This document shows positions 1 through 64,000 of a stretch of 64,000 nt of DNA, in pieces (position 1 is the first letter of the stretch; each line of letters begins with the position of its first letter). The stretch covers positions 18,121,118 through 18,185,117 of the forward strand of contig NC_087078.1 in the NCBI RefSeq assembly GCF_026151205.1, read 5' to 3'. The notes under the pieces were generated by a model. That model worked only from the letters and a program-made list of their open reading frames with translations. It was not told where the DNA came from and made no database searches. The position numbers and the translations under genes were made by a program. The stretch is from Bolinopsis microptera (taxonomy: Eukaryota; Ctenophora; Tentaculata; Lobata; Bolinopsidae).

Positions 1-347
1 AAGCCAACTAGCTACAATTTCCTTATTCTAGGGCTAATACATAATTGGTGTTAACTTTCATCATTTTTCTTTGTAAACTATTTTTGTCGTGACCTGATTT
101 GTCGAAGATGCACTTGCAATGGTTTTATGTGTCGGCATGGTGTTCTTTTGATATACATATGTGCCGGAATTCCGTTTCGTAGTACTTTGTATACTATTGA
201 TCCTAAATAATATAGTTTTTATGAAATTATTTCATGACGCTTTTTCGCCAAGCAATGTATATGAAGTAAATATTTTGAAAATCTATGCGTATTGAATTTC
301 ATATGATCCCTCTGTAGGCAGCTTGGGTCCATGCAAGTAAGCTGAAT

Positions 348-3300
348 ATGAATGGGGTATACGGACATAATGTGACTGCTGCTTCACACCCTAACAACAT
401 CACAGCCAGGAATATGACTTCCAACCATAACCAGACCAATACCCATCAAAAAACTGGAGCTGACCAGAAAGTGGTCCACCAACAAGTTGGTTACACTGCA
501 CTTAACCAACAATTTGTCCCTCAGTATCAAGGCCACACATCTCATTTTAATTCTCAACTTCAACATTCAAATCACAATTCCAATCATAGATCCTTAAGTT
601 ACCATCCAGGCCAATTAGGTGTCACGAGTTCTATAGTTGATAAACGTCAACTTAAAGTTCAAGCAGGCAATCAAGCACCTCTGAATGTTCAAAGGACCCA
701 AAACAACGACCTAAAAGTGGGTATCCAAGGTCATGTAATTCGTCAGACTACTCAACTCGCTACTGCAAAACCCTATCAGTATGACATAAAGAAACAACCG
801 GCACACGTCCAATCAACAAACCATACAAATGTTAAAGGAATTTACTTTCCTAAGAAAGTTGCAGTTACAGCAAGACAACAACTTAGTCATTTGAGTCCAA
901 AATCTGGTCACAAAGTTCAAAAAGTTAGCCTCCTAACTCAAACAAAACATGTTCAGTCTAACCTTATCAAAATGTCTCATGAATCGAGTGCCTCGCAACA
1001 ACACTCGCAACAACACTCGCAACAACACTCGCAACAACACTCGCAACAACACTCGCAACAACACTCGCAACAACACTCGCAACAACACTCGCAACAACAC
1101 TCGCAACAACACTCGCAACAACCTAGCACCTTTAAACCAAACCACTCAAGAAATGCTGATTCTCACAAATTAGCGGCTAATCCTCCCCGTCAGAATGTTC
1201 AGCACCCTGGTTATCATTGGAATGACTGCCAGACCAACACTTTCACTTCTCTACAGCATCCTAATTCATCTAAATCCGATGGTCAAGTTGTTGTCAGAGA
1301 ACAGGCTGAAGACTTTGGAGTGGTATCTGATGCCACACGTAAGCATGATCCCAACACTTGTAGTAGGTGTATTCTCCGCGGAAGAGCCGGAGGAGCATCT
1401 TTAGAGATTCCTGTGCAACAGAATCCCGCTGATCGAGCAGATGATGTTGACGCTAAAAATAAATATGCAGGACACAAATATGATGAAAAAGCAACTGTTG
1501 CTGACAATGGCAGCTGTAATTGTTTACCAAGTAAATGCAATTGTAAAACTAAAAGAGGATCTGTTAGGGTCAGGAACTGCAGCTGCATTTCATCTTCAAA
1601 ATGTCGCCACACAGCCATCAAGACGGAGGACCTGAGTGGTAGAGTTGAAATCAATGGAACAAGTTCATGTTCCTGTGATCCCACCCAAGCGTGCAGGTGC
1701 GGCAAACGAGTGATCTGCTCTAGTCATCCAGGATATGCCTGCTCATGTACTAATGGATTGGATATAGCTGCCACCTCTTCTGAAGTGATTGCTGTTCCTA
1801 ATCGGAGTCGATCACGGAGCAGCTGCTTGTGCGCGCCCAATTCTTGCACGTGCACAAAGGTCACCATGAGAGTCCGTACCTGTAGCTGTTTATCCCTCTC
1901 CAAATGCCAACACACTATCAATATCCGTACTGTCAGCCCACTTGAGCAGCCTTGTGTTTGCCAGGAAGATTGCAGGTGTCAGCCCTGTACTGGTCTGTCG
2001 TGCACTTGTCAACATGATCTAGCTTACAGCGAGGAGGTGGATAAAGCTGTTACCATCTCCTTCAAGGAAGCAGTGTGTTTCTGTCCCGCCGCAGATTGTG
2101 TCTGTGGACAGAGGGAAATATGTCAATGTGATCCTCTGTCAGCCTGCTCTTGTGGAAAAAGAGAAGAGACCGATGTGAAAGATATCGTGGTTCACCTGTC
2201 ACCTGAACCTGGAAAAAGAGAAGAGACCGATGTGAAAGATATCGTAGTTCATCTGTCACCTGAACCTGCAATTACAGATACTGGTTACTGTCAAGGAAGT
2301 TATGAGACTGACGAGATCTTCAGGGCTCATGATAGAAATAGGTCATCTGAAAATGACAGAAAAGGTATCTTATCTGCAATAAACCCTATCTTGATTGATA
2401 CCAGTGGTAAAGATAAGAATTCCACAGAAAAAAGACAGCGTCAGGTATCTTTTAACGAAAATATCAACTCAGAAGCTGTTGCTGAAGAAACAATACCAGA
2501 ATCTCCCTTTAGACCAGGTAGTGAGGATGAACTCAGTAAGGGCTCCTCGAAGGGATCTATTACTGGGAAGGGATGTCTGCTTCTAGAGCAGCAAGGTCTT
2601 CATGTGCAGTCGCAGCATGATAAGATGCTTGTGAATGTGATTGTCAATCGCAGAGTACCAACTGAAGGTGTTGGTGACAGTGGGGAGGAGACTGCTAATG
2701 AGAAATCTAACCAGTGTCCAACAACTATTGGGGATAGTAAAGTATTGGTGAACGTGATCGTCGATGAAATGAAGAATGATGTACCAAGATCTATTACAAA
2801 TAACATCGAAATAGCGACATACCAACATCATGATAATGCGAACGGAGATGCCCCATCTGAATTATTAGCTTCTACTGCCTGTGGATTGGAAAGGGATTCA
2901 TTGACTTCCCAAACTTCCTCTCCAAATTCCTCAATAAGTCCAGAAAATAAGTCTGTTTGTTCAATAGTTCTATCATCAGATGATAAATTGGAGTCGAATG
3001 CCACTGAAATTTCTTCAAAGGATGCCGAGGAAGAGAGTTCAGATTCTTCTTCAGTGAGCACTGAAGTGGAAGACTCTGCTGCCAGCAACACAGCCTCATC
3101 AACTTCAAGTGATTCAAGATCTGTCAGTACTTCGACCAGTGCATCCCATAATACTTCCTGCACTAAAAGTCAAGTTAGTTCAGAGGATGAGACTTCAAGT
3201 TCGAGCTCACCCGATATCCCTAGGGTCACGGATTCGCTCACATCATCTCAATCTGACAACACAGCGAAGGGTGAACCCCTAAATGAATCTCAGCATGATT

Positions 3301-4469
3301 TAACTACTTCAGGTGATTCAAATCAACCTTCTGTTGAATCTCAAAAAGTCACAGATCCTTCCTCAGGCGACTCCATTCATGCATCATATCGTCAAACTTA
3401 CCCAAATCAACTTATTCAAGTTGACTTTGGTGACCCAAGTCATGAAGTTATTAAATCTGGTCTTTTTTTGCCCCATCAAGCTCAAAGTGAGCATACTCAA
3501 ATACCGGTTGTGCCAGTTGAGGCAACAGAATTTCCTAACCAATTACCGAAAGTGACTACTGTGCATGTGCATCCGCAAATGGTATCCCCTGAGGTTCAAT
3601 CTGTACCAGAGGTGCCAGAACCAAAGTTCCCGATTGAGGTTACTGTCGGAACCCACCCATTTTATTCTCCTGTTTATCCTCCCGTACATCTGAACGTCAG
3701 TGCTCAGAATTTGCAAATTTCTGAGAATCCAGATATTCCTCCAAATACTGGGAATCCTAAATTAGTATTTAAGCAGAACGTACCCATTGTTTCCACTCCA
3801 GTAAATAGCAAGGTTATAGATCATGAACCTACTCAAGCTGAAATTAAAGACTCTCCCACGGAACATGAACCCAACCAAGCAGTACTCGAACCCTTGCAAA
3901 TAAATCGTATGTCTGAAAACCTTATACAATTCCCATTTGCAGACCCTCTTTTGGGGGGAGACTGCAAAATAGCTGATAATGCCGACCACAAATGCACTTG
4001 TGTTCAAGGCTCATGCACTAGTCAGTACTGTTCACAAGTTCAGCTTCAACACCCACAATTCAACACTCACAACACAACATTACACATGTGTGGCAGTGTG
4101 ATCTATGGAGATAATATCCGTTTCTGCTCATGTGGACCGGGTGGAGAGTTCTGTTCCGGCCAATGCCATCCTCATTGTGACTGCAGTGGATCAGGACCTG
4201 AATACTTGAATACCTACATTTCAGAAACTGAGGTGTGCATGTGTAAAGGTGAACACTGCACGTGCAATGTTGCTCTGACGCGTGCAGTGTGTTCCAATAC
4301 GCTCTGTTCCTGCAATGAACCCAATACTGTACAGTACTCTTACAAACCTGATACCTACAGGGTGGATCCGCCAAAACGTGTGGTTGCGTTCAGCGTCAAA
4401 TCGAAAAAGCTGTTTTCTCTTGGGTTATCAAAACCTAAGTCATTTGGTCCAAGATTTAGGGGACAATGA
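348..4469 (+). CDS. Large low-complexity protein with CxC metal-binding-like clusters
   Basis: Open frame of 1373 codons in one exon. The N-terminal 350 residues are rich in N, Q, H and S and include an SQQH repeat. Residues about 385-610 carry CxC clusters, among them two related modules (about 388-420 and 490-524) of the form CxC-x4-CxC ending in a VRxCSCxSxSKCxHT-like string, and three shorter CxCxPxxxCxC pieces. The middle (about 860-1010) is serine- and acid-rich. Cysteine clusters return near residues 1210-1345, and the tail is basic. CxC spacing is typical of metallothioneins and copper-sensing regions, so metal binding is inferred; a regulator with a metal-sensing domain is possible, but I recognise no DNA-binding fold. 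The start is uncertain: an acceptor-like site ends at 317 and the frame is open from there to this ATG, so an upstream exon outside the window could join in frame. Confidence 0.75.
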   Translation: MNGVYGHNVTAASHPNNITARNMTSNHNQTNTHQKTGADQKVVHQQVGYTALNQQFVPQYQGHTSHFNSQLQHSNHNSNHRSLSYHPGQLGVTSSIVDKRQLKVQAGNQAPLNVQRTQNNDLKVGIQGHVIRQTTQLATAKPYQYDIKKQPAHVQSTNHTNVKGIYFPKKVAVTARQQLSHLSPKSGHKVQKVSLLTQTKHVQSNLIKMSHESSASQQHSQQHSQQHSQQHSQQHSQQHSQQHSQQHSQQHSQQHSQQPSTFKPNHSRNADSHKLAANPPRQNVQHPGYHWNDCQTNTFTSLQHPNSSKSDGQVVVREQAEDFGVVSDATRKHDPNTCSRCILRGRAGGASLEIPVQQNPADRADDVDAKNKYAGHKYDEKATVADNGSCNCLPSKCNCKTKRGSVRVRNCSCISSSKCRHTAIKTEDLSGRVEINGTSSCSCDPTQACRCGKRVICSSHPGYACSCTNGLDIAATSSEVIAVPNRSRSRSSCLCAPNSCTCTKVTMRVRTCSCLSLSKCQHTINIRTVSPLEQPCVCQEDCRCQPCTGLSCTCQHDLAYSEEVDKAVTISFKEAVCFCPAADCVCGQREICQCDPLSACSCGKREETDVKDIVVHLSPEPGKREETDVKDIVVHLSPEPAITDTGYCQGSYETDEIFRAHDRNRSSENDRKGILSAINPILIDTSGKDKNSTEKRQRQVSFNENINSEAVAEETIPESPFRPGSEDELSKGSSKGSITGKGCLLLEQQGLHVQSQHDKMLVNVIVNRRVPTEGVGDSGEETANEKSNQCPTTIGDSKVLVNVIVDEMKNDVPRSITNNIEIATYQHHDNANGDAPSELLASTACGLERDSLTSQTSSPNSSISPENKSVCSIVLSSDDKLESNATEISSKDAEEESSDSSSVSTEVEDSAASNTASSTSSDSRSVSTSTSASHNTSCTKSQVSSEDETSSSSSPDIPRVTDSLTSSQSDNTAKGEPLNESQHDLTTSGDSNQPSVESQKVTDPSSGDSIHASYRQTYPNQLIQVDFGDPSHEVIKSGLFLPHQAQSEHTQIPVVPVEATEFPNQLPKVTTVHVHPQMVSPEVQSVPEVPEPKFPIEVTVGTHPFYSPVYPPVHLNVSAQNLQISENPDIPPNTGNPKLVFKQNVPIVSTPVNSKVIDHEPTQAEIKDSPTEHEPNQAVLEPLQINRMSENLIQFPFADPLLGGDCKIADNADHKCTCVQGSCTSQYCSQVQLQHPQFNTHNTTLHMCGSVIYGDNIRFCSCGPGGEFCSGQCHPHCDCSGSGPEYLNTYISETEVCMCKGEHCTCNVALTRAVCSNTLCSCNEPNTVQYSYKPDTYRVDPPKRVVAFSVKSKKLFSLGLSKPKSFGPRFRGQ
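993..1117 (+). repeat. 12 bp tandem repeat coding for SQQH
   Basis: About ten copies of a 12 bp unit inside the first gene, keeping the reading frame and coding for serine-glutamine-glutamine-histidine. A typical slippage-prone minisatellite. Confidence 0.95.
2154..2267 (+). repeat. 57 bp in-frame tandem duplication
   Basis: Two near-identical 57 bp units, 2154-2210 and 2211-2267, each coding for 19 residues that start GKREETDVKD. They follow the main cysteine block. Only a few silent differences separate them, so the duplication is recent. Confidence 0.95.
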
Positions 4470-4496
4470 CGTTAGGTTATTGTGATATTCTGCTGA

Positions 4497-4502
4497 AATA
4501 AA
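4497..4502 (+). terminator. AATAAA polyadenylation signal
   Basis: Canonical hexamer 28 bp after the stop of the first gene, well placed for its 3' end. The following gap to 4971 is AT-rich and shows no other gene. Confidence 0.6.
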
Positions 4503-4971
4503 CTGTTTAAGCAAACAGAGACAGAAACATTCGGTGTACCATTGTTGCGCCTTTCAATTTCTTTGGGATTTTATGAATTCAATGGTCAGTGTCACCAAAT
4601 AAGATATTCGACGTCAAGTACTTTTAATTGGATTTGAAGTATACCATCTAAAAATATCCTTCCCCAGTCTTGATAACCTATAGAACTAGTTATTGGATGT
4701 TAGGTAATATTATAAAAATATGTAAGCCAATTAACAGTTTTGTAATTTAGGACTTTATAAATAACACTAATTTTGACGTGATTGCCTTAGATATTAAATA
4801 ATTGCTGTTATAGTTCACCACAAGTTCATATGTTCATTCTTTAATTGCATACGATGAATTTGATTTAAACTGTGATCATTTTACCTGTTCGTTCAATATT
4901 GGTTTAAGCACATAGTATTTTGCTCCTAAATAGATTTTAGAAATCCGGAGATTCGGTGCGGTGATCAGAGG

Positions 4972-6966
4972 ATGACGGAACATCAGTGCTATTCGTTCTA
5001 CTACGAACAGGATGAAGAAACCACAGCCCCAGTCTATGATTTCTGTCAGCACAGTGCACCAGGTCCAGCAGCCCCAGTAGAGCACCCTTGTGCATCAACC
5101 CCCGCTGGACCCAACCCTTGTGACCACAGCACTCCACCAGAGAGTGGACCTATGTCCGGGTGTCCGGGTGGAGTGATCCTCATAGGAGGACCAGCTTGTT
5201 TGTGTCCGTGTTCTTGTGGTAATGGAGCTGGAGACCCTGCCTGTTTGTGTGCTTGTGGTTGTCCGGCCTCGGGTGGTGACGGTGATGACAGCAGTAAAGT
5301 TGGGGATGATAGCAGTAACATTAGTGATGGAGACAAGAAGAAGAAAAAGAAGAAGAAGAAAAAAAGAAAGTCATCTGGGGACCTCGCTGATGTGCTTGCT
5401 AAGGATACCACTTCTGAATCACCCCACTCTGGAAAGAGTGATGCTAAACGTGGTTGCTGTGATGAGGGCAAGGCTTGTGGTACATGTGGTGCATGTTGTA
5501 GCACGTGCTGTGGTTGCTGTGGTCCTTCCTGCCCAGGTTGTTGTAAGTGTGGGGACTGCTCTTGTGGGGATTGTTGTGGCTGCTGTAAGGGGTCACCGTG
5601 CGGTTGTGGTTGCTGTGATGGGGCTTGCTGCGAAGGGGCCTGTGATGATTGTAAATGCTGCAAGAGCTGCAGCTCCTGCTGTAAGGGGTGTGGTGACTGT
5701 GGACCAAGTTGTCCGGGCTGCTGTAAGTGCAGTGACTGTTCTTGTGGAGACTGCTGTGGATGTTGTAAGGGTGGTCCGTGTTGTTGTAGTTGTTGTGATG
5801 GTGGGTGCTGTGGGGGAGCGTGTGGGGACTGCAAGTGCTGCACGCTTTGTGATGACTGTTGTAAAGGCTGCGGAGAGTGCTGTTGTGGTAAGCTCAGTGC
5901 TTGTTGTACAGCGTGCGGCAAGAGCTGTGAGGGCTGCTGTGGAAAATGCGGATGCGGACAATGTGGAGATTGCTGCGAGGGTTGTTGTGCTAAATGCGGT
6001 GATTGCTGTAAGAAATGTGGTGACTGCAGTGGCTGTGCGGATTGCTGTGATGGCTGCTGTGACAGCTGTGCTAAAGGTTTTTGTGATTGTTGTGGCAAAT
6101 GCGACTCATGTTGCGCTGGTTTCAGCTGTGGCGACTGCTGTGGGTGCTGTAAGGGTGATTGTTGTGCTTGCTCCTGCTGTGAAGGGTCCTGCTGTGGAGG
6201 GTCTTGTGGTGCTTGTAAGTGCTGCAAGATAACCGGGTGCTGCAAGTTTGACTGCTTCAAAGGATGCTGCCCAGATGGGTGCTGCACTTGTGGGAACTGT
6301 TGTAAACCTAACTGCTGTAAAGCTGAGTGCTGTGACGCTAACTGCTGCCAGTTTGGTGATTGTGGGGAGTGTCTCAGTTGTTGTGGTAAGATGTGCAAGA
6401 ACTGTTGCACCTGCGGAGGATGTGCACCCTGTGAGAAGTGCACCGGTGCTTTGAAGGGATGTTGCGGCAAGTGTGGTGATGGTTGTGGAAAATGCTGTGA
6501 TCCTTGTGGAAAATGCTGTGGTTCCCTCAAAGATGGTTGTGGAAAATGTTGTGCTCCGTGCGGTGAATGTAGTGGTAAATGCAGTGAAGCCTGCGGTAAT
6601 TGCATGAAATGTGGAGACTGTTGCGGATGCGGTAAATGTGGGGATTGCTGTAAAGGTTGTAGTTGTGGTGACTGTTGTGGGTGCTGTAAGACAGACTGCT
6701 GCTCCTGCTCCTGCTGCGATGGTTCTTGTTGTGGGGGCACTTGCGGTGCTTGCAAGTGCTGCAAGTTCACTGACTGCTGTGCGTGCGACTGTTTTGCCGG
6801 GTGCTGTCCGGACGGGTGCTGTCCGGACGGGTGCTGCACTTGTGGTAAGTGTGCTCCTTGTGCTGGTGAGTGCTGTGGTAAGGAGTACTGTGACAGTGGG
6901 TGTTTTGGTAAGAAGAAGAAGAAGAAGAAAGATGAGCACAAATGTCCTTGTGGACGCCCTCTCTAG
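4972..6966 (+). CDS. Giant cysteine-rich, metallothionein-like protein
   Basis: Single-exon frame of 664 codons. After about 95 residues with a few CxC motifs comes an acidic/serine stretch, then a run of lysines near residues 122-132, then about 500 residues dominated by CC, CxC and CxxC with G, K and D. A module of about 35 residues, beginning GDCCGCCKG and ending in a CKCC-like string, recurs near nucleotides 5574, 5741, 6126 and 6663. A second lysine run lies just before the C-terminus. There is no signal peptide. High thiol content implies metal binding or a disulfide-crosslinked structural role; which one cannot be decided here. It lies 0.5 kb from the first cysteine-rich gene on the same strand. 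The long frame on the opposite strand is a by-product of the composition. Confidence 0.8.
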
Positions 6967-7199
6967 ACAGAATCTCTCAGCACCAATCAGTCCACTAAAT
7001 ACTGAAGTTTATACTATAGAGTCCACTATTTTAGACTGTAAAACGGATAATCGGACTATAACTCTATAAACAAAAGCATAACTTACAGATGTTATTGTTA
7101 ACAACATAAATTATTTGCTGTGGCTGTTTACGAAGTGAATTGTATTGTACTACTTTGATGTGTTAACTTAATTCTCTACTGTCACTGACTATACTTCTC

Positions 7200-7205
7200 A
7201 ATAAA
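7200..7205 (+). terminator. AATAAA, candidate 3' end of the cysteine-rich gene
   Basis: Canonical hexamer about 235 bp after the stop at 6966, in AT-rich sequence. A further AAATAAATAAT cluster lies near 7445. The rest of 6967-7521 has no gene. Confidence 0.4.
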
Positions 7206-7521
7206 TAATGTGTTAAATGTGGTTAATGATCAAAACATTACTTTGTAGTTGTACTGAATTTGAAATTATTCATTATGGATTTCATTAACTGGAACATTGT
7301 TTATTTTTTCCATTAAAAATTACCGAATAATGATTACGTAATATGTGAACGACCCCTTAGTAAGATTGTAGTCCTAATAACTGTAATTTTTTCGGAGATA
7401 AAGGATTTAAATTGTTTTACAATATTATATTCTGCATTATTTCAAATAAATAATATTGTACGGGTATCTCCCGTTAATAATACAGTCGAAAACTTAATTT
7501 TATAGAAAATCTCACAACTCT

Positions 7522-8571
7522 TTAATCAAATTTGTCGTCTTCTAAGAAGGGTCCAGTGCCCCAGATTTGCAGCTCTAGAATGTGAAGCTGTTGTCCCAGT
7601 GGTTGTTGTAGAGTAACCTCCTTCGCATAAACAGGATCCTCATCTCCGATCGTAAAATCGTACGTTCCTTGCGCACGAATCACAGTGCCAACGAGTCTGT
7701 CATCTGCGTAGATATGTGCTCCAATGAGTTGCTCTTGGCAGCAGTGTCTCAGATTCCAAACCTTAATTTTATATATTCTGAAAAGTCCTCCAAGCTCTAT
7801 CAAAATTTTGCTGCCTGGGGAGTTCGTTGTGTGAGTATAGGCAGCCATGTCCGCCCAATGAGGTCTATCAAACGTGACCATACCATCCACTGCAAGATCC
7901 GCGTCGAACGTACCACCTGGATGGGTGTTAATTTGTTCGGCTATCTTGTATAAGGAGATAATCCGTACCTCTGACATCTGAGCCTTTTGTCGTTCCTTGA
8001 GGGTGAGTGCTGTGGAAAGGGTTTCAGAAACATGGCTTGAAATGGTGCTTGAGACTGCCGCGTGTTCAGATATCTTCCTCTCAACTGTTTTGGAGTGTTC
8101 GTCCAGAGCTGCAAATCTATCTTCTTCCTTTTTGTCCTGCTCTTCCATTCTCTCCTCCATTCCTGTCATCTTCTCTTCCATTCTCTCCTCCATATCCTCC
8201 ATTTTCTCCTCCATATCCTCCATTTTCTTCTTAATTTCACTCAGTGTACTCCGCATCTCCTGGATATACAGGTTAGTTACAGTGCTCTGACTCCGAACCA
8301 AAGCTATCGTCTCCACCAGAGTCGTCTCCAGTGCTGACTTTGCCTCCATTGCGCTCTCTCTAACCTCATATGCTTCATCTTTAAGCCGATATGCCTGCTC
8401 CCTGATAGAGTCTGCTTTGTCTATAGCAGTGTACCCCTCTCTTCTGATCTGTTGTGCTGCTTGTTTCAGGGCGTGGCAGGTATCATGGGAGTCAGGAGGG
8501 GATCCCTCGGCAACGTCAGATGTAGCTTCACTCTGACCCCCCAGGACAAGTAACAGGTACACAACAAACAT
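7522..8571 (-). CDS. Secreted coiled-coil protein with fucolectin-like domain
   Basis: One exon, 349 codons. Residues 1-17 form a signal peptide (MFVVYLLLVLGG start). Residues about 30-190 are a long heptad-rich coiled coil, with a stretch of repeated (K/R)MEDMEE-type units near 110-150. Residues about 205-340 look like an F5/8 type C or fucolectin (FTP) domain: AVDG, then a W, then a KVWNLRHCC string followed by GAHIYADD, matching the conserved double-cysteine strand of fucolectins. Such proteins are extracellular oligomers that bind sugars, in defence or matrix; this role is inferred from the fold. Copies of a 17 bp TIR-like end (see 62814-62984) lie on both sides of the gene in direct orientation. 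Confidence 0.8.
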   Translation of the reverse strand: MFVVYLLLVLGGQSEATSDVAEGSPPDSHDTCHALKQAAQQIRREGYTAIDKADSIREQAYRLKDEAYEVRESAMEAKSALETTLVETIALVRSQSTVTNLYIQEMRSTLSEIKKKMEDMEEKMEDMEERMEEKMTGMEERMEEQDKKEEDRFAALDEHSKTVERKISEHAAVSSTISSHVSETLSTALTLKERQKAQMSEVRIISLYKIAEQINTHPGGTFDADLAVDGMVTFDRPHWADMAAYTHTTNSPGSKILIELGGLFRIYKIKVWNLRHCCQEQLIGAHIYADDRLVGTVIRAQGTYDFTIGDEDPVYAKEVTLQQPLGQQLHILELQIWGTGPFLEDDKFD

Positions 8572-11104
8572 CGGTAAAATCAGATTAAACTTTCTCTAAG
8601 AAATTCGCAGCTAGTCGTGAGGTGATAAGATACGTAATGGTGAGAATTTGACCCTCTTTTTGTGGGAATTAGTTATCATACGTGTCTCAACGTGGAATGA
8701 AGTTAATCAAACCGGGTCCTTATCGTTCAGGGACAGATAATTAGACGATGTGATTTTAATTAGGGATTGTGGAAGGGAAATACAGATTATGAGATTCAGT
8801 AATTGTCTGGATTGTTCTTCTGCTTGATCTGGTTGACTTCATATCATTAATCGCCAGACCCGATTCTCCACATTTGATGAACCACCTTAATATGTGAACG
8901 ACCCCTTTAGATTATGAGAATCATCATTTTAGGATGATATTATTTAGTGTTACAAAACACCAATATTAATACACCTAGCTCCAGGTAAATGGTTGGCTGG
9001 TGGAGTTTGAAAAATACTCCGATTTCTAATCCATTACTGTTATAGCTAAACAAAATATATGGTTTGCGCTTCCTTTAATATCCAGGTCTATTCTTGCGGA
9101 TAAATGCCACCAAAATCGAAATATACGGAAATACTCACGTTATTTGATGATATTTACGTCAAATCTCCCAGATTTACGTAGAATCCATATTTCGCAATAA
9201 GAATCTCCTGAGACGACGTCACCACAAGTCACCAAATTAATCTCCCTGCTCGGAACTCAATACACAGCGCCCGGACCCTCCTGCCTACACTACATGTATT
9301 ATTGTTATTATGAGATTACTACACATGATACTATTGACCCCAGCTACACAATACAACCCACAGTTTCATTAACTCTGACAATGGTGTCCGTGACTGCAGC
9401 TCACTATACAGCTCACTATACAGCTCGCCCGTGGTATTCTCTGTATTACAATCCAGCAAATGCAGCATAATTGCACGTGGTTAAGTGGACGTGCCACGTG
9501 GGTTGAAAGACTACTTTTAGTCTGCTAAGCTGATAGGACTGCTTTTATCAGAATTGTATTTTGAGTGTGTGTGCTCTGTGTTTGATATGGTGTAGAAAGC
9601 TTGATATTTGAGCAACTTGCGCTAAGTTGCTTTTGAGTAGTAAGTTTTGTCGTTTAGTTGGTGGACGTTTCACTAACGTTTGTCAAAGTGTCCGTGAAAG
9701 TGAGCTACTTTTCACACTCCCTTTTAGTTTGCTGTAAAACGATCGAAATACATTTTTTTGTTTATAAATTCTACTTAATAGCATTTTAAAGTTTGTTTTT
9801 TTCTGGCAGTTGTTTACATATTGTAAATGCGGTTGTTAGTTAGTCAGCAGATACGTATGATCATCTGTCTGCAATCTGGATAATCTGTCGAGCTCACCAA
9901 ACTTATGGTAAGACGAGAGTTCCCAACCTTCTAGATCTATATAGGCAAACTGTTTCGTTCGTTATCTGGATGACCATGAAATGAAGATTTACTGAGCTGC
10001 CTGTATAATGACCATTATACAAGCCAAATATCCTGCACCACAAATGTGTTTACTTCCTTCTAATCTGGCACCTGTCCAATATGCAGACACCCTGACATGA
10101 GTCACAACATGAGTCCAGCGTTTCCAGCATGTTATATGAATGGAATGAGTTTAATGACCAGATTTCTTAGTATAGTGTCGTCCAGTATTTTCTTCGAATT
10201 GCGGTCATACTAAATTTAGTTATACGTGATACCTAGTATTCTTGCTGTAAATATTGATAAACATCTTTTATTTCATTGATGTTGACGTTATATTTATAAC
10301 AATTGATACTGACAAATTGCCTAATTGAACCAACTGGTTTATACAAATTTCATTATCATGATTATGACATGTCACATAACCACACGTGACATGGCTCATG
10401 ACCACATTAAAAACCATGATATTTGAGTTCCGACTATTTAAGAGTCCTTTACATTCACTGAAAATAGGATGTAAAATGCCAATTCCCAGAAAATGTGCAA
10501 TAGTTAGTAGAGTAAAGGAATAGCTACACGTTAGATTTAATTTGAGAATCGTCCACCTTCACCTGCCTAATCTTTTATTTTGTTCTTTCTTTGCTTGCTA
10601 CGAAAATCGGGCCAATAGTTGTTATCATATTGAGTTCTATAGATCGACACTTTGTCTAATTTCTGTAGCTGTTAGCCTTAAAACCGTTCAAAATATGAAA
10701 CCATTTCTGTTAACTGTTCACAATTTGAAGACAGGTATCCCCTAAGTTCAAAGGAATTCCTGGCAGCTTACCACTGCCTAACTTCAAGGAGATTACTCGG
10801 CAGTTTATCACTGCCCACTTCGTTCTGTTCCAATTCCACAACGGTACCGTAAAATACACTCCTTATATGGGCATCACGTGTATACACTATCAAATAACAA
10901 CAACCGAAGAGCTTCAAACCAAATACCTAAACCAGTATATCAGACTTGTCAGACTGGATCATCAGGATAACACCCGGTTCTACCAGAGTACCATCATCAT
11001 AAGCTCTATTTCGTGGTCCACCACACGGTTAAAGCTCCACGCGGAACTCACGCAAACAACTTCACACTAAGCCTAGAAACTACAACTTCACACTAAGGTT
11101 TCAC
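8572..11104. other. Gene-free stretch upstream of the P-protein gene
   Basis: No supported gene. It holds a copy of the MITE end sequence near 8889-8912, a short tandem repeat at 9398-9427, and four CACGTG sites listed separately. The P-protein promoter presumably lies near its right end, but no clear TATA or initiator stands out. Confidence 0.5.
9474..10880. promoter_or_regulatory. Four CACGTG E-boxes upstream of the P-protein gene
   Basis: Exact CACGTG hexamers at 9474-9479, 9495-9500, 10383-10388 and 10875-10880 (the last in a TCACGTGT context, 225 bp before the start codon). Vertebrate pigment genes are regulated through E-/M-boxes by MITF, so this is a plausible bHLH-Zip input. With no conservation data the functional link is inference. 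Confidence 0.3.
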
Positions 11105-14100
11105 ATGGCAGACCGACAGAATGAGAACTCTCGTCTGATGGATTATCCAGGAGGCAGGAAGTACAGTGCTGATGAGAAGAGGACTGCCAGTGGAGAAGCC
11201 GGGACTGTCGTACAACTCCGGGACTGGCTGGATGACCCCTACGAGCAGGTTAGACTATGCCAGTTTACTTTTTCACCCGGAGCAGTTTTATCCCGTACGA
11301 AAAGGTTCTTCTTAGGGCCTTTTCAATGATAAGCTATGGTAATGGTAGCAGTTACGGAGATTGAGATTACTTTAGACCTTTTAAATTCTGGTTTCAAGGT
11401 ACATATCTTATTTTAGCTCACAGCTGTCCATTACCCGATTGTGTGCAGGTGTCGGAGTTACCATCTCAAAAATACGCTAGTGCAGATGACGGTAAGATCC
11501 AACTATCTCGACGGACCACGACGGACTCCATCGGGGACACCATTGCACTGACCGAGAGCACTCAACCTCCGTGAGTACTCAGTACTGCTGTGTTTCTTGT
11601 TATAAACTTAAAAGATGCTATCGATCATTTGTCGTTTCAAGTTGGCCCATGAAGTCTACATGATGTATAACTATGCAAAGGTGGGCAATTCGGTAGTGTG
11701 GCATAGCACGGTTAACGCACGGTTAAGGCACGGTTAAAGCACAGTTAAGGCACGGTTAAGGCACGGTTAAGGCACGGTTCAGGCACGGTTAAGGCACAAT
11801 GGTTACATAAGGCACGGTTCTTAAGGCACGGTTAACGCACGGTTAACGCACGGTTAAGGCACAAACTGCCCAAAAGCAACCATTATGGTCGCTTAAGGCA
11901 CGGTTAACACACGGTTAACGCACGGTTGGGAAATATAACCTATAAACATACAAGTGGTTAACTAAGGCACATGATCTGAATGTGACGATCTGTAAATTTT
12001 ACAGTGCGATTCCCGCTATGAGTAAATTTTCTAATTCTAATTTGAAATCCTTATCTCGATTAACGATCTTTTCAAGTAACCAGGCTTTTTTTTAAGAGTA
12101 GACAATGAAAAGATGGGATGATTGTGTTGAATAAAGCTGCGTTTATATACAACTGTAATAGAGTGACAGAGCTTGTTTATTTCGGGATACAAGGAATACA
12201 AGGAATACAAGGAATACAAGGAATACAAATTCAAAATCTTAAGCTACAATAGTAACTGTTAAGATAATAACAATATCATATGATCCATGTCAGCTGATCA
12301 ACGAGATCAAAAGTTTGCATGTATTGATAAGTGTGCGGGTGGTGTCAGCACGCAGCAAGGTTAGGTGATGTGATCTGATACAGATCACAGGTAGGTATCA
12401 GATCCAGGGCCAAGGCCTCCATAAATGTGACGGTCATTCCTTTGAACTGAGTGATCGATCTTTTTTTGAAGGTTCCGAAATCTCAATTGATTCCGTGCAG
12501 TCAGAAATCAAAGTTGCCCTTCGTGAAGTTTCACCAGAAATCACGCCGGGCCAAGCCAAATCAAGCTGCACCGAATTGTTCTGGCGACCCAGTGTTGTGA
12601 AAGCATTGTGCAATGATCTTACTTCAGGTCTACCGCCAAATACACCCAGTCCTGGCCACCCTGAGGACAAAAACTCCCTTAAAACCTTGCTCGCAACCAT
12701 AAACAACCGTGTTGGAGCTCTAACAAACAAAAATACCTTGTTCAACGGGCTCAGAATTATATATTCATTTGACAGGACCTCCAGAATGCCTCTGAAGAAC
12801 ACTCATAAAGATGACAATATGCCTCTTGTTATTCTACATATAGGAAAACCTAGAGACCTCAGTATCACCCCTCTCAGGTTTAACCCAGCCGTAGAAGACA
12901 CCGAAGTCTGTGATGTCAGTCTAGGTAACTTTAGCCTCGTTACTCTATACCCAGATTCCATTAAACATCTTCACTGCTATTTCTCTCCTGAGCTAAAGAA
13001 AAATGAGGGCGGTGACGAACAAGTCCTGATCATCCCGTATGTCGAAAACGTAGTAGAAGCTATTGATGAACCAGAAACTCTTCAAGCAACGGAATCGCAA
13101 CCGGACGAAACTGAGCCTCCTGCTGCCGACATAACCACACCAGCATCAGCTAAAGAAACAGCCGTCAGTCTACCTGCGTTTACCAATGAAACATCTCACC
13201 ATATCTCAAACAGTGTTCCACCTCCTCCTGACCCTTGTTTCATCAAACACAGTGAGGACCAAACAAGTGTCACCAACTCCCCAGTTGCAGTCTTCGACCC
13301 AAGAAGCAATTTGAACGAGCAGTCCAACATCTGCGAAAAGCCTGCTAGAATTACATCGGGTAAAGAGAAGGTTCTCGGAGTACCTAATCTGGACAATAGC
13401 GCCTCCATCGTGTTTAGATACATCACACTCGATCTCCTTAAAAACGCAGCAAACACATACAAAAAGAGCGCACTGGTGTCATTAGCATCGTCTCTCGGAT
13501 TGAAAGGCTCCAACAATGTCACCACCAACAAAAAGAAGCTCTGTGACCTTCTCGAAACCTGTGAGACCACTGGTTCTAAGGAAACCGCAAAACTAGTCAC
13601 ACACCTAATAAACAAACTGGAGGACACCGTGATCAAATTTGAGCTCCTAGCAAACAGCCTCCCACTGAGCAATTCAGCCAGGGAAAGGAAAACTGACCTG
13701 GTTACGTTCTGCACAAACCGACACGTAAGCAGCGAAATTACTAGGCTAGTGTTCGATAGTCCAAATGAGGAAGCACCTGGAAACTCGATTTGTAGTAACG
13801 TCATACAGTCGCAGAATACGGAACATTTTGATAGCGAGCCAAGTTTACACGACCCGGGCGATTACATAACCCCTGGTGGACCGTTATCCGGCAGCTCCGA
13901 CACAAAATTTGATTTCTTAACACCCCAGGCACAACAATGCCCTAAAATTCCGAAAAAGAAAAAGGGGAAGAGCAACAAAAAGAAAAAGAGAGGGAAACGC
14001 ACCGATGATCAAAGCTTATCCATCTCAGGTGACACTCAGAAATCTCACCGAAAAACCTCTGATGCCTCCGTTACAAATGATGCTAGGATTATCACCAATG

Positions 14101-17100
14101 AGCTTACTACGGAAGCCAGCGATGGAAACCAACCAACTCGTGATGATAACCCTGAGGATCACCTGACCCTGAACGGTTGCAATAACTGCTCAGACCTGAA
14201 ACATTCGATGTCTGTACTTCAAGACAGTCTACTCGAACTCAAAGAAGAGATGCTTCAACAAAAAGCATTCTCTGACCTCATCCTATCATCCCCAACCACA
14301 TCTGAAAAATGTGTGTCATCCATCTTTAAAAAGAAAGTTGGCCCAATAGAGACCAAGCTTAATGGAATTCGGGCTGACCTCGACCAACTTAGATCAGCAG
14401 TAGACGAGCAGAACTTAATTCTCGAGAGACTGATCAACTTCAAAGCTCAGTTCTCGGACGAACTAAACACGATACAAAGTACGACTCTGAAAGTATTGTC
14501 ATCTGCCAATTCCGCTAACAAACAGAGGATCGAGACCCTCGAGATCGGCCAAGAAAACTTGACGAAAGCCACGAAAGGAATTGCCAAGTCTGCACTCAAT
14601 CAATCACATGCCTCAACCCAAGAACTTAAACATGAGCTTCGCCCCATCGTCGAGGCAATTGAAACCACAAGCGCATCGAACAGTTTCAGAATTGAAACCC
14701 TGGAGATCAACTTAGAGGACACGATACAAGCTCTAAACGCTGCTGAACAACCCGCAGTGAATAATATACCAGCGGCACTCAATAGTCCTTCCACAGGGAA
14801 CTCCAAGCCAACACTCAAACGCAAGAAATTCAGAGTACACCGTAACAGCTCCAGCGATGCCACAGCACGTTCAGGTGAAAGCGAGCTCAAGCAAGCAGAG
14901 ATGTCCTGGGCAGAGAGGGTTGATCAAAGCAACAAGACGCCATTCACGGTGGCAAACAAGCAGAACATGAAAAACCACAATGAAAGGGGCTCTAGAGGCG
15001 ATCGACCCTCTAGCGAAATGAGGCGAAGTCGGGAGAACCTCAACACTAGAAGCCGCCAATATGACCTCGGAAACAGAATAGAACATACTAACCCCCCCGA
15101 TCGGGGTTCCAGTGAAACAAACTCTGCCGCTGAAGCTAAGGTTAGCTACAGGCGTCACACAGTTCTTCTCATCCATGATGAGAGCTTTGACGAGTTTGAC
15201 CCGAGGCGATTTAACAGTCAGTTTAATGTTCACTGTTTTAAAGCAGATAGTTACTACGATATGCTGAAAAAATCAAAGAAGCTCAACAACACTATAAAAA
15301 GACTAAGACCTGAGTGCATTTACATACACACAGGGAGCAATGATTTCCTTAAAAAGAAATCAAGTCTTGTAAGCAATGTGAAGGAACTCTACGAACATTT
15401 ACTGAACACCACAAAGGCTCAAATATGCTTTTCAGCGCTGATACCCTCCTCCAACAACTCTAGCATCAATGAAAGAATACAAGTCGTCAATGAGGAGACC
15501 AGAAACCATGTTAGCTGGCTCCACAAACACAGGCCGGATGTCAAAGATAGGATCTTCACCTTTTCAAACGATAAAATTGGCGATCAAAATTCTTATTCGT
15601 TCAACACTGGATTCGAGCTAAGGCAGAGAGGTCAAAAGATGCTTTGGCTTCGCCTCCGGGAGGGTCTGAGGAAGACCCTGCGACTCCCCCGAATAAGCTA
15701 CCACGACAATGATAAAACAAGACGCAGCACCAACAGGTTTAGCAATGACTAAACCCACATCAACGAGGTCCCGCCACTCCCTTAAGTTTCTGTGCTGGAA
15801 TATCAACCACTCTCGGGACAAAATTGAAGGAGCCAAGGTTGATATAACCGAAATTCGTGAACTACTTGACAACCACGATATTTTTGCTCTGCAAGAAACA
15901 AAAGGGAGATCAACTTAAGTAACTACTGTTGCTTTAACTCTAACAGGAAGGGATCAAATTCAGGTGGAGTATGCATCGGAGTTCACAAAAGCTTAAAAGC
16001 TGGTGTAACCAACGTTCGTATGAATTCCACGGAAGATATCGTTGTAGTTAAGCTTAAAGCTAACTACCTCGACCTAGACCGAAACACCTATATTATCAAT
16101 GTCTATGACTCACCCAAAAATGGATCCTACAAGAAGCGAAGAAAAGGTCTGGAAACTGAAGACAGTATGTCAACTCTAGAGGATCTTCAAGAATTCCTGG
16201 CTGGAGTTCCTCTGAACGAGGATATCATTCTTCTCGGGGATTTCAATGCTAGAACTGGCACTCTGGACGACATGTTATCAGACCATAGTCTAATGAAGGA
16301 TACAGAGCTCGACGCTCATTTCTCTAAAAAGCTGGCTAAACGCAATAACTCAGACCCAAAGCTAAACACGAATGGGCGACCCTTCATCGAACTCCTTCAG
16401 ATGACAGGCCTAGTCATCCTAAATGGCAGAACTCTCGGCGACATATTCGGTGAACCCACCTGTATTCAGCGGCATGGTGTCAGCACAGTTGATTACATTT
16501 GCGTCTCGACGAGTCTTCATGACAGAGTCCGCCACCTGAAAATTGAGAGCATCTCTCAATATTCCGATCACAGAGCGCTGTCAATGTCAATATCGACAAA
16601 CCCTTTAAGAAGGACTTCTAACAGTCTTGAATCGCCAGATATCCAAGATGCACCTAAAGCTTTCAAATGGAACTTATCAGAGAACCTCTCTGCAGACACA
16701 GCAACTAAGTTCCGGCTGGCACAGAATGATCAGTCATTCAAAGACAAAATGGACTGCCTCCTTGATCAACCAGTGAACACAGCAAACGACGCTGCTCAGC
16801 TTAATAAAGACGTGGTTGCAACATACCACAATCTTGCGAATTTTGTTACTACGACCAAAAGTGGCAAACGCACCAGTAAGAAAAAGTGGTTTGACCAAAG
16901 CTGTAGACATGCTAAAAGAGAGGCCAACAGAGCCGACAGAAATGCCAACAGTAACCCACACAGCAACTTCCTTCGTGACCAGCACTTCCTCAGAAAAAAG
17001 GAATACCGAGGATGAAAAAGGGGAAATTCCTGTATGAGATGAACCAGAAGATAAACGAAAGTGGAGATGTAAACTGGGCAGCACTCAAACGGCTATCTGA

Positions 17101-20100
17101 CCAGTACAAAGATGAAGAACCATTCGACATTTACGATCTCATCCTCTTCCACAAATTCTTTAATGATCTCTACAACCGGAAGTGTGGTAGGAACGATCAC
17201 TCAAGGGACGATGTCACCTCTACTCCATTGTCCAACAATTCGCAGCTCACCAAGGAACTGGTCGATGAACTGAATCGCGACTTCACGTTACAGGAAATCA
17301 AAGATGCAACTAAAAAACTCAAAAACAATAAGAGTGTGTCCGATGATCTGATATCCAACGAAATGTTGAAAAACTCCAACGAGAAACTCCAACTCGTCGT
17401 GGTAAAACTCTTCAACTCCTGCCTCCAGCATGGAACTTACCCCTGGAACAACTCCATCACAACTCCCCTCCATAAGAAGGGTGACCGGCAAAACCCTGAT
17501 AACTATCGGGCCATAACAATTGGGAGCTGTCTCGGTAAACTCTTTTCGAATCTACTCCTCAAACGGTTAATCGAATTCAGAGAAAGAGCCTGTCCTGACC
17601 GACCCTATCAACTTGGATTCAGGAGTGGAGCCCAATGTAATGACCACATACTCACCCTAAATACAATCATTGAGAAATACGCCAAGAAAGAGAAGAAGCG
17701 ACTATTCGCATGCTTTGTTGACTATCGCAAGGCTTTCGATAGTGTATGTAGGGAAGCACTTCTGTTCAAGTTGAGCAACATGGGAATAGCAGGCAAATTC
17801 TTCGAATGCATCAGTCACATGTACAACAACTCTTCAACCCGAGTCAAGCTGATCCAAAAGCTCTCCGCAGCCATTGACGTCACGATCGGTACAGAACAAG
17901 GGCATCCAATGTCCCCTGAGCTCTTCAAACTTTATATCCACGAGCTCTCCATCAGGCTGGAACAAATTGAGGAATTGGATGTACCTCTTCTAAACGGTGT
18001 TAAAGTAAGCCACCTCCTTTGGGCAGATGACCTGGTCCTCTTAGCGCTGGATGCGGACAGCTTACAGAAACTGCTGAACTGCTTGCATGACTATGCCGTA
18101 AAGTGGGAGTTGTCTGTGAACATCAACAAAACCAGTGTGATGGTATTTAACACAAGCTCACGAATACTCAAATGTGCTTAAGGATTTAAACTAGGAAACT
18201 TGGACATCGCACCAGTAAGAAAATACTGCTACCTTGGAATCCAATTCTCTCTGAACGGTTCCTTCAAACAAGCAATCGACGAGCTTAGGAAAAAAGCTCT
18301 ACGCTCGTTCTTCTCTATGAGACGAATTATTGACACGAGAGCACTCTCCACTAGCACGATGCTAAAACTCATCGATAGCTTAGTCAAGCCAGCAGCTACA
18401 TACGGATGCCCTGTTTGGCTGCCATCGACCAACATCGCGAAAGCCATTCTCTCAAAAAACCAAGAAGTGAGTCTCCCAAAAGCAGCAGCAAAAGATGCTC
18501 TCGAATCTACTCACCTAAAAATTCTTAAATGGATATTGGGTGTCCACAAAAAGGCAAATAACAACTTCTGTTACGGCGACACAGGAAGAACCCCCTGGAC
18601 AGTGACCGTCCTCCCTCAATGTATTGCCTACTTCTATAGAGCATCACAAGCGGTAGTAGGTAACGTGAACACACTTCTGCACCATACATTTCAGGAGCAG
18701 AAACAACTGAACCTTACCTGGTATGACACTTGGTCCACTATCATCAAGATGAGCACCTCCGCTAAACCAAACCTACACCCCGCTCTTGCAGCACGTGAGC
18801 ACATACACGAAACCTTTGTGAACCACTGGAAAAAGGATCTTCACAACCAGCCGAAGATGTCATTCTACACCGCGGTCAAACCTGAGTTTGGTGAAGAACA
18901 GTACTTACAGATTCCGTGCAGGCTTAAGAGAGCTAACATTGCTAAACTTCGCTCTAGCAGTCACGATCTGAGGGTAGAGAAAGGTCGATATACTAGTGAT
19001 CGATACAACACAGCATTGAAAACGTGTCGTTTTTGCTGCTCTCCAGACACAGACGTCATTCGCTTTTTCGAAGAGCTACCTTTCTTTGAAACACCTATCC
19101 TAGAAACTGAGGATCATGTCATAACTGAATGCCCTGGATACCACTCCCTCCGCTCAAAGCTTTCTGATAACCTGAAAAGCCTTGTAATGCTAAAAGAGTA
19201 TAGGACCATAATGAACTCTTGTCACACAAAAGAATTCGGGAAATACCTAACAGACTCTTCAAACCTTCGAAATCCTAAAAATAAGTCCTAATCCTCGTAC
19301 TCGAACTTTATTTACTGTATTACCTTCAATTATTATAGACGATCTTCTTTTATTTTCGTGACATTGTAAACGGTTAAATTTTAATAATTTTTAAATGATT
19401 CAGTTTTAATAATTTTATTTATTGATTTATTCATCCTTGTATAGCCAAGACGAGTCCGTTAGTGTTCTCTCTGGTAATTTCATGTTTAATCCTGTTTAAT
19501 CCTGTTTAATACATGACTGCGAAGTAGGATGTGTAGATCACCTCGCTCAAATAAACAGGTGTGAGATCTAGGAGATGTTAACTTAATTTGAAGAGCCTGG
19601 TTACTAAGTTACTTGAAGAGATCGTTAATCGAGATAAGGATTTCAAATATAGGACGGTCAAACGAAGCAGGGCTGTTGCTTTAGAATTAGAAAATTTACT
19701 CATAGCGGGAATCGCACTGTAAAATTTACAGATCGTCACATTCAGATCATGTGCCTTAGTTAACCACTTGTATGTTTATAGGTTATATTTCCCAACCGTG
19801 CGTTAACCGTGTGTTAACCGTGCCTTTAAGCGACCATAATGGTTGCTTTTGGGCAGTTTGTGCCTTAACCGTGCGTTAACCGTGCGTTAACCGTGCGTTA
19901 ACCATGCCTTAAGAACTGTGCCTTATGTAACCCTTGTGCCTTAACCGTGCATTAACCGTGCCTTCTTAACCGTGCCTTAACTGTGCTTTAACCGTGCCTT
20001 AACCGTGCGTTAACCGTGCTATGCCACACTACCGAATTGCCCAGAGGTGCAATTAAAATATAAGTTAAACGTGTGGAGGGGGTGTTGTTTTCAGTGATAT

Positions 20101-23100
20101 ATTGGTAATATATAAGTATTATATAATGAGGCCAACTTGCAAAACTATTCAAACTTTGCATTGATATCGTGTGCTTCATTTACCCGATCTTACATGTATT
20201 TTATTTCTCAAACAAGCGTCTCGAGATTTTCAATTCAGTTTTTAGTTTTTTTTAAACGTTTACAAAATCCTTTATTCTTCTATCTCATGTTCATTGTTCA
20301 TCACATTTCAGGATACGTTTGGCTAAAGTGGCTGCCCTATCGTCTCTTATGCTGGTTTCTCTTGTAAGTTTTAAAAATCAAACACTGCTATTAAGTTTCT
20401 GATTGCAATGAAGCTTTAATAATATTTTATAATCGGGTGAAATGTATAGTTTAAAACGTATTCAAATTGTTAAAAAGTTGTTAAACAAGCAATAGTTATA
20501 AACAAATACTGTTCGTAAAACTAATCAATCATCATTGTAAAACCTAACCACTGTCAAGCAGTGATTAGAAATTGAATATATTAACATAAATAAGTTACAT
20601 CAGTTTGGTAAATAATTCCTTGATTGTACAGTCATGAATAAATTATACGAAAAATAAGCGAACTCTTTTTATTGATGAACTCGAAGATGCGAATCCTCGA
20701 TTCAAATATAAGTTTCATTTATTCAAATGTTAAATATTTTTCAAATAAGGTTATTAAGTTTACACCTATTTTATATTTACAATTGATGCATAGCATTTAC
20801 ACTGGTTGAATAATCACAATTTTGGTTGAACATAATTCAGATTTCTTATCGGGTAGTTTTGATTGGTCTCCTCCCCTCTCTAGCATATCTTCTACGAGCG
20901 TTCACGAACCACTGTCTAATCTAAAAGTAAAATTCAAACATCATGAACAGGAGGGCTAAAAAAGGAATCAACCAGGACACGGTTCAAATTGGACGGGTGG
21001 TCAATACGAGAAGGTCTACAACTACAAGATTCAAAAGATTTACAAAATAGAATCTATATTACACGAGTGTAATGTCAGATATTCGGTCAATAAAATGAAT
21101 ATGTTATATAACGAAGTTCCCAAATACCTGTCCCCGGTCGAGCCCAGTTTTCTTCATGAGCTCCTTCTTCTCACTGATAGTAGGATAAGGATTCTTCAAG
21201 TTATTCCTCAGCCATGTTGACAGAACAGTTACTGTGGGTGTGTTATACCGTCTCGGTTCAGGGCACACTCTCCTGCTTTCTGAAGGAGAAATATCGCTTA
21301 AAGCCTGTGTTACCTGGACGTCATTTGATATTGCGTGAACGGACATAATTTTGAACGGACATAAAATGAATGCTCCAGCGTTCATTTGATGTCCGTTCAA
21401 ATAAAGTCTGATAAGGTATTTTGCAACGACTACGATCAATATCAAAATGTTTTCAAATAATAAACAAGAATAAGCTGCCGGATCTGTCACGGCGCACATA
21501 AAAAACACATAAATCTTGAACTAACTTTTGGCATGTTTTCCAGTCTCGGGAGAAGGACACGGCCGTTTGTTTCTCCTCCTGTTGAGTGTTACCGTTGTGC
21601 TGGGTTGGGAGAGAGGGGTGGGCTCTGGAGTGGGCTCTGTTAAGTGCTCCTTCAGCAAACTCATTATCTCATCTAGCTCTTTGGAAGACTCCTGTATGGA
21701 CTGGGTTGTGTCTTCTAGCATATCACTCCAGTCTAATCTGAAAATTACAGTGACTGCTCAATGCTCATATACATATGGAAATCAAGTCCTTATGGTAACA
21801 GTAGCTCTGGGAAAACTAAAAAGGAAAGAGTACATCCATTATCTCCTGAGATCAAAACGTGTTGAAATAAAAGCTCTTGTATGACAGCGAACTAGGGAAA
21901 TAATTGCAAAGTTCTAAAAGTTCATACCTGCAGGCGATATTGTCATCGTAACAGCTGTCCATGCTGTTACCATGGAGAGGTGTTACCATGGAGTGCGGTA
22001 TTTGGTACTCCGGGGTGGAATTGCACTCTGAACTGTATCCTGGGAGTCACGTTATCAGAGTGTGCTAAAGAACAGTTTGTTTGATGTAAGTTAAAGTACA
22101 TGATTGTAACCTGCAACTTAAAGTTGTGCCTCCCCAGCTTCAGCAGCAACCCTCGCTTTAACCTTACTTTAACCCTCACTTTAACTAACCTGATGAGTTG
22201 ATAGACTCGTTATAGTAGACACCACCACCACCACTGCAAGGGAAACCCCCACCAGATATCTGGCAACTAGGATTGTACCCTGAGTCTTGTGGGGGGTTGT
22301 ACCTTGTTTCTGTAACCGGAGTTTGACAGAACATCTCACCGTGACCCGCTGCTTGCCACTGTGCTTCCTGAAAGAGAGCTACTTTTAGTTATCTTCAATT
22401 ATTTTGATACTTGTAAAGTTGTAAAACTGGCACTGATTCTACTTCATAAGGAGTACTGAGAAAGAGAAAGAGAAAGAGAAAGAGAAAGAGAAAGAGAAAG
22501 AGAAAGAGAAAGAGAAAGAGAAAGAGAAAGAGAAAGAGAAAGAGAAAGAGAAAGAGAAAGAGAAAGAGAAAGAGAAAGAGAAAGAGAAAGAGAAAGAGAA
22601 AGAGAAAGAGAAAGAGAAAGAGAAAGAGAAAGAGAAAGAGAAAGAGAAAGAGAAAGAGAAAGAGAAAGAGAAAGAGAAAGAGAAAGAGAAAGAGAAAGAG
22701 AAAGAGAAAGAGAAAGAGAAAGAGAAAGAGAAAGAGAAAGAGAAAGAGAATGAGAATGAGAAAGAGAATGAGAAAGAGAATGAGAAAGAGAAAGAGCTTG
22801 TTTCGCCACCTAAGGAGATAGAGTACCTGTGGTAGAGGATATTGAGACTGTCCCATGTCAGAGAGATAAGGGTGAGGTATCGGCATCTGATTTGAATACC
22901 TCTCCTCCATTCCTGAAACTGTCTACTTTTAGCTGGGTGTTCACTGTTGTATTTAATATCCTCCCCGAAATAAATGATTCTTATAGAACATTTTGTTAGA
23001 CATTTATCTGATTTTACTATTTTCCTAATGACCTTGATTTTGGTTGAAAGTTGGAAATCCAGTGTTAATAGAACTGTATTCGAAGTTATTGTAAGCAGTA

Positions 23101-26100
23101 GGTTGCTTGTAATCGTATAACGGTTGACTAAGAGCATCGTAGTACATTGTCTCGTTCACTTGCTCTGAAAGAATATGCATTACAATTGTTGGGGTGAAAC
23201 TTTTAAGTATACTAGATAATGAGAAGAAATACAACTGTAGCTCCTCGTTCTGTTGTTCGATAAACATTTTGTTAACTGATTATAAACTTACGGAATTGGT
23301 CGGGGAGTCTGCTTGACTCGAATACTGGGTTGAACATACTGATGTTCTGAAATATTGTTCAAAGGTTGAACATACTGATGTTCTGAAATATTTTTCAAAG
23401 AACATTGAAAACTCACAAATCGTAATGGGTATTTTGTTGACACGAAGGATAATGGATAAAACGGGGCATACACAATTTTGTGGGAAACTTTATTCGCCGT
23501 AACTTGATTCATACTGTGTTAGGCCTAAATCTTACATTAACAGAGTCTATCATCTTCGTTGACTCTCCTATTGGCAGCTGTCCTATGAAAGTGTCCTGAA
23601 TATGATAAATTAGTTATGTACGTGCTTTTACATCTGTTGTTAACATTATCTTTTAGCAGTTCTTAAGTTTCTTTACTTACAGAATGAAGATTAAAGTTTG
23701 TAAACAAATTACAGCGCAAGTTCAAGTCATTTACCTCAACTAAGTTAGACATCTGCAAAGTGGTATCGGATAGAGCAAATTTCATCCTTTAAGATTTTAA
23801 GATCATTGACTAAAAAATCAATTACATGTTCAATAAAACATAAAGTGTTTCGCACGAAAATAACATGTTCAACAATCATGATGACTAAATCAGAAATTAA
23901 AAACGTATGGATAAAATGATACAAAGAGTCGCGTAGTTGCATCGATGAAGTTTTCACGGCGGGTAAAACAAAAGCAAGCATTAAGTATACGTATTGACGT
24001 AATGATAACTGCTCTTATCAGCATTTCTGCTTTATCAGGCAAATACTAAATACCAGTACTTGGTAGATGCAGTTAAATTATTGGTATTATTCATCGTAGC
24101 CAACATTATATCTATATTATATTCTATATATTTGCTAAGGTCCATTTGGGCTTTTGAATCTTGTTTTCAAAATGATGAATTCGTTTCATATCGGTAAAGA
24201 AGCACAACGCCTGAATACTCTCTTGAATACATCACTTAACTGAGAATTATTGGTGTCGAAGGAAATCGCTGATAATTACATAAGATAAGGAAGGACAAGC
24301 TTAAAACAGATATAACTACACATGAAAAAGTCCTCAAATAGTATGTTTAATCGATCATAGTAATTAGCAATTAGTAATTAGCAATTAGCAAGCTGAAAGC
24401 ACCAAACCGACAATCATCAAACATACGACCAAACTCCAGATATGTGTACCGATATCATTGCAGGTAACTTCAATGTTTTACGTTGAAGAAAGCAAGGATT
24501 CCTACTTGATGACGTCCTGCAGGAGCGCAATGAATAGCATAGATATTGACGATGTTTCCTACTGCAACAGACTTGCTATAGAGATTGTCGGAAATATCGA
24601 TCCGAGTAAGACTTCTCCCAGAATTTTTTCGTTTTAAACTCTAAACTGCTATTTAGAAACAAAATTATAGTTCGGTTAAAATAACTTTATTAATGATTAG
24701 CTAACCAAAAACAATTGAATTCTGTATTATGACAAATTAACATTATGCCGTTGATTATTTTACATGATCTTATTCACGTATCTTATTCTCAGTGGTGTAT
24801 ACCGAACCACAAAATGGAACAGTCTGGATCAAACTACTGAAGAAAATGCAAACAGGGACTGTCATAATAGTGAGTAACTTTATTAAAAGTTGAAACTTGT
24901 CCGAATACTCTCAAAATTTTCAGGTAGTCCATAATTTGGTCCTCAAATTAAAATATGATTGTAACATTTTTTGTGTTAAAGTTTTGAACATTATAATTCA
25001 GGATGATCCAGTGTACATTAAACCTACTGAAGCAGTGACCACTAAGATTAAAGACATGACAAAGATTGAACATTTGTTTACTATAGATTCCCTCAAGTGA
25101 GCCGCATTTTTGAAGAAGTTTGTTGTTTTTTATTGCAAGCAACTTATAAAAGCTTATCTTTCTTAATTCTGTTATAGTTAAAGGGCTAGTTTTGATAAAT
25201 TTCTTACACTTTTTACTTCTACTCCACGCAAAGATTGCTTCGATAATTAATTTTGAAAGATGAGCAGTGTAAAAGGGTAGTGAATACAAGGTCCATGAAT
25301 ACTCAAGATTCGAATTTACAAATCTTAAGTTGAGTCCCTTGAAAGTTATCGGCATTGCACAATTAGTAAATTACGCTGAGAATTCTCTTCTTTACAGACT
25401 GCTCCAATTTCTGCGGAACAATATTCACCTGAATATTCAGTGGCCTGCAATTTACCCCTAGTAGTGATTAGAGTAATATCGTTGAAGACTGCAGACGGAT
25501 TACCAAATTCCAAAGTTTTTCCTTAGAAAAACTTTTCCAAGTCAAAATTTTTTGACATCTTTCCAGATATTCCGAAATCTGGATTGTTACATTTTGGCTA
25601 ATCGCCATTTTCCTCAGAGGCTGCGACAGTTTGTCTCTAATAGCAGAACCAAGTGACGCGTCCGCATGTGCTTCTGTGAACCTCTCCTACCAGTGTAGAT
25701 CACCTGCACAAGACTACTCGGTAAGCAATATTGCTACAAACAAGATAAATGTGGCAGTCATTGAAAGACAAAGCTATTTTAAAATGTTAAAACTTTGATA
25801 TTTATCAAATCAGAAATCTCATTGAAAAGCCTATCGATAATTTATTGGAGCGCAATTATTATTAACAAATAATTTGTAGTATAAATAATCACCCCAGTTC
25901 GACGTATTGATGAATAAACAAATAAACATTAAATACTTTCAATAAAATCATTAAATAGGCCTCATTGTAAACCGCGTATGAACTATGAAATCAAAAAATG
26001 TGCAATGTAATGTTTTAAATAAATCATTTCTGTATAGGGCATATTAAATTAGCATTAGTCAAATTTCTCCAACGTGCGGTGTCATCACCAGAAGCATCAA

Positions 26101-29100
26101 TAGTTCTTACATAACCTCACTATTGGTTATGTGGAGTATGACAATGTCGCTAGCTTCATACCTCTCCAAATTCTGATCCTTGTTAAGACTCTCAATCTCA
26201 CTCCACCCCTTTCTGCCTCTCTGACTCCTCCAAAATAGCAGCCACACTGTCACCACCACCACCACACCCACACCCAGCCCCACCAGAGCCCACTGCACGA
26301 CCAGCGTGTGATCACTCTGTCTTCTCTCTGTTATCAGCACATGTGTCTTATCCACCACGAGGAGGTTGCTTGCGGAGGTGACCACCCACACGTGGTACCC
26401 TACTCCTGGTATCAGCTGATCTGTCTCCACACTGCACGAAGTGTCTCCTGTCTCCAGGACAGTGTCTCCTGTCTCCAGCCTCAGAGGACAGGACGCTGTC
26501 TCGTTCTCATGACCAACTGTTCGGTTGACGTGCACTGTGTAAGACGAGTGCTCCTCTTTGCAATCCCACTCTATTTTGGTCATTCCGTTCTGGTTAGTTA
26601 CGATCAGGTGAGAATCTTCTCCACAGTCGATCATATCACCGCCTCTGGTCAGTACGAGGGGGTTGGACCAGTATGTGTATCCATACATGCTAGCACTGCA
26701 CTCCAGAGGACCTCCACCGTACACATCCGACCAACATTTCATCTTTATTTTCGTGGTTCTGATCTGATTCACGTTCTTTCTGTACAGAGACAAGCCTTTC
26801 CTTGATGAGGGATCCTTCAGTTTATTCGATAGTTTGAAGTGGGGGGATTTAGTGAGCTCTACGCCGTTCACCAAGCATTTCACGTCTGGTGAAGTTTTGT
26901 CCTTAGATTTAATGTTATTCACAGAAATCTTCACTGCATTGTCCGCTGACTCCAACTGAACCTCCAACGGTTCTAGAATGGTCACCGAGATATACACATA
27001 CACCTCAAAGTAGCCATCGGGGCTTGAGGTGGAGGTGGTAGTGGCACCAGTTGGGTCTTCTCTGACAGTTGCATCCGGGCAAGATTTAGATAGTCGGAGG
27101 TTGAAGGACTTGGATGTTGCCGTTTTACCGAGAAGTTCTGATTGGAGGGATTGGAATTCGTCTGGTGAATTTCCGAGGATAGGTTCGTAACAGAACTGTT
27201 TAAAATCACCATCTGCAATAAATATTTAAATGAACCTTCTTCAGATATAGATATTGTGTCACGATCATGATGTTTTATGTTCGACTAGTAAAACAATCAA
27301 AAGTTTTAAAAGATTACTAGTTTTTACAAGGCACAAACCTCGAACTAAGAGTTTGAAATGGGCTCCCGTTTTTGGAATAGCCTCCCTGTGTCGCACCATC
27401 GTTATAAAAAATCTGAAATATTATTACTGTTTATATCTAGCAGTATTTCATATAGAAGTTAAGTTGTTAACACGTTAAATGTTAATACCGTGTATGCATC
27501 TACAACTTTGACTGAAATCGAAGTGTGTAACTCCGAGGGTACCTCTGAAGATTGCGATTATGACATTCGGATAAGCAGTTCGGTTTCAAAATCCGGTTGT
27601 TAAAAACTAAAAAGTGGATGGAGAGAAAACAATTAATTCTATCAGAGGCACTCAATCATACTCACTTTTGGTTTCTGATAACGCTTACTGAGTCAGTTTC
27701 ACTGATAAAGTTGGAGAACGTCAATGTATAATTCCCAGATGAATGTTCCAACGTTTCGTTTACTTCAGTTTCATTTAACGTAAACGTTTCTGCCCTCTGA
27801 AAGTTAATTTTAGTCATTGTACTCATCTTATACCCTGTATTGCTTTAATAGGGGTTTTCTGCTAGTCCTTATTTATGTTACACGGAATGAAGTATTTAAG
27901 AACTGTTGGGATTATAACTGATAGCATATGCTACTTATTGATAGCTATGCTGGGATCTGGTCGTCAAATGATATCTCTTATATCAGAAGTAGTAACAAGA
28001 ATTGCGCCCGTTGTTTCGTTTTGGCGGACGCTAGATTTCCATTTCACATTTACTATAAATTTAAGTATAAGCTCTAATCAGCTCACTTCAATTTTCATAA
28101 TCATGATAATAATATTGATAAATTATGCATCAAATACGGGAAACACTTGAAATTCAGTTCAATTGCCGTAGAACTTAACTTGTATCTGTAATTCAAGAAA
28201 TTATCAGCAAAGGTAAACTATACTAGTGTACACATCAATACACTATGCGTGCCACGTACAAATTGGGCGTATTACCTAATAGTAATATTATACATTACAT
28301 GCATCATATACATTACAACACAGTTGCGCCGCGCATTCATAGATCACAGGCTATCTATACATCACATCTCCGCAAGCAATCCTCGCGCGCGCGCAACTTT
28401 TTCGTTGCATGGTAACGGACGGAATGACATCATATTCAGACCCGCCTACTGCTATCTCCAAAATCCACGTTTTTCTGCAAAAACCTCCATTCGTAACCTT
28501 TCACTATTGCCTTTTTTCAAAAGGGTGAAAAGGAAAAAATTAACTTACACTATGATCATAGTGATAGATAAAGAAAGAGGTTGTCAGCAAAATTAAAATT
28601 ACGCGCACGATATCATTCTAACTTAATCAATACCTGCTCATACACAATATGGTCGATACAATCATTATAGCCCTACCCACAACTAATCATTATAGAGTTA
28701 TAGCCCTACCCACAACTAATCGAACCGGTTTGAGAGTCGACCTTGCTTATTGATTAGTGGAATGAAAACATCGTGTTAATGGTACGTTCACAGTACATTC
28801 ACAGTTCAGTACTTCAGAACGATAATCCGCCTCCCCACTTATTAACTAGACATAATATAACAGTTAATCAATACCTGGTTGATGATGGTTTGGTTGAAAC
28901 ATCTGCTGCCATGTTGCTCCGGAATCAGGGATAACAATACCAAAAGTAACATTTACTAAACTTTAAATGAGAGTTGTCAAAAAGTTTATAGAAATAATAA
29001 CTGATATAAATGGAAACATGATTGACGAAAAAAGATATTTCATTATATGAATAATAATAGATTTGATTTTTCATAAATAATAATAGATCTAATTTCTTAA

Positions 29101-32100
29101 ATATTGTCAGGTGATAGTGGCGGTGATACTGTTAGTAGTGGTTTACGCGCTGATAATGACAGAGATAATCCACAGAACAAGTGCTGCTCTGCTTGGGGCG
29201 AGTTTGGGTTTGGCTGCTCTCAGCATCTTAAATATGGTATGTTAATTGTGAGATTTGGTAAACTATCAGCTATGGTAAACTTTGTTTGCTGCTTAATTTG
29301 TGTATCATTTGTGTACGCAATGAGACTTATTCTCGTTTTGATTGACCATATGTATATTACAAGAGACCTCCTTGTCTAATAATCTTCACTATTATTTAAT
29401 TACTAATTCACTAATTAATTAAATAATCTTCACTGCTATTTAATTACTAATTCACTAATTAATTAAATAATCTTCACTATTATTTTTACAGAGACCCAAT
29501 ATGGAACTAATTATCAGTTGGATAGACTGGGAGACATTGGCTCTACTAATGGGAATGGTATGTGACGCGAGGAAATATTATTTCAGTTCGCAGACAAAAC
29601 TATTGACCAAGTGTTGAGACAAAGAAATTTTACAATTTTTGTAGTAAATTTACGAGAAAGTTTCATGAAAAGAGAGCAAATGATCCAATTTTCCAACAAA
29701 ACATTTCACCACGAACTTGGCACGAATTCAAAACACAACTACACAATTTATCAAAGCAATCTCTTACTCATGAAATTCAGAGAATCGAAATCTCTTATTA
29801 AGTAGCTACAGCTCGCATGGTCCTTCCATCGCAAAATTAGGGTCCTATTCCTTAAAAGATTTCCAGAAATTTCGAATTTATACTTCCTGAAAATGCATAC
29901 AAATATAAATTTTAAAATATAAATTTAAAATTCCATAGTATGTGCATGAGTCGTAACTACGTGTATTTGTAAAATAAGCCTTGTGATGTATGACTCAATA
30001 ATACGTCGATGCAACGTTTCTAACAATACTGATACAGAGATTGAGCAGTGAGCAGTGTTACTCAGTAACACTGAAACTAAGGTCACACCCTTTTTCACTA
30101 TTTCACTCACAAGTCACCTCATGATCGTGGTAAGAAGTAGTAGTTTTACTACAGCTACTGTAGACTGTAGATGTATAGGTAGGATTAGCAGAACCAGACA
30201 TTTATACAACAAAGAATGGCTAGAAGCGATGTTTTTTGCAAAAACAGAATTTTGTCGCGCACGCGCCTTCTGGCCAATGGTCATATCATGGGGTCATGGG
30301 GTCATGGGGTCTTGGGATCATAGGGTCATATCATGGGGACTCGTCCACAGTAATAGCACCAAGATACAGGAATCAGTCAGAGGACACAACTCATGCACTA
30401 TGCAGCACTAATTTCTGTAGAACGTACCTTGTCACTTCAATCGGCCATAATATAAGTTAACGACAGCCGTTCTCAAGCTGGATACAATGACCTGCAAATG
30501 TTTTAGAATAAAAAATAATTTAATCTAAAATCCGTCCAGTCCTAGGTTTATATACCTTGCTTCATTTATTGAAGCAAGGTATATTTCGGTATTGAGTTTG
30601 ATTTTTGAACTTATGCTTTTGACCCCCTAATTATTAATAGGGATTTTGAAATTGTATCTAATAATGTTGTCTTTTTGGTAAGTGGAAATTACACAATTTG
30701 GATGATTTCATTATAGATGAGGTAGCAATGACAAATAACAATTGAGTTCTATATTATGAAAATGATTATATATTCCATACAGAAGTTCTTCGGAAAACTT
30801 CAGCAGCATACGTCATACCTGCCTTTCTTTCACTTTTGAAACGACACCAATAGGCTTATATTTCAAATTAGTTCATGTAGTTAATCAATATAATTACCAA
30901 ATTACTTTCAGATGTTAATGGTGGCACTGCTGGCAGACTCAGGATTCTTCGACTGGACAGCCGTGAAAATGTACGAGCTGTCTAAAGGAAGGATCTGGGT
31001 GTTACTTACCCTTCTAAATGTGTGCACTGCTGTCATGTCCGGATTCTTAGTGAGTAGCAGCTTTGTTTAGATACACACTCCACACTCCACACTCCACACT
31101 CCACACTCCACACTCCACACTCCACACTCCACACTCCACACTCCACACTCCACACTCCACACTCCACACTCCACACTCCACACTCCACACTCCACACTCC
31201 ACACTCCACACTCCACACTCCACACTCCACACTCCACACTCCACACTCCACACTCCACACTCCACACTCCACACTCCACACTCCACACTCCACACTCCAC
31301 ACTCCACACTCCACACTCCACACTCCACACTCCACACTCCACACTCCACACTCCACACTCCACACTCCACACTCCACACTCCACACTCCACACTCCACAC
31401 TCCACACTCCACACTCCACACTCCACACTCCACACTCCACACTCCACACTCCACACTCCACACTCCACACTCCACACTCCACACTCCACACTCCACACTC
31501 CACACTCCACACTCCACACTCCACACTCCACACTCCACACTCCACACTCCACACTCCACACTCCACACTCCACACTCCACACTCCACACTCCACACTCCA
31601 CACTCCACACTCCACACTCCACACTCCACACTCCACACTCCACACTCCACACTCCACACTCCACACTCCACACTCCACACTCCACACTCCACACTCCACA
31701 CTCCACACTCCACACTCCACACTCCACACTCCACACTCCACACTCCACACTCCACACTCCACACTCCACACTCCACACTCCACACTCCACACTCCACACT
31801 CCACACTCCACACTCCACACTCCACACTCCACACTCCACACTCCACACTCCACACTCCACACTCCACACTCCACACTCCACACTCCACACTCCACACTCC
31901 ACACTCCACACTCCACACTCCACACTCCACACTCCACACTCCACACTCCACACTCCACACTCCACACTCCACACTCCACACTCCACACTCCACACTCCAC
32001 ACTCCACACTCCACACTCCACACTCCACACTCCACACTCCACACTCCACACTCCACACTCCACACTCCACACTCCACACTCCACACTCCACACTCCACAC

Positions 32101-35100
32101 TCCACACTCCACACTCCACACTCCACACTCCACACTCCACACTCCACACTCCACACTCCACACTCCACACTCCACACTCCACACTCCACACTCCACACTC
32201 CACACTCCACACTCCACACTCCACACTCCACACTCCACACTCCACACTCCACACTCCACACTCCACACTCCACACTCCACACTCCACACTCCACACTCCA
32301 CACTCATGTTGTATTGGCCAATTAAAGGTGGCAAACCGTGCGGTTTTATGAATGAGTAAGAGTAAAATTCTTTGTTAGAATTAAAGTTTTTATAGCTTAA
32401 GTTAGGGCTAGTAATTATTCAAAATTTAGCCTCATTGCTAAAAACACTTGACCATCAGTATTTAGTTCGCTAGTTTGTGCTAATTTGAATTTGTTTCAGG
32501 ATAACGTAACCACCATTCTTCTGATAACACCCATAACTATCACGTGAGTTTCAACTGTGCGATCATTAACAACTAATTATAAAAATAAAAATAAACAAAA
32601 TTTTGTTTTAAAATAATTTAAAAAAAAAGAATTATGTTTTTATCTCCGCATAAGTTCTGCCAGTAAAACACCTATGTTCAATTAGAAACATGATTTATCC
32701 GAATTAATTTATTTAATGGATCTTGGAAAGTTAAGTTGTAAATAACTCTCTGGGTAATAACTCTATAAAATTTCAACTAGTTTCCATACAGGTTGTGTCA
32801 GGTGATGCATCTTGATGTCAAGAAGGTGATTCTAGCGATGGTGATGTTTTCAAATCTCGGAGGAGCTTCTACCGGTATAGGTGATCCTCCCAACGTTCTT
32901 ATCATCAACTCTCCACTCCTTAATAGTGTAAGTTAATTCGTTGTTTTGAGGCTCGTACTCTCACTACTCATACCTTATCGGACCTTATTTGGACGGACAT
33001 TAAATGAACGGACATAATTATGAACGGACATTAATATGAACGCTATAGAAGGCATTCATAAAAACATCAAAAATCCGAATTTTTTTCATTTTTTTGACGT
33101 TTTTTTACTTCAGCAAATGATTTTTAAATACTTTTTTATACAATAAGTAAGAAAAGCAGTCGTTAAGCAGTAAAAATTTTAAAATATGTGTTCATGATCA
33201 GTGTCTAATATCACATATCATCTTCATCAAATGGGTTTTCGTGCATGAAATAGTCCATGCTTAAAGCATCAGTGATTTCTAGCTTTATGGAAACCTTTTT
33301 TATCAAACTACCCCGGTCCTGCATTTCAGTGTTAAATTTTACAAGCCATTCGGCGTGAAGTGGTTTTATCTTAGACAACTTGAGGGTTAACCATCACTGT
33401 TTCATTATACCTCCCCTGAGTAATATGAACTATAACAACGTCGGTCGTCGGACAATGTCCTTGGTGCAACACGATTTACCGTAATATCTAGAGGCTGGAA
33501 TAAGTTTGTCATGTTGGCGAGGACTAGCAGAAGCTCATGAACTATGTTGTTGAGTGCCATAATTTCGTTGAATTTTTCCGCCAAGTGACCCTTGAAAACA
33601 TCATATACTAGTAGAGTTTTCTGTGCCTCCGCGGCAGACCAAGGAGAACGACTGTTCATTTGAGGTCCGTCCAAGTTAAAGTCCGTTGATTTTTTTTTTC
33701 AAAACTTTTTCCACTTCGAACTTTTTGTCCAGAATATGACAACTATGAGGGGGGTCCCGGAAAATTTTGCGCTTTTAGACGCTAATAACCTTACCAGAAA
33801 GTTTCTGAATTAACTTGAAGAGCTCAATAAAACATAATGTTTTAAATTTGAAAATAAAGGTACAAATATTTTAATAACAATTAAAACATAATTGACACTG
33901 AGACTGTTCAATTCAACACAACTCTGCGGTCACTCTCAGCAAACTTGTCAATAATGACAGCAATGTCTATAGCTTTGACAAGCTCCTTTTCGTGACTGAG
34001 AAGGGTAAGGTCGCTTATCCTCTCGTCACTGAAGACTGCAATTTGCTTATATGATTGTGGCCCAGGCCTCAGTGTTCGTACTTCGCTGGTTCGTTTACTG
34101 GTAGTCGGTGACCGTCAAAACATTGTAAATTTCCGTATAAATCACAACGTTTTTTAAATAAATACGCAAAAACCTGTTTTTTTTTATCTAGACACTTATT
34201 TTACTTCGGAGTATTCCAACAGCCATATTGTTACACAAGTGCAACCAGCCAATTACAGGAAGCCGAAGGATTTGTTTTTAGCCAGTGACGGTTAAGGTAG
34301 TGTGTACCATACTTTCTTCGCCCGAGACTTTGCTGCAATGTGCAGCTCCTCATTTAACCCTCACACCCGATTTCTCGAGTATTCGGCTGAGTAGACCGGG
34401 GGGCTGCATAGACCACTCATGATCCTTAGCTGAATGTCAACGACACTCACCCCACGACCAGGCAGGCAGTGGGATTTGAACCCGCAACCTCACGATTGCA
34501 AAGCTGGCTAACCAACTGCGCTACCTGGCCGTTAAAAAAACGTAATTCAAAAAAACGTAAAACACGTATTTCACAACCCTGACATTAAGATGAACGTTAG
34601 GGCCTCCAGCGTTCAATTAATTTCCGTCCAAATAAGGTCCGATAAGGTAGTCAGTAATTGTGATAAGAAAACACACAAAATAAAATTATCCTGGTATTTC
34701 GGATCATGGAAATCATTTGAAAGCTATAACTATAAGCTAACCCTCGCTATTATTACAGAAGATAACATTCGGGAAGTTTACTGGCCACATGATGGTTGGT
34801 TCTATTCTCTGTTCAGTGGCTGCTTACATTTACTTTTGGTAAGTAGTGATTACCTTTCTGACTGTTATCACGTTTTTGCTTGCCTCCAATTACTTAGATA
34901 TATACTACATTTTAAGCTCGGATGTCTAAAGCCTTTCATAGCAGAAATATAGTTTAATTGCTGCGTGGATATTTCCCCTGCCTGATCGCAAATAAATAAC
35001 AGTAAGTAAAACCGACCGTTATTAGTCTTGTTAAGAAAGAAATCTCATGATAATTTGTACATGAATAATATGACGGGAATTATATTTACCCATTCGTTAC

Positions 35101-38100
35101 AGGTTGATGTTGAACTATTTACCCGTTTGTTACCGGTTGATGTTGAACTATTTACCCATTTGTTACAGGTTGATGTTGAACTATTTACCCATTTGTTACA
35201 GGTTGATGTTGAACTATTTACCCATTTGTTACAGGTTGATGTTGAACTATTTACCCATTTGTTACAGGTTGATGTTGAACTATTTACCCATTTGTTACAG
35301 GTTGATGTTAAACTATTTACCCGTTTGTAACAGGTTGATGTTGAACTATTTACCCATTTGTTACAGGTTGATGTTGAAAAGGACCGCTAAGAGTCTAATC
35401 GTGCAAGATAATGATGTTCAGGAGCTTCTGAGGGAGGCTAAACTTTGGCAGAGAATAGCGGACCGGAGTTACATCGGTTTGTTATAATACAATACTACCT
35501 TGGCTTTTGAGGGCTACACGCGATAATTCCCGACAGCTTGCTGGAGGGAACGCGTGGCCCGAAAAGTAGCCAAGGTATAATTTGTTATAATTTTTTCGGT
35601 TCCGATTGGAAGATGTGTAATGTGATACGTGCGCGTGATATAATATAGTGTGTATATATATAACCTTAACCGTTATATTATTAAGCTGTATAAAAGAAGA
35701 CTGATGACACATATTGCTCCCCTTGTACATTGTACACATACACTGTTAAAGCACGAATTTTCACCCATAAAGGGACCCATAAAGGGACACTAACTGTACC
35801 CTATTTGGGAAATCATCCTAGTAATTGTTTTAATAGTATCAGATACAGTATCAACCATCACTGATACTGATACTGTATCTGGCATCTCTAATACTGATAT
35901 TGTTTTAACCCACCTTTACCTAGTTTTCATTACCAGGAACGACGGATGAAGTGGCTGTGAAGGAGATGTTGGCGGGTAAAGCTGCACAGGTGACACGTCT
36001 TGCGGAGGAGAGAGTCATGACACCACAAGAGGTGACCAAGACTTACAACGTTAACCTGCCTAAACTTAGAGCTCAGTGAGTCTTTAAATTATTTAAAAAT
36101 AAAGAATGAAAAAGTATTTAAAGTATTGCTCAGAGTTAAATATATTTTGTGAGTAACAAGATTGTTGAAATGGATGTCTTTTTACTGTAAGATATTCTTT
36201 TGGTTATTGATTGACTTGGCAGGTTGATTTTGCTTGTGGGTAAGGAAGCAAACGCTTCTAAAGAGTAATCGTAAAATTTTATCCTGGGGAACTGATTGAA
36301 TAAACTTCAATTTTGGTCTTATTACCCTTTTCAGTTTCATCACTTGTGCTCATGTTTCCAATAAGTTAACCTTGGTTGAGGAAACCAGTAATTCTTAGAT
36401 CAAATTAATGATACGAACTTCAGCTTGAACACGTTGAGTTATTAGGATGAGTAGAAAATCTATCCTTGTGCTTATTTCCTTAAATTCTTATCTCATTATC
36501 TTTTAGCAACGATAGCATTATCTCTTAGCAACGATAGCAACGATAGCAGAGTCCACTGGTTAAACGATATGTATTAGCTAATCATGATACATAAAACCAA
36601 CCTGCCCATTTCCTGAATAACACTTCCTCTTTCCGCAACCTTTTCCTGCGTAGCTCTCCCGAGTTCGAAGAAATACCAACTTGTATTTCTAAGAAAGCAT
36701 TTTGATATTAATGATCGTACTTGCTGCTTCCCAATCTGATAATATTACCTCGATGTTTGGTTAACCATACAAATTAAACCCTCCAGCTGCTTTTTGTGAG
36801 CTGCATTCTTAGAAGGGCTCGCAGTAACCACAGTAACCACAGTAACCACAGTAACCACAGTAACCACAGTAACCACAGTAACCACAGTAACCACAGTAAC
36901 CACAGTAACCACAGTAACCACGGTAACCAACCAACCCACTTACCCAACACTCCACACCAGATACGGTATCAGAGATAAGGGGAAACTTGTCAAAACAGCA
37001 ACTGTACTGATAGTGTGCATCTTGCTGTTCTTCGTGTACTCCCTCCCAATAATACATACTACGCCCGGAGAGGTCGCCATGGCTGGTGCCATTGCGCTCA
37101 TCATCGTCATAGGTTTGTAGCGAATTACATGTTTCTGGGTTTACCTTATCATTGTGATAGGTTTGTAGCTCATTTGGAATACATGTTTCTTATCATTGTC
37201 ATAGGTTTGTAGCTAATTTGGAATACATGTTTCTGGGTATACCTTATCATCGTCATACGTTTGTAGCTCATTTGGAATACATGTTTCTTATCATTGTCAT
37301 AGGTTTGTAGCTCATTACATGTTTCTTTTCATTGTCATAGGATTGTAGCTCATTTGGAATACATGTTTCTGGATATACCTTATCGGACGTTATTTGACCG
37401 GACATTTTGTGAACAGACATAATTTTGAACGGACATCAAAGGCATTCATTTAATATACTTAATTTATCTACCTTGTCGGACTTTAATTGAACGGACATTA
37501 GAATGATCGCTAGGGCCTCCAGCGTCCAATTAATGTCCGTTCAAATAAAGTCCGATAAGGTATCTACAGGAAGTCTTGCTTAAGTATTTTATCCGTCTTC
37601 TAAAACGACTAACGAGGGGTCAAAATCAACTGAAACGTTTTGCTACTCACATTCTAAAGTTGTGAATTTTGAATGTTTTTTAAACTAATGTATCAACCAC
37701 AGATCACCATGACTACCACACTTTACCCTGACAACCCCAGATCACCATGACTACCACACTTTACCCTGACAACCCCAGATCACCATGACATGGAAGGTCT
37801 GCTACACAAAGTAGAATGGACTACTCTTATGTTCTTTGCTGGACTTTTCATTTTAGTGGAGTGTCTTGAGAAACTTGGGCTCATAGGTAAATACCTTATT
37901 TGATTAATTAATTATTTTTTCAATCAATTGTAATTTGTTTAATCAATTATTGATATTTTCAAAATCGACGAGATTGACAAATACCAAGCTTGCTTCATAT
38001 TCAAACTATATCACATTCTAAAATGCTTTAAATATCAAAATGATAACAAACCTTCATGGAGAGTCGAATAGTCATCGTGACATCATTCCAGGTACCCTCG

Positions 38101-38504
38101 GAGAGTTTGCAGCGACGACCATAAAATCAATCTCACCTGACTACCAACTAGCTGCTGCTATCTCAATCATCCTCTGGATGGCAGCCATCATCTCAGCTTT
38201 CATCGATAACATCCCCTTTACCGCCGCTATAATCCCCGTTATCTCACAAATCGTTACAGAGACTGGTTTACCTTTAGAGCCGCTGGTTTATGCTTTAGCG
38301 TTTGGGGCATGTCTCGGGGGAAATGGAACACTCATTGGAGCTTCTGCTAATATTGTAGCTGTGGGCATAGCAGAGGAGAAGGGGTACAAAATATCGTTTT
38401 TCGATTTTATGAAGTTAGGATTGCCCGTTATGTTTGTGACGGTTACTGTTGCCCATATATACCTGCTGGTTTGTCATTGCTGGTTTGGGTGGGGTAATGG
38501 ATGA
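11105..38504 (+). CDS. OCA2: P-protein (OCA2)-like 12-TM permease, 18 exons
   Basis: Exons: 11105-11248, 11449-11570, 20312-20363, 24464-24605, 24793-24869, 25002-25096, 25618-25720, 29111-29236, 29492-29557, 30912-31049, 32500-32543, 32792-32927, 34759-34838, 35367-35476, 35937-36075, 36961-37112, 37779-37886, 38092-38504. All junction phases agree and the sum is 2247 nt (748 residues). The layout is that of the melanosomal P protein: cytosolic tail, first TM (exon 3), lumenal region (exons 4-7), then TM core. Family signatures are YALIMTEIIHRT, WIDWETLALLMGM, DNVTT (356-360), GGASTGIGDPPN (to 404), DHHDMEGLLHKVEW, DNIPFTA (650-656) and GACLGGNGTLIGASAN. Such proteins are ion-transporter-like permeases of the IT superfamily (ArsB/NhaD relatives) that set organelle pH in pigment granules; pigment function here is inferred. 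Two antisense genes and several mobile elements sit in its introns. Confidence 0.88.
11682..12096 (+). repeat. Left terminal inverted repeat
   Basis: Outer 20 bp unique, then GCACGGTTAA-type tandem repeats to about 11930, then a unique inner part ending in AACCAGGC plus a T-run. It matches the reverse complement of 19593-20043. Confidence 0.85.
12188..12230 (+). repeat. 10 bp tandem repeat (GGAATACAAG)
   Basis: About four copies just inside the left inverted repeat and before the LINE coding region. Confidence 0.9.
12369..15752 (+). CDS. LINE ORF1 with SGNH-hydrolase-like C-terminal domain
   Basis: Open from 12369 (after a TGA) to 15752, but the first in-frame ATG is at about 12786; the 5' part has no AUG. 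Counting from a GTG at 12495 gives 1085 codons. Visible parts: a basic stretch KIPKKKKGKSNKKKKRGKR near residue 485 (RNA binding or nuclear entry), coiled-coil segments at about 570-760, and a C-terminal domain with IHTGSNDF, the GxND block of SGNH/GDSL esterases, while the usual GDS nucleophile block appears altered to HDESF. Esterase-like domains occur in ORF1 of CR1-type LINEs. The frame is intact, in contrast to ORF2. The AUG-less start may mean 5' damage. Confidence 0.75.
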   Translation, partial: CDLIQITGRYQIQGQGLHKCDGHSFELSDRSFFEGSEISIDSVQSEIKVALREVSPEITPGQAKSSCTELFWRPSVVKALCNDLTSGLPPNTPSPGHPEDKNSLKTLLATINNRVGALTNKNTLFNGLRIIYSFDRTSRMPLKNTHKDDNMPLVILHIGKPRDLSITPLRFNPAVEDTEVCDVSLGNFSLVTLYPDSIKHLHCYFSPELKKNEGGDEQVLIIPYVENVVEAIDEPETLQATESQPDETEPPAADITTPASAKETAVSLPAFTNETSHHISNSVPPPPDPCFIKHSEDQTSVTNSPVAVFDPRSNLNEQSNICEKPARITSGKEKVLGVPNLDNSASIVFRYITLDLLKNAANTYKKSALVSLASSLGLKGSNNVTTNKKKLCDLLETCETTGSKETAKLVTHLINKLEDTVIKFELLANSLPLSNSARERKTDLVTFCTNRHVSSEITRLVFDSPNEEAPGNSICSNVIQSQNTEHFDSEPSLHDPGDYITPGGPLSGSSDTKFDFLTPQAQQCPKIPKKKKGKSNKKKKRGKRTDDQSLSISGDTQKSHRKTSDASVTNDARIITNELTTEASDGNQPTRDDNPEDHLTLNGCNNCSDLKHSMSVLQDSLLELKEEMLQQKAFSDLILSSPTTSEKCVSSIFKKKVGPIETKLNGIRADLDQLRSAVDEQNLILERLINFKAQFSDELNTIQSTTLKVLSSANSANKQRIETLEIGQENLTKATKGIAKSALNQSHASTQELKHELRPIVEAIETTSASNSFRIETLEINLEDTIQALNAAEQPAVNNIPAALNSPSTGNSKPTLKRKKFRVHRNSSSDATARSGESELKQAEMSWAERVDQSNKTPFTVANKQNMKNHNERGSRGDRPSSEMRRSRENLNTRSRQYDLGNRIEHTNPPDRGSSETNSAAEAKVSYRRHTVLLIHDESFDEFDPRRFNSQFNVHCFKADSYYDMLKKSKKLNNTIKRLRPECIYIHTGSNDFLKKKSSLVSNVKELYEHLLNTTKAQICFSALIPSSNNSSINERIQVVNEETRNHVSWLHKHRPDVKDRIFTFSNDKIGDQNSYSFNTGFELRQRGQKMLWLRLREGLRKTLRLPRISYHDNDKTRRSTNRFSND
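15709..19291 (+). pseudogene. LINE ORF2 (APE endonuclease + reverse transcriptase), broken
   Basis: Overlaps the end of ORF1 by 44 nt in another frame. The endonuclease starts with LKFLCWNINHSRDK and ALQETKG, shifts frame near 15905, then continues through GGVCIGVHKS, LLGDFNARTG, TVDYICVS and SDHRAL. A second frameshift near 17010 leads into the reverse transcriptase: AFDSV, then the catalytic WADD (in place of the usual FADD). A TAA at 18179 interrupts the frame, which reopens through a C-terminal region with a CxxC...HxxxxC knuckle near 19027-19130. With two frameshifts and one nonsense codon this copy cannot make the enzyme; I describe the breaks only. Confidence 0.88.
19480..19510 (+). 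repeat. Short tandem repeat at the LINE 3' end
   Basis: Three direct copies of a TTTAATCCTG-like decamer about 200 bp after the end of ORF2. Short 3' tandem repeats are common tails of CR1/RTE-type LINEs, so this may mark the true LINE end inside the inverted-repeat frame. Confidence 0.5.
19593..20043 (-). repeat. Right terminal inverted repeat
   Basis: Reverse-complement partner of 11682-12096, with the same outer end and decamer array; it has about 40 bp more in the inner part. Confidence 0.85.
20846..23752 (-). CDS. TALE-class homeobox transcription factor, 10 exons
   Basis: Coding exons in order of transcription: 23735-23752, 23536-23595, 23292-23346, 23033-23164, 22827-22912, 22190-22367, 21928-22039, 21526-21737, 21128-21279, 20846-20920; phases agree and the sum is 1080 nt (359 residues). 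The donor at 23033 (GTCATT) is weak. The first 250 residues are Y/N/Q/S/P-rich without a known domain. A short coiled coil (ELDEIMSLLKEHL) and a basic stretch (RRRNKRPC) precede the homeodomain at about 287-350: WLRNNLKNPYP has the helix 1-2 spacing and PYP of three-residue-extended TALE domains, and helix 3 reads IRQWFVNARRR, split from the rest by an intron. Residue 50 is V, not the I, A or G usual in MEIS/TGIF, IRX or PBX, so the subfamily is unclear. The gene lies wholly inside intron 3 of the P-protein gene, on the other strand. Confidence 0.85.
21311..21418. mobile_element. MITE of the CCTTATCGGAC family, decayed
   Basis: Right end reads GTCTGATAAGG followed by TA; the left end is degraded (TACCTGGACGTCATTTGA). 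Internal GAACGGACATAATTTTG matches other copies. Lies in the intron between homeobox exons 8 and 9, starting about 30 bp from exon 9. Confidence 0.7.
22458..22796 (+). repeat. (GAGAAA)n hexamer microsatellite
   Basis: About 56 copies; a few GAATGA variants near the right end. It lies in homeobox intron 5 and reads as a 340 nt polypyrimidine tract on the transcribed strand, about 90 nt upstream of the next acceptor. The LF- and FS-repeat frames it creates are artefacts. Confidence 0.97.
26107..28952 (-). CDS. Single-pass membrane glycoprotein, receptor-like, 4 exons
   Basis: Exons in order: 28875-28952, 27666-27796, 27339-27412, 26107-27212; phases agree, total 1389 nt (462 residues). Signal peptide at residues 1-10 (MLLLVLLSLIP). 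The ectodomain has many N-x-S/T sites (NQT, NET, NYT, NRT) and about ten cysteines. The part near residues 270-395 looks like one or two fibronectin-III or cytokine-receptor-like beta domains (a MKCWSDV string, a TKIEWDC strand, a final VGYHVWVVTSASN strand). One TM segment at about 399-422 is followed by a basic stop-transfer sequence and a 40-residue tail with YEASDIVIL. Function unknown; ligand binding at the cell surface is inferred from the architecture. It lies in intron 7 of the P-protein gene, antisense. Confidence 0.75.
28641..28722 (+). repeat. Tandem duplication of about 40 bp
   Basis: Two copies of a segment containing TATAGCCCTACCCACAACTA, within intron 7 of the P-protein gene and intron 1 of the antisense gene. 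Confidence 0.85.
29379..29488 (+). repeat. About 60 bp tandem repeat at an intron 3' end
   Basis: Two full units and a partial third of an AT-rich sequence containing TAATCTTCACTATTATTTAA run up to the acceptor of the exon at 29492. Only the last unit has the T-run and AG. Confidence 0.85.
31074..32305 (+). repeat. Heptamer satellite (CACACTC)n, 1.2 kb
   Basis: 1232 bp, about 176 perfect copies of a 7 bp unit with no visible variants, starting 25 bp after the donor of P-protein exon 10. Because seven is not a multiple of three, all frames cycle and long artefactual ORFs arise on both strands. Confidence 0.98.
33220..33674 (-). pseudogene. DDE transposase fragment, pogo/DDE-1 type
   Basis: An 89-codon frame (33405-33674) reads LLVYDVFKGHL, then ANMTNLFQPLDITVNR, the second catalytic aspartate block and NLFQPLD signature of pogo/jerky-type transposases. 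Past a break, the frame continues toward 33220 as KPLHAEWLVKF, ITDAL and ENPFDEDD, the usual C-terminal pattern. The N-terminal helix-turn-helix and most of the catalytic domain are missing. This links the CCTTATCGGAC MITEs to a transposase source. Confidence 0.75.
34174..34530 (-). mobile_element. tRNA-derived SINE
   Basis: Read on the minus strand it begins with a tRNA-like head: box A TAGCGCAGTTGG (34512-34523) and box B GGTTCAAATCC (34472-34482), then a body of about 280 bp and an A-rich end near 34174-34186. The anticodon stem does not pair well, so this is a SINE, not a working tRNA gene. Its 3' region (CAATTACAGGAAGCC on the + strand) recurs at 58255-58305 and 59164-59200. Confidence 0.75.
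35103..35366 (+). repeat. 33 bp array duplicating a 3' splice site
   Basis: Eight units of 33 bp end exactly at the start of P-protein exon 14 (35367). Each unit carries the first 12 nt of the exon, then a pyrimidine-rich stretch and TTACAG; a ninth acceptor precedes unit 1. Unit 1 ends in TTACCG and is inactive as an acceptor; unit 7 ends TAACAG. The array has no stop in the exon frame and would code LMLNYLPICYR per unit. Confidence 0.95.
36824..36921 (+). repeat. (AACCACAGT)n nonamer repeat
   Basis: About eleven copies in P-protein intron 15, ending 40 bp before the acceptor at 36960. Every unit contains CCACAG, an AG preceded by C. Confidence 0.95.
37098..37375 (+). repeat. Array duplicating a 5' splice site (TCATAG|GTTTGT)
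   Basis: Six imperfect units of about 40-52 bp begin with the last 14 nt of P-protein exon 16 and its donor. Copies read ATCATTGTCATAG followed by GTTTGTAGC; one has GATTGT. Using a downstream copy would put TAG in frame almost at once. Confidence 0.9.
37376..37562. mobile_element. MITE of the CCTTATCGGAC family
   Basis: TA-flanked, ends CCTTATCGGACGTTATTTGA and (reverse strand) CCTTATCGGACTTTATTTGA; 183 bp between the TA pairs. Close to the copy at 61054-61255. Lies in P-protein intron 16, directly after the donor array. Confidence 0.9.
37703..37778 (+). repeat. 38 bp array duplicating a 3' splice site
   Basis: Two 38 bp units precede P-protein exon 17 (37779). Each starts with the exon's first bases (ATCACCATGAC) and ends in an AACCCCAG acceptor. 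AGs lie at 37702, 37740 and 37778; only the last keeps the frame, as the unit contains an in-frame TGA. Confidence 0.95.
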
Positions 38505-40081
38505 GCATTATCATGTTAAACTTTTAGATAAACATCCAATGCTATTAAATTTCAAATCACGATCGCCGCAAATGGATGGACGACCATCGGTTCTGTTTTC
38601 GCTGGCGAATGTTTTACAGTTTATTTCATGAAACTAATTACAATATTTTTCAGCTTTTTTGTTTAAAATGTAATTTGTTATAACATGACAACTGTTAACG
38701 AAATAAACAGTCTGTTTTTGTAAAAGAGATTAGAAATTGAACCTCAATTGTGGCAGATTGCTTTGGTGATTTTTCCAAGATATGTTAAATTTTCATTAGT
38801 ATCTAATTCGTAACTAGTCGGTAAGTTAATCCTGAACAATTTTCTTTATCTTATTATTACTTTTACAGACAGTAATAGTATTAAGTACTAATAATAAATA
38901 AGACATACTTATAGAAAACCCATTCAATTTTAGTTTTACCCCCGTACCCACTACCCATGTTGATGGGAAACTAAGGCTGTCGGAGTAAAACTAAACGTAC
39001 TGCCAAGCTCAGGTCGGTTCCTATCCTTCTAATGGACCATTAAGTGATTCGTCGGGCCGGTTAACGCCATGTATGTCGAAATGATCCACTGAGTCAGTCG
39101 TAAGCAGCAGGTGATCCTATCACACGCATCGTATAAAGATATATCTCTGATTGGGATAACAAGTTCATATGCTTGGGCCATATATGACTACCGAAGCATC
39201 GACAATCGAGCAACATGACCTCCACAGTCACCTTCATTCCTGGACGTACTTCTTGTTCAAGAAACGTTATTGTGTTGCAATTGTGAAATATGTTATTGAT
39301 TTGATTATCTAAATTAATCATATTTTAATAAACTTGTTGTATCACTATCTAATTCTAAATAAATAAATATATAAAAGTACTTGACTGGTGCAATTACAGT
39401 CAAGCCATCGCCGATCAGCCCGTTAATTTGGTCCACGTCGTCGGGCTCGGATAGTATGCTCTGTCAGCTCATGTTGTGAGTAATACATTGCACGTACGGG
39501 TCACATCACGCACGGGTCACATCACTCAGTCCAGCTGTTAGGCCAAGCGACCTAAAGTGGGCTGTTGGCTTAAAATCTGTTCTAAATTAGGATAAGGTAT
39601 ATTCTAACTCAGAAAGTTTCTTCGAGACCAGCTTAACATTAACAAATAGATACTATTATTGGTCCGCAACTTGCTAGGCTCATGGCCCCTCTTTGCATCC
39701 GAGGCTACAGCTAGCCTTATATTGCTAGCTGCATTTAAAGCTGTAAAACCTCGATCATTGAACTAACTGTATCTGGAGATCATATTAATGTTGTTACCAT
39801 GGTAACACTATTATTATTAATGTTATGCTGGAGACTGTTTGAATAAATTGGCCGGTGCACTTTACCACTTGTATTTGTAGTTGTATATGTACTTTGTATA
39901 GCGTCTAGTTGTATTATGTTAAATTAAATTTGAACATGTGAAATTGAAGTGACACGTGATAACCGTCACAAGGTAGCTTCTCATTTTTAAAAACTTTTCC
40001 TGAAGAGCCAGATCACCTAACAGTTTTGATAAACTCCAACACTTGCAATACCGTTCAACTCAAGCTTAACTGAAAACTGCA
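38505..40081. other. Intergenic, P-protein 3' flank to MFS gene
   Basis: An AATAAA at 38702-38707, 198 bp after the stop, is a likely poly(A) signal. The rest shows no convincing gene, RNA or repeat. Confidence 0.5.
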
Positions 40082-43000
40082 ATGGCGAGGACTGGCCTGG
40101 ACCGAGCTTGGAAAGCTCTCAGAAGGCACGGACGGAAATGCCAGAACTTGAAATGCAGACAGACTGTTGCACTGATAGGATCTGCTCTGATCCAGTTCAG
40201 TGTCGGCACTGTCACCTCGTTAGGTTAGTCTTATTTACAAAGTTACAACTGAACCAGTCAACCAATCTAAACCAATGTAAATAACAGATACTGAAATACT
40301 CATTTATATCAAAAATCAATATCAATATTTATTGAGATACAACATTATCAACGAATAGTATAAAGGAATGAGTACACATTTTAACGTGCATCAACACAGG
40401 AAATCAGGTCATATACCTAGTGTCATATGCGAGGGAAAGAGGGGCCAAGCAACCCAACTTACGGTACACTGACATGTCCATCCTGGTGTTCTTCGGAATG
40501 TTGGTCACGGGATTTGCAAGTGTTCCGTGCGGTCTTCTTGCTCAGAAAATTGGAGGTAACGGCAATTAAATCTAATACTAATCTAAACCTCAAACTGTTT
40601 TTATTATTCAAAACGTTGCTGTTTTATTATTTATTGTGTGCCAGAGAATCGAGCATCGAAGTCATCATAAATTAAAAAAATTTCAATTTAATAGTGCCGT
40701 ACAAAATTAACACCCATAATCACATATCAGGTTGGGAATCAGCAGCATTGGGTTCATTTATATACACGAGCTCCTTCGTGTTGGGATTCATAGCTGTGAA
40801 GTACAACTTCTATCTCTACTACGGAGTTGCGGTTCTGATGGCAGTAGGGGTGACGTTAGCTACTATTGGAGCTCTCACAGAGGCTATAAAGTGGGTCCCC
40901 AGGTGGGAGGGCATGGTAAGTTATAGCTCTCACAGAGGCTATAAAGTGGGTCCCTAGTTGGGAGGGCATGGTAAGTTAGGAGCTCTCACAGAGGCTATAA
41001 AGTGGGTCACTAGGTGGGAGGGCATGGTAAGTTATAGCTCTCACAGAGGCTATAAAGTGGGTCCCTAGGTGGGAGGGCATGGTAAGTTATAGCTCTCACA
41101 GAGGCTATAAAGTGGGTCCCTAGGTGGGAGGGCATGGTAAGTTATAGCTCTCACAGAGGCTATAAAGTGGGTCCCTAGGTGGGAGGGCATGGTAAGTTAT
41201 AGCTCTCACAGAGGCTATAAAGTGGGTCCCTAGGTGGGAGGGCATGGTAAGTTAGGAGCTCTCACAGAGGCTATAAAGTGGGTCCCTAGGTGGGAGGGCA
41301 TGGTAAGTTAGGAGCTCTCACAGAGGATATAAAGTGGGTCCCTAGGTGGGAGGGCATGGTAAGTTAGCTCTCACAGAGGCTATAAAGTGGGTCCCTAGGT
41401 GGGAGGGCATGGTAAGTTAGGAGCTCTCACAGAGGCTATAAAGTGGGTCCCTAGGTGGGAGGGCATGGTAAGTTATAGCTCTCACAGAGGCTATAAAGTG
41501 GGTCCCTAGGTGGGAGGGCATGGTAAGTTAGGAGCTCTCACAGAGGATATAAAGTGGGTCCCTAGGTGGGAGGGCATGGTAAGTTAGCTCTCACAGAGGC
41601 TATAAAGTGGGTCCCTAGGTGGGAGGGCATAGTAAGTTATAGCTCTCACAGAGGCTATAAAGTGGGTCCCTAGGTGGGAGGGCATGGTAAGTTATAGCTC
41701 TCACAGAGGCTATAAAGTGGGTCCCTAGGTGGGAGGGCATGGTAAGTTAGGAGCTCTCACAGAGGCTATAAAGTGGGTCCCTAGGTGGGAGGGCATGGTA
41801 AGTTAGGAGCTCTCACAGAGGCTATAAAGTGGGTCCCTAGGTGGGAGGGCATGGTAAGTTAGGAGCTCTCACAGAGGCTATAAAGTGGGTCCCTAGGTGG
41901 GAGGGCATGGTAAGTTAGGAGCTCTCACAGAGGCTATAAAGTGGGTCCCTAGGTGGGAGGGCATGGTAAGTTAGGAGCTCTCACAGAGGCTATAAAGTGG
42001 GTCCCTAGGTGGGAGGGCATGGTAAGTTATAGCTCTCACAGAGGCTATAAAGTGGGTCCCTAGGTGGGAAGGCATGGTAAGTTAGGAGCTCTCACAGAGG
42101 CTATAAAGTGGGTCCCTAGGTGGGAGGGCATGGTAAGTTAGGAGCTCTCACAGAGGCTATAAAGTGGGTCCCTAGGTGGGAGGGCATGGTAAGTTATAGC
42201 TCTCACAGAGGCTATAAAGTGGGTCCCTAGGTGGGAGGGCATGGTAAGTTAGGAGCTCTCACAGAGGCTATAAAGTGGGTCCCTAGGTGGGAGGGCATGG
42301 TAAGTTATAGATCTCACAGAGGCTATAAAGTGGGTCCCTAGGTGGGAGGGCGGCCGTATCGTGGCTTTCGCAACGGTACATTGTTAAATGAAATGACGAT
42401 GACGATGAGGGTCACGACGTGAGACGACTTAAAGACGACTTAAAGTTAAACCAACTTTTACAGGTGAACTGTACTTTTACAGGTTGTTACTTTCACAGGT
42501 GAACGGCATCAACTACGGAGCATTTGCTGCCGCCCCAGCGTTAGTGAACCCTCTGGTGACAGCCCTGGTTAATCCTCACAACATTTCACCTTCTGCTACA
42601 CCCTACATTGATAAAACTGAAAAGTACTTCACTAACGCCGAGGTGTTGGACAATTTCCCTAAGATTTACATCTTTGCTGTTTTTGGTTAGTCCCTTCAGT
42701 CTACCTTATCGGACTTTATTAATGTCCGTTCAAATGAAGTCCGATAAGGTAAGCGAAACTTTCTTACAGTTAAACCTTTTGCAGCACAAAACCGGCATCG
42801 AAAGCTAAATTCAGTGTCCAGTAAGAGTAACGAATCATATTACCCGATGTCTTACATTTTGCATCGAATATTTATTAAAGCCTAACACCGATTCTAATAT
42901 TTGAAAATTCCAAATAATTTTTGATCTCCAGGATTGGCGGCGGTTCAAATAGTAGGAATAGCGTTCCTGGCTCGATACCCCTGCCAACCGGAGGATGCGG

Positions 43001-44786
43001 GAGAGACGGAGGGAGGAGACGACGAGACCGTATCTATTATTACAGAGAGCTCCAGTGAGAGTCGGGCTCGAAGAAGGAGGTTTGTAACTCGCAGATTAGG
43101 GATAACTTTATATCCTGCCAAGTGGGTACTTTAACTCCCTCCCTCTTTAATCTAAAAGAGTGGTAAATACTAAAACTTTCTTTCCTATTAATGTCATCAA
43201 CTGGTTATGAATAATTAAGATCTAATCTTCCCGAGCCTTACTGGGGTACCTTTTTAGTATTTGCCGGGTTATTTTCAATCCTACTAGTACTACTTACTTT
43301 GGCCTTGTCTTTAGTCGATCCCCTGGGAACTGGGAATTCTTATTTGATGGTGCCATGTGGCTACTCCGACTCCACGCCCCATTTAATTAAGAATAGCGGT
43401 AAAACGTCCGTGTTTATAATTATTGCGTAACCTCAAGCTTTTAATAAATCTAATGCAACTATATCCTACTCCGTGTTAAGCGGTCATGATTAACAAAGAT
43501 TTAATCATCCCGAGCCTTACTGGGGTACCTTTTTAGTATTTGCCGGCTTATTTTCAATCCTACTACTTACTTTGGCCTTGTCTTTAGTCGCGATCAACGG
43601 GGATACCTGGTTAACCGGGGTTTGAGTGCATGACGTACCAAAATAATAACCTTAAAATATTTATGATAACATTAGTTCCATAATTATGCTTATCAGCGGT
43701 TTTCCTATTCATGCTGTACCAGCCTTTCACAATATGCTGTCTGCACCGGATCTGTTAACGCTGCGTCTGCTTTTAGTACTTCGTACCAGCCTACCAATCC
43801 AGGATTACGTTACCTTTAACATATTTATTGTATTTGTTCTAAAGATCATCATTCATTTTGGTTACTTATATGGTCAGGTTAATCTCGTTAAACTAATGAA
43901 ACACAAAGGGATAAATCACTCACTTTACGGGCTGTGTAATCAGCAAATAATCGCTATGTTTCGAGAGACTGACCCCGATAGAAATCTGTCTAAAACGTCT
44001 ACAATAATTGCAACAATTTCTCATTCGGAACAACATAGTAGCGGTTCTGATTTATCATACCCCCTTGTCAGGAAGATGAACGAACCGAAACACGAGTTGG
44101 AAGTAAAAGAGACGCTGTCCCTCCCTATATTCTGGAAGGTTTTCTTCCTGTTCTCCTTCGCTCTCGCCCCAGTACTGACAGCTCTGACCACCTTCAAAGT
44201 GTACGGCCAGTCCTTTATCCACGATGACATGTTTCTCGCTAAAGTAGGGGGATCTCTCGGCATCGCTAAAGGACTTGGTGCGTTCAGCTGGGGAGTAGTT
44301 GCTGATTTTATGTATTTGGAGGGATTGGTCCTGGTCATGACTATAATTGTCACTCTGGCGACTGTATTTGTCTACATCTCTAGTTTCTATGGTCGTGTTT
44401 TGTACGTGGTGGCATTTGTAACTCTCTTTTTGGCGGGAGGCGGTATTTTCTCCCTCTACCCTGTAGTCCTGGTTCGCTACTTCGGGCGGAACAACTTCGC
44501 AACCATTTACGGCATAGGACTGACCTCCATAGCGGTGGCAGCTGCTTTTATGGCACTGGTTACCCTTAGTTACGGTCGATTGTACCGGGGCTGGTTCATA
44601 TTCTGGCTGAGTCTGGCGTTCATTGCCTCGTTGGCAGTGTGGATAGCATTGTATCTCAACGTACTGGACTATAGGGGGGTGAACAGTAGTACTGTTACTG
44701 ACTCCAGGACTGTAGACCAGGGTGGCCAGGAGGTGAGGAATGTTGAGCGAAATGTTCCTCCCGTTCAAAGAGAACAGATCGGTTGA
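40082..44786 (+). CDS. MFS transporter, oxalate/formate-antiporter-like, 6 exons
   Basis: Exons: 40082-40223, 40400-40555, 40731-40915, 42499-42685, 42932-43121, 44072-44786; phases agree and the total is 1575 nt (524 residues). About 12 TM segments with a hydrophilic loop in the middle (residues about 240-305, with a TEGGDDETVSI-type acidic stretch and RARRRRF basic stretch). Between TM1 and TM2, SYARERG followed by SVPCGLLAQKIG fits the MFS loop; NYGAF...LVNPHN and EKYFTNAEVLDNFPK are the pattern of the OFA-like group of animal and protist MFS proteins annotated as YhjX or lactate-transporter-like. Substrate unknown, probably a small organic anion. The donor of exon 3 is tandemly amplified in the next intron. 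An open frame extending left of exon 6 to 43686 is intronic. Confidence 0.85.
40869..42350 (+). repeat. 55-56 bp array duplicating an exon end and donor
   Basis: About 26 units, each made of the last 45-47 nt of MFS exon 3 and the donor GGCATG|GTAAGTTA. The first unit is the true exon end (GGGTCCCCAGG); the others read GGGTCCCTAGG, so all intronic copies share a change and a stop. Two variants alternate (55 and 56 bp; TATAGCTC against GGAGCTC). It fills most of MFS intron 3. Confidence 0.97.
42702..42751. mobile_element. Minimal 46 bp MITE of the CCTTATCGGAC family
   Basis: TA, then CCTTATCGGACTTTATTAAT facing the inverted copy ending AAGTCCGATAAGG, then TA. It is the two inverted repeats with almost no interior. 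Lies in MFS intron 4, 16 bp after the donor. Confidence 0.85.
43204..43590 (+). repeat. Two dispersed copies of a 95 bp segment
   Basis: 43204-43312 and 43494-43590 share a sequence containing CCCGAGCCTTACTGGGGTAC and CTTTGGCCTTGTCTTTAGTC. Both are in MFS intron 5; origin unknown. Confidence 0.8.
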
Positions 44787-47118
44787 GGAACTTACTAATT
44801 GATCTATTGCATAATTAGATGATTAACCAATGTTTACGTAGTAGCTAGAAAGTAAGGTCAGGCCTTTTGAGCACAAGAGGATATTGATAGATATGTACCG
44901 TAAGGGGTTTTGAAATTGATATTTTAATGACAACGAAGTTAAAAGTCCCTCAAGTTAATTGCTATAAAGTTATAACATATTGATGTAATCACAAACATTC
45001 TAGAAGCATCAGGATCGAAATTTTAGAGTAATGCTCAGTTTTCTTACCTCTACCAAACACTTAAATATTATTATTGATTTGTGTGGTGTAATATTTTGTT
45101 TCAGTTTATCAGTTTATAAGGATAAAATAGTTCGAGCGTGCTAAATCACTTTACACTCGAAATTTCAACATTTTTTCTAAAAGGGACGCCCGATAGTTGA
45201 AACTAGCTTGAATCGATGTATTTTATAACGCTGATTCCAAATCACCCCACATGACATAGGGTCAAAATGCTCCACTGACATGTTATCGCCAAAAACTGTT
45301 TCGGTCACGTGACATGACATATATTTATAAGGTAGTTGGTTTAATTTTTCTTTAGGGTTAGAGTTTTAGCATATGATTTAATTAGGGATTGGGTTAGGGT
45401 ATGGATTGAGTCAAAATAGTAGGTTAGGGTTTTGAATTGTCACTTAGTGCCATACAGAGAACATTATTTGAAGTAAGTCACGTGAAATTTTTCGCTCATC
45501 AGCTTTACAAAATCACGTTTTCTACAATTTTTCTGTATTATATTGATTATATATAATAGTATAAAATCGATTTGAATCGAATTAAATCAATATAAGTTTT
45601 TTGTGTACAAAGCCGTTATATTCGAATCACTTTTAGAAATCGAACAACACAGATCCCTCAATGAATAATCTCAAATTACATGGGTACTATTACTAACTGC
45701 TCCATGGTTCGTTACATAAATTGAATTATATTCGTAGTTCTTGCGCATTTCACCTCTATAAGTATCAATACTAATATCTCATTAACTTTTTATAAGCAAC
45801 ATTACATCATCCTCATAATACTTAACTAATTGTACGGCTCAACACAGACCAAGATAACGATCTTTGGCTCACAACATGCACTTTAATTCAGTTGTATTTA
45901 TTTATTTTATTCGTTACTGAGCACTCTGACAAGTAGCGAGGAAAGATTAATGATCGATCTTTTGACTGAATTACTGCTAGCAATCTGCTGTTGAATCAAA
46001 ACAGTAACAGGTGCTTTTCAATTATGACCCAACAAGCTGACGACTCAGAGACGAACTTTCGCAAATTTCAGCAATTTCAGCATCTAACTGTCTTGACTGG
46101 TAGAATGTACTGTCACTTGACTCTAATCCGTTCCTTACAACTGCAGCCTAATGAGCCACCCTTTTGCTTCATTATTAGTGAGGTTAGAGCAGGGCTTTGT
46201 GACACTGTACTTCTGCCCTGATCCAGCAGGTCCATACTCCCTTCATTTCAGACAAAAATAGCTGAGCACAAGATGTGATCAGAATCCCAATAATTTTGAA
46301 TGTTTTATAATTTATCACTATATAAGGCACTTTTCTTTATAATATGATTAGATTGTTTGTTGACAGCTTTTAATGTGCCCACATAAATTTTGTAATCAAT
46401 GAAAACAGGAAAAACTAGCAAACTGTTCTGAAAATGAGTATTATTTGCATCATTTGACGTTGATGAAGCTACTCGATGTTTGGTAGAAGTATATAGTCTC
46501 AAGAATGAACGAACGTCAATAATGGCTTAACCTGACAAATCTTGAATGAAGCGCAATTAGGACTGATGACGAGTGTCCTCTAAGAATGCCCAGAATCGCT
46601 TGATTAACCTCAATCTCTGCCCATTGCCACGTCGGGAAGAAAACCGGAACGCTTGTCTGACGCTGCCACAAAATTCTCAGTCACAATGCGAATTTGTCTA
46701 AATCTGTTATCCTTCAAGCTAAATTCAATTGAAGCTGTCATAGTATGGACGGTTATCGTAATTACAATCTATCAACTTTGTGCTTCTTGATATTATATCC
46801 GTTGAGATGGTTGGGGAGCCTCGTGGTACGGATTTGAGAGTGTTTCTAGGTGTTTCCCAGGAGCAGGAACCATGCTCAGCACTCTGGGTGTTGACAAAGA
46901 AAAATGACAAATACTGGAGATGTCGCAATTTAACGAGATTATCCTTTGCGTGCTATTGAATATTTTATATTTTCATTATAGCTATGAGCCCTACAATTAC
47001 ATATAATATAGGACAAATATGTCGCAAATTGTGACCGGCCTGTCTTACCGCTGTCAAATACTCAGTCAAGAACGTTACGAGTTGATACGTTTACCTACCT
47101 TACATGGCAATCATCAAC
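44787..47118. other. Intergenic, no gene seen
   Basis: AT-rich. A cluster of TTAGGG-like hexamers at 45350-45440 is too degenerate to call an interstitial telomere array. Short open frames near 46000-46500 have no recognisable features. Confidence 0.45.
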
Positions 47119-50100
47119 ATGCGAGTCTCTACCCTACTAGTCATCCTGCTAGTGAGTTGATCATTCTTTGTAATCAAGTAATTTACCACCAATTATTGTT
47201 CTGAATGTTATAATTATGAATGGAGATTTGGTTCACGTACGTGCGTGCACACTCGTTATATATGTTTAAGTTTTTGCCGTTAGTCTAGCTGTAATTTTGT
47301 TTGGCACTCCAGTAACCTTGTTACAAGTACTACTACTTGCACCTGCTGTGTCGACAGGTGCCAATTTCCTGGTTGGCGGCCGTACTCGAAAGCCCAGTAC
47401 TTACCCACTGTCTAGTTGAACAAATCAGGCTCTTTAAGGTTTTCCCGGCCGGTGAGCCGTCAGTGAACTGCTAATATCCTCTTTTAAGTATCCGGGGCGG
47501 CTCTTCACAAACTCTACTCCTGATACACCCTGAGCCTGGCCCGGACCTTAAGCGGCTCTTATTATAGGCAATGTAAATGGTTTTAAACTGACCAGATCAA
47601 ACAGTCTCAACCTCATCAAACAGTCTCACATACGGAACTCAATTCTTGTTTCTCGTTCTGCAATTCCTCACGGGAGTCACTGATCAATTGACCGCCTGTT
47701 TTTTAGTAATAGTATAATAACACTTGACAGTTTGCAAGATTTTCCAGGGATTTCTTGTTGTAGCTGGGATGGCTTGTTTTATTGAGTCAACACTTAAATA
47801 CTCCTTTGTAGCTGAAGCACAAAAAACAAACTGGTTTCATTTCAGCTGAACAACGGTTCCTGCACAAGTCATGTGACTGGAGAGGAAGCCGGTTCTACTG
47901 AACCCCCCAAACACGGGTATCACAGGAAAGATGCCAGGGATATTGATCATGATATTGATACGTTTTACCACAAGCCTTTGAGAGATTATGTAAGTAAACC
48001 ATTCATTTTTTGATTTGTTAGTTGACTGATTGCAGGTTACAGTCTACTGGCGCATTTACCGCTTCACTTGTACGTTCGGAGGACGCGAACCAAAATATTT
48101 GGGGTAACAAATTGCTCCCGGGAAGCGGCAAAAAGCTATAGGGTGGCAAAAAGGAGGCGTTAGTTTTGTCTTTTCTATAATGACATTAGAATAATGTTAA
48201 GGGGTGGCAAAATGTAGGGGGTGGCACATATTATGACATAGATACGTTTCGCCAGTCACCACTGGCTAGATTGGTAAGTTCGTTGTTGGATTAGGATAAG
48301 TAGGCCGCAAGAACTAAAACTGGGAGTGATTTAGGAAACGATTGAATGGATGTGTTTACTAGTTTGTTTGATCGGTTCGGGCTCGGCAACAAATCAAAAA
48401 GTTTACCGAACATTTTTGACGTCAAGATAGGTATCAACAAAATAAAAAATGGGCACTTTACTGTTTGCTCTGCTGCCACTATAATTTACAGGACTTTTAG
48501 AACACCACCATATCGACTTGGTTCTCAATTGTTATTGTTCATTTTGTACAGATCCGTCCCCACAGTGAAATAGTGTTCACTATAATAAAATAACCAAATA
48601 AATAGCCATTTTCCTCTGTACTACAGCATATTACTTTCAATTTAAATACTGTAGATATATCAGTTAAATTTATCATGTTTTACGGTAGGTTAAGTTTCGG
48701 CTCAGGTAACATGATAATCACGTATCTGATCTGCCAAACAAGTTCAGTTCAGTACTATCCTACTGTAGCTCCGTTTGAAAGTCTACAAGAATTACAGGTA
48801 TATTAAGACCCAATGAAACTATCCGACTATGATCTATGGGGACTTGCCACCCCATGGCAACATTAAAATATATCGACTCTGTTACATCGTTTCCTGTTAA
48901 TATAAAACTCCGTTACAAATTGAACTGGGATTTGGCAATACTACATACATGTAGGGGTTCTGTTAATTTATCAGCATCCGGTCTAAAACTCGAAAGCCTA
49001 AAAGAGCTTAAATCGTGGGAATGACTTTAGCTTAACACATGATACAGAGCATATCATTCTTCTGATCATTTATCCTCTGATATTGGGGAGGACTATACAA
49101 TTTCTATAAAATCTTTAGCGGTCACAAAATCCGACCAGATCACAAAATTATCTTGAGTTAGCAATTCCATAGAATTGTGAGTTGTTATTGAATGGGGCCA
49201 AATGAGGCGGCTCTTCCTTCGTTCAATAAGATCGAGGCAAGGTTCATTTTTTGTGGCCCTCTGATTGACCGGATTGACATTGAGGTTTATTTTCTGATAA
49301 AGACCTTAGTCATGTCAAACCCTTTCTGGACATATCCATCTTAAGCTTAGTTGAAAGGAGAGCCTGTTCATCAGTCATACGTTTTAGCATTTTAACATCG
49401 TTCTTTTCTTCTTCCACCTTTTACTAAAGTTTATAAATACACGAAGATGGTCAGACGATGATATGTCGGGATATCTGCATCAAGCAAAGCCGCCAATCTG
49501 TTAAATTTGGACACCCTCATATGCAGCTAACGAGAAAATAGTTTTAAGCGTGAATCGTGAGCCTCAGCCTCGAAATCAATTTCACTTGAACACGATCCTC
49601 TTAACGACTTGTTAAAAATTCTTTTGTTACAAAAATTGAATCCATTCAATCGCTGATCACCGCAGTAATTTTCATTCAGATTTACTAGATTACTTAGTTT
49701 CGCTGCCGGAAAAAAGATAGTTATTTCGTTATCAAGTTCAAGGTCAAGTTCAAGGTAACAGTTTCCGTCACGCATATCCGGGCTATCAACAACTGCCCAA
49801 CATTGGAATTTAACAGACTCATCTTTTGAATATGGCATATTTATTTCTGCCATGACAAATTGTTACCGGGCTGTAAAGAGAGTTTGTGACAGATCAAAGA
49901 CTTTGTCATCAGTGCGCCAAAAACTGGGCACGCTATTAACAATTGTCTGACTTTAAAGGAAATTATTATAGTCCTTTGACTTAGTAAATCATGACGTGAC
50001 AGATCAATAAAAACGCTACATATGAAAATGTTATATTTTCCTAGTCGCTAACTCTTCCACACGATCTAGCATACCACCGGGCTTGTACAGAATCGCGTAC

Positions 50101-52103
50101 AGAAAGTTAGTGGTACGTGACGAATTCTGGGATAAGATCCTGGTCCGAGACGACAAAAAAATCAAATTACTCAACCCTCCAAAATTATAAAATTATCTCC
50201 CTCTTATTTCATAATTTTATAAAAATCTCTGAAACATAAAGGTGCCCGTTGATTTTAAATTTTCATCAAGGCCGATGACACTATAACAGTACTATAATAT
50301 TAATAACAGTGATCTAATTCTCATTAGTGATCTGAGTTAAGCTACCGACAACAAGCCATTACAATTTCCTTTTGAAGATTTGTGTCAGAGATTGTTTCAG
50401 CAGGGCTACAGCTCAAACACAAACCCCCGGTAAACAGCCGGTTAACAGCCGCCTAACAACCGCCTAACAACCGCCTAACAACCGCCTAACAACCGCCTAA
50501 CAACCTCTTAAGAGTCACTATATAAATCTTCCCGGTAAACAGCCGGTTAACAGCCGCCTAACAGGCTCTTAACAACCGCCTAACAACCGCCTAACAACCG
50601 CCTAACAACCGCCTAACAACCTCTTAAGAGTCACTATATAAATCTTAAATACGGCTAGTAACCATTCATTATACCGACTGATCTTTGTCGCTTATAAGGG
50701 CCGGATGAGACTCCTTGCCGGATACCGGCAAACAACTATCTACCGAAATAGCTTCAGTTTAGGTGGTTTACTAATTGAGTACTAACTGGTTGGTAGCCAC
50801 AAACTGATTATTAGCTAGCTGTGCACACTGTGCTGGCTTCTTGCTACCTAACTACTAACCTTATCTTACCACGATTAGTGCCAATGTCATCTTATTTTCA
50901 ATATCCGACAAAGTAGCCAGCAAGTTGCAGGTCAGTTGTCACTGGCCGGTCACTCGCCGGTCACTAGCCAGTAAGTCACCGCTTTAGATTAGTTGAATAA
51001 TCTAGTCTGGGTAGTAGCTGGCTGGGTATTAACTGGTAGCAGGCTTTAAAATCCCTTCCCACATTGTTTCGACTGTTTTTAGGGCGCGCTAAACCCCAGC
51101 GCTTTATAGAATACAACTTTGATCATAATATTGTCTGTATTTTCAGGAGCCTGTTAATACTGAGAGAACAGAGTTCACAACTAGCTACCTCACCACCGAA
51201 CCCCAAGAGTCTAGGAACAAATAGTAAGTCGAGGAAATGCGGGGATTAATGATAGAATAATCAGATACCAAGTCAGATACATACCCTGTTGGAAACAATA
51301 TTTTTAGGAAGAAGGCATTTTTATGACACATTAAGTTCCCTATAAAAACGATAAATCCAACTCTTGCAGTACTATTGATTACCAAGAGGCTTCCAGAAGA
51401 GGGAGATCAGAGGTAACTATACAGTTGCTCCCCCTTCTTGAAACTGCAGAAAAGTTTATATCGGAACGGCTCATGGTTGCAATCGAGTACAACAAGAAAA
51501 TAAGACGTATAAGAAAGGTGGGTGTTTTTTAACTATGCCGTTAATATGTTCATATAAACTTCAGAACTGTTTCTGTTGAGTTAGGTTCTTATTTATTAAT
51601 TTAAACTTAAACGCCCAGTGTTTAAGTAAGTTGTGATCAATATTCATTTTTATCACAGATCCATGTTTAGATTGTTGGAAAAGGATCAAGATAAAACTCC
51701 CAATGAATGTTTGCATATATTTTGTAACTATTTGCTTTTCAAGGTTTGGGGCGGAAAAGTAAAGCTGATGGGGAACACTGTTTACGTTACAACGGACATC
51801 AGATTCTCTGTTGCCGAAGCCATACACAGGTATGAGTACCACAAATACTTTAAAGAGCAGAGTAAATAATTTTGTGGATTGTAGGACTGTAAAAAAGATT
51901 GAGTATACTTTTTTCGAAACGAATATTCATACTACACGGCAATATACTGTTAAATCAATAGATTTTGAACGCATCAAATTTCCGATTTCCACACTTAAAA
52001 GTGACTGTTTTGCAGTTTTGGCTACACGATTGAGTACAGAGGAAGAGGATCCTCTAAAAACTACCCCGTCTACATGGAAGTCAGGTCGGCTGACGATTTC
52101 TGA
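47119..52103 (+). CDS. Small secreted protein of unknown family, 6 exons
   Basis: Exons: 47119-47151, 47846-47989, 51147-51223, 51370-51517, 51744-51829, 52016-52103; phases agree, total 576 nt (191 residues). Exon 1 encodes a signal peptide core (MRVSTLLVILL) that continues into exon 2. The mature part starts with an NGS glycosylation site and the only cysteine, then an H/D-rich segment (DARDIDHDIDTFYH), a T/E-rich stretch, a helical part (LLETAEKFISERLMVAIEY) ending in KKIRRIRK, a possible dibasic processing site, and a beta-like end (VWGGKVKLMGNTVYVTTDIRF, then FGYTIEYRGRG). I recognise no family. The alternative exon at 51659 would break the frame. Every piece is too short for a single-frame ORF search. 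Confidence 0.55.
49527..49853 (-). CDS. Possible small hypothetical ORF in an intron
   Basis: An ATG-started 108-codon frame inside intron 2 of the secreted-protein gene. It has five cysteines, no signal peptide and no motif I know. The length is a little more than chance for this AT content, so it is listed as weak. Confidence 0.15.
   Translation of the reverse strand: MAEINMPYSKDESVKFQCWAVVDSPDMRDGNCYLELDLELDNEITIFFPAAKLSNLVNLNENYCGDQRLNGFNFCNKRIFNKSLRGSCSSEIDFEAEAHDSRLKLFSR
50432..50645 (+). repeat. Nested tandem repeat (AACAACCGCCT)
   Basis: An 11 bp unit AACAACCGCCT repeated five times, embedded in a longer unit of about 108 bp (GGTAAACAGCCGG to TATATAAATCTT) that is itself present twice. 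Intronic. Confidence 0.9.
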
Positions 52104-55100
52104 GACCTCTCTCATTCTCTCTCGAACTAATACTCGTGGTTACCTAGTGGAGACCGTCCCCGATCACGTGATTTAACGAAGGTGCAAATAAAGGCAAATG
52201 AGAATTGTCAGATTATTGTGCGGATGAACGCTGAGCTCTGTTGGTCGTACATAAGAAATATGAACATTAATTTGACATCGAAAGATATAATAAATTTGAG
52301 GCGTAGACTCTGACTATTTTTCCGTAAATATTGATACTTCTGAAAGGTTCTAGTTGCAGTAAAAATATGATTAAATCTTTACGCGGTTAATCATGCGGTG
52401 ATAAAATATTTGATCAGATAGATTAGGATTTGACTGACTAATATCCAGGAGATGACAAATGTCCGTTATTATAGATTAACCTTTAGGATAGTGGTCAGAT
52501 CTTCTACTGAAGTTAAACCTAGCTCAAACTAATTGAGGATCAGCGCCTGAATGCCGTATTTGATAATATTACCGAAGGTGATTATGTAAAATTACAACGA
52601 TTAATTCTAACCCATGGAAATACAAAGTTTCCCGGAAGGCGACCCGTTTAGTATACTTTACGTTTTACGTTTAGATTATTCAGCAAGCATTCTTGTTTCC
52701 TATTCGACAAGAAAATCGATGATATGAAGATTTATTGAGCCCCTGATTTTTATTCAAATATTTTGTATCTCGACTCTTTTAAGATGAGACTGATAGGCTG
52801 GAAGAAGGAACTTTACCGAAGCTTTCAGACTGGCTTTAAAAATGGGGTACTGAAATTCTAGATGACTGATCAACCTTAATTGGATTTATCATAATGATAA
52901 ACTATACTGTTGAGTGTTGAGTCAATTACGATAAAGTATCTTCGGCCATGCGTGCAGGAGTGTCAATATGCGTTTGTTTACAAATATATTTTATCGGGCC
53001 TTACTGACTATATTAGGTAGCCCAGATATAATTGTACGAATATTGCCATTTTCATATCTTTAATCCAAATTGCCACGCTTTATCAAGGACACAGGGAGCA
53101 TTCATTAGGGTTTTTTTGACATTGATGAATGAATAATGGATTATGGAATGGAAAATATTTGAGTTTTAACAATTTGTTTATATGAATGAGAATGACAACT
53201 GTACGAATGATTGCGATTTTCTATTTTTTGAAATAAATTAAATTTATTATTTTAGATTTATACTGCATTTCCTTAATTGTCTCTCAATAACCATACATAA
53301 GGAACATTATTTAATAAAAAGCCTTCCTTACCATAAGCTTCAACTTTCAAACAGGGAACTTAAAATGAAGCCGGCCCTTCAGTGTTCACTGAGCAGTGTT
53401 CAGCTAAAGAAATCATTGAACATTTAACCAAAAGAGTTAAGTCTGAATTAAATGAAGTCATTGTCGTTAACAGGGCAGTAAAATATTCGGTTCGTCCACT
53501 TTCTAACTCCAGCTAACTCGACTCTGCGACACATTTCGGAGATTGCCGTGTGTGCTTGGTACGCGAAAGGGCGATGTTTTAAACAAAGCTCCAAGCTGTC
53601 TTTGTGAAGTTAAAGATTACGTGGAGTTTGAATTTAACATAATCAAAGAAAGGATGAATGATGCTGATAGCACTTTGTGGCTAGGTCGGTGTGATTATTC
53701 CGGTCCGCTAAAAGGATGCCTTCTCGGCTACCATCTCAACTCAAATTGGCGAGGAATAATATTAATATGAGCTTTGGCGGCTCTTGGTGCAAACTTAAAA
53801 CCACCAAGTAAACCGGAATTTTAAAATAGAAATTTTGCAAAAAACACTTATTTGTGCTACAATTACAAAATTAAATTAACAATTGCGATAAAAAATAAAA
53901 TAATTTTCTTTCGACCTACCTTCCAACAGTTTCAAACAAAGCTTCCGCCATCGACTAATGAACTACATGACAAACATGCAGCTTCTATAATTTGAGACTT
54001 TTATATTGCCGTCTGGTAACACTTCTTAATTCAAATGTACCAGAAAAACATGATCAGTTTCTCAAATTTCAAAGTGATTGAAGTTATGACCAATCGCGTA
54101 GGAGCTCCGGTCATATCTTGTGACGAATTATAATAATGATATTATGCTCTTAGTATCGACTTAGCATCCCCTTTTCGCAATCTGCAGGCTTAATTCTAAG
54201 ATATTTTTATCTTTCATTTTCAAGGTACAGAGAATATTCGAGTGATATCGAACAAATATCGGATTCATTCCTCGAACCAATTTGGCGAACTGGTTGCTCC
54301 AATGCATTTTTCAGCTGTGAAACTAAGGCTAAATTTTGGTCCTATGCTAAGGTAACGTACACCTTTGAGAGCGTAACAAAAAAAAGCTATTGTAAATTGT
54401 TTTGCTTAAGGAGCAAGAGTAGGTGTTGTGTCCTCAAGGCAGTGCAGCTCAGCCATTGTTTCTTTGTTTAACTTTAAATTCGAACTGCTATCAGTATCAG
54501 TATCATCTATTTGCAATTCTTTTAATGGACTACTGTCCATGATAACTATGTTATTATTAGTATCACTAATAATATCAGTAACGCCTGGACGGATGGCACT
54601 ATTTTAACCAATCTAAACCTAAGATTACCGCCCCTTGATATTCCACACAAGTACCGTTATCTATATTAATAATAGCAATAAATCTGTGTGTGTGTGCGTA
54701 TGTGTGTGTGTGCGGCTAATTTACGAATGGCTTGATCAAGAAAAGGGTAAGAGGTACGTGGCTGGTTTTTTCGGTATAATGTCGACAAAACCCTGCAACG
54801 AAGCCCAACATCCTTAGGTTTTTTAAATCGGACGGTGGTAATGGTTTTAATTGATGGTTTTGTGACCCAAATGTGATACTAAAGTGTCTCATGTACTTTC
54901 CCTCTCTCTCTCTCCCCCCCCCCCCCCCCCCCCCCCCTTCATAAAAAAGATTTGCTATATAATTTGGTAATTTGGCAGTGGACATCAAGATTGCCTCTTA
55001 AGTATTACTATTAGAGTATAAGATACGTGAGGGGCACTCAGGATTAAATTGCAGTTTGTTTGGACTGAGCGACTTCATACTTTCGCACCGTTTTAACTAC

Positions 55101-55748
55101 GAAAATGTAATGCCTGTTTTCGAATATAATAAGCAGGTTTTTGGATTTCAACTACGATAACGTAGGCACGGGTTACACTATTACTTCATGTAAACATCAT
55201 ACTCAGCTACCGATCACAGATACAGCTCGATTAGTAATGTCTCACCCTCAGTAACCCCAACTGGCAGAGAAAACAAGACTAGTTTCTCATTAACCGTACC
55301 TTGTTGTACCTTGTTGTACCTTGTTGTACCTTGTTGTGCCATTAACCCAAACCGGACTGTAAAGTCTGCAACGCAAACTTAATAAAATCAGTAATATTTG
55401 CTCGAGGTCGGATGGTGATGTCCGACCAATCACCATCACTATTTTATGGAACTACTTAATTGCGCTAATAGCAATAGTGTGGTGACCGGTACCGACCATG
55501 CTGAACGATTACAATTTTGGCAGAGGTTGTCATCACTATTTTCATTTTCGCCATCAACTGTATGGTGTCTTGGAAATTTTAAAATGAATGGGAAAATTGA
55601 ACCGAAGCCACGATGGCGCCATTCCGACCATTTAGTAATTTAACTTGAAGTGATGGTGACATTTATAGAACCTAAAACTAAAAGTGTCTCTAGCTAGTTA
55701 TTACTTATTGCAATAAAATTTAATCCACTAATATAGAAATCCCACGAA
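52104..55748. other. Gene-poor stretch
   Basis: No supported gene. A poly-C run of 24 at 54914-54937 preceded by CT dinucleotides, and a TG dinucleotide run near 54686-54712, are the only low-complexity features of note; short frames near 53543 and 54716 come from these or from chance. Confidence 0.5.
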
Positions 55749-56157
55749 GTGATGGTCACCTCGGATGGCGACTCAGTTGATCTCTATCAAATTTTAGTAA
55801 TGGATAGATTTTGCACAGCTTTAAGTGAAATTGAGCTACATGCACAAAATAAATCGCATGCAATAACAGTTGTGTCATGTAGAAAACAATCGTGTCATGT
55901 ATATAATATATCGACTATCAAGTTATATTTGCTTCATATAATTATAATGCCTATAAAGTGATGGTCACCTCGGATGGCGACTCAGTTGATCTCTATCAAA
56001 TTTTAGTAATGGATAGATTTTGCACAGCTTCAAGTGAAATTGAGCTACATGCACAAAATAAATCGCATGCAATAACAGTTGTGTCATGTATAAAACAATC
56101 GTGTCACGTATACAATATATCTACTATCAAGTTATATTTGCTTCATTTAATGCCTTT
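55749..56157 (+). repeat. 209 bp tandem duplication
   Basis: The units 55749-55957 and 55958-56157 are almost identical, beginning GTGATGGTCACCTCGGATGG. A related start (GTGATGGTGACATTTATAG) at about 55651 suggests an older third unit. Each holds an open frame of about 65 codons, but 209 is not a multiple of three and no coding signal is evident. Confidence 0.9.
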
Positions 56158-57184
56158 ATCACTTATCTTGAGTTACAAACCGTTGAACTGCTTCGAAATT
56201 ACCAAAAATTGGACTGTATTCTGCGTTTGAAAATGATATCACATTCTGCATGAACCATCTTTTTGCCGAAAAGTTGGTTGTTATTTTTAATTTTAACCCA
56301 CCTATAATAATGCTAACTTGATAAATTTAGAATTTATGATATGATGATATTATCAACAGAGCCTATTTCAACTCTGCCAAATAACAGTTGTCATGGCAAC
56401 AGTACACAAACGCCATCACCCATGTGAACATTGTGCTAACAATAATTGAGTAATTGCAATTTAGTATTAGTCAGCGTTGTTTCTAGCTACAAACTGCAAA
56501 AATGAAATTAGTCCACTTTTTCACAGGACAGTGTGCAAGTTACAACTACATGCTTTACTCGTCAGTCTATTAGTCGATTGAGTTAATAAAAAGTGGACTA
56601 ATTACATTAATTAACACTTCATAGTGTTATTAGCCCCGATTGAAAATTTTCCTCCATACAGCAATAAGCAGATTTTATGGTAAATTTTGGCAAAAAAATC
56701 AACAAATCATGACCAACGCCCAATGCACTGTCACATTCATAGTAGCTCTGCAATCATAGTGATAATGATATAACTTTACCGCATCCGTGTTGTTTTTAGT
56801 ACAAATATGTCGTCATGGATTTTGTCGTTGCACATAGATTTCACAGATGTTATCGACAATGTTTATTTTATCGACTGTGGATGTAATCGACCTTCACGAT
56901 TTGCTATTAACTCTTTTTATGATTGAACGGACTCGATATCATTTTCCTAAGATTAAGCCTCTAGGGCGCCTAAAGTCATCATTTTTCAATTTCAGCTTCC
57001 AGTTCCAACTTGATTGCCACAGATACGAGCTAAAAAAAAGTTAATCACAATTGTTGTTGTTGTTACATATTATGAACGATCTAAGACTAAAGTAGAAAAG
57101 TCTTCAGGACAATTAGCTATTGCTTATAGTTAATAGTTATAGACTAGCCTAGCTACTGAGATCATATACAGCAAGTAATATTAT
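56158..57184. other. Intergenic, no gene seen
   Basis: AT-rich with no recognisable element up to the inverted 858 bp element. Confidence 0.45.
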
Positions 57185-57406
57185 TATAAATATCTCCGGG
57201 ATTTCGACGCGGGATCATATTATCACTCAGCCCGGCCCGCTGTTAGATAAACATCTCAAGGTGATATCATCCCGCCCCGGAAATTTGTATAAACCCGGCC
57301 CGCTTTTTAGTCGTAACTGATGTTTATCATTCAATTCTCCGACTTACAATAATCAATGATACTGCTGATTAGAACTCGACAATAGTAGAACAGTTAGACG
57401 CGCGAT

Positions 57407-57490
57407 CACGTGGGCGCGTCACGTGCGTACCACGTGCCACCAATAGCATACGCCGAGTCTATACCACGTGACACGAAAGCGCACCACGTG
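57407..57490. promoter_or_regulatory. Cluster of five CACGTG E-boxes with CCAAT
   Basis: Exact CACGTG at 57407, 57420, 57431, 57465 and 57485, plus CCAAT at 57440-57444, all 210-290 bp upstream of the ATG at 57698. The mirror-image cluster is at 58858-58941. This density is far above chance and looks like a bHLH-Zip-responsive promoter carried by the element. Confidence 0.55.
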
Positions 57491-57697
57491 ATATGAAACA
57501 TCGTAACCGTCCACTTCTTTTACACGCAAATTCCTGGGAACGTTGCCAAAGCAGCTAATTCTTCGAATTTCTCCAACGCGTGGCGTGAGAAGTTGGCGAC
57601 TAGCCAGCTACCCTTGTCCGTGCCCTAAAAATAGTATTGTTTTGCTTGCTCTCCTTCCAGCTCTTGTTCCTGCTAACGTTCAAGCTATTGCTCCACT

Positions 57698-57802
57698 ATG
57701 ACAGATCGGTTTGACATTCAGATTGATGAACTGCTTTCCAATCGTGTTCCGGACAGTACAGTTAGAGTCAACAACTGGGCTCTAAACAAATTTAATTCTT
57801 AG
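57698..57802 (+). pseudogene. 34-codon ORF resembling the start of a DUF3504/Crypton-like protein
   Basis: Reads RVPDSTVRVNNWALNKFN before a stop. The pattern VPxST...NWAxxxF is how the core-binding region of ZMYM/QRICH1/Crypton-type tyrosine-recombinase-derived proteins begins. It looks like a 5' fragment with its promoter, cut off after 34 codons. The identity rests on a short stretch. Confidence 0.35.
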
Positions 57803-58128
57803 AGTCAGCTCTTGTTCTCTCTTCTAAAGTATAAATCCCTTGTCGAAATCGCCGGAGATAATTATAATCCATAAACACTTCACGCTCAGGTCTATATAAA
57901 TGTAATCCCTCAGCTGGCGCTTCGGGATTACATATTAACACAAAACTCGTGCGCTGCGCGCACTCGTATGTGTTTATCAGATCATCCCGCTAGCGCGGGA
58001 TGATCTGTTATATAAACCCTTTGCGTGGCGGGTTTATGTTATTATTAACAAGTAACTAGAATTTTTTCAAAAATGAGCTAGTTTAATGTAGATCTGGAGA
58101 CTGGTGGGTACTGGCCGGGGGTCAACCA

Positions 58129-58212
58129 TACTGGCATACTGGCATACTGGCATACTGGCATACTGGCATACTGGCATACTGGCATACTGGCATACTGGCA
58201 AACTGGCATACT
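58129..58212 (+). repeat. 8 bp tandem repeat (ACTGGCAT)n
   Basis: About ten copies in the 263 bp spacer between the two element copies. Confidence 0.95.
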
Positions 58213-58254
58213 TGTCCAATGTTCATAGAGGTTTTGAAATGTTCATAATTTTAT

Positions 58255-58305
58255 CTTATTTACACTTATTTACTTTACGGGCATTCCAACAGTCACATTG
58301 TTACA
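58255..58305 (-). mobile_element. SINE 3' fragment, part 1 (interrupted)
   Basis: GCATTCCAACAGTCACATTG and neighbours match the 3' part of the SINE at 34195-34232. The match breaks at 58305 and resumes at 59164 (CAAGTGTAACCAGCC), so element copy 2 sits in a SINE fragment. Confidence 0.75.
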
Positions 58306-59163
58306 ATAACATAAACCCGCCACGCAAAGGGTTTATATAACAGATCATCCCGCGCTAGCGGGATGATCTGATAAACACATACGAGTGCGCGCAGCGCACG
58401 AGTTTTGTGTTAATATGTAATCCCGAAGCGCCAGCTGAGGGATTACATTTATATAGACCTGAGCGTGAAGTGTTTATGGATTATAATTATCTCCGGCGAT
58501 TTCGACAAGGGATTTATACTTTAGAAGAGAGAACAAGAGCTGACTCTAAGAATTAAATTTGTTTAGAGCCCAGTTGTTGACTCTAACTGTACTGTCCGGA
58601 ACACGATTGGAAAGCAGTTCATCAATCTGAATGTCAAACCGATCTGTCATAGTGGAGCAATAGCTTGAACGTTAGCAGGAACAAGAGCTGGAAGGAGAGC
58701 AAGCAAAACAATACTATTTTTAGGGCACGGACAAGGGTAGCTGGCTAGTCGCCAACTTCTCACGCCACGCGTTGGAGAAATTCGAAGAATTAGCTGCTTT
58801 GGCAACGTTCCCAGGAATTTGCGTGTAAAAGAAGTGGATGGTTACGATGTTTCATATCACGTGGTGCGCTTTCGTGTCACGTGGTATAGACTCGGCGTAT
58901 GCTATTGGTGGCACGTGGTACGCACGTGACGCGCCCACGTGATCGCGCGTCTAACTGTTCTACTATTGTCGAGTTCTAATCAGCAGTATCATTGATTATT
59001 GTAAGTCGGAGAATTGAATGATAAACATCAGTTACGACTAAAAAGCGGGCCGGGTTTATACAAATTTCCGGGGCGGGATGATATCACCTTGAGATGTTTA
59101 TCTAACAGCGGGCCGGGCTGAGTGATAATATGATCCCGCGTCGAAATCCCGGAGATATTTATA
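58306..59163 (-). mobile_element. 858 bp palindrome-rich element, copy 2
   Basis: Reverse complement of copy 1 over its full length, with very few differences seen. It starts ATAACATAAACCCGCC and ends GGAGATATTTATA. It carries the mirrored ORF (58546-58650, minus) and E-box cluster (58858-58941). Insertion into the SINE fragment removed or duplicated no bases, judged against 34200-34260. Confidence 0.8.
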
Positions 59164-59652
59164 CAAGTGTAACCAGCCAATTACAGGAAGCCGAATTGCA
59201 ATATTTATATACATCTCGCGGGGTACAATATTCATCTACTTAATAATATTTAAAGTTCAATACTATCTCGCTCTCCCTTACCGGCCAGCTAAGCTATATT
59301 GCAAAATGTATATTATTATTGCAAAGCCGCGAAAAGTTGGCTCAGTTTTTATTGAAACTGTAAATATATTTCACTTTCGAACTTTTAGCGACCAGGTTTT
59401 CTCGGCTGTACTATACTTACAGTACAATTGGTGTAGAATGAGATTCCCTATACTGTCATACATATTATGTACTTTGTACCTACTAACTTACAGTTTTTGT
59501 CGAATACAGAACCATCATTTACTCTTAGATAGCAATTGTTTTAACTTCAAACAAGACTTTTTATATTATGTTTTTGCTTTTCAATGCTTGAAGGAGGCTT
59601 TTGATATATTTATAGCAACAATTTCACTAACTGACAACAATATAACCCAGCA

Positions 59653-60294
59653 ATGATGGCAACAATAAAGCTACTCCTATCTCTCCTCCCACTCCTCTCC
59701 ACAATTGAAGGAGCCTGCAAGTCAGGAGCCCTAAACCAGTTCGAGCTTGCTATCCTGGACAAGCACAACTCACTACGAACCCTCCACCAGGACACCCCCG
59801 ACCTGTGCTACGGGGAGAGCGGTGAGGACGTCACCTTCACAGCAGAGTCCTGGGCCCAGGCCATGGCTAATGCCAAGACCATGCAACACAGCACGGGGGG
59901 AAGCTATGGTGAAAATTTGGCGTACGCTGGAACCACGGGGACAGTCCCTGGACAGGAAGAAGCGTACACGAAATCCACGCAAGCATGGTACGACGAGATT
60001 AAAGACTGGGACTTTGGGAAGAGTGCCAGCAAGGGCGGAGTAACGGGGCACTTTACTCAAGTGGTTTGGAAGGCAAGCAAGCAACTGAACTGTGGCTACG
60101 CTACATTCCAGAACCAATACAACTCCTACTATGTCGTGTGTCAGTATTATCCTCCTGGTAACTACGGTGGTCAGTACGCTGCTGAAGTAACCGGAGTGAA
60201 GGAGGAGGGAGAGGGAGGTAGTGGTGCTGGTTTACGGTTTAACAGCGCAGTTACCGCCTTGGTCGTGCTGCTTGTAACCGTGTTGTACTTGTAG
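59653..60294 (+). CDS. CAP-superfamily (SCP/PR-1) secreted protein, intronless
   Basis: 213 codons. Signal peptide residues 1-20 (LLLSLLPLLSTIEGAC). CAP domain about 30-175 with the pattern ILDKHNSLR, SYGENLAY, GHFTQVVWKASKQLNCG (CAP1) and YVVCQYYPPGN (CAP2). The expected H and E cavity residues are visible (KHN, GEN, GHF). A short E/G-rich linker leads to a C-terminal hydrophobic segment (ALVVLLVTVLYL) at the very end, as in GPI-anchored proteins. CAP proteins are extracellular, with roles in defence, reproduction or lipid binding; the role here is unknown. Unlike the P-protein, homeobox and MFS genes it has no introns, which may reflect retroposition. Confidence 0.9.
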   Translation: MMATIKLLLSLLPLLSTIEGACKSGALNQFELAILDKHNSLRTLHQDTPDLCYGESGEDVTFTAESWAQAMANAKTMQHSTGGSYGENLAYAGTTGTVPGQEEAYTKSTQAWYDEIKDWDFGKSASKGGVTGHFTQVVWKASKQLNCGYATFQNQYNSYYVVCQYYPPGNYGGQYAAEVTGVKEEGEGGSGAGLRFNSAVTALVVLLVTVLYL

Positions 60295-60562
60295 AGTGAG
60301 ATAAGACTGAGAGTGAGATAAGACTGAGACTAGCGAGACATAATTGAGGGCAACTTGAGATTTTACATTTTCAAATTGCGAAGACGACCGCGAAGGCTTG
60401 CTATGTTTTATACAAAAAGGATAAAATTATAAAAACGATTTTTAATTTATGGAAATGTTCTGTATCTGTATATATAGTGTACATTGTGTAATTGTTTGTA
60501 TTCCAGATCTTCATATTCCATACTTTATTCACTAACTATTGCTTATTAATATTACTTATATA

Positions 60563-60616
60563 TACAAATTTGGTTGTGACGATACTATATATAGTATCGT
60601 CACAACCAAATTTGTA
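60563..60616. repeat. Perfect 54 bp palindrome
   Basis: The 27 bp half TACAAATTTGGTTGTGACGA... is mirrored without mismatch and without spacer; the centre is TATATA. It lies 269 bp after the CAP stop. It could form a cruciform or RNA hairpin, or be a fused pair of TIRs. Confidence 0.95.
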
Positions 60617-60837
60617 TGGTCGTAACCGCAACCAAAGTGGCCTGGATATTTGACACTAATCAAGTTTTATAAAGCGATGTTTTAAGATTGGCTCCTATTA
60701 TTGATTATTAAAACTTATTATAGGATGTTCGCTCGGCCAGATAAGATGCATTACAAAAGATTGTTCATTTCGGAAGAAGAATTGTGTCCCTTTTATTAAG
60801 TTCATTGCTAGGATAACCTAGGCAATTAATCATAATT

Positions 60838-60930
60838 ACAGCCACCATACGGCCACTATACGTCTAAGATACGGCCACGATATGGCCACGATACGGCCAC
60901 GATATTGCCACGATATTGCCACGATGCAGA
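60838..60930 (+). repeat. 11-12 bp tandem repeat (GGCCACGATA)
   Basis: About seven imperfect copies of (G/T)GCCACGATA(C/T) between 60838 and 60930. Confidence 0.85.
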
Positions 60931-61053
60931 AACGATAGGCGCAATACACGACTACTAAACGGTCTTTATTACATATATTAGTGTTTGTGTGTGTATAATG
61001 CATGTTTCTGGACTCTGGTGACCTAGTTTAATTAAGCTATTATTATTAAGATA

Positions 61054-61255
61054 TACCTTATCGGACGTAATTTGACCGGACATTTTGTGAACGGACATAA
61101 TTTTGAACGGACATTAAAATAAACGCTCAAAGGCATTCATTTGATATATTTAATTTAACTACCTTGGCGGACTTTATAATTGAACGGACATTATAATGAT
61201 CGCTAGGGCCTCCAGCGTCCAATTAATGTCCGTTCAAATAAAGTTCGATAAGGTA
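61054..61255. mobile_element. MITE of the CCTTATCGGAC family, full length
   Basis: TA-flanked, 198 bp inside. Ends CCTTATCGGACGTAATTTGA and (reverse) CCTTATCGAACTTTATTTGA. It contains a second internal pair of subterminal motifs with ACCTTGGCGGACTTTATA, suggesting a head-to-tail origin. The surrounding 60295-62225 has no gene. Confidence 0.9.
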
Positions 61256-62225
61256 CATTATGTAATTATATGTTTTAGTTTGTTAGAATTTTAACTTTGT
61301 CGATGATAAGACTTAATTTAGAGTTATTCAGATCTGAGAGAAGATTTGGTTCTAAAGCTGTTAGTGTTACCATTGTTACACCATGCCGCAAATATTTAAT
61401 TTTGAAAATATGTCTATCGCAGTGAACACTATAAATAGCATCACGTAAAAATTAATGACTAACCAAATATAGTTTTCAGATATCTTAATATAAAATAGTC
61501 AAACTCAAATTCAAAATACCTTCAATATTTTTGGTAGAATTCTTGAAGGTTTTTACCAAAACCTAAAATTGGGTTGAGTAGACCGTCGCCAGTGTCTCCA
61601 AGACCAAACAAACAAAATTATACCAATTCGAACTATCGTTCTCAAGACGTCAAATGCAAAATGACATCGATCGCTTTTCTCATTCATTCACAATTGATAA
61701 TTCATTAAAGAGCACTACCAGGAGGCAGTAATCGACTCTAAAGATGCGATAAACCCCAAGTCAGCTAATTGGAGCAGAAATTTCAACAAAGTGTGATACT
61801 GTGATGGGTAAAATAAACTTAAAATCATTACAATTTGCAGGCAACCCGTGTATAAATGAGAAAAGTGAGCGACCGATTTCATTCTCAGTATCATTTTGCA
61901 TTTCAGAACAGTAATTTAAATTGATATCATTTCTTTTTGTCTGGAAAGAGAAGACACTGACGACGGTCCGTTCTACCTAATTTTAGATGTTAGCATAAAA
62001 TAATACAAGTACGATTTAAAGTCTGTTATTTTCCTCGAAAGGAACTCCAATTGGTTTGTATGATTGCAAATCATGCTTTTAAAAGAATGTTCTGCAATGC
62101 ACGCAATTTGGGATGTTTGCAGATATCAAAAACGTAAGAAATAACTGTTTGCTTCTTTTCGGGGATATAAATCATGCCTTTTAAAAAGCACTAAATGGCA
62201 CGTGTCCGGTATTACGCTTGGTAAG

Positions 62226-64000
62226 TTAGCTCTCCGTATCGCTCTCCGTATCGCTCTGACAGGGCGAGTCTTGATCACCACTCACCAAGTGAGTGTCTCT
62301 GAGATGATCACTTATACCTCTAGTCCATTCAAGTCCTTCAAATTGTTCTGAAAAAACGTATTGTAATTTATACTTATAGGCTGTTAAAACTCAACTTCGC
62401 ATATACAATGAAATAAACTTAACACAACATGTTGATTGTTGAGTTGGTCTATTTAAGGAACTTAACTAACTTTCAATATGGTCTAATTGGTCTTGTGTGA
62501 TATAACTTTAATCAAGTGAGGATAAAAAGAAACTGTATTGTTTGATTTGTTAACTTAATAACGAAGGTTTCGTCAATACACAAATGCCCCACGGCCACAA
62601 TGGTAATTTCCTAGTTAACTTTAGTATAACTTACTAAACATTGGATATGAGACTTGCTCGAAGACGTCGCACACGGGTTCTTTGTGGTACTGGCGGAAGT
62701 GGTCGACAACACCCTCTGTTATATTCACACCTACAAACTTCCCTGAAATTTGAAGTATGTATATGAACTATGAAGTCACCATACCTTTAGACTTAGTGTG
62801 CGTTACCTTACCGGGGTCGTTCACATATTTCGTGATCAGCTGAGGGGGCCGGGGATCGGAGGGGGTTTCCAAATGATTACGCTAGTGTAATTTAGACACA
62901 ATAGCTATGTGTAAAACTGATTACGGAAGAGAGAGGGGTGTTAAAATGGTCCAAAAAGTGATTACGTAATATGTGAACGACCCCATATCAGACTTTATCT
63001 GAACGGACATTAAGTGGACGCTGGAGGCCTTGGCGACTGGCGTTCATTATTAAAAAAATGCCCGTTTAGAATTATGTCCGGTCAAATTACGTCTGATAAG
63101 GTAAGAGGACAGAGGTTGGCGTGATTATAAGAGTGGCAATTATAAATTAAGTTCACACTTACCCAACATTCCCCAACTAGAAGATAATTGCTGGAACAAT
63201 TCCTCTGTGAGCACTTTCTTGTAGTAGGGAGTGGTGTATAGGACATCCCACCTGGTGATGTTGTGGAATGTTCTGGCGGTCTCCAGCTGGGTCAGTGTGC
63301 TTGTTAGGGAAGTTGAGCAGGTATCCAGCTGCTCTCCTGTCTTGTTGTGCTGAGCTGACTCTGTCTGCAGTTCTTCTTGGGTGGAATTCAGTTCACTTTT
63401 AACTGTCCCAAGCTCTTCCCGAGTGATATTCAGTTCCTCCTGGGTGGAATTCAGCTGTCCGATTACCGACTCCATTGTAGCTTCTGTTTTGTTGAGATCA
63501 CTGCTGACCACATCCAGCTTTTCCTCAGTCGAGTTCAGTTTACCTATCACAGCTCCTAGCTCTTCCCGAGTGGTATTCAGTTCCTCCTGGGTGGAATTCA
63601 GCTGTCCGATTACCGATTCCATTGTAGCTTCTGTTTTGTTGAGATCACTGCTGACCACATCTAGCTTCTCCTCAGTAGAGTTCAGTTCACCTCTCACAGC
63701 TTCTAGCTCTTCCCGAGTGGTATTTTGTATTCCGGTTACTGTCTCAAGTTTCACCTCCGTCTCACTAAGTTGACTCTCTGTTTCGTTCAACCTTCCAGTA
63801 ACATTGGCCAGCTCTTCTTGTGACCTCTTTAATAGGGTTTTTAAACACTCCACCATATCATTATCATCAATCTCTATCTCTACCTCTCTCACAGAACCGC
63901 TCCTGGACTGGGACAGTATGTATTCCCATCGCAGATCCCCAGTTCCAGAGAATTCTGTAAGGTCCATACACAGCCCACCTTCCGCTATTTTCTTTACATC
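62226..64000 (-). CDS. Extracellular-type coiled-coil glycoprotein, 3' part, 3 exons
   Basis: Exons in order: from beyond 64000 to 63163, 62742-62635, 62347-62226; phases agree and the stop is at 62226-62228. The first exon is open to the window edge, so the start lies outside. It codes for a long coiled coil rich in N-x-S/T sites (LNSTQEEL, LNKTEATM), including a 49-residue unit present twice in tandem. Regular glycosylation sites imply passage through the secretory pathway. After the coil, NITRWDVLYTTPYYKKVLTEELFQQL begins a compact domain with one conserved-looking cysteine (EPVCDVFEQVSYPMF) and an acidic SDTESDTES tail. I do not recognise the C-terminal domain. Confidence 0.7.
62814..62984. 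mobile_element. MITE with GGGGTCGTTCACATATT ends
   Basis: 171 bp with inverted ends GGGGTCGTTCACATATTTCG and (reverse strand) GGGGTCGTTCACATATTACG. Single ends of the same family lie at 7334-7357 and 8889-8907. Lies in the intron between the first and second exons of the coiled-coil gene in this window. Confidence 0.75.
62985..63103. mobile_element. MITE of the CCTTATCGGAC family, decayed
   Basis: Left end degraded to ATATCAGACTTTATCTGAAC, right end GTCTGATAAGG plus TA; internal GAACGGACATTAAG. It abuts the previous MITE directly. Confidence 0.7.
63424..63718 (-). repeat. 147 bp tandem repeat in coiled-coil exon
   Basis: Two nearly identical 147 bp units coding for 49 residues each, with the string KLDVVSSDLNKTEATMESVI in both. 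Frame and heptad register are preserved (49 = 7 x 7). Confidence 0.9.

Follow-up and report, generated by a model that had tools for sequence, protein, structure and literature searches.

How did two copies of an 858-bp sequence come to face each other across 263 bp, and by what route does such a sequence enter DNA without duplicating its target? We addressed these questions in a 64,000-nucleotide stretch of the Bolinopsis microptera genome, referred to here as the window, and by searching 264.65 Mb of genome sequence. The best explanation of the whole, which we consider highly probable, is that the window copies are internal-deletion derivatives of a Crypton-type recombinase transposon that has fixed ends, inserts without target duplication, and carries an internal complementary region (ICR), which is an inverted and imperfect copy of its own joined ends.

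An inverted pair of copies in the window

The two copies lie in opposite orientation, with copy 1 at positions 57185–58042 on the forward strand and copy 2 at 58306–59163 on the reverse strand, each 858 bp long, as a sequence-only reading of the window had described. The arms of the pair are 99.4% identical over 873–874 bp, and the extra 15 bp of this alignment consist of two similar target sequences rather than element sequence, because the ends of the element are fixed from the genome copies. Measured against a full-length copy of 2,554 bp, copy 1 consists of bases 1–616 and bases 2329–2554, and a 16-bp filler (57801–57816) separates the two parts at the deletion junction. This filler is partly templated, with a 12-bp match within the element, a length reached by none of 100 random fillers. 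On the forward strand, copy 1 contains the left end L (57185–57229, starting with TATAAATATCTCCGG), which would form one half of the joint of a circular intermediate, and a remnant of the recombinase open reading frame (57698–57802) of 34 codons, which is ended by a stop at the deletion junction. These elements are followed by the ICR, on the reverse strand (57828–57908; bases 2340–2420 of the element), by three right-end hairpins at 57900–57933, 57937–57974, and 57978–58007, the third with a perfect 13-bp stem, and by the right end R (58012–58042). R comprises a local hairpin at 58012–58037 and a terminal GTTAT, and folding indicates that its bases could pair with the ICR instead of forming the local hairpin. 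The target sequence to the right of copy 1 is TATTAA (58043–58048). Copy 2 mirrors this arrangement, with its ICR on the forward strand at 58440–58520 and hairpins 3, 2, and 1 on the reverse strand at 58341–58370, 58374–58411, and 58415–58448. Rfam matches at gathering scores and tRNA genes were sought across the window, with none found.

Copy 2 interrupts a SINE, with one part at 58262–58305 and the other at 59164–59195, and an uninterrupted copy of the SINE at 34192–34267 preserves the unfilled site. Segments 58262–58305 and 59159–59195 together align to 34192–34267, and the joined flanks of copy 2 restore the SINE at the junction 34235|34236 with 3 mismatches in 28 bases, no duplication, and no loss. 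The proposal that this insertion left no target duplication is therefore upheld.

The deletion, the filler, and two sequence variants are shared by copies 1 and 2 and are absent from all other copies among the 76 compared. Consequently, the two window copies are directly related, one having inserted close to the other in inverted orientation; a single deleted copy, or a common parent, would have inserted twice, 263 bp apart. We also considered that the pair arose as an inversion through intramolecular replicative transposition, and rejected this possibility because copy 2 sits between the two parts of one SINE. Inverted pairs found on C10 and on C4 likewise each share their deletion. Among 87 protein matches, four pairs lie within 3 kb of each other and all are inverted, one of them (C3) being more distant with 60% identity. 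A direct tandem pair exists in a related family, so that inverted orientation is not a rule. A possible inverted pair of the related family was observed at C3:3820186 (forward strand) and C3:3821937 (reverse strand).

The family, its recombinase gene, and its deletions

Searches with the left 150 bp and the right 200 bp of the element gave 182 and 183 candidate places, respectively, or about 180 for the family. These first-look counts are lower bounds, and the 40 matches scored from each search were 99–100% identical to the query. We collected 76 distinct copies with both ends for counts of ends, flanks, and deletions, leaving out left ends for which the retrieved sequence contained no right end (C4:9122849, C7:11745788, and L108), ends cut by a locus border, and L115, which has no left end. 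The left end reads TATAAAT in 75 of the 76 copies, with a different left end in L029, and the right end reads GTTTATGTTAT in 75, with the last base changed in L022. Comparison of the copies in pairs over both ends gives a median divergence of 0.56% (mean 1.28%, largest 23%) and 25 of the 76 are identical to the column majority, indicating a young family. Self-comparison at 20 bases or more detected no inverted terminal repeats pairing the ends of a single copy; the left end has its inverted partner inside the element. In L113, the right-terminal 108 bp are repeated behind the copy, as would be expected if one copy had inserted into another and the outer part had then been lost.

Longer relatives of the 858-bp sequence, which the sequence-only reading had proposed to seek in the host genome, do occur: a 2,554-bp copy at C1:13992632–13995185, the sole full-length copy among those examined, carries a linked tyrosine recombinase gene. 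The gene has at least one intron, with GT...AG ends, and the open reading frame remnant in the window is its start. The 34-residue fragment has no Pfam match on its own, but its frame runs on into a DUF3504 domain in the full-length copy, confirming the suspicion that the fragment resembles tyrosine recombinases. Exon 1 (267 residues from the ATG) matches Pfam PF12012 (DUF3504) with an E-value of 2.8e-11 and 44.2 bits against a cut-off of 29.7. Exon 2 alone has no Pfam match, and we take its KSIR, TGH, and tyrosine (...KSIRP...TGH...Y) to be recombinase catalytic motifs. In the R-H-R-Y tetrad, both arginines and the tyrosine are presumably present, with the HxxR histidine replaced by lysine in the window family and by arginine in the related family. 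Apart from the two recombinase exons, no frame of the 2,554-bp copy exceeds 84 residues, and the eight other frames (62–84 residues) have no Pfam match over the cut-off, with one weak match to TMEM192 (E-value 0.03). Neither a frame nor a Pfam match for reverse transcriptase or RNase H was found in this copy, and its scanned frames gave no Rep/helicase match. On the evidence of its sequence, the element is a DNA transposon with a Crypton-type (DUF3504) tyrosine recombinase as its sole recognized gene. The DUF3504 domain was traced to Crypton recombinases by Kojima and Jurka (PMC3212892). The recombinase route suggested in the sequence-only reading is thus supported both by the duplication-free insertion and by the linked gene in the longer relative. 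Origin as a TIR transposon or MITE, or as a LINE, is rejected on the basis of the ends, targets, lack of duplication, and gene content, in line with the poor fit to TIR transposons and LINEs claimed at the outset.

Almost all copies are internally deleted. Only one of the 76 is full length, and 70 of the 75 shorter copies have a single internal deletion, with 56 different junctions; the other five, with more than one rearrangement, are not counted among the 70. Left breakpoints range from base 378 to 1344 (quartiles 559, 635, and 721) and right breakpoints from 2096 to 2346 (quartiles 2300, 2325.5, and 2334), with all 70 simple deletions ending at or before base 2346, at most six bases into the ICR. 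In the exact-junction set (54 junctions from 68 copies, with 2 of the 70 skipped), 37 junctions lack filler, and microhomology of at least two bases occurs at 18 of them, against about six expected. The remaining 17 junctions contain filler, which in four cases has an element-internal match of a length reached by at most 1 of 100 random fillers. We infer that most deletions probably arise by template switching as the element is copied, at a stage before or during its insertion. It is unlikely that these many deletions instead represent later decay of insertions that were once full length and are not products of transposition. Some change after insertion probably did occur: L039 and L040, at the same place of units of an array on C8, differ in junction length by about 32 bp, and the right end has lost short internal stretches in four copies. 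However, 39 of 40 copies chosen by their left 150 bp alone, a choice free of right-end bias, retain the right end and none is full length, while random decay would have removed ends as well; the microhomology and templated filler also point to template switching during copying.

The related family is represented by an element at C12:5804075–5806475 (locus L079, C12:5804000–5808500), which is 2,401 bp long by its presumed ends. Its recombinase is 46% identical over 254 residues to that of the window family and is encoded by a continuous open reading frame that lacks the intron of the window-family gene. This frame matches DUF3504 with an E-value of 7.5e-16 and Phage_integrase, below the cut-off, with 3.6e-4, and a search of the PDB returned QRICH1 as its sole match (E-value 6e-4). 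The related family has its own ends, ICR, and hairpins, and 228 first-look candidate right ends, again a lower bound, of which the 40 scored were 98–100% identical. Its genome copies include one exact R|L joint with no base added or lost, in a direct tandem pair at C2:4285091–4285120 (L116, C2:4285030–4285190); for the window family, a genome search allowing zero mismatches found no exact R|L joint. Further DUF3504 frames of 412–673 residues, at C1:14643638, C7:11498218, C1:22197653, C8:8011739, C1:15150139, and C4:7001375, may belong to other Crypton-like elements or to host genes.

The internal complementary region and the predicted fold of the joint

The sequence-only reading described the ends of the element as hairpin-rich. 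This description holds for the right end, where 150 bp fold with z-scores of −9.3 and −10.4 on the two strands and none of 200 shuffles is as stable, but it fits the left end poorly (z −1.9 and −2.7, where 12 and 0 of 200 shuffled sequences reach the stability of the real one). For a control stretch from the interior of the element, the z-score was 0.07. The ICR, at bases 2340–2420, corresponds in inverted form to positions −45 to +43 of the joined ends, with 66 of 80 aligned bases identical and a score of 77 compared with 22 ± 4 for dinucleotide-preserving shuffles, none of which scored as high in 1000 trials. The ICR of the related family (bases 2207–2262) matches its own joint at 48 of 56 bases, with a score of 70 versus 19 ± 4 and, again, none of 1000 shuffles as high. 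When joint and ICR are crossed between the families, the scores fall to 42 and 32, compared with 77 and 70 for the families' own pairs. Thus, each ICR follows the ends of its own family, through compensating change or through re-copying. The ICR as a template that renews the ends in every cycle was rejected because 14 of the 80 aligned positions differ from the ends.

With 250 bases of the right end and 50 of the left end as input, the joints of both families are predicted to fold into a long stem, formed between joint and ICR, that is capped by three hairpins. The predicted energies are −78.0 and −80.3 kcal/mol, with z-scores of −14.4 and −14.5 (100 mononucleotide shuffles each), and the right 233 bases of the window family alone give −9.1 against dinucleotide shuffles. 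The joint is therefore predicted to fold on one strand into a stem with three hairpins that resembles an integron attC site. Losses within hairpins 2–3 occur in 4 of the 76 copies (L015, 19 bases; L024, 41; L057, 36; L103, 38), implying that the hairpins are not needed whole or were cut later, and no losses of five or more bases inside the ICR were found in the 76 aligned copies. An insertion of 423 bases lies close to the right end of L007.

To our knowledge, an inverted copy of an element's own joined ends has been known only from DIRS1-type retrotransposons, which are another class of transposon. In the open-access papers searched, as far as their text was available, we found neither an ICR nor a hairpin-rich end in any Crypton. 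Within the same limits, open-access papers that name Crypton, DIRS, and internal complementary region together either ascribe the region to DIRS or mention it only as an abbreviation-list entry. The claim that no described family has this structure goes too far, since the recombinase belongs to a type already described, that of Cryptons (DUF3504); what appears to be new, from sequence comparison, is an ICR in a Crypton-type element that follows its own ends in two families. By its domain match, the element is like CryptonA, the animal Cryptons, which have a DUF3504 tyrosine recombinase as the sole recognized gene, no terminal inverted repeats, and no target duplication, and for which non-autonomous derivatives exist, according to the available text (PMC3212892). 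It is unlike CryptonA in its ICR, hairpin-rich right end, and described target preference, and in having 56 deletion junctions in 70 copies rather than a few amplified derivative families.

Target sites, junction polarity, and the route of insertion

In the right flanks of the 76 copies, T occupies +1 in 76, A +2 in 57, T +3 in 70, A +4 in 70, and A +5 in 53; in the left flanks, T occupies −9 in 51 and −8 in 42, and A −7 in 47. These counts look like a target preference of the form TTA-N8-TAA, for which the complete TTA (−9 to −7) is present in 21 of 76 targets and the complete TAA (+3 to +5) in 44, and the corresponding dyad axis ranks second (score 0.854) to that of the target's own TATA (1.115). 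The joined ends of the element read TTA-TGTTAT-TA-TAA, with arms and spacing equal to the target preference. The element starts with TATAA, and the right flank reads TATAA in 32 of 76 copies and TNTAA in 44; a direct terminal repeat is thus similar between copies but not fixed. In the parts of the literature available to us, Cryptons are described as carrying the same short direct repeat at each terminus in every copy (PMC8969392), and animal Cryptons as having no terminal repeats (Kojima and Jurka; PMC3212892).

Unfilled sites were identified for ten insertions, none with a duplication. Together with the fixed ends of the 76 copies, these sites extend the lack of duplication claimed for copy 2 to the family. 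Nine of the sites differ from the joined flanks by 0–3 mismatches in 28 bases: the SINE for window copy 2, a copy of the element's own family for L099, three tandem arrays for L008, L034, and L045, and sequence nearby or elsewhere in the genome for L024, L042, L052, and L091. The tenth, for L039/L040, lies in the C8 array, where the 120-bp joined flank is matched whole or nearly so by 10 further units at 96–99%, and by two more at 87% and two at 81–82%. Units of this array, around 16.51–16.62 and 18.45–18.46 Mb of C8, are ~2.6 kb apart and include filled and unfilled sites of one insertion. The count leaves out L030, L031, L089, and L106, where the matches are the copies' own left junctions. 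In L030, whose right flank is TATAAACCCCTCCGGG, a window-family copy lies exactly at what appears to be the left terminus of an element from the related family.

The junctions have a single polarity, in that on the left side the six bases preceding the exchange point remain those of the target. The TGTTAT of the element is found in none of the 76 left flanks and at the right side in 75, with the last base changed in one, and in the 19 copies where the target base at +2 is not A, the element's A is kept on the left in all 19. Such uniformity points to the exchange of a single strand, for which integrons and bacterial SE elements (the latter as described in the available text of PMC9345347) offer parallels, or else to an exchange whose stagger is close to nil.

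The two ends probably meet as an R|L joint in a circular intermediate, and this joint would be crossed with the target by the recombinase. More tentatively, we propose that the joint acts in a folded, single-stranded state. The ICR could act as a splint that base-pairs with both R and L of one strand and holds them end to end, creating an attC-like double-stranded site capped by the three hairpins; one strand would then be exchanged, and replication would complete the insertion. Copying of the element by repair or replication after the one-strand exchange would account for deletions private to individual copies. Alternatively, it is possible, if rather doubtful, that the element moves by ordinary two-strand recombination of a Crypton circle, with the hairpins and ICR serving a replication origin or regulation, or remaining as a relic of an inverted self-insertion. 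Cryptons have been proposed to leave as extrachromosomal circular DNA (PMC3212892, in the text available), and one copy in this genome, L099, did insert into a sister copy in inverted orientation. However, a staggered exchange of two strands leaves a mismatched stretch that can be resolved either way, so that polarity should be mixed, while the observed polarity is not. A relic would also be expected to decay, yet two families with recombinases only 46% identical keep the ICR near the same place and matching their own ends, and none of the 70 simple deletions reaches beyond base 2346, at the edge of the ICR.

The presence of an ICR also raises the possibility that the family is a non-autonomous offshoot of a DIRS1-type retrotransposon and is mobilized by reverse transcription, which we regard as very unlikely. 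DIRS1-like elements do share with the window family a tyrosine recombinase, insertion without duplication, and an ICR near the 3′ end that is complementary to both joined ends (PMC3266345, available text). In contrast to DIRS1, the full-length copy of the window family has no reverse transcriptase frame or Pfam match and retains an intron, there are no inverted terminal repeats, and the ICRs are only 82–86% like the ends and so are not recopied in each cycle. Further, the recombinase belongs to DUF3504, which DIRS recombinases reportedly do not match (PMC3212892, available text). The Helitron-like, rolling-circle route that the sequence-only reading had raised is more improbable still. Hairpins near the end and the lack of duplication would suit a Helitron, but the scanned frames contain no Rep/helicase match, and the TATAAAT and GTTAT ends and the TTA-N8-TAA preference differ from the 5′ TC, 3′ CTRR, and insertion between A and T of Helitrons (PMC8969392, available text).

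For the proposed folded-strand route, parallels exist in bacteria. Integron attC sites are palindromic and can fold on one strand, as predicted here for the joint, and they undergo one-strand exchange with replicative resolution (PMC3053210, PMC4792948, and PMC2727003, as far as available). Unlike attC, the site described here belongs to a eukaryotic transposon, spans about 250 nt with three hairpins, and would be recognized by a DUF3504 recombinase rather than an IntI integrase. SE elements share with the window family a tyrosine recombinase and a 6-bp spacer, and their circle is made from one strand, with the donor site rarely emptied (PMC9345347, available text). They differ in being bacterial and in having several genes, and the same text reports that no inverted repeats were detected in SE-6945 attB, attL, and attR.

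If the folded-strand reading is true, the element would be a DNA-only counterpart of the DIRS1 ICR and of bacterial integron cassettes. The DIRS1 ICR is explained as part of the retroelement cycle, and we know of no demonstration so far of how Cryptons multiply. An ICR that co-varies with the ends in two families of a recombinase-only DNA element suggests that the device belongs to the recombinase route, with an origin before, or apart from, reverse transcription. Whether a folded single strand is the substrate of a eukaryotic tyrosine recombinase thereby becomes a question open to direct test, and because the family is young and abundant, intermediates may be detectable.

Several other features lie in the window. 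An array of an 8-bp unit (CATACTGG) is found between the two copies at 58127–58212, and a gene for a CAP-domain protein is located about 0.5 kb from copy 2 at 59653–60294. A long tandem repeat of short units at 31047–32334 is open in more than one reading frame on each strand, and positions 12495–19291 are occupied by a retrotransposon of the non-LTR type, whose frames encode an endonuclease and a reverse transcriptase (Pfam PF14529 and PF00078).
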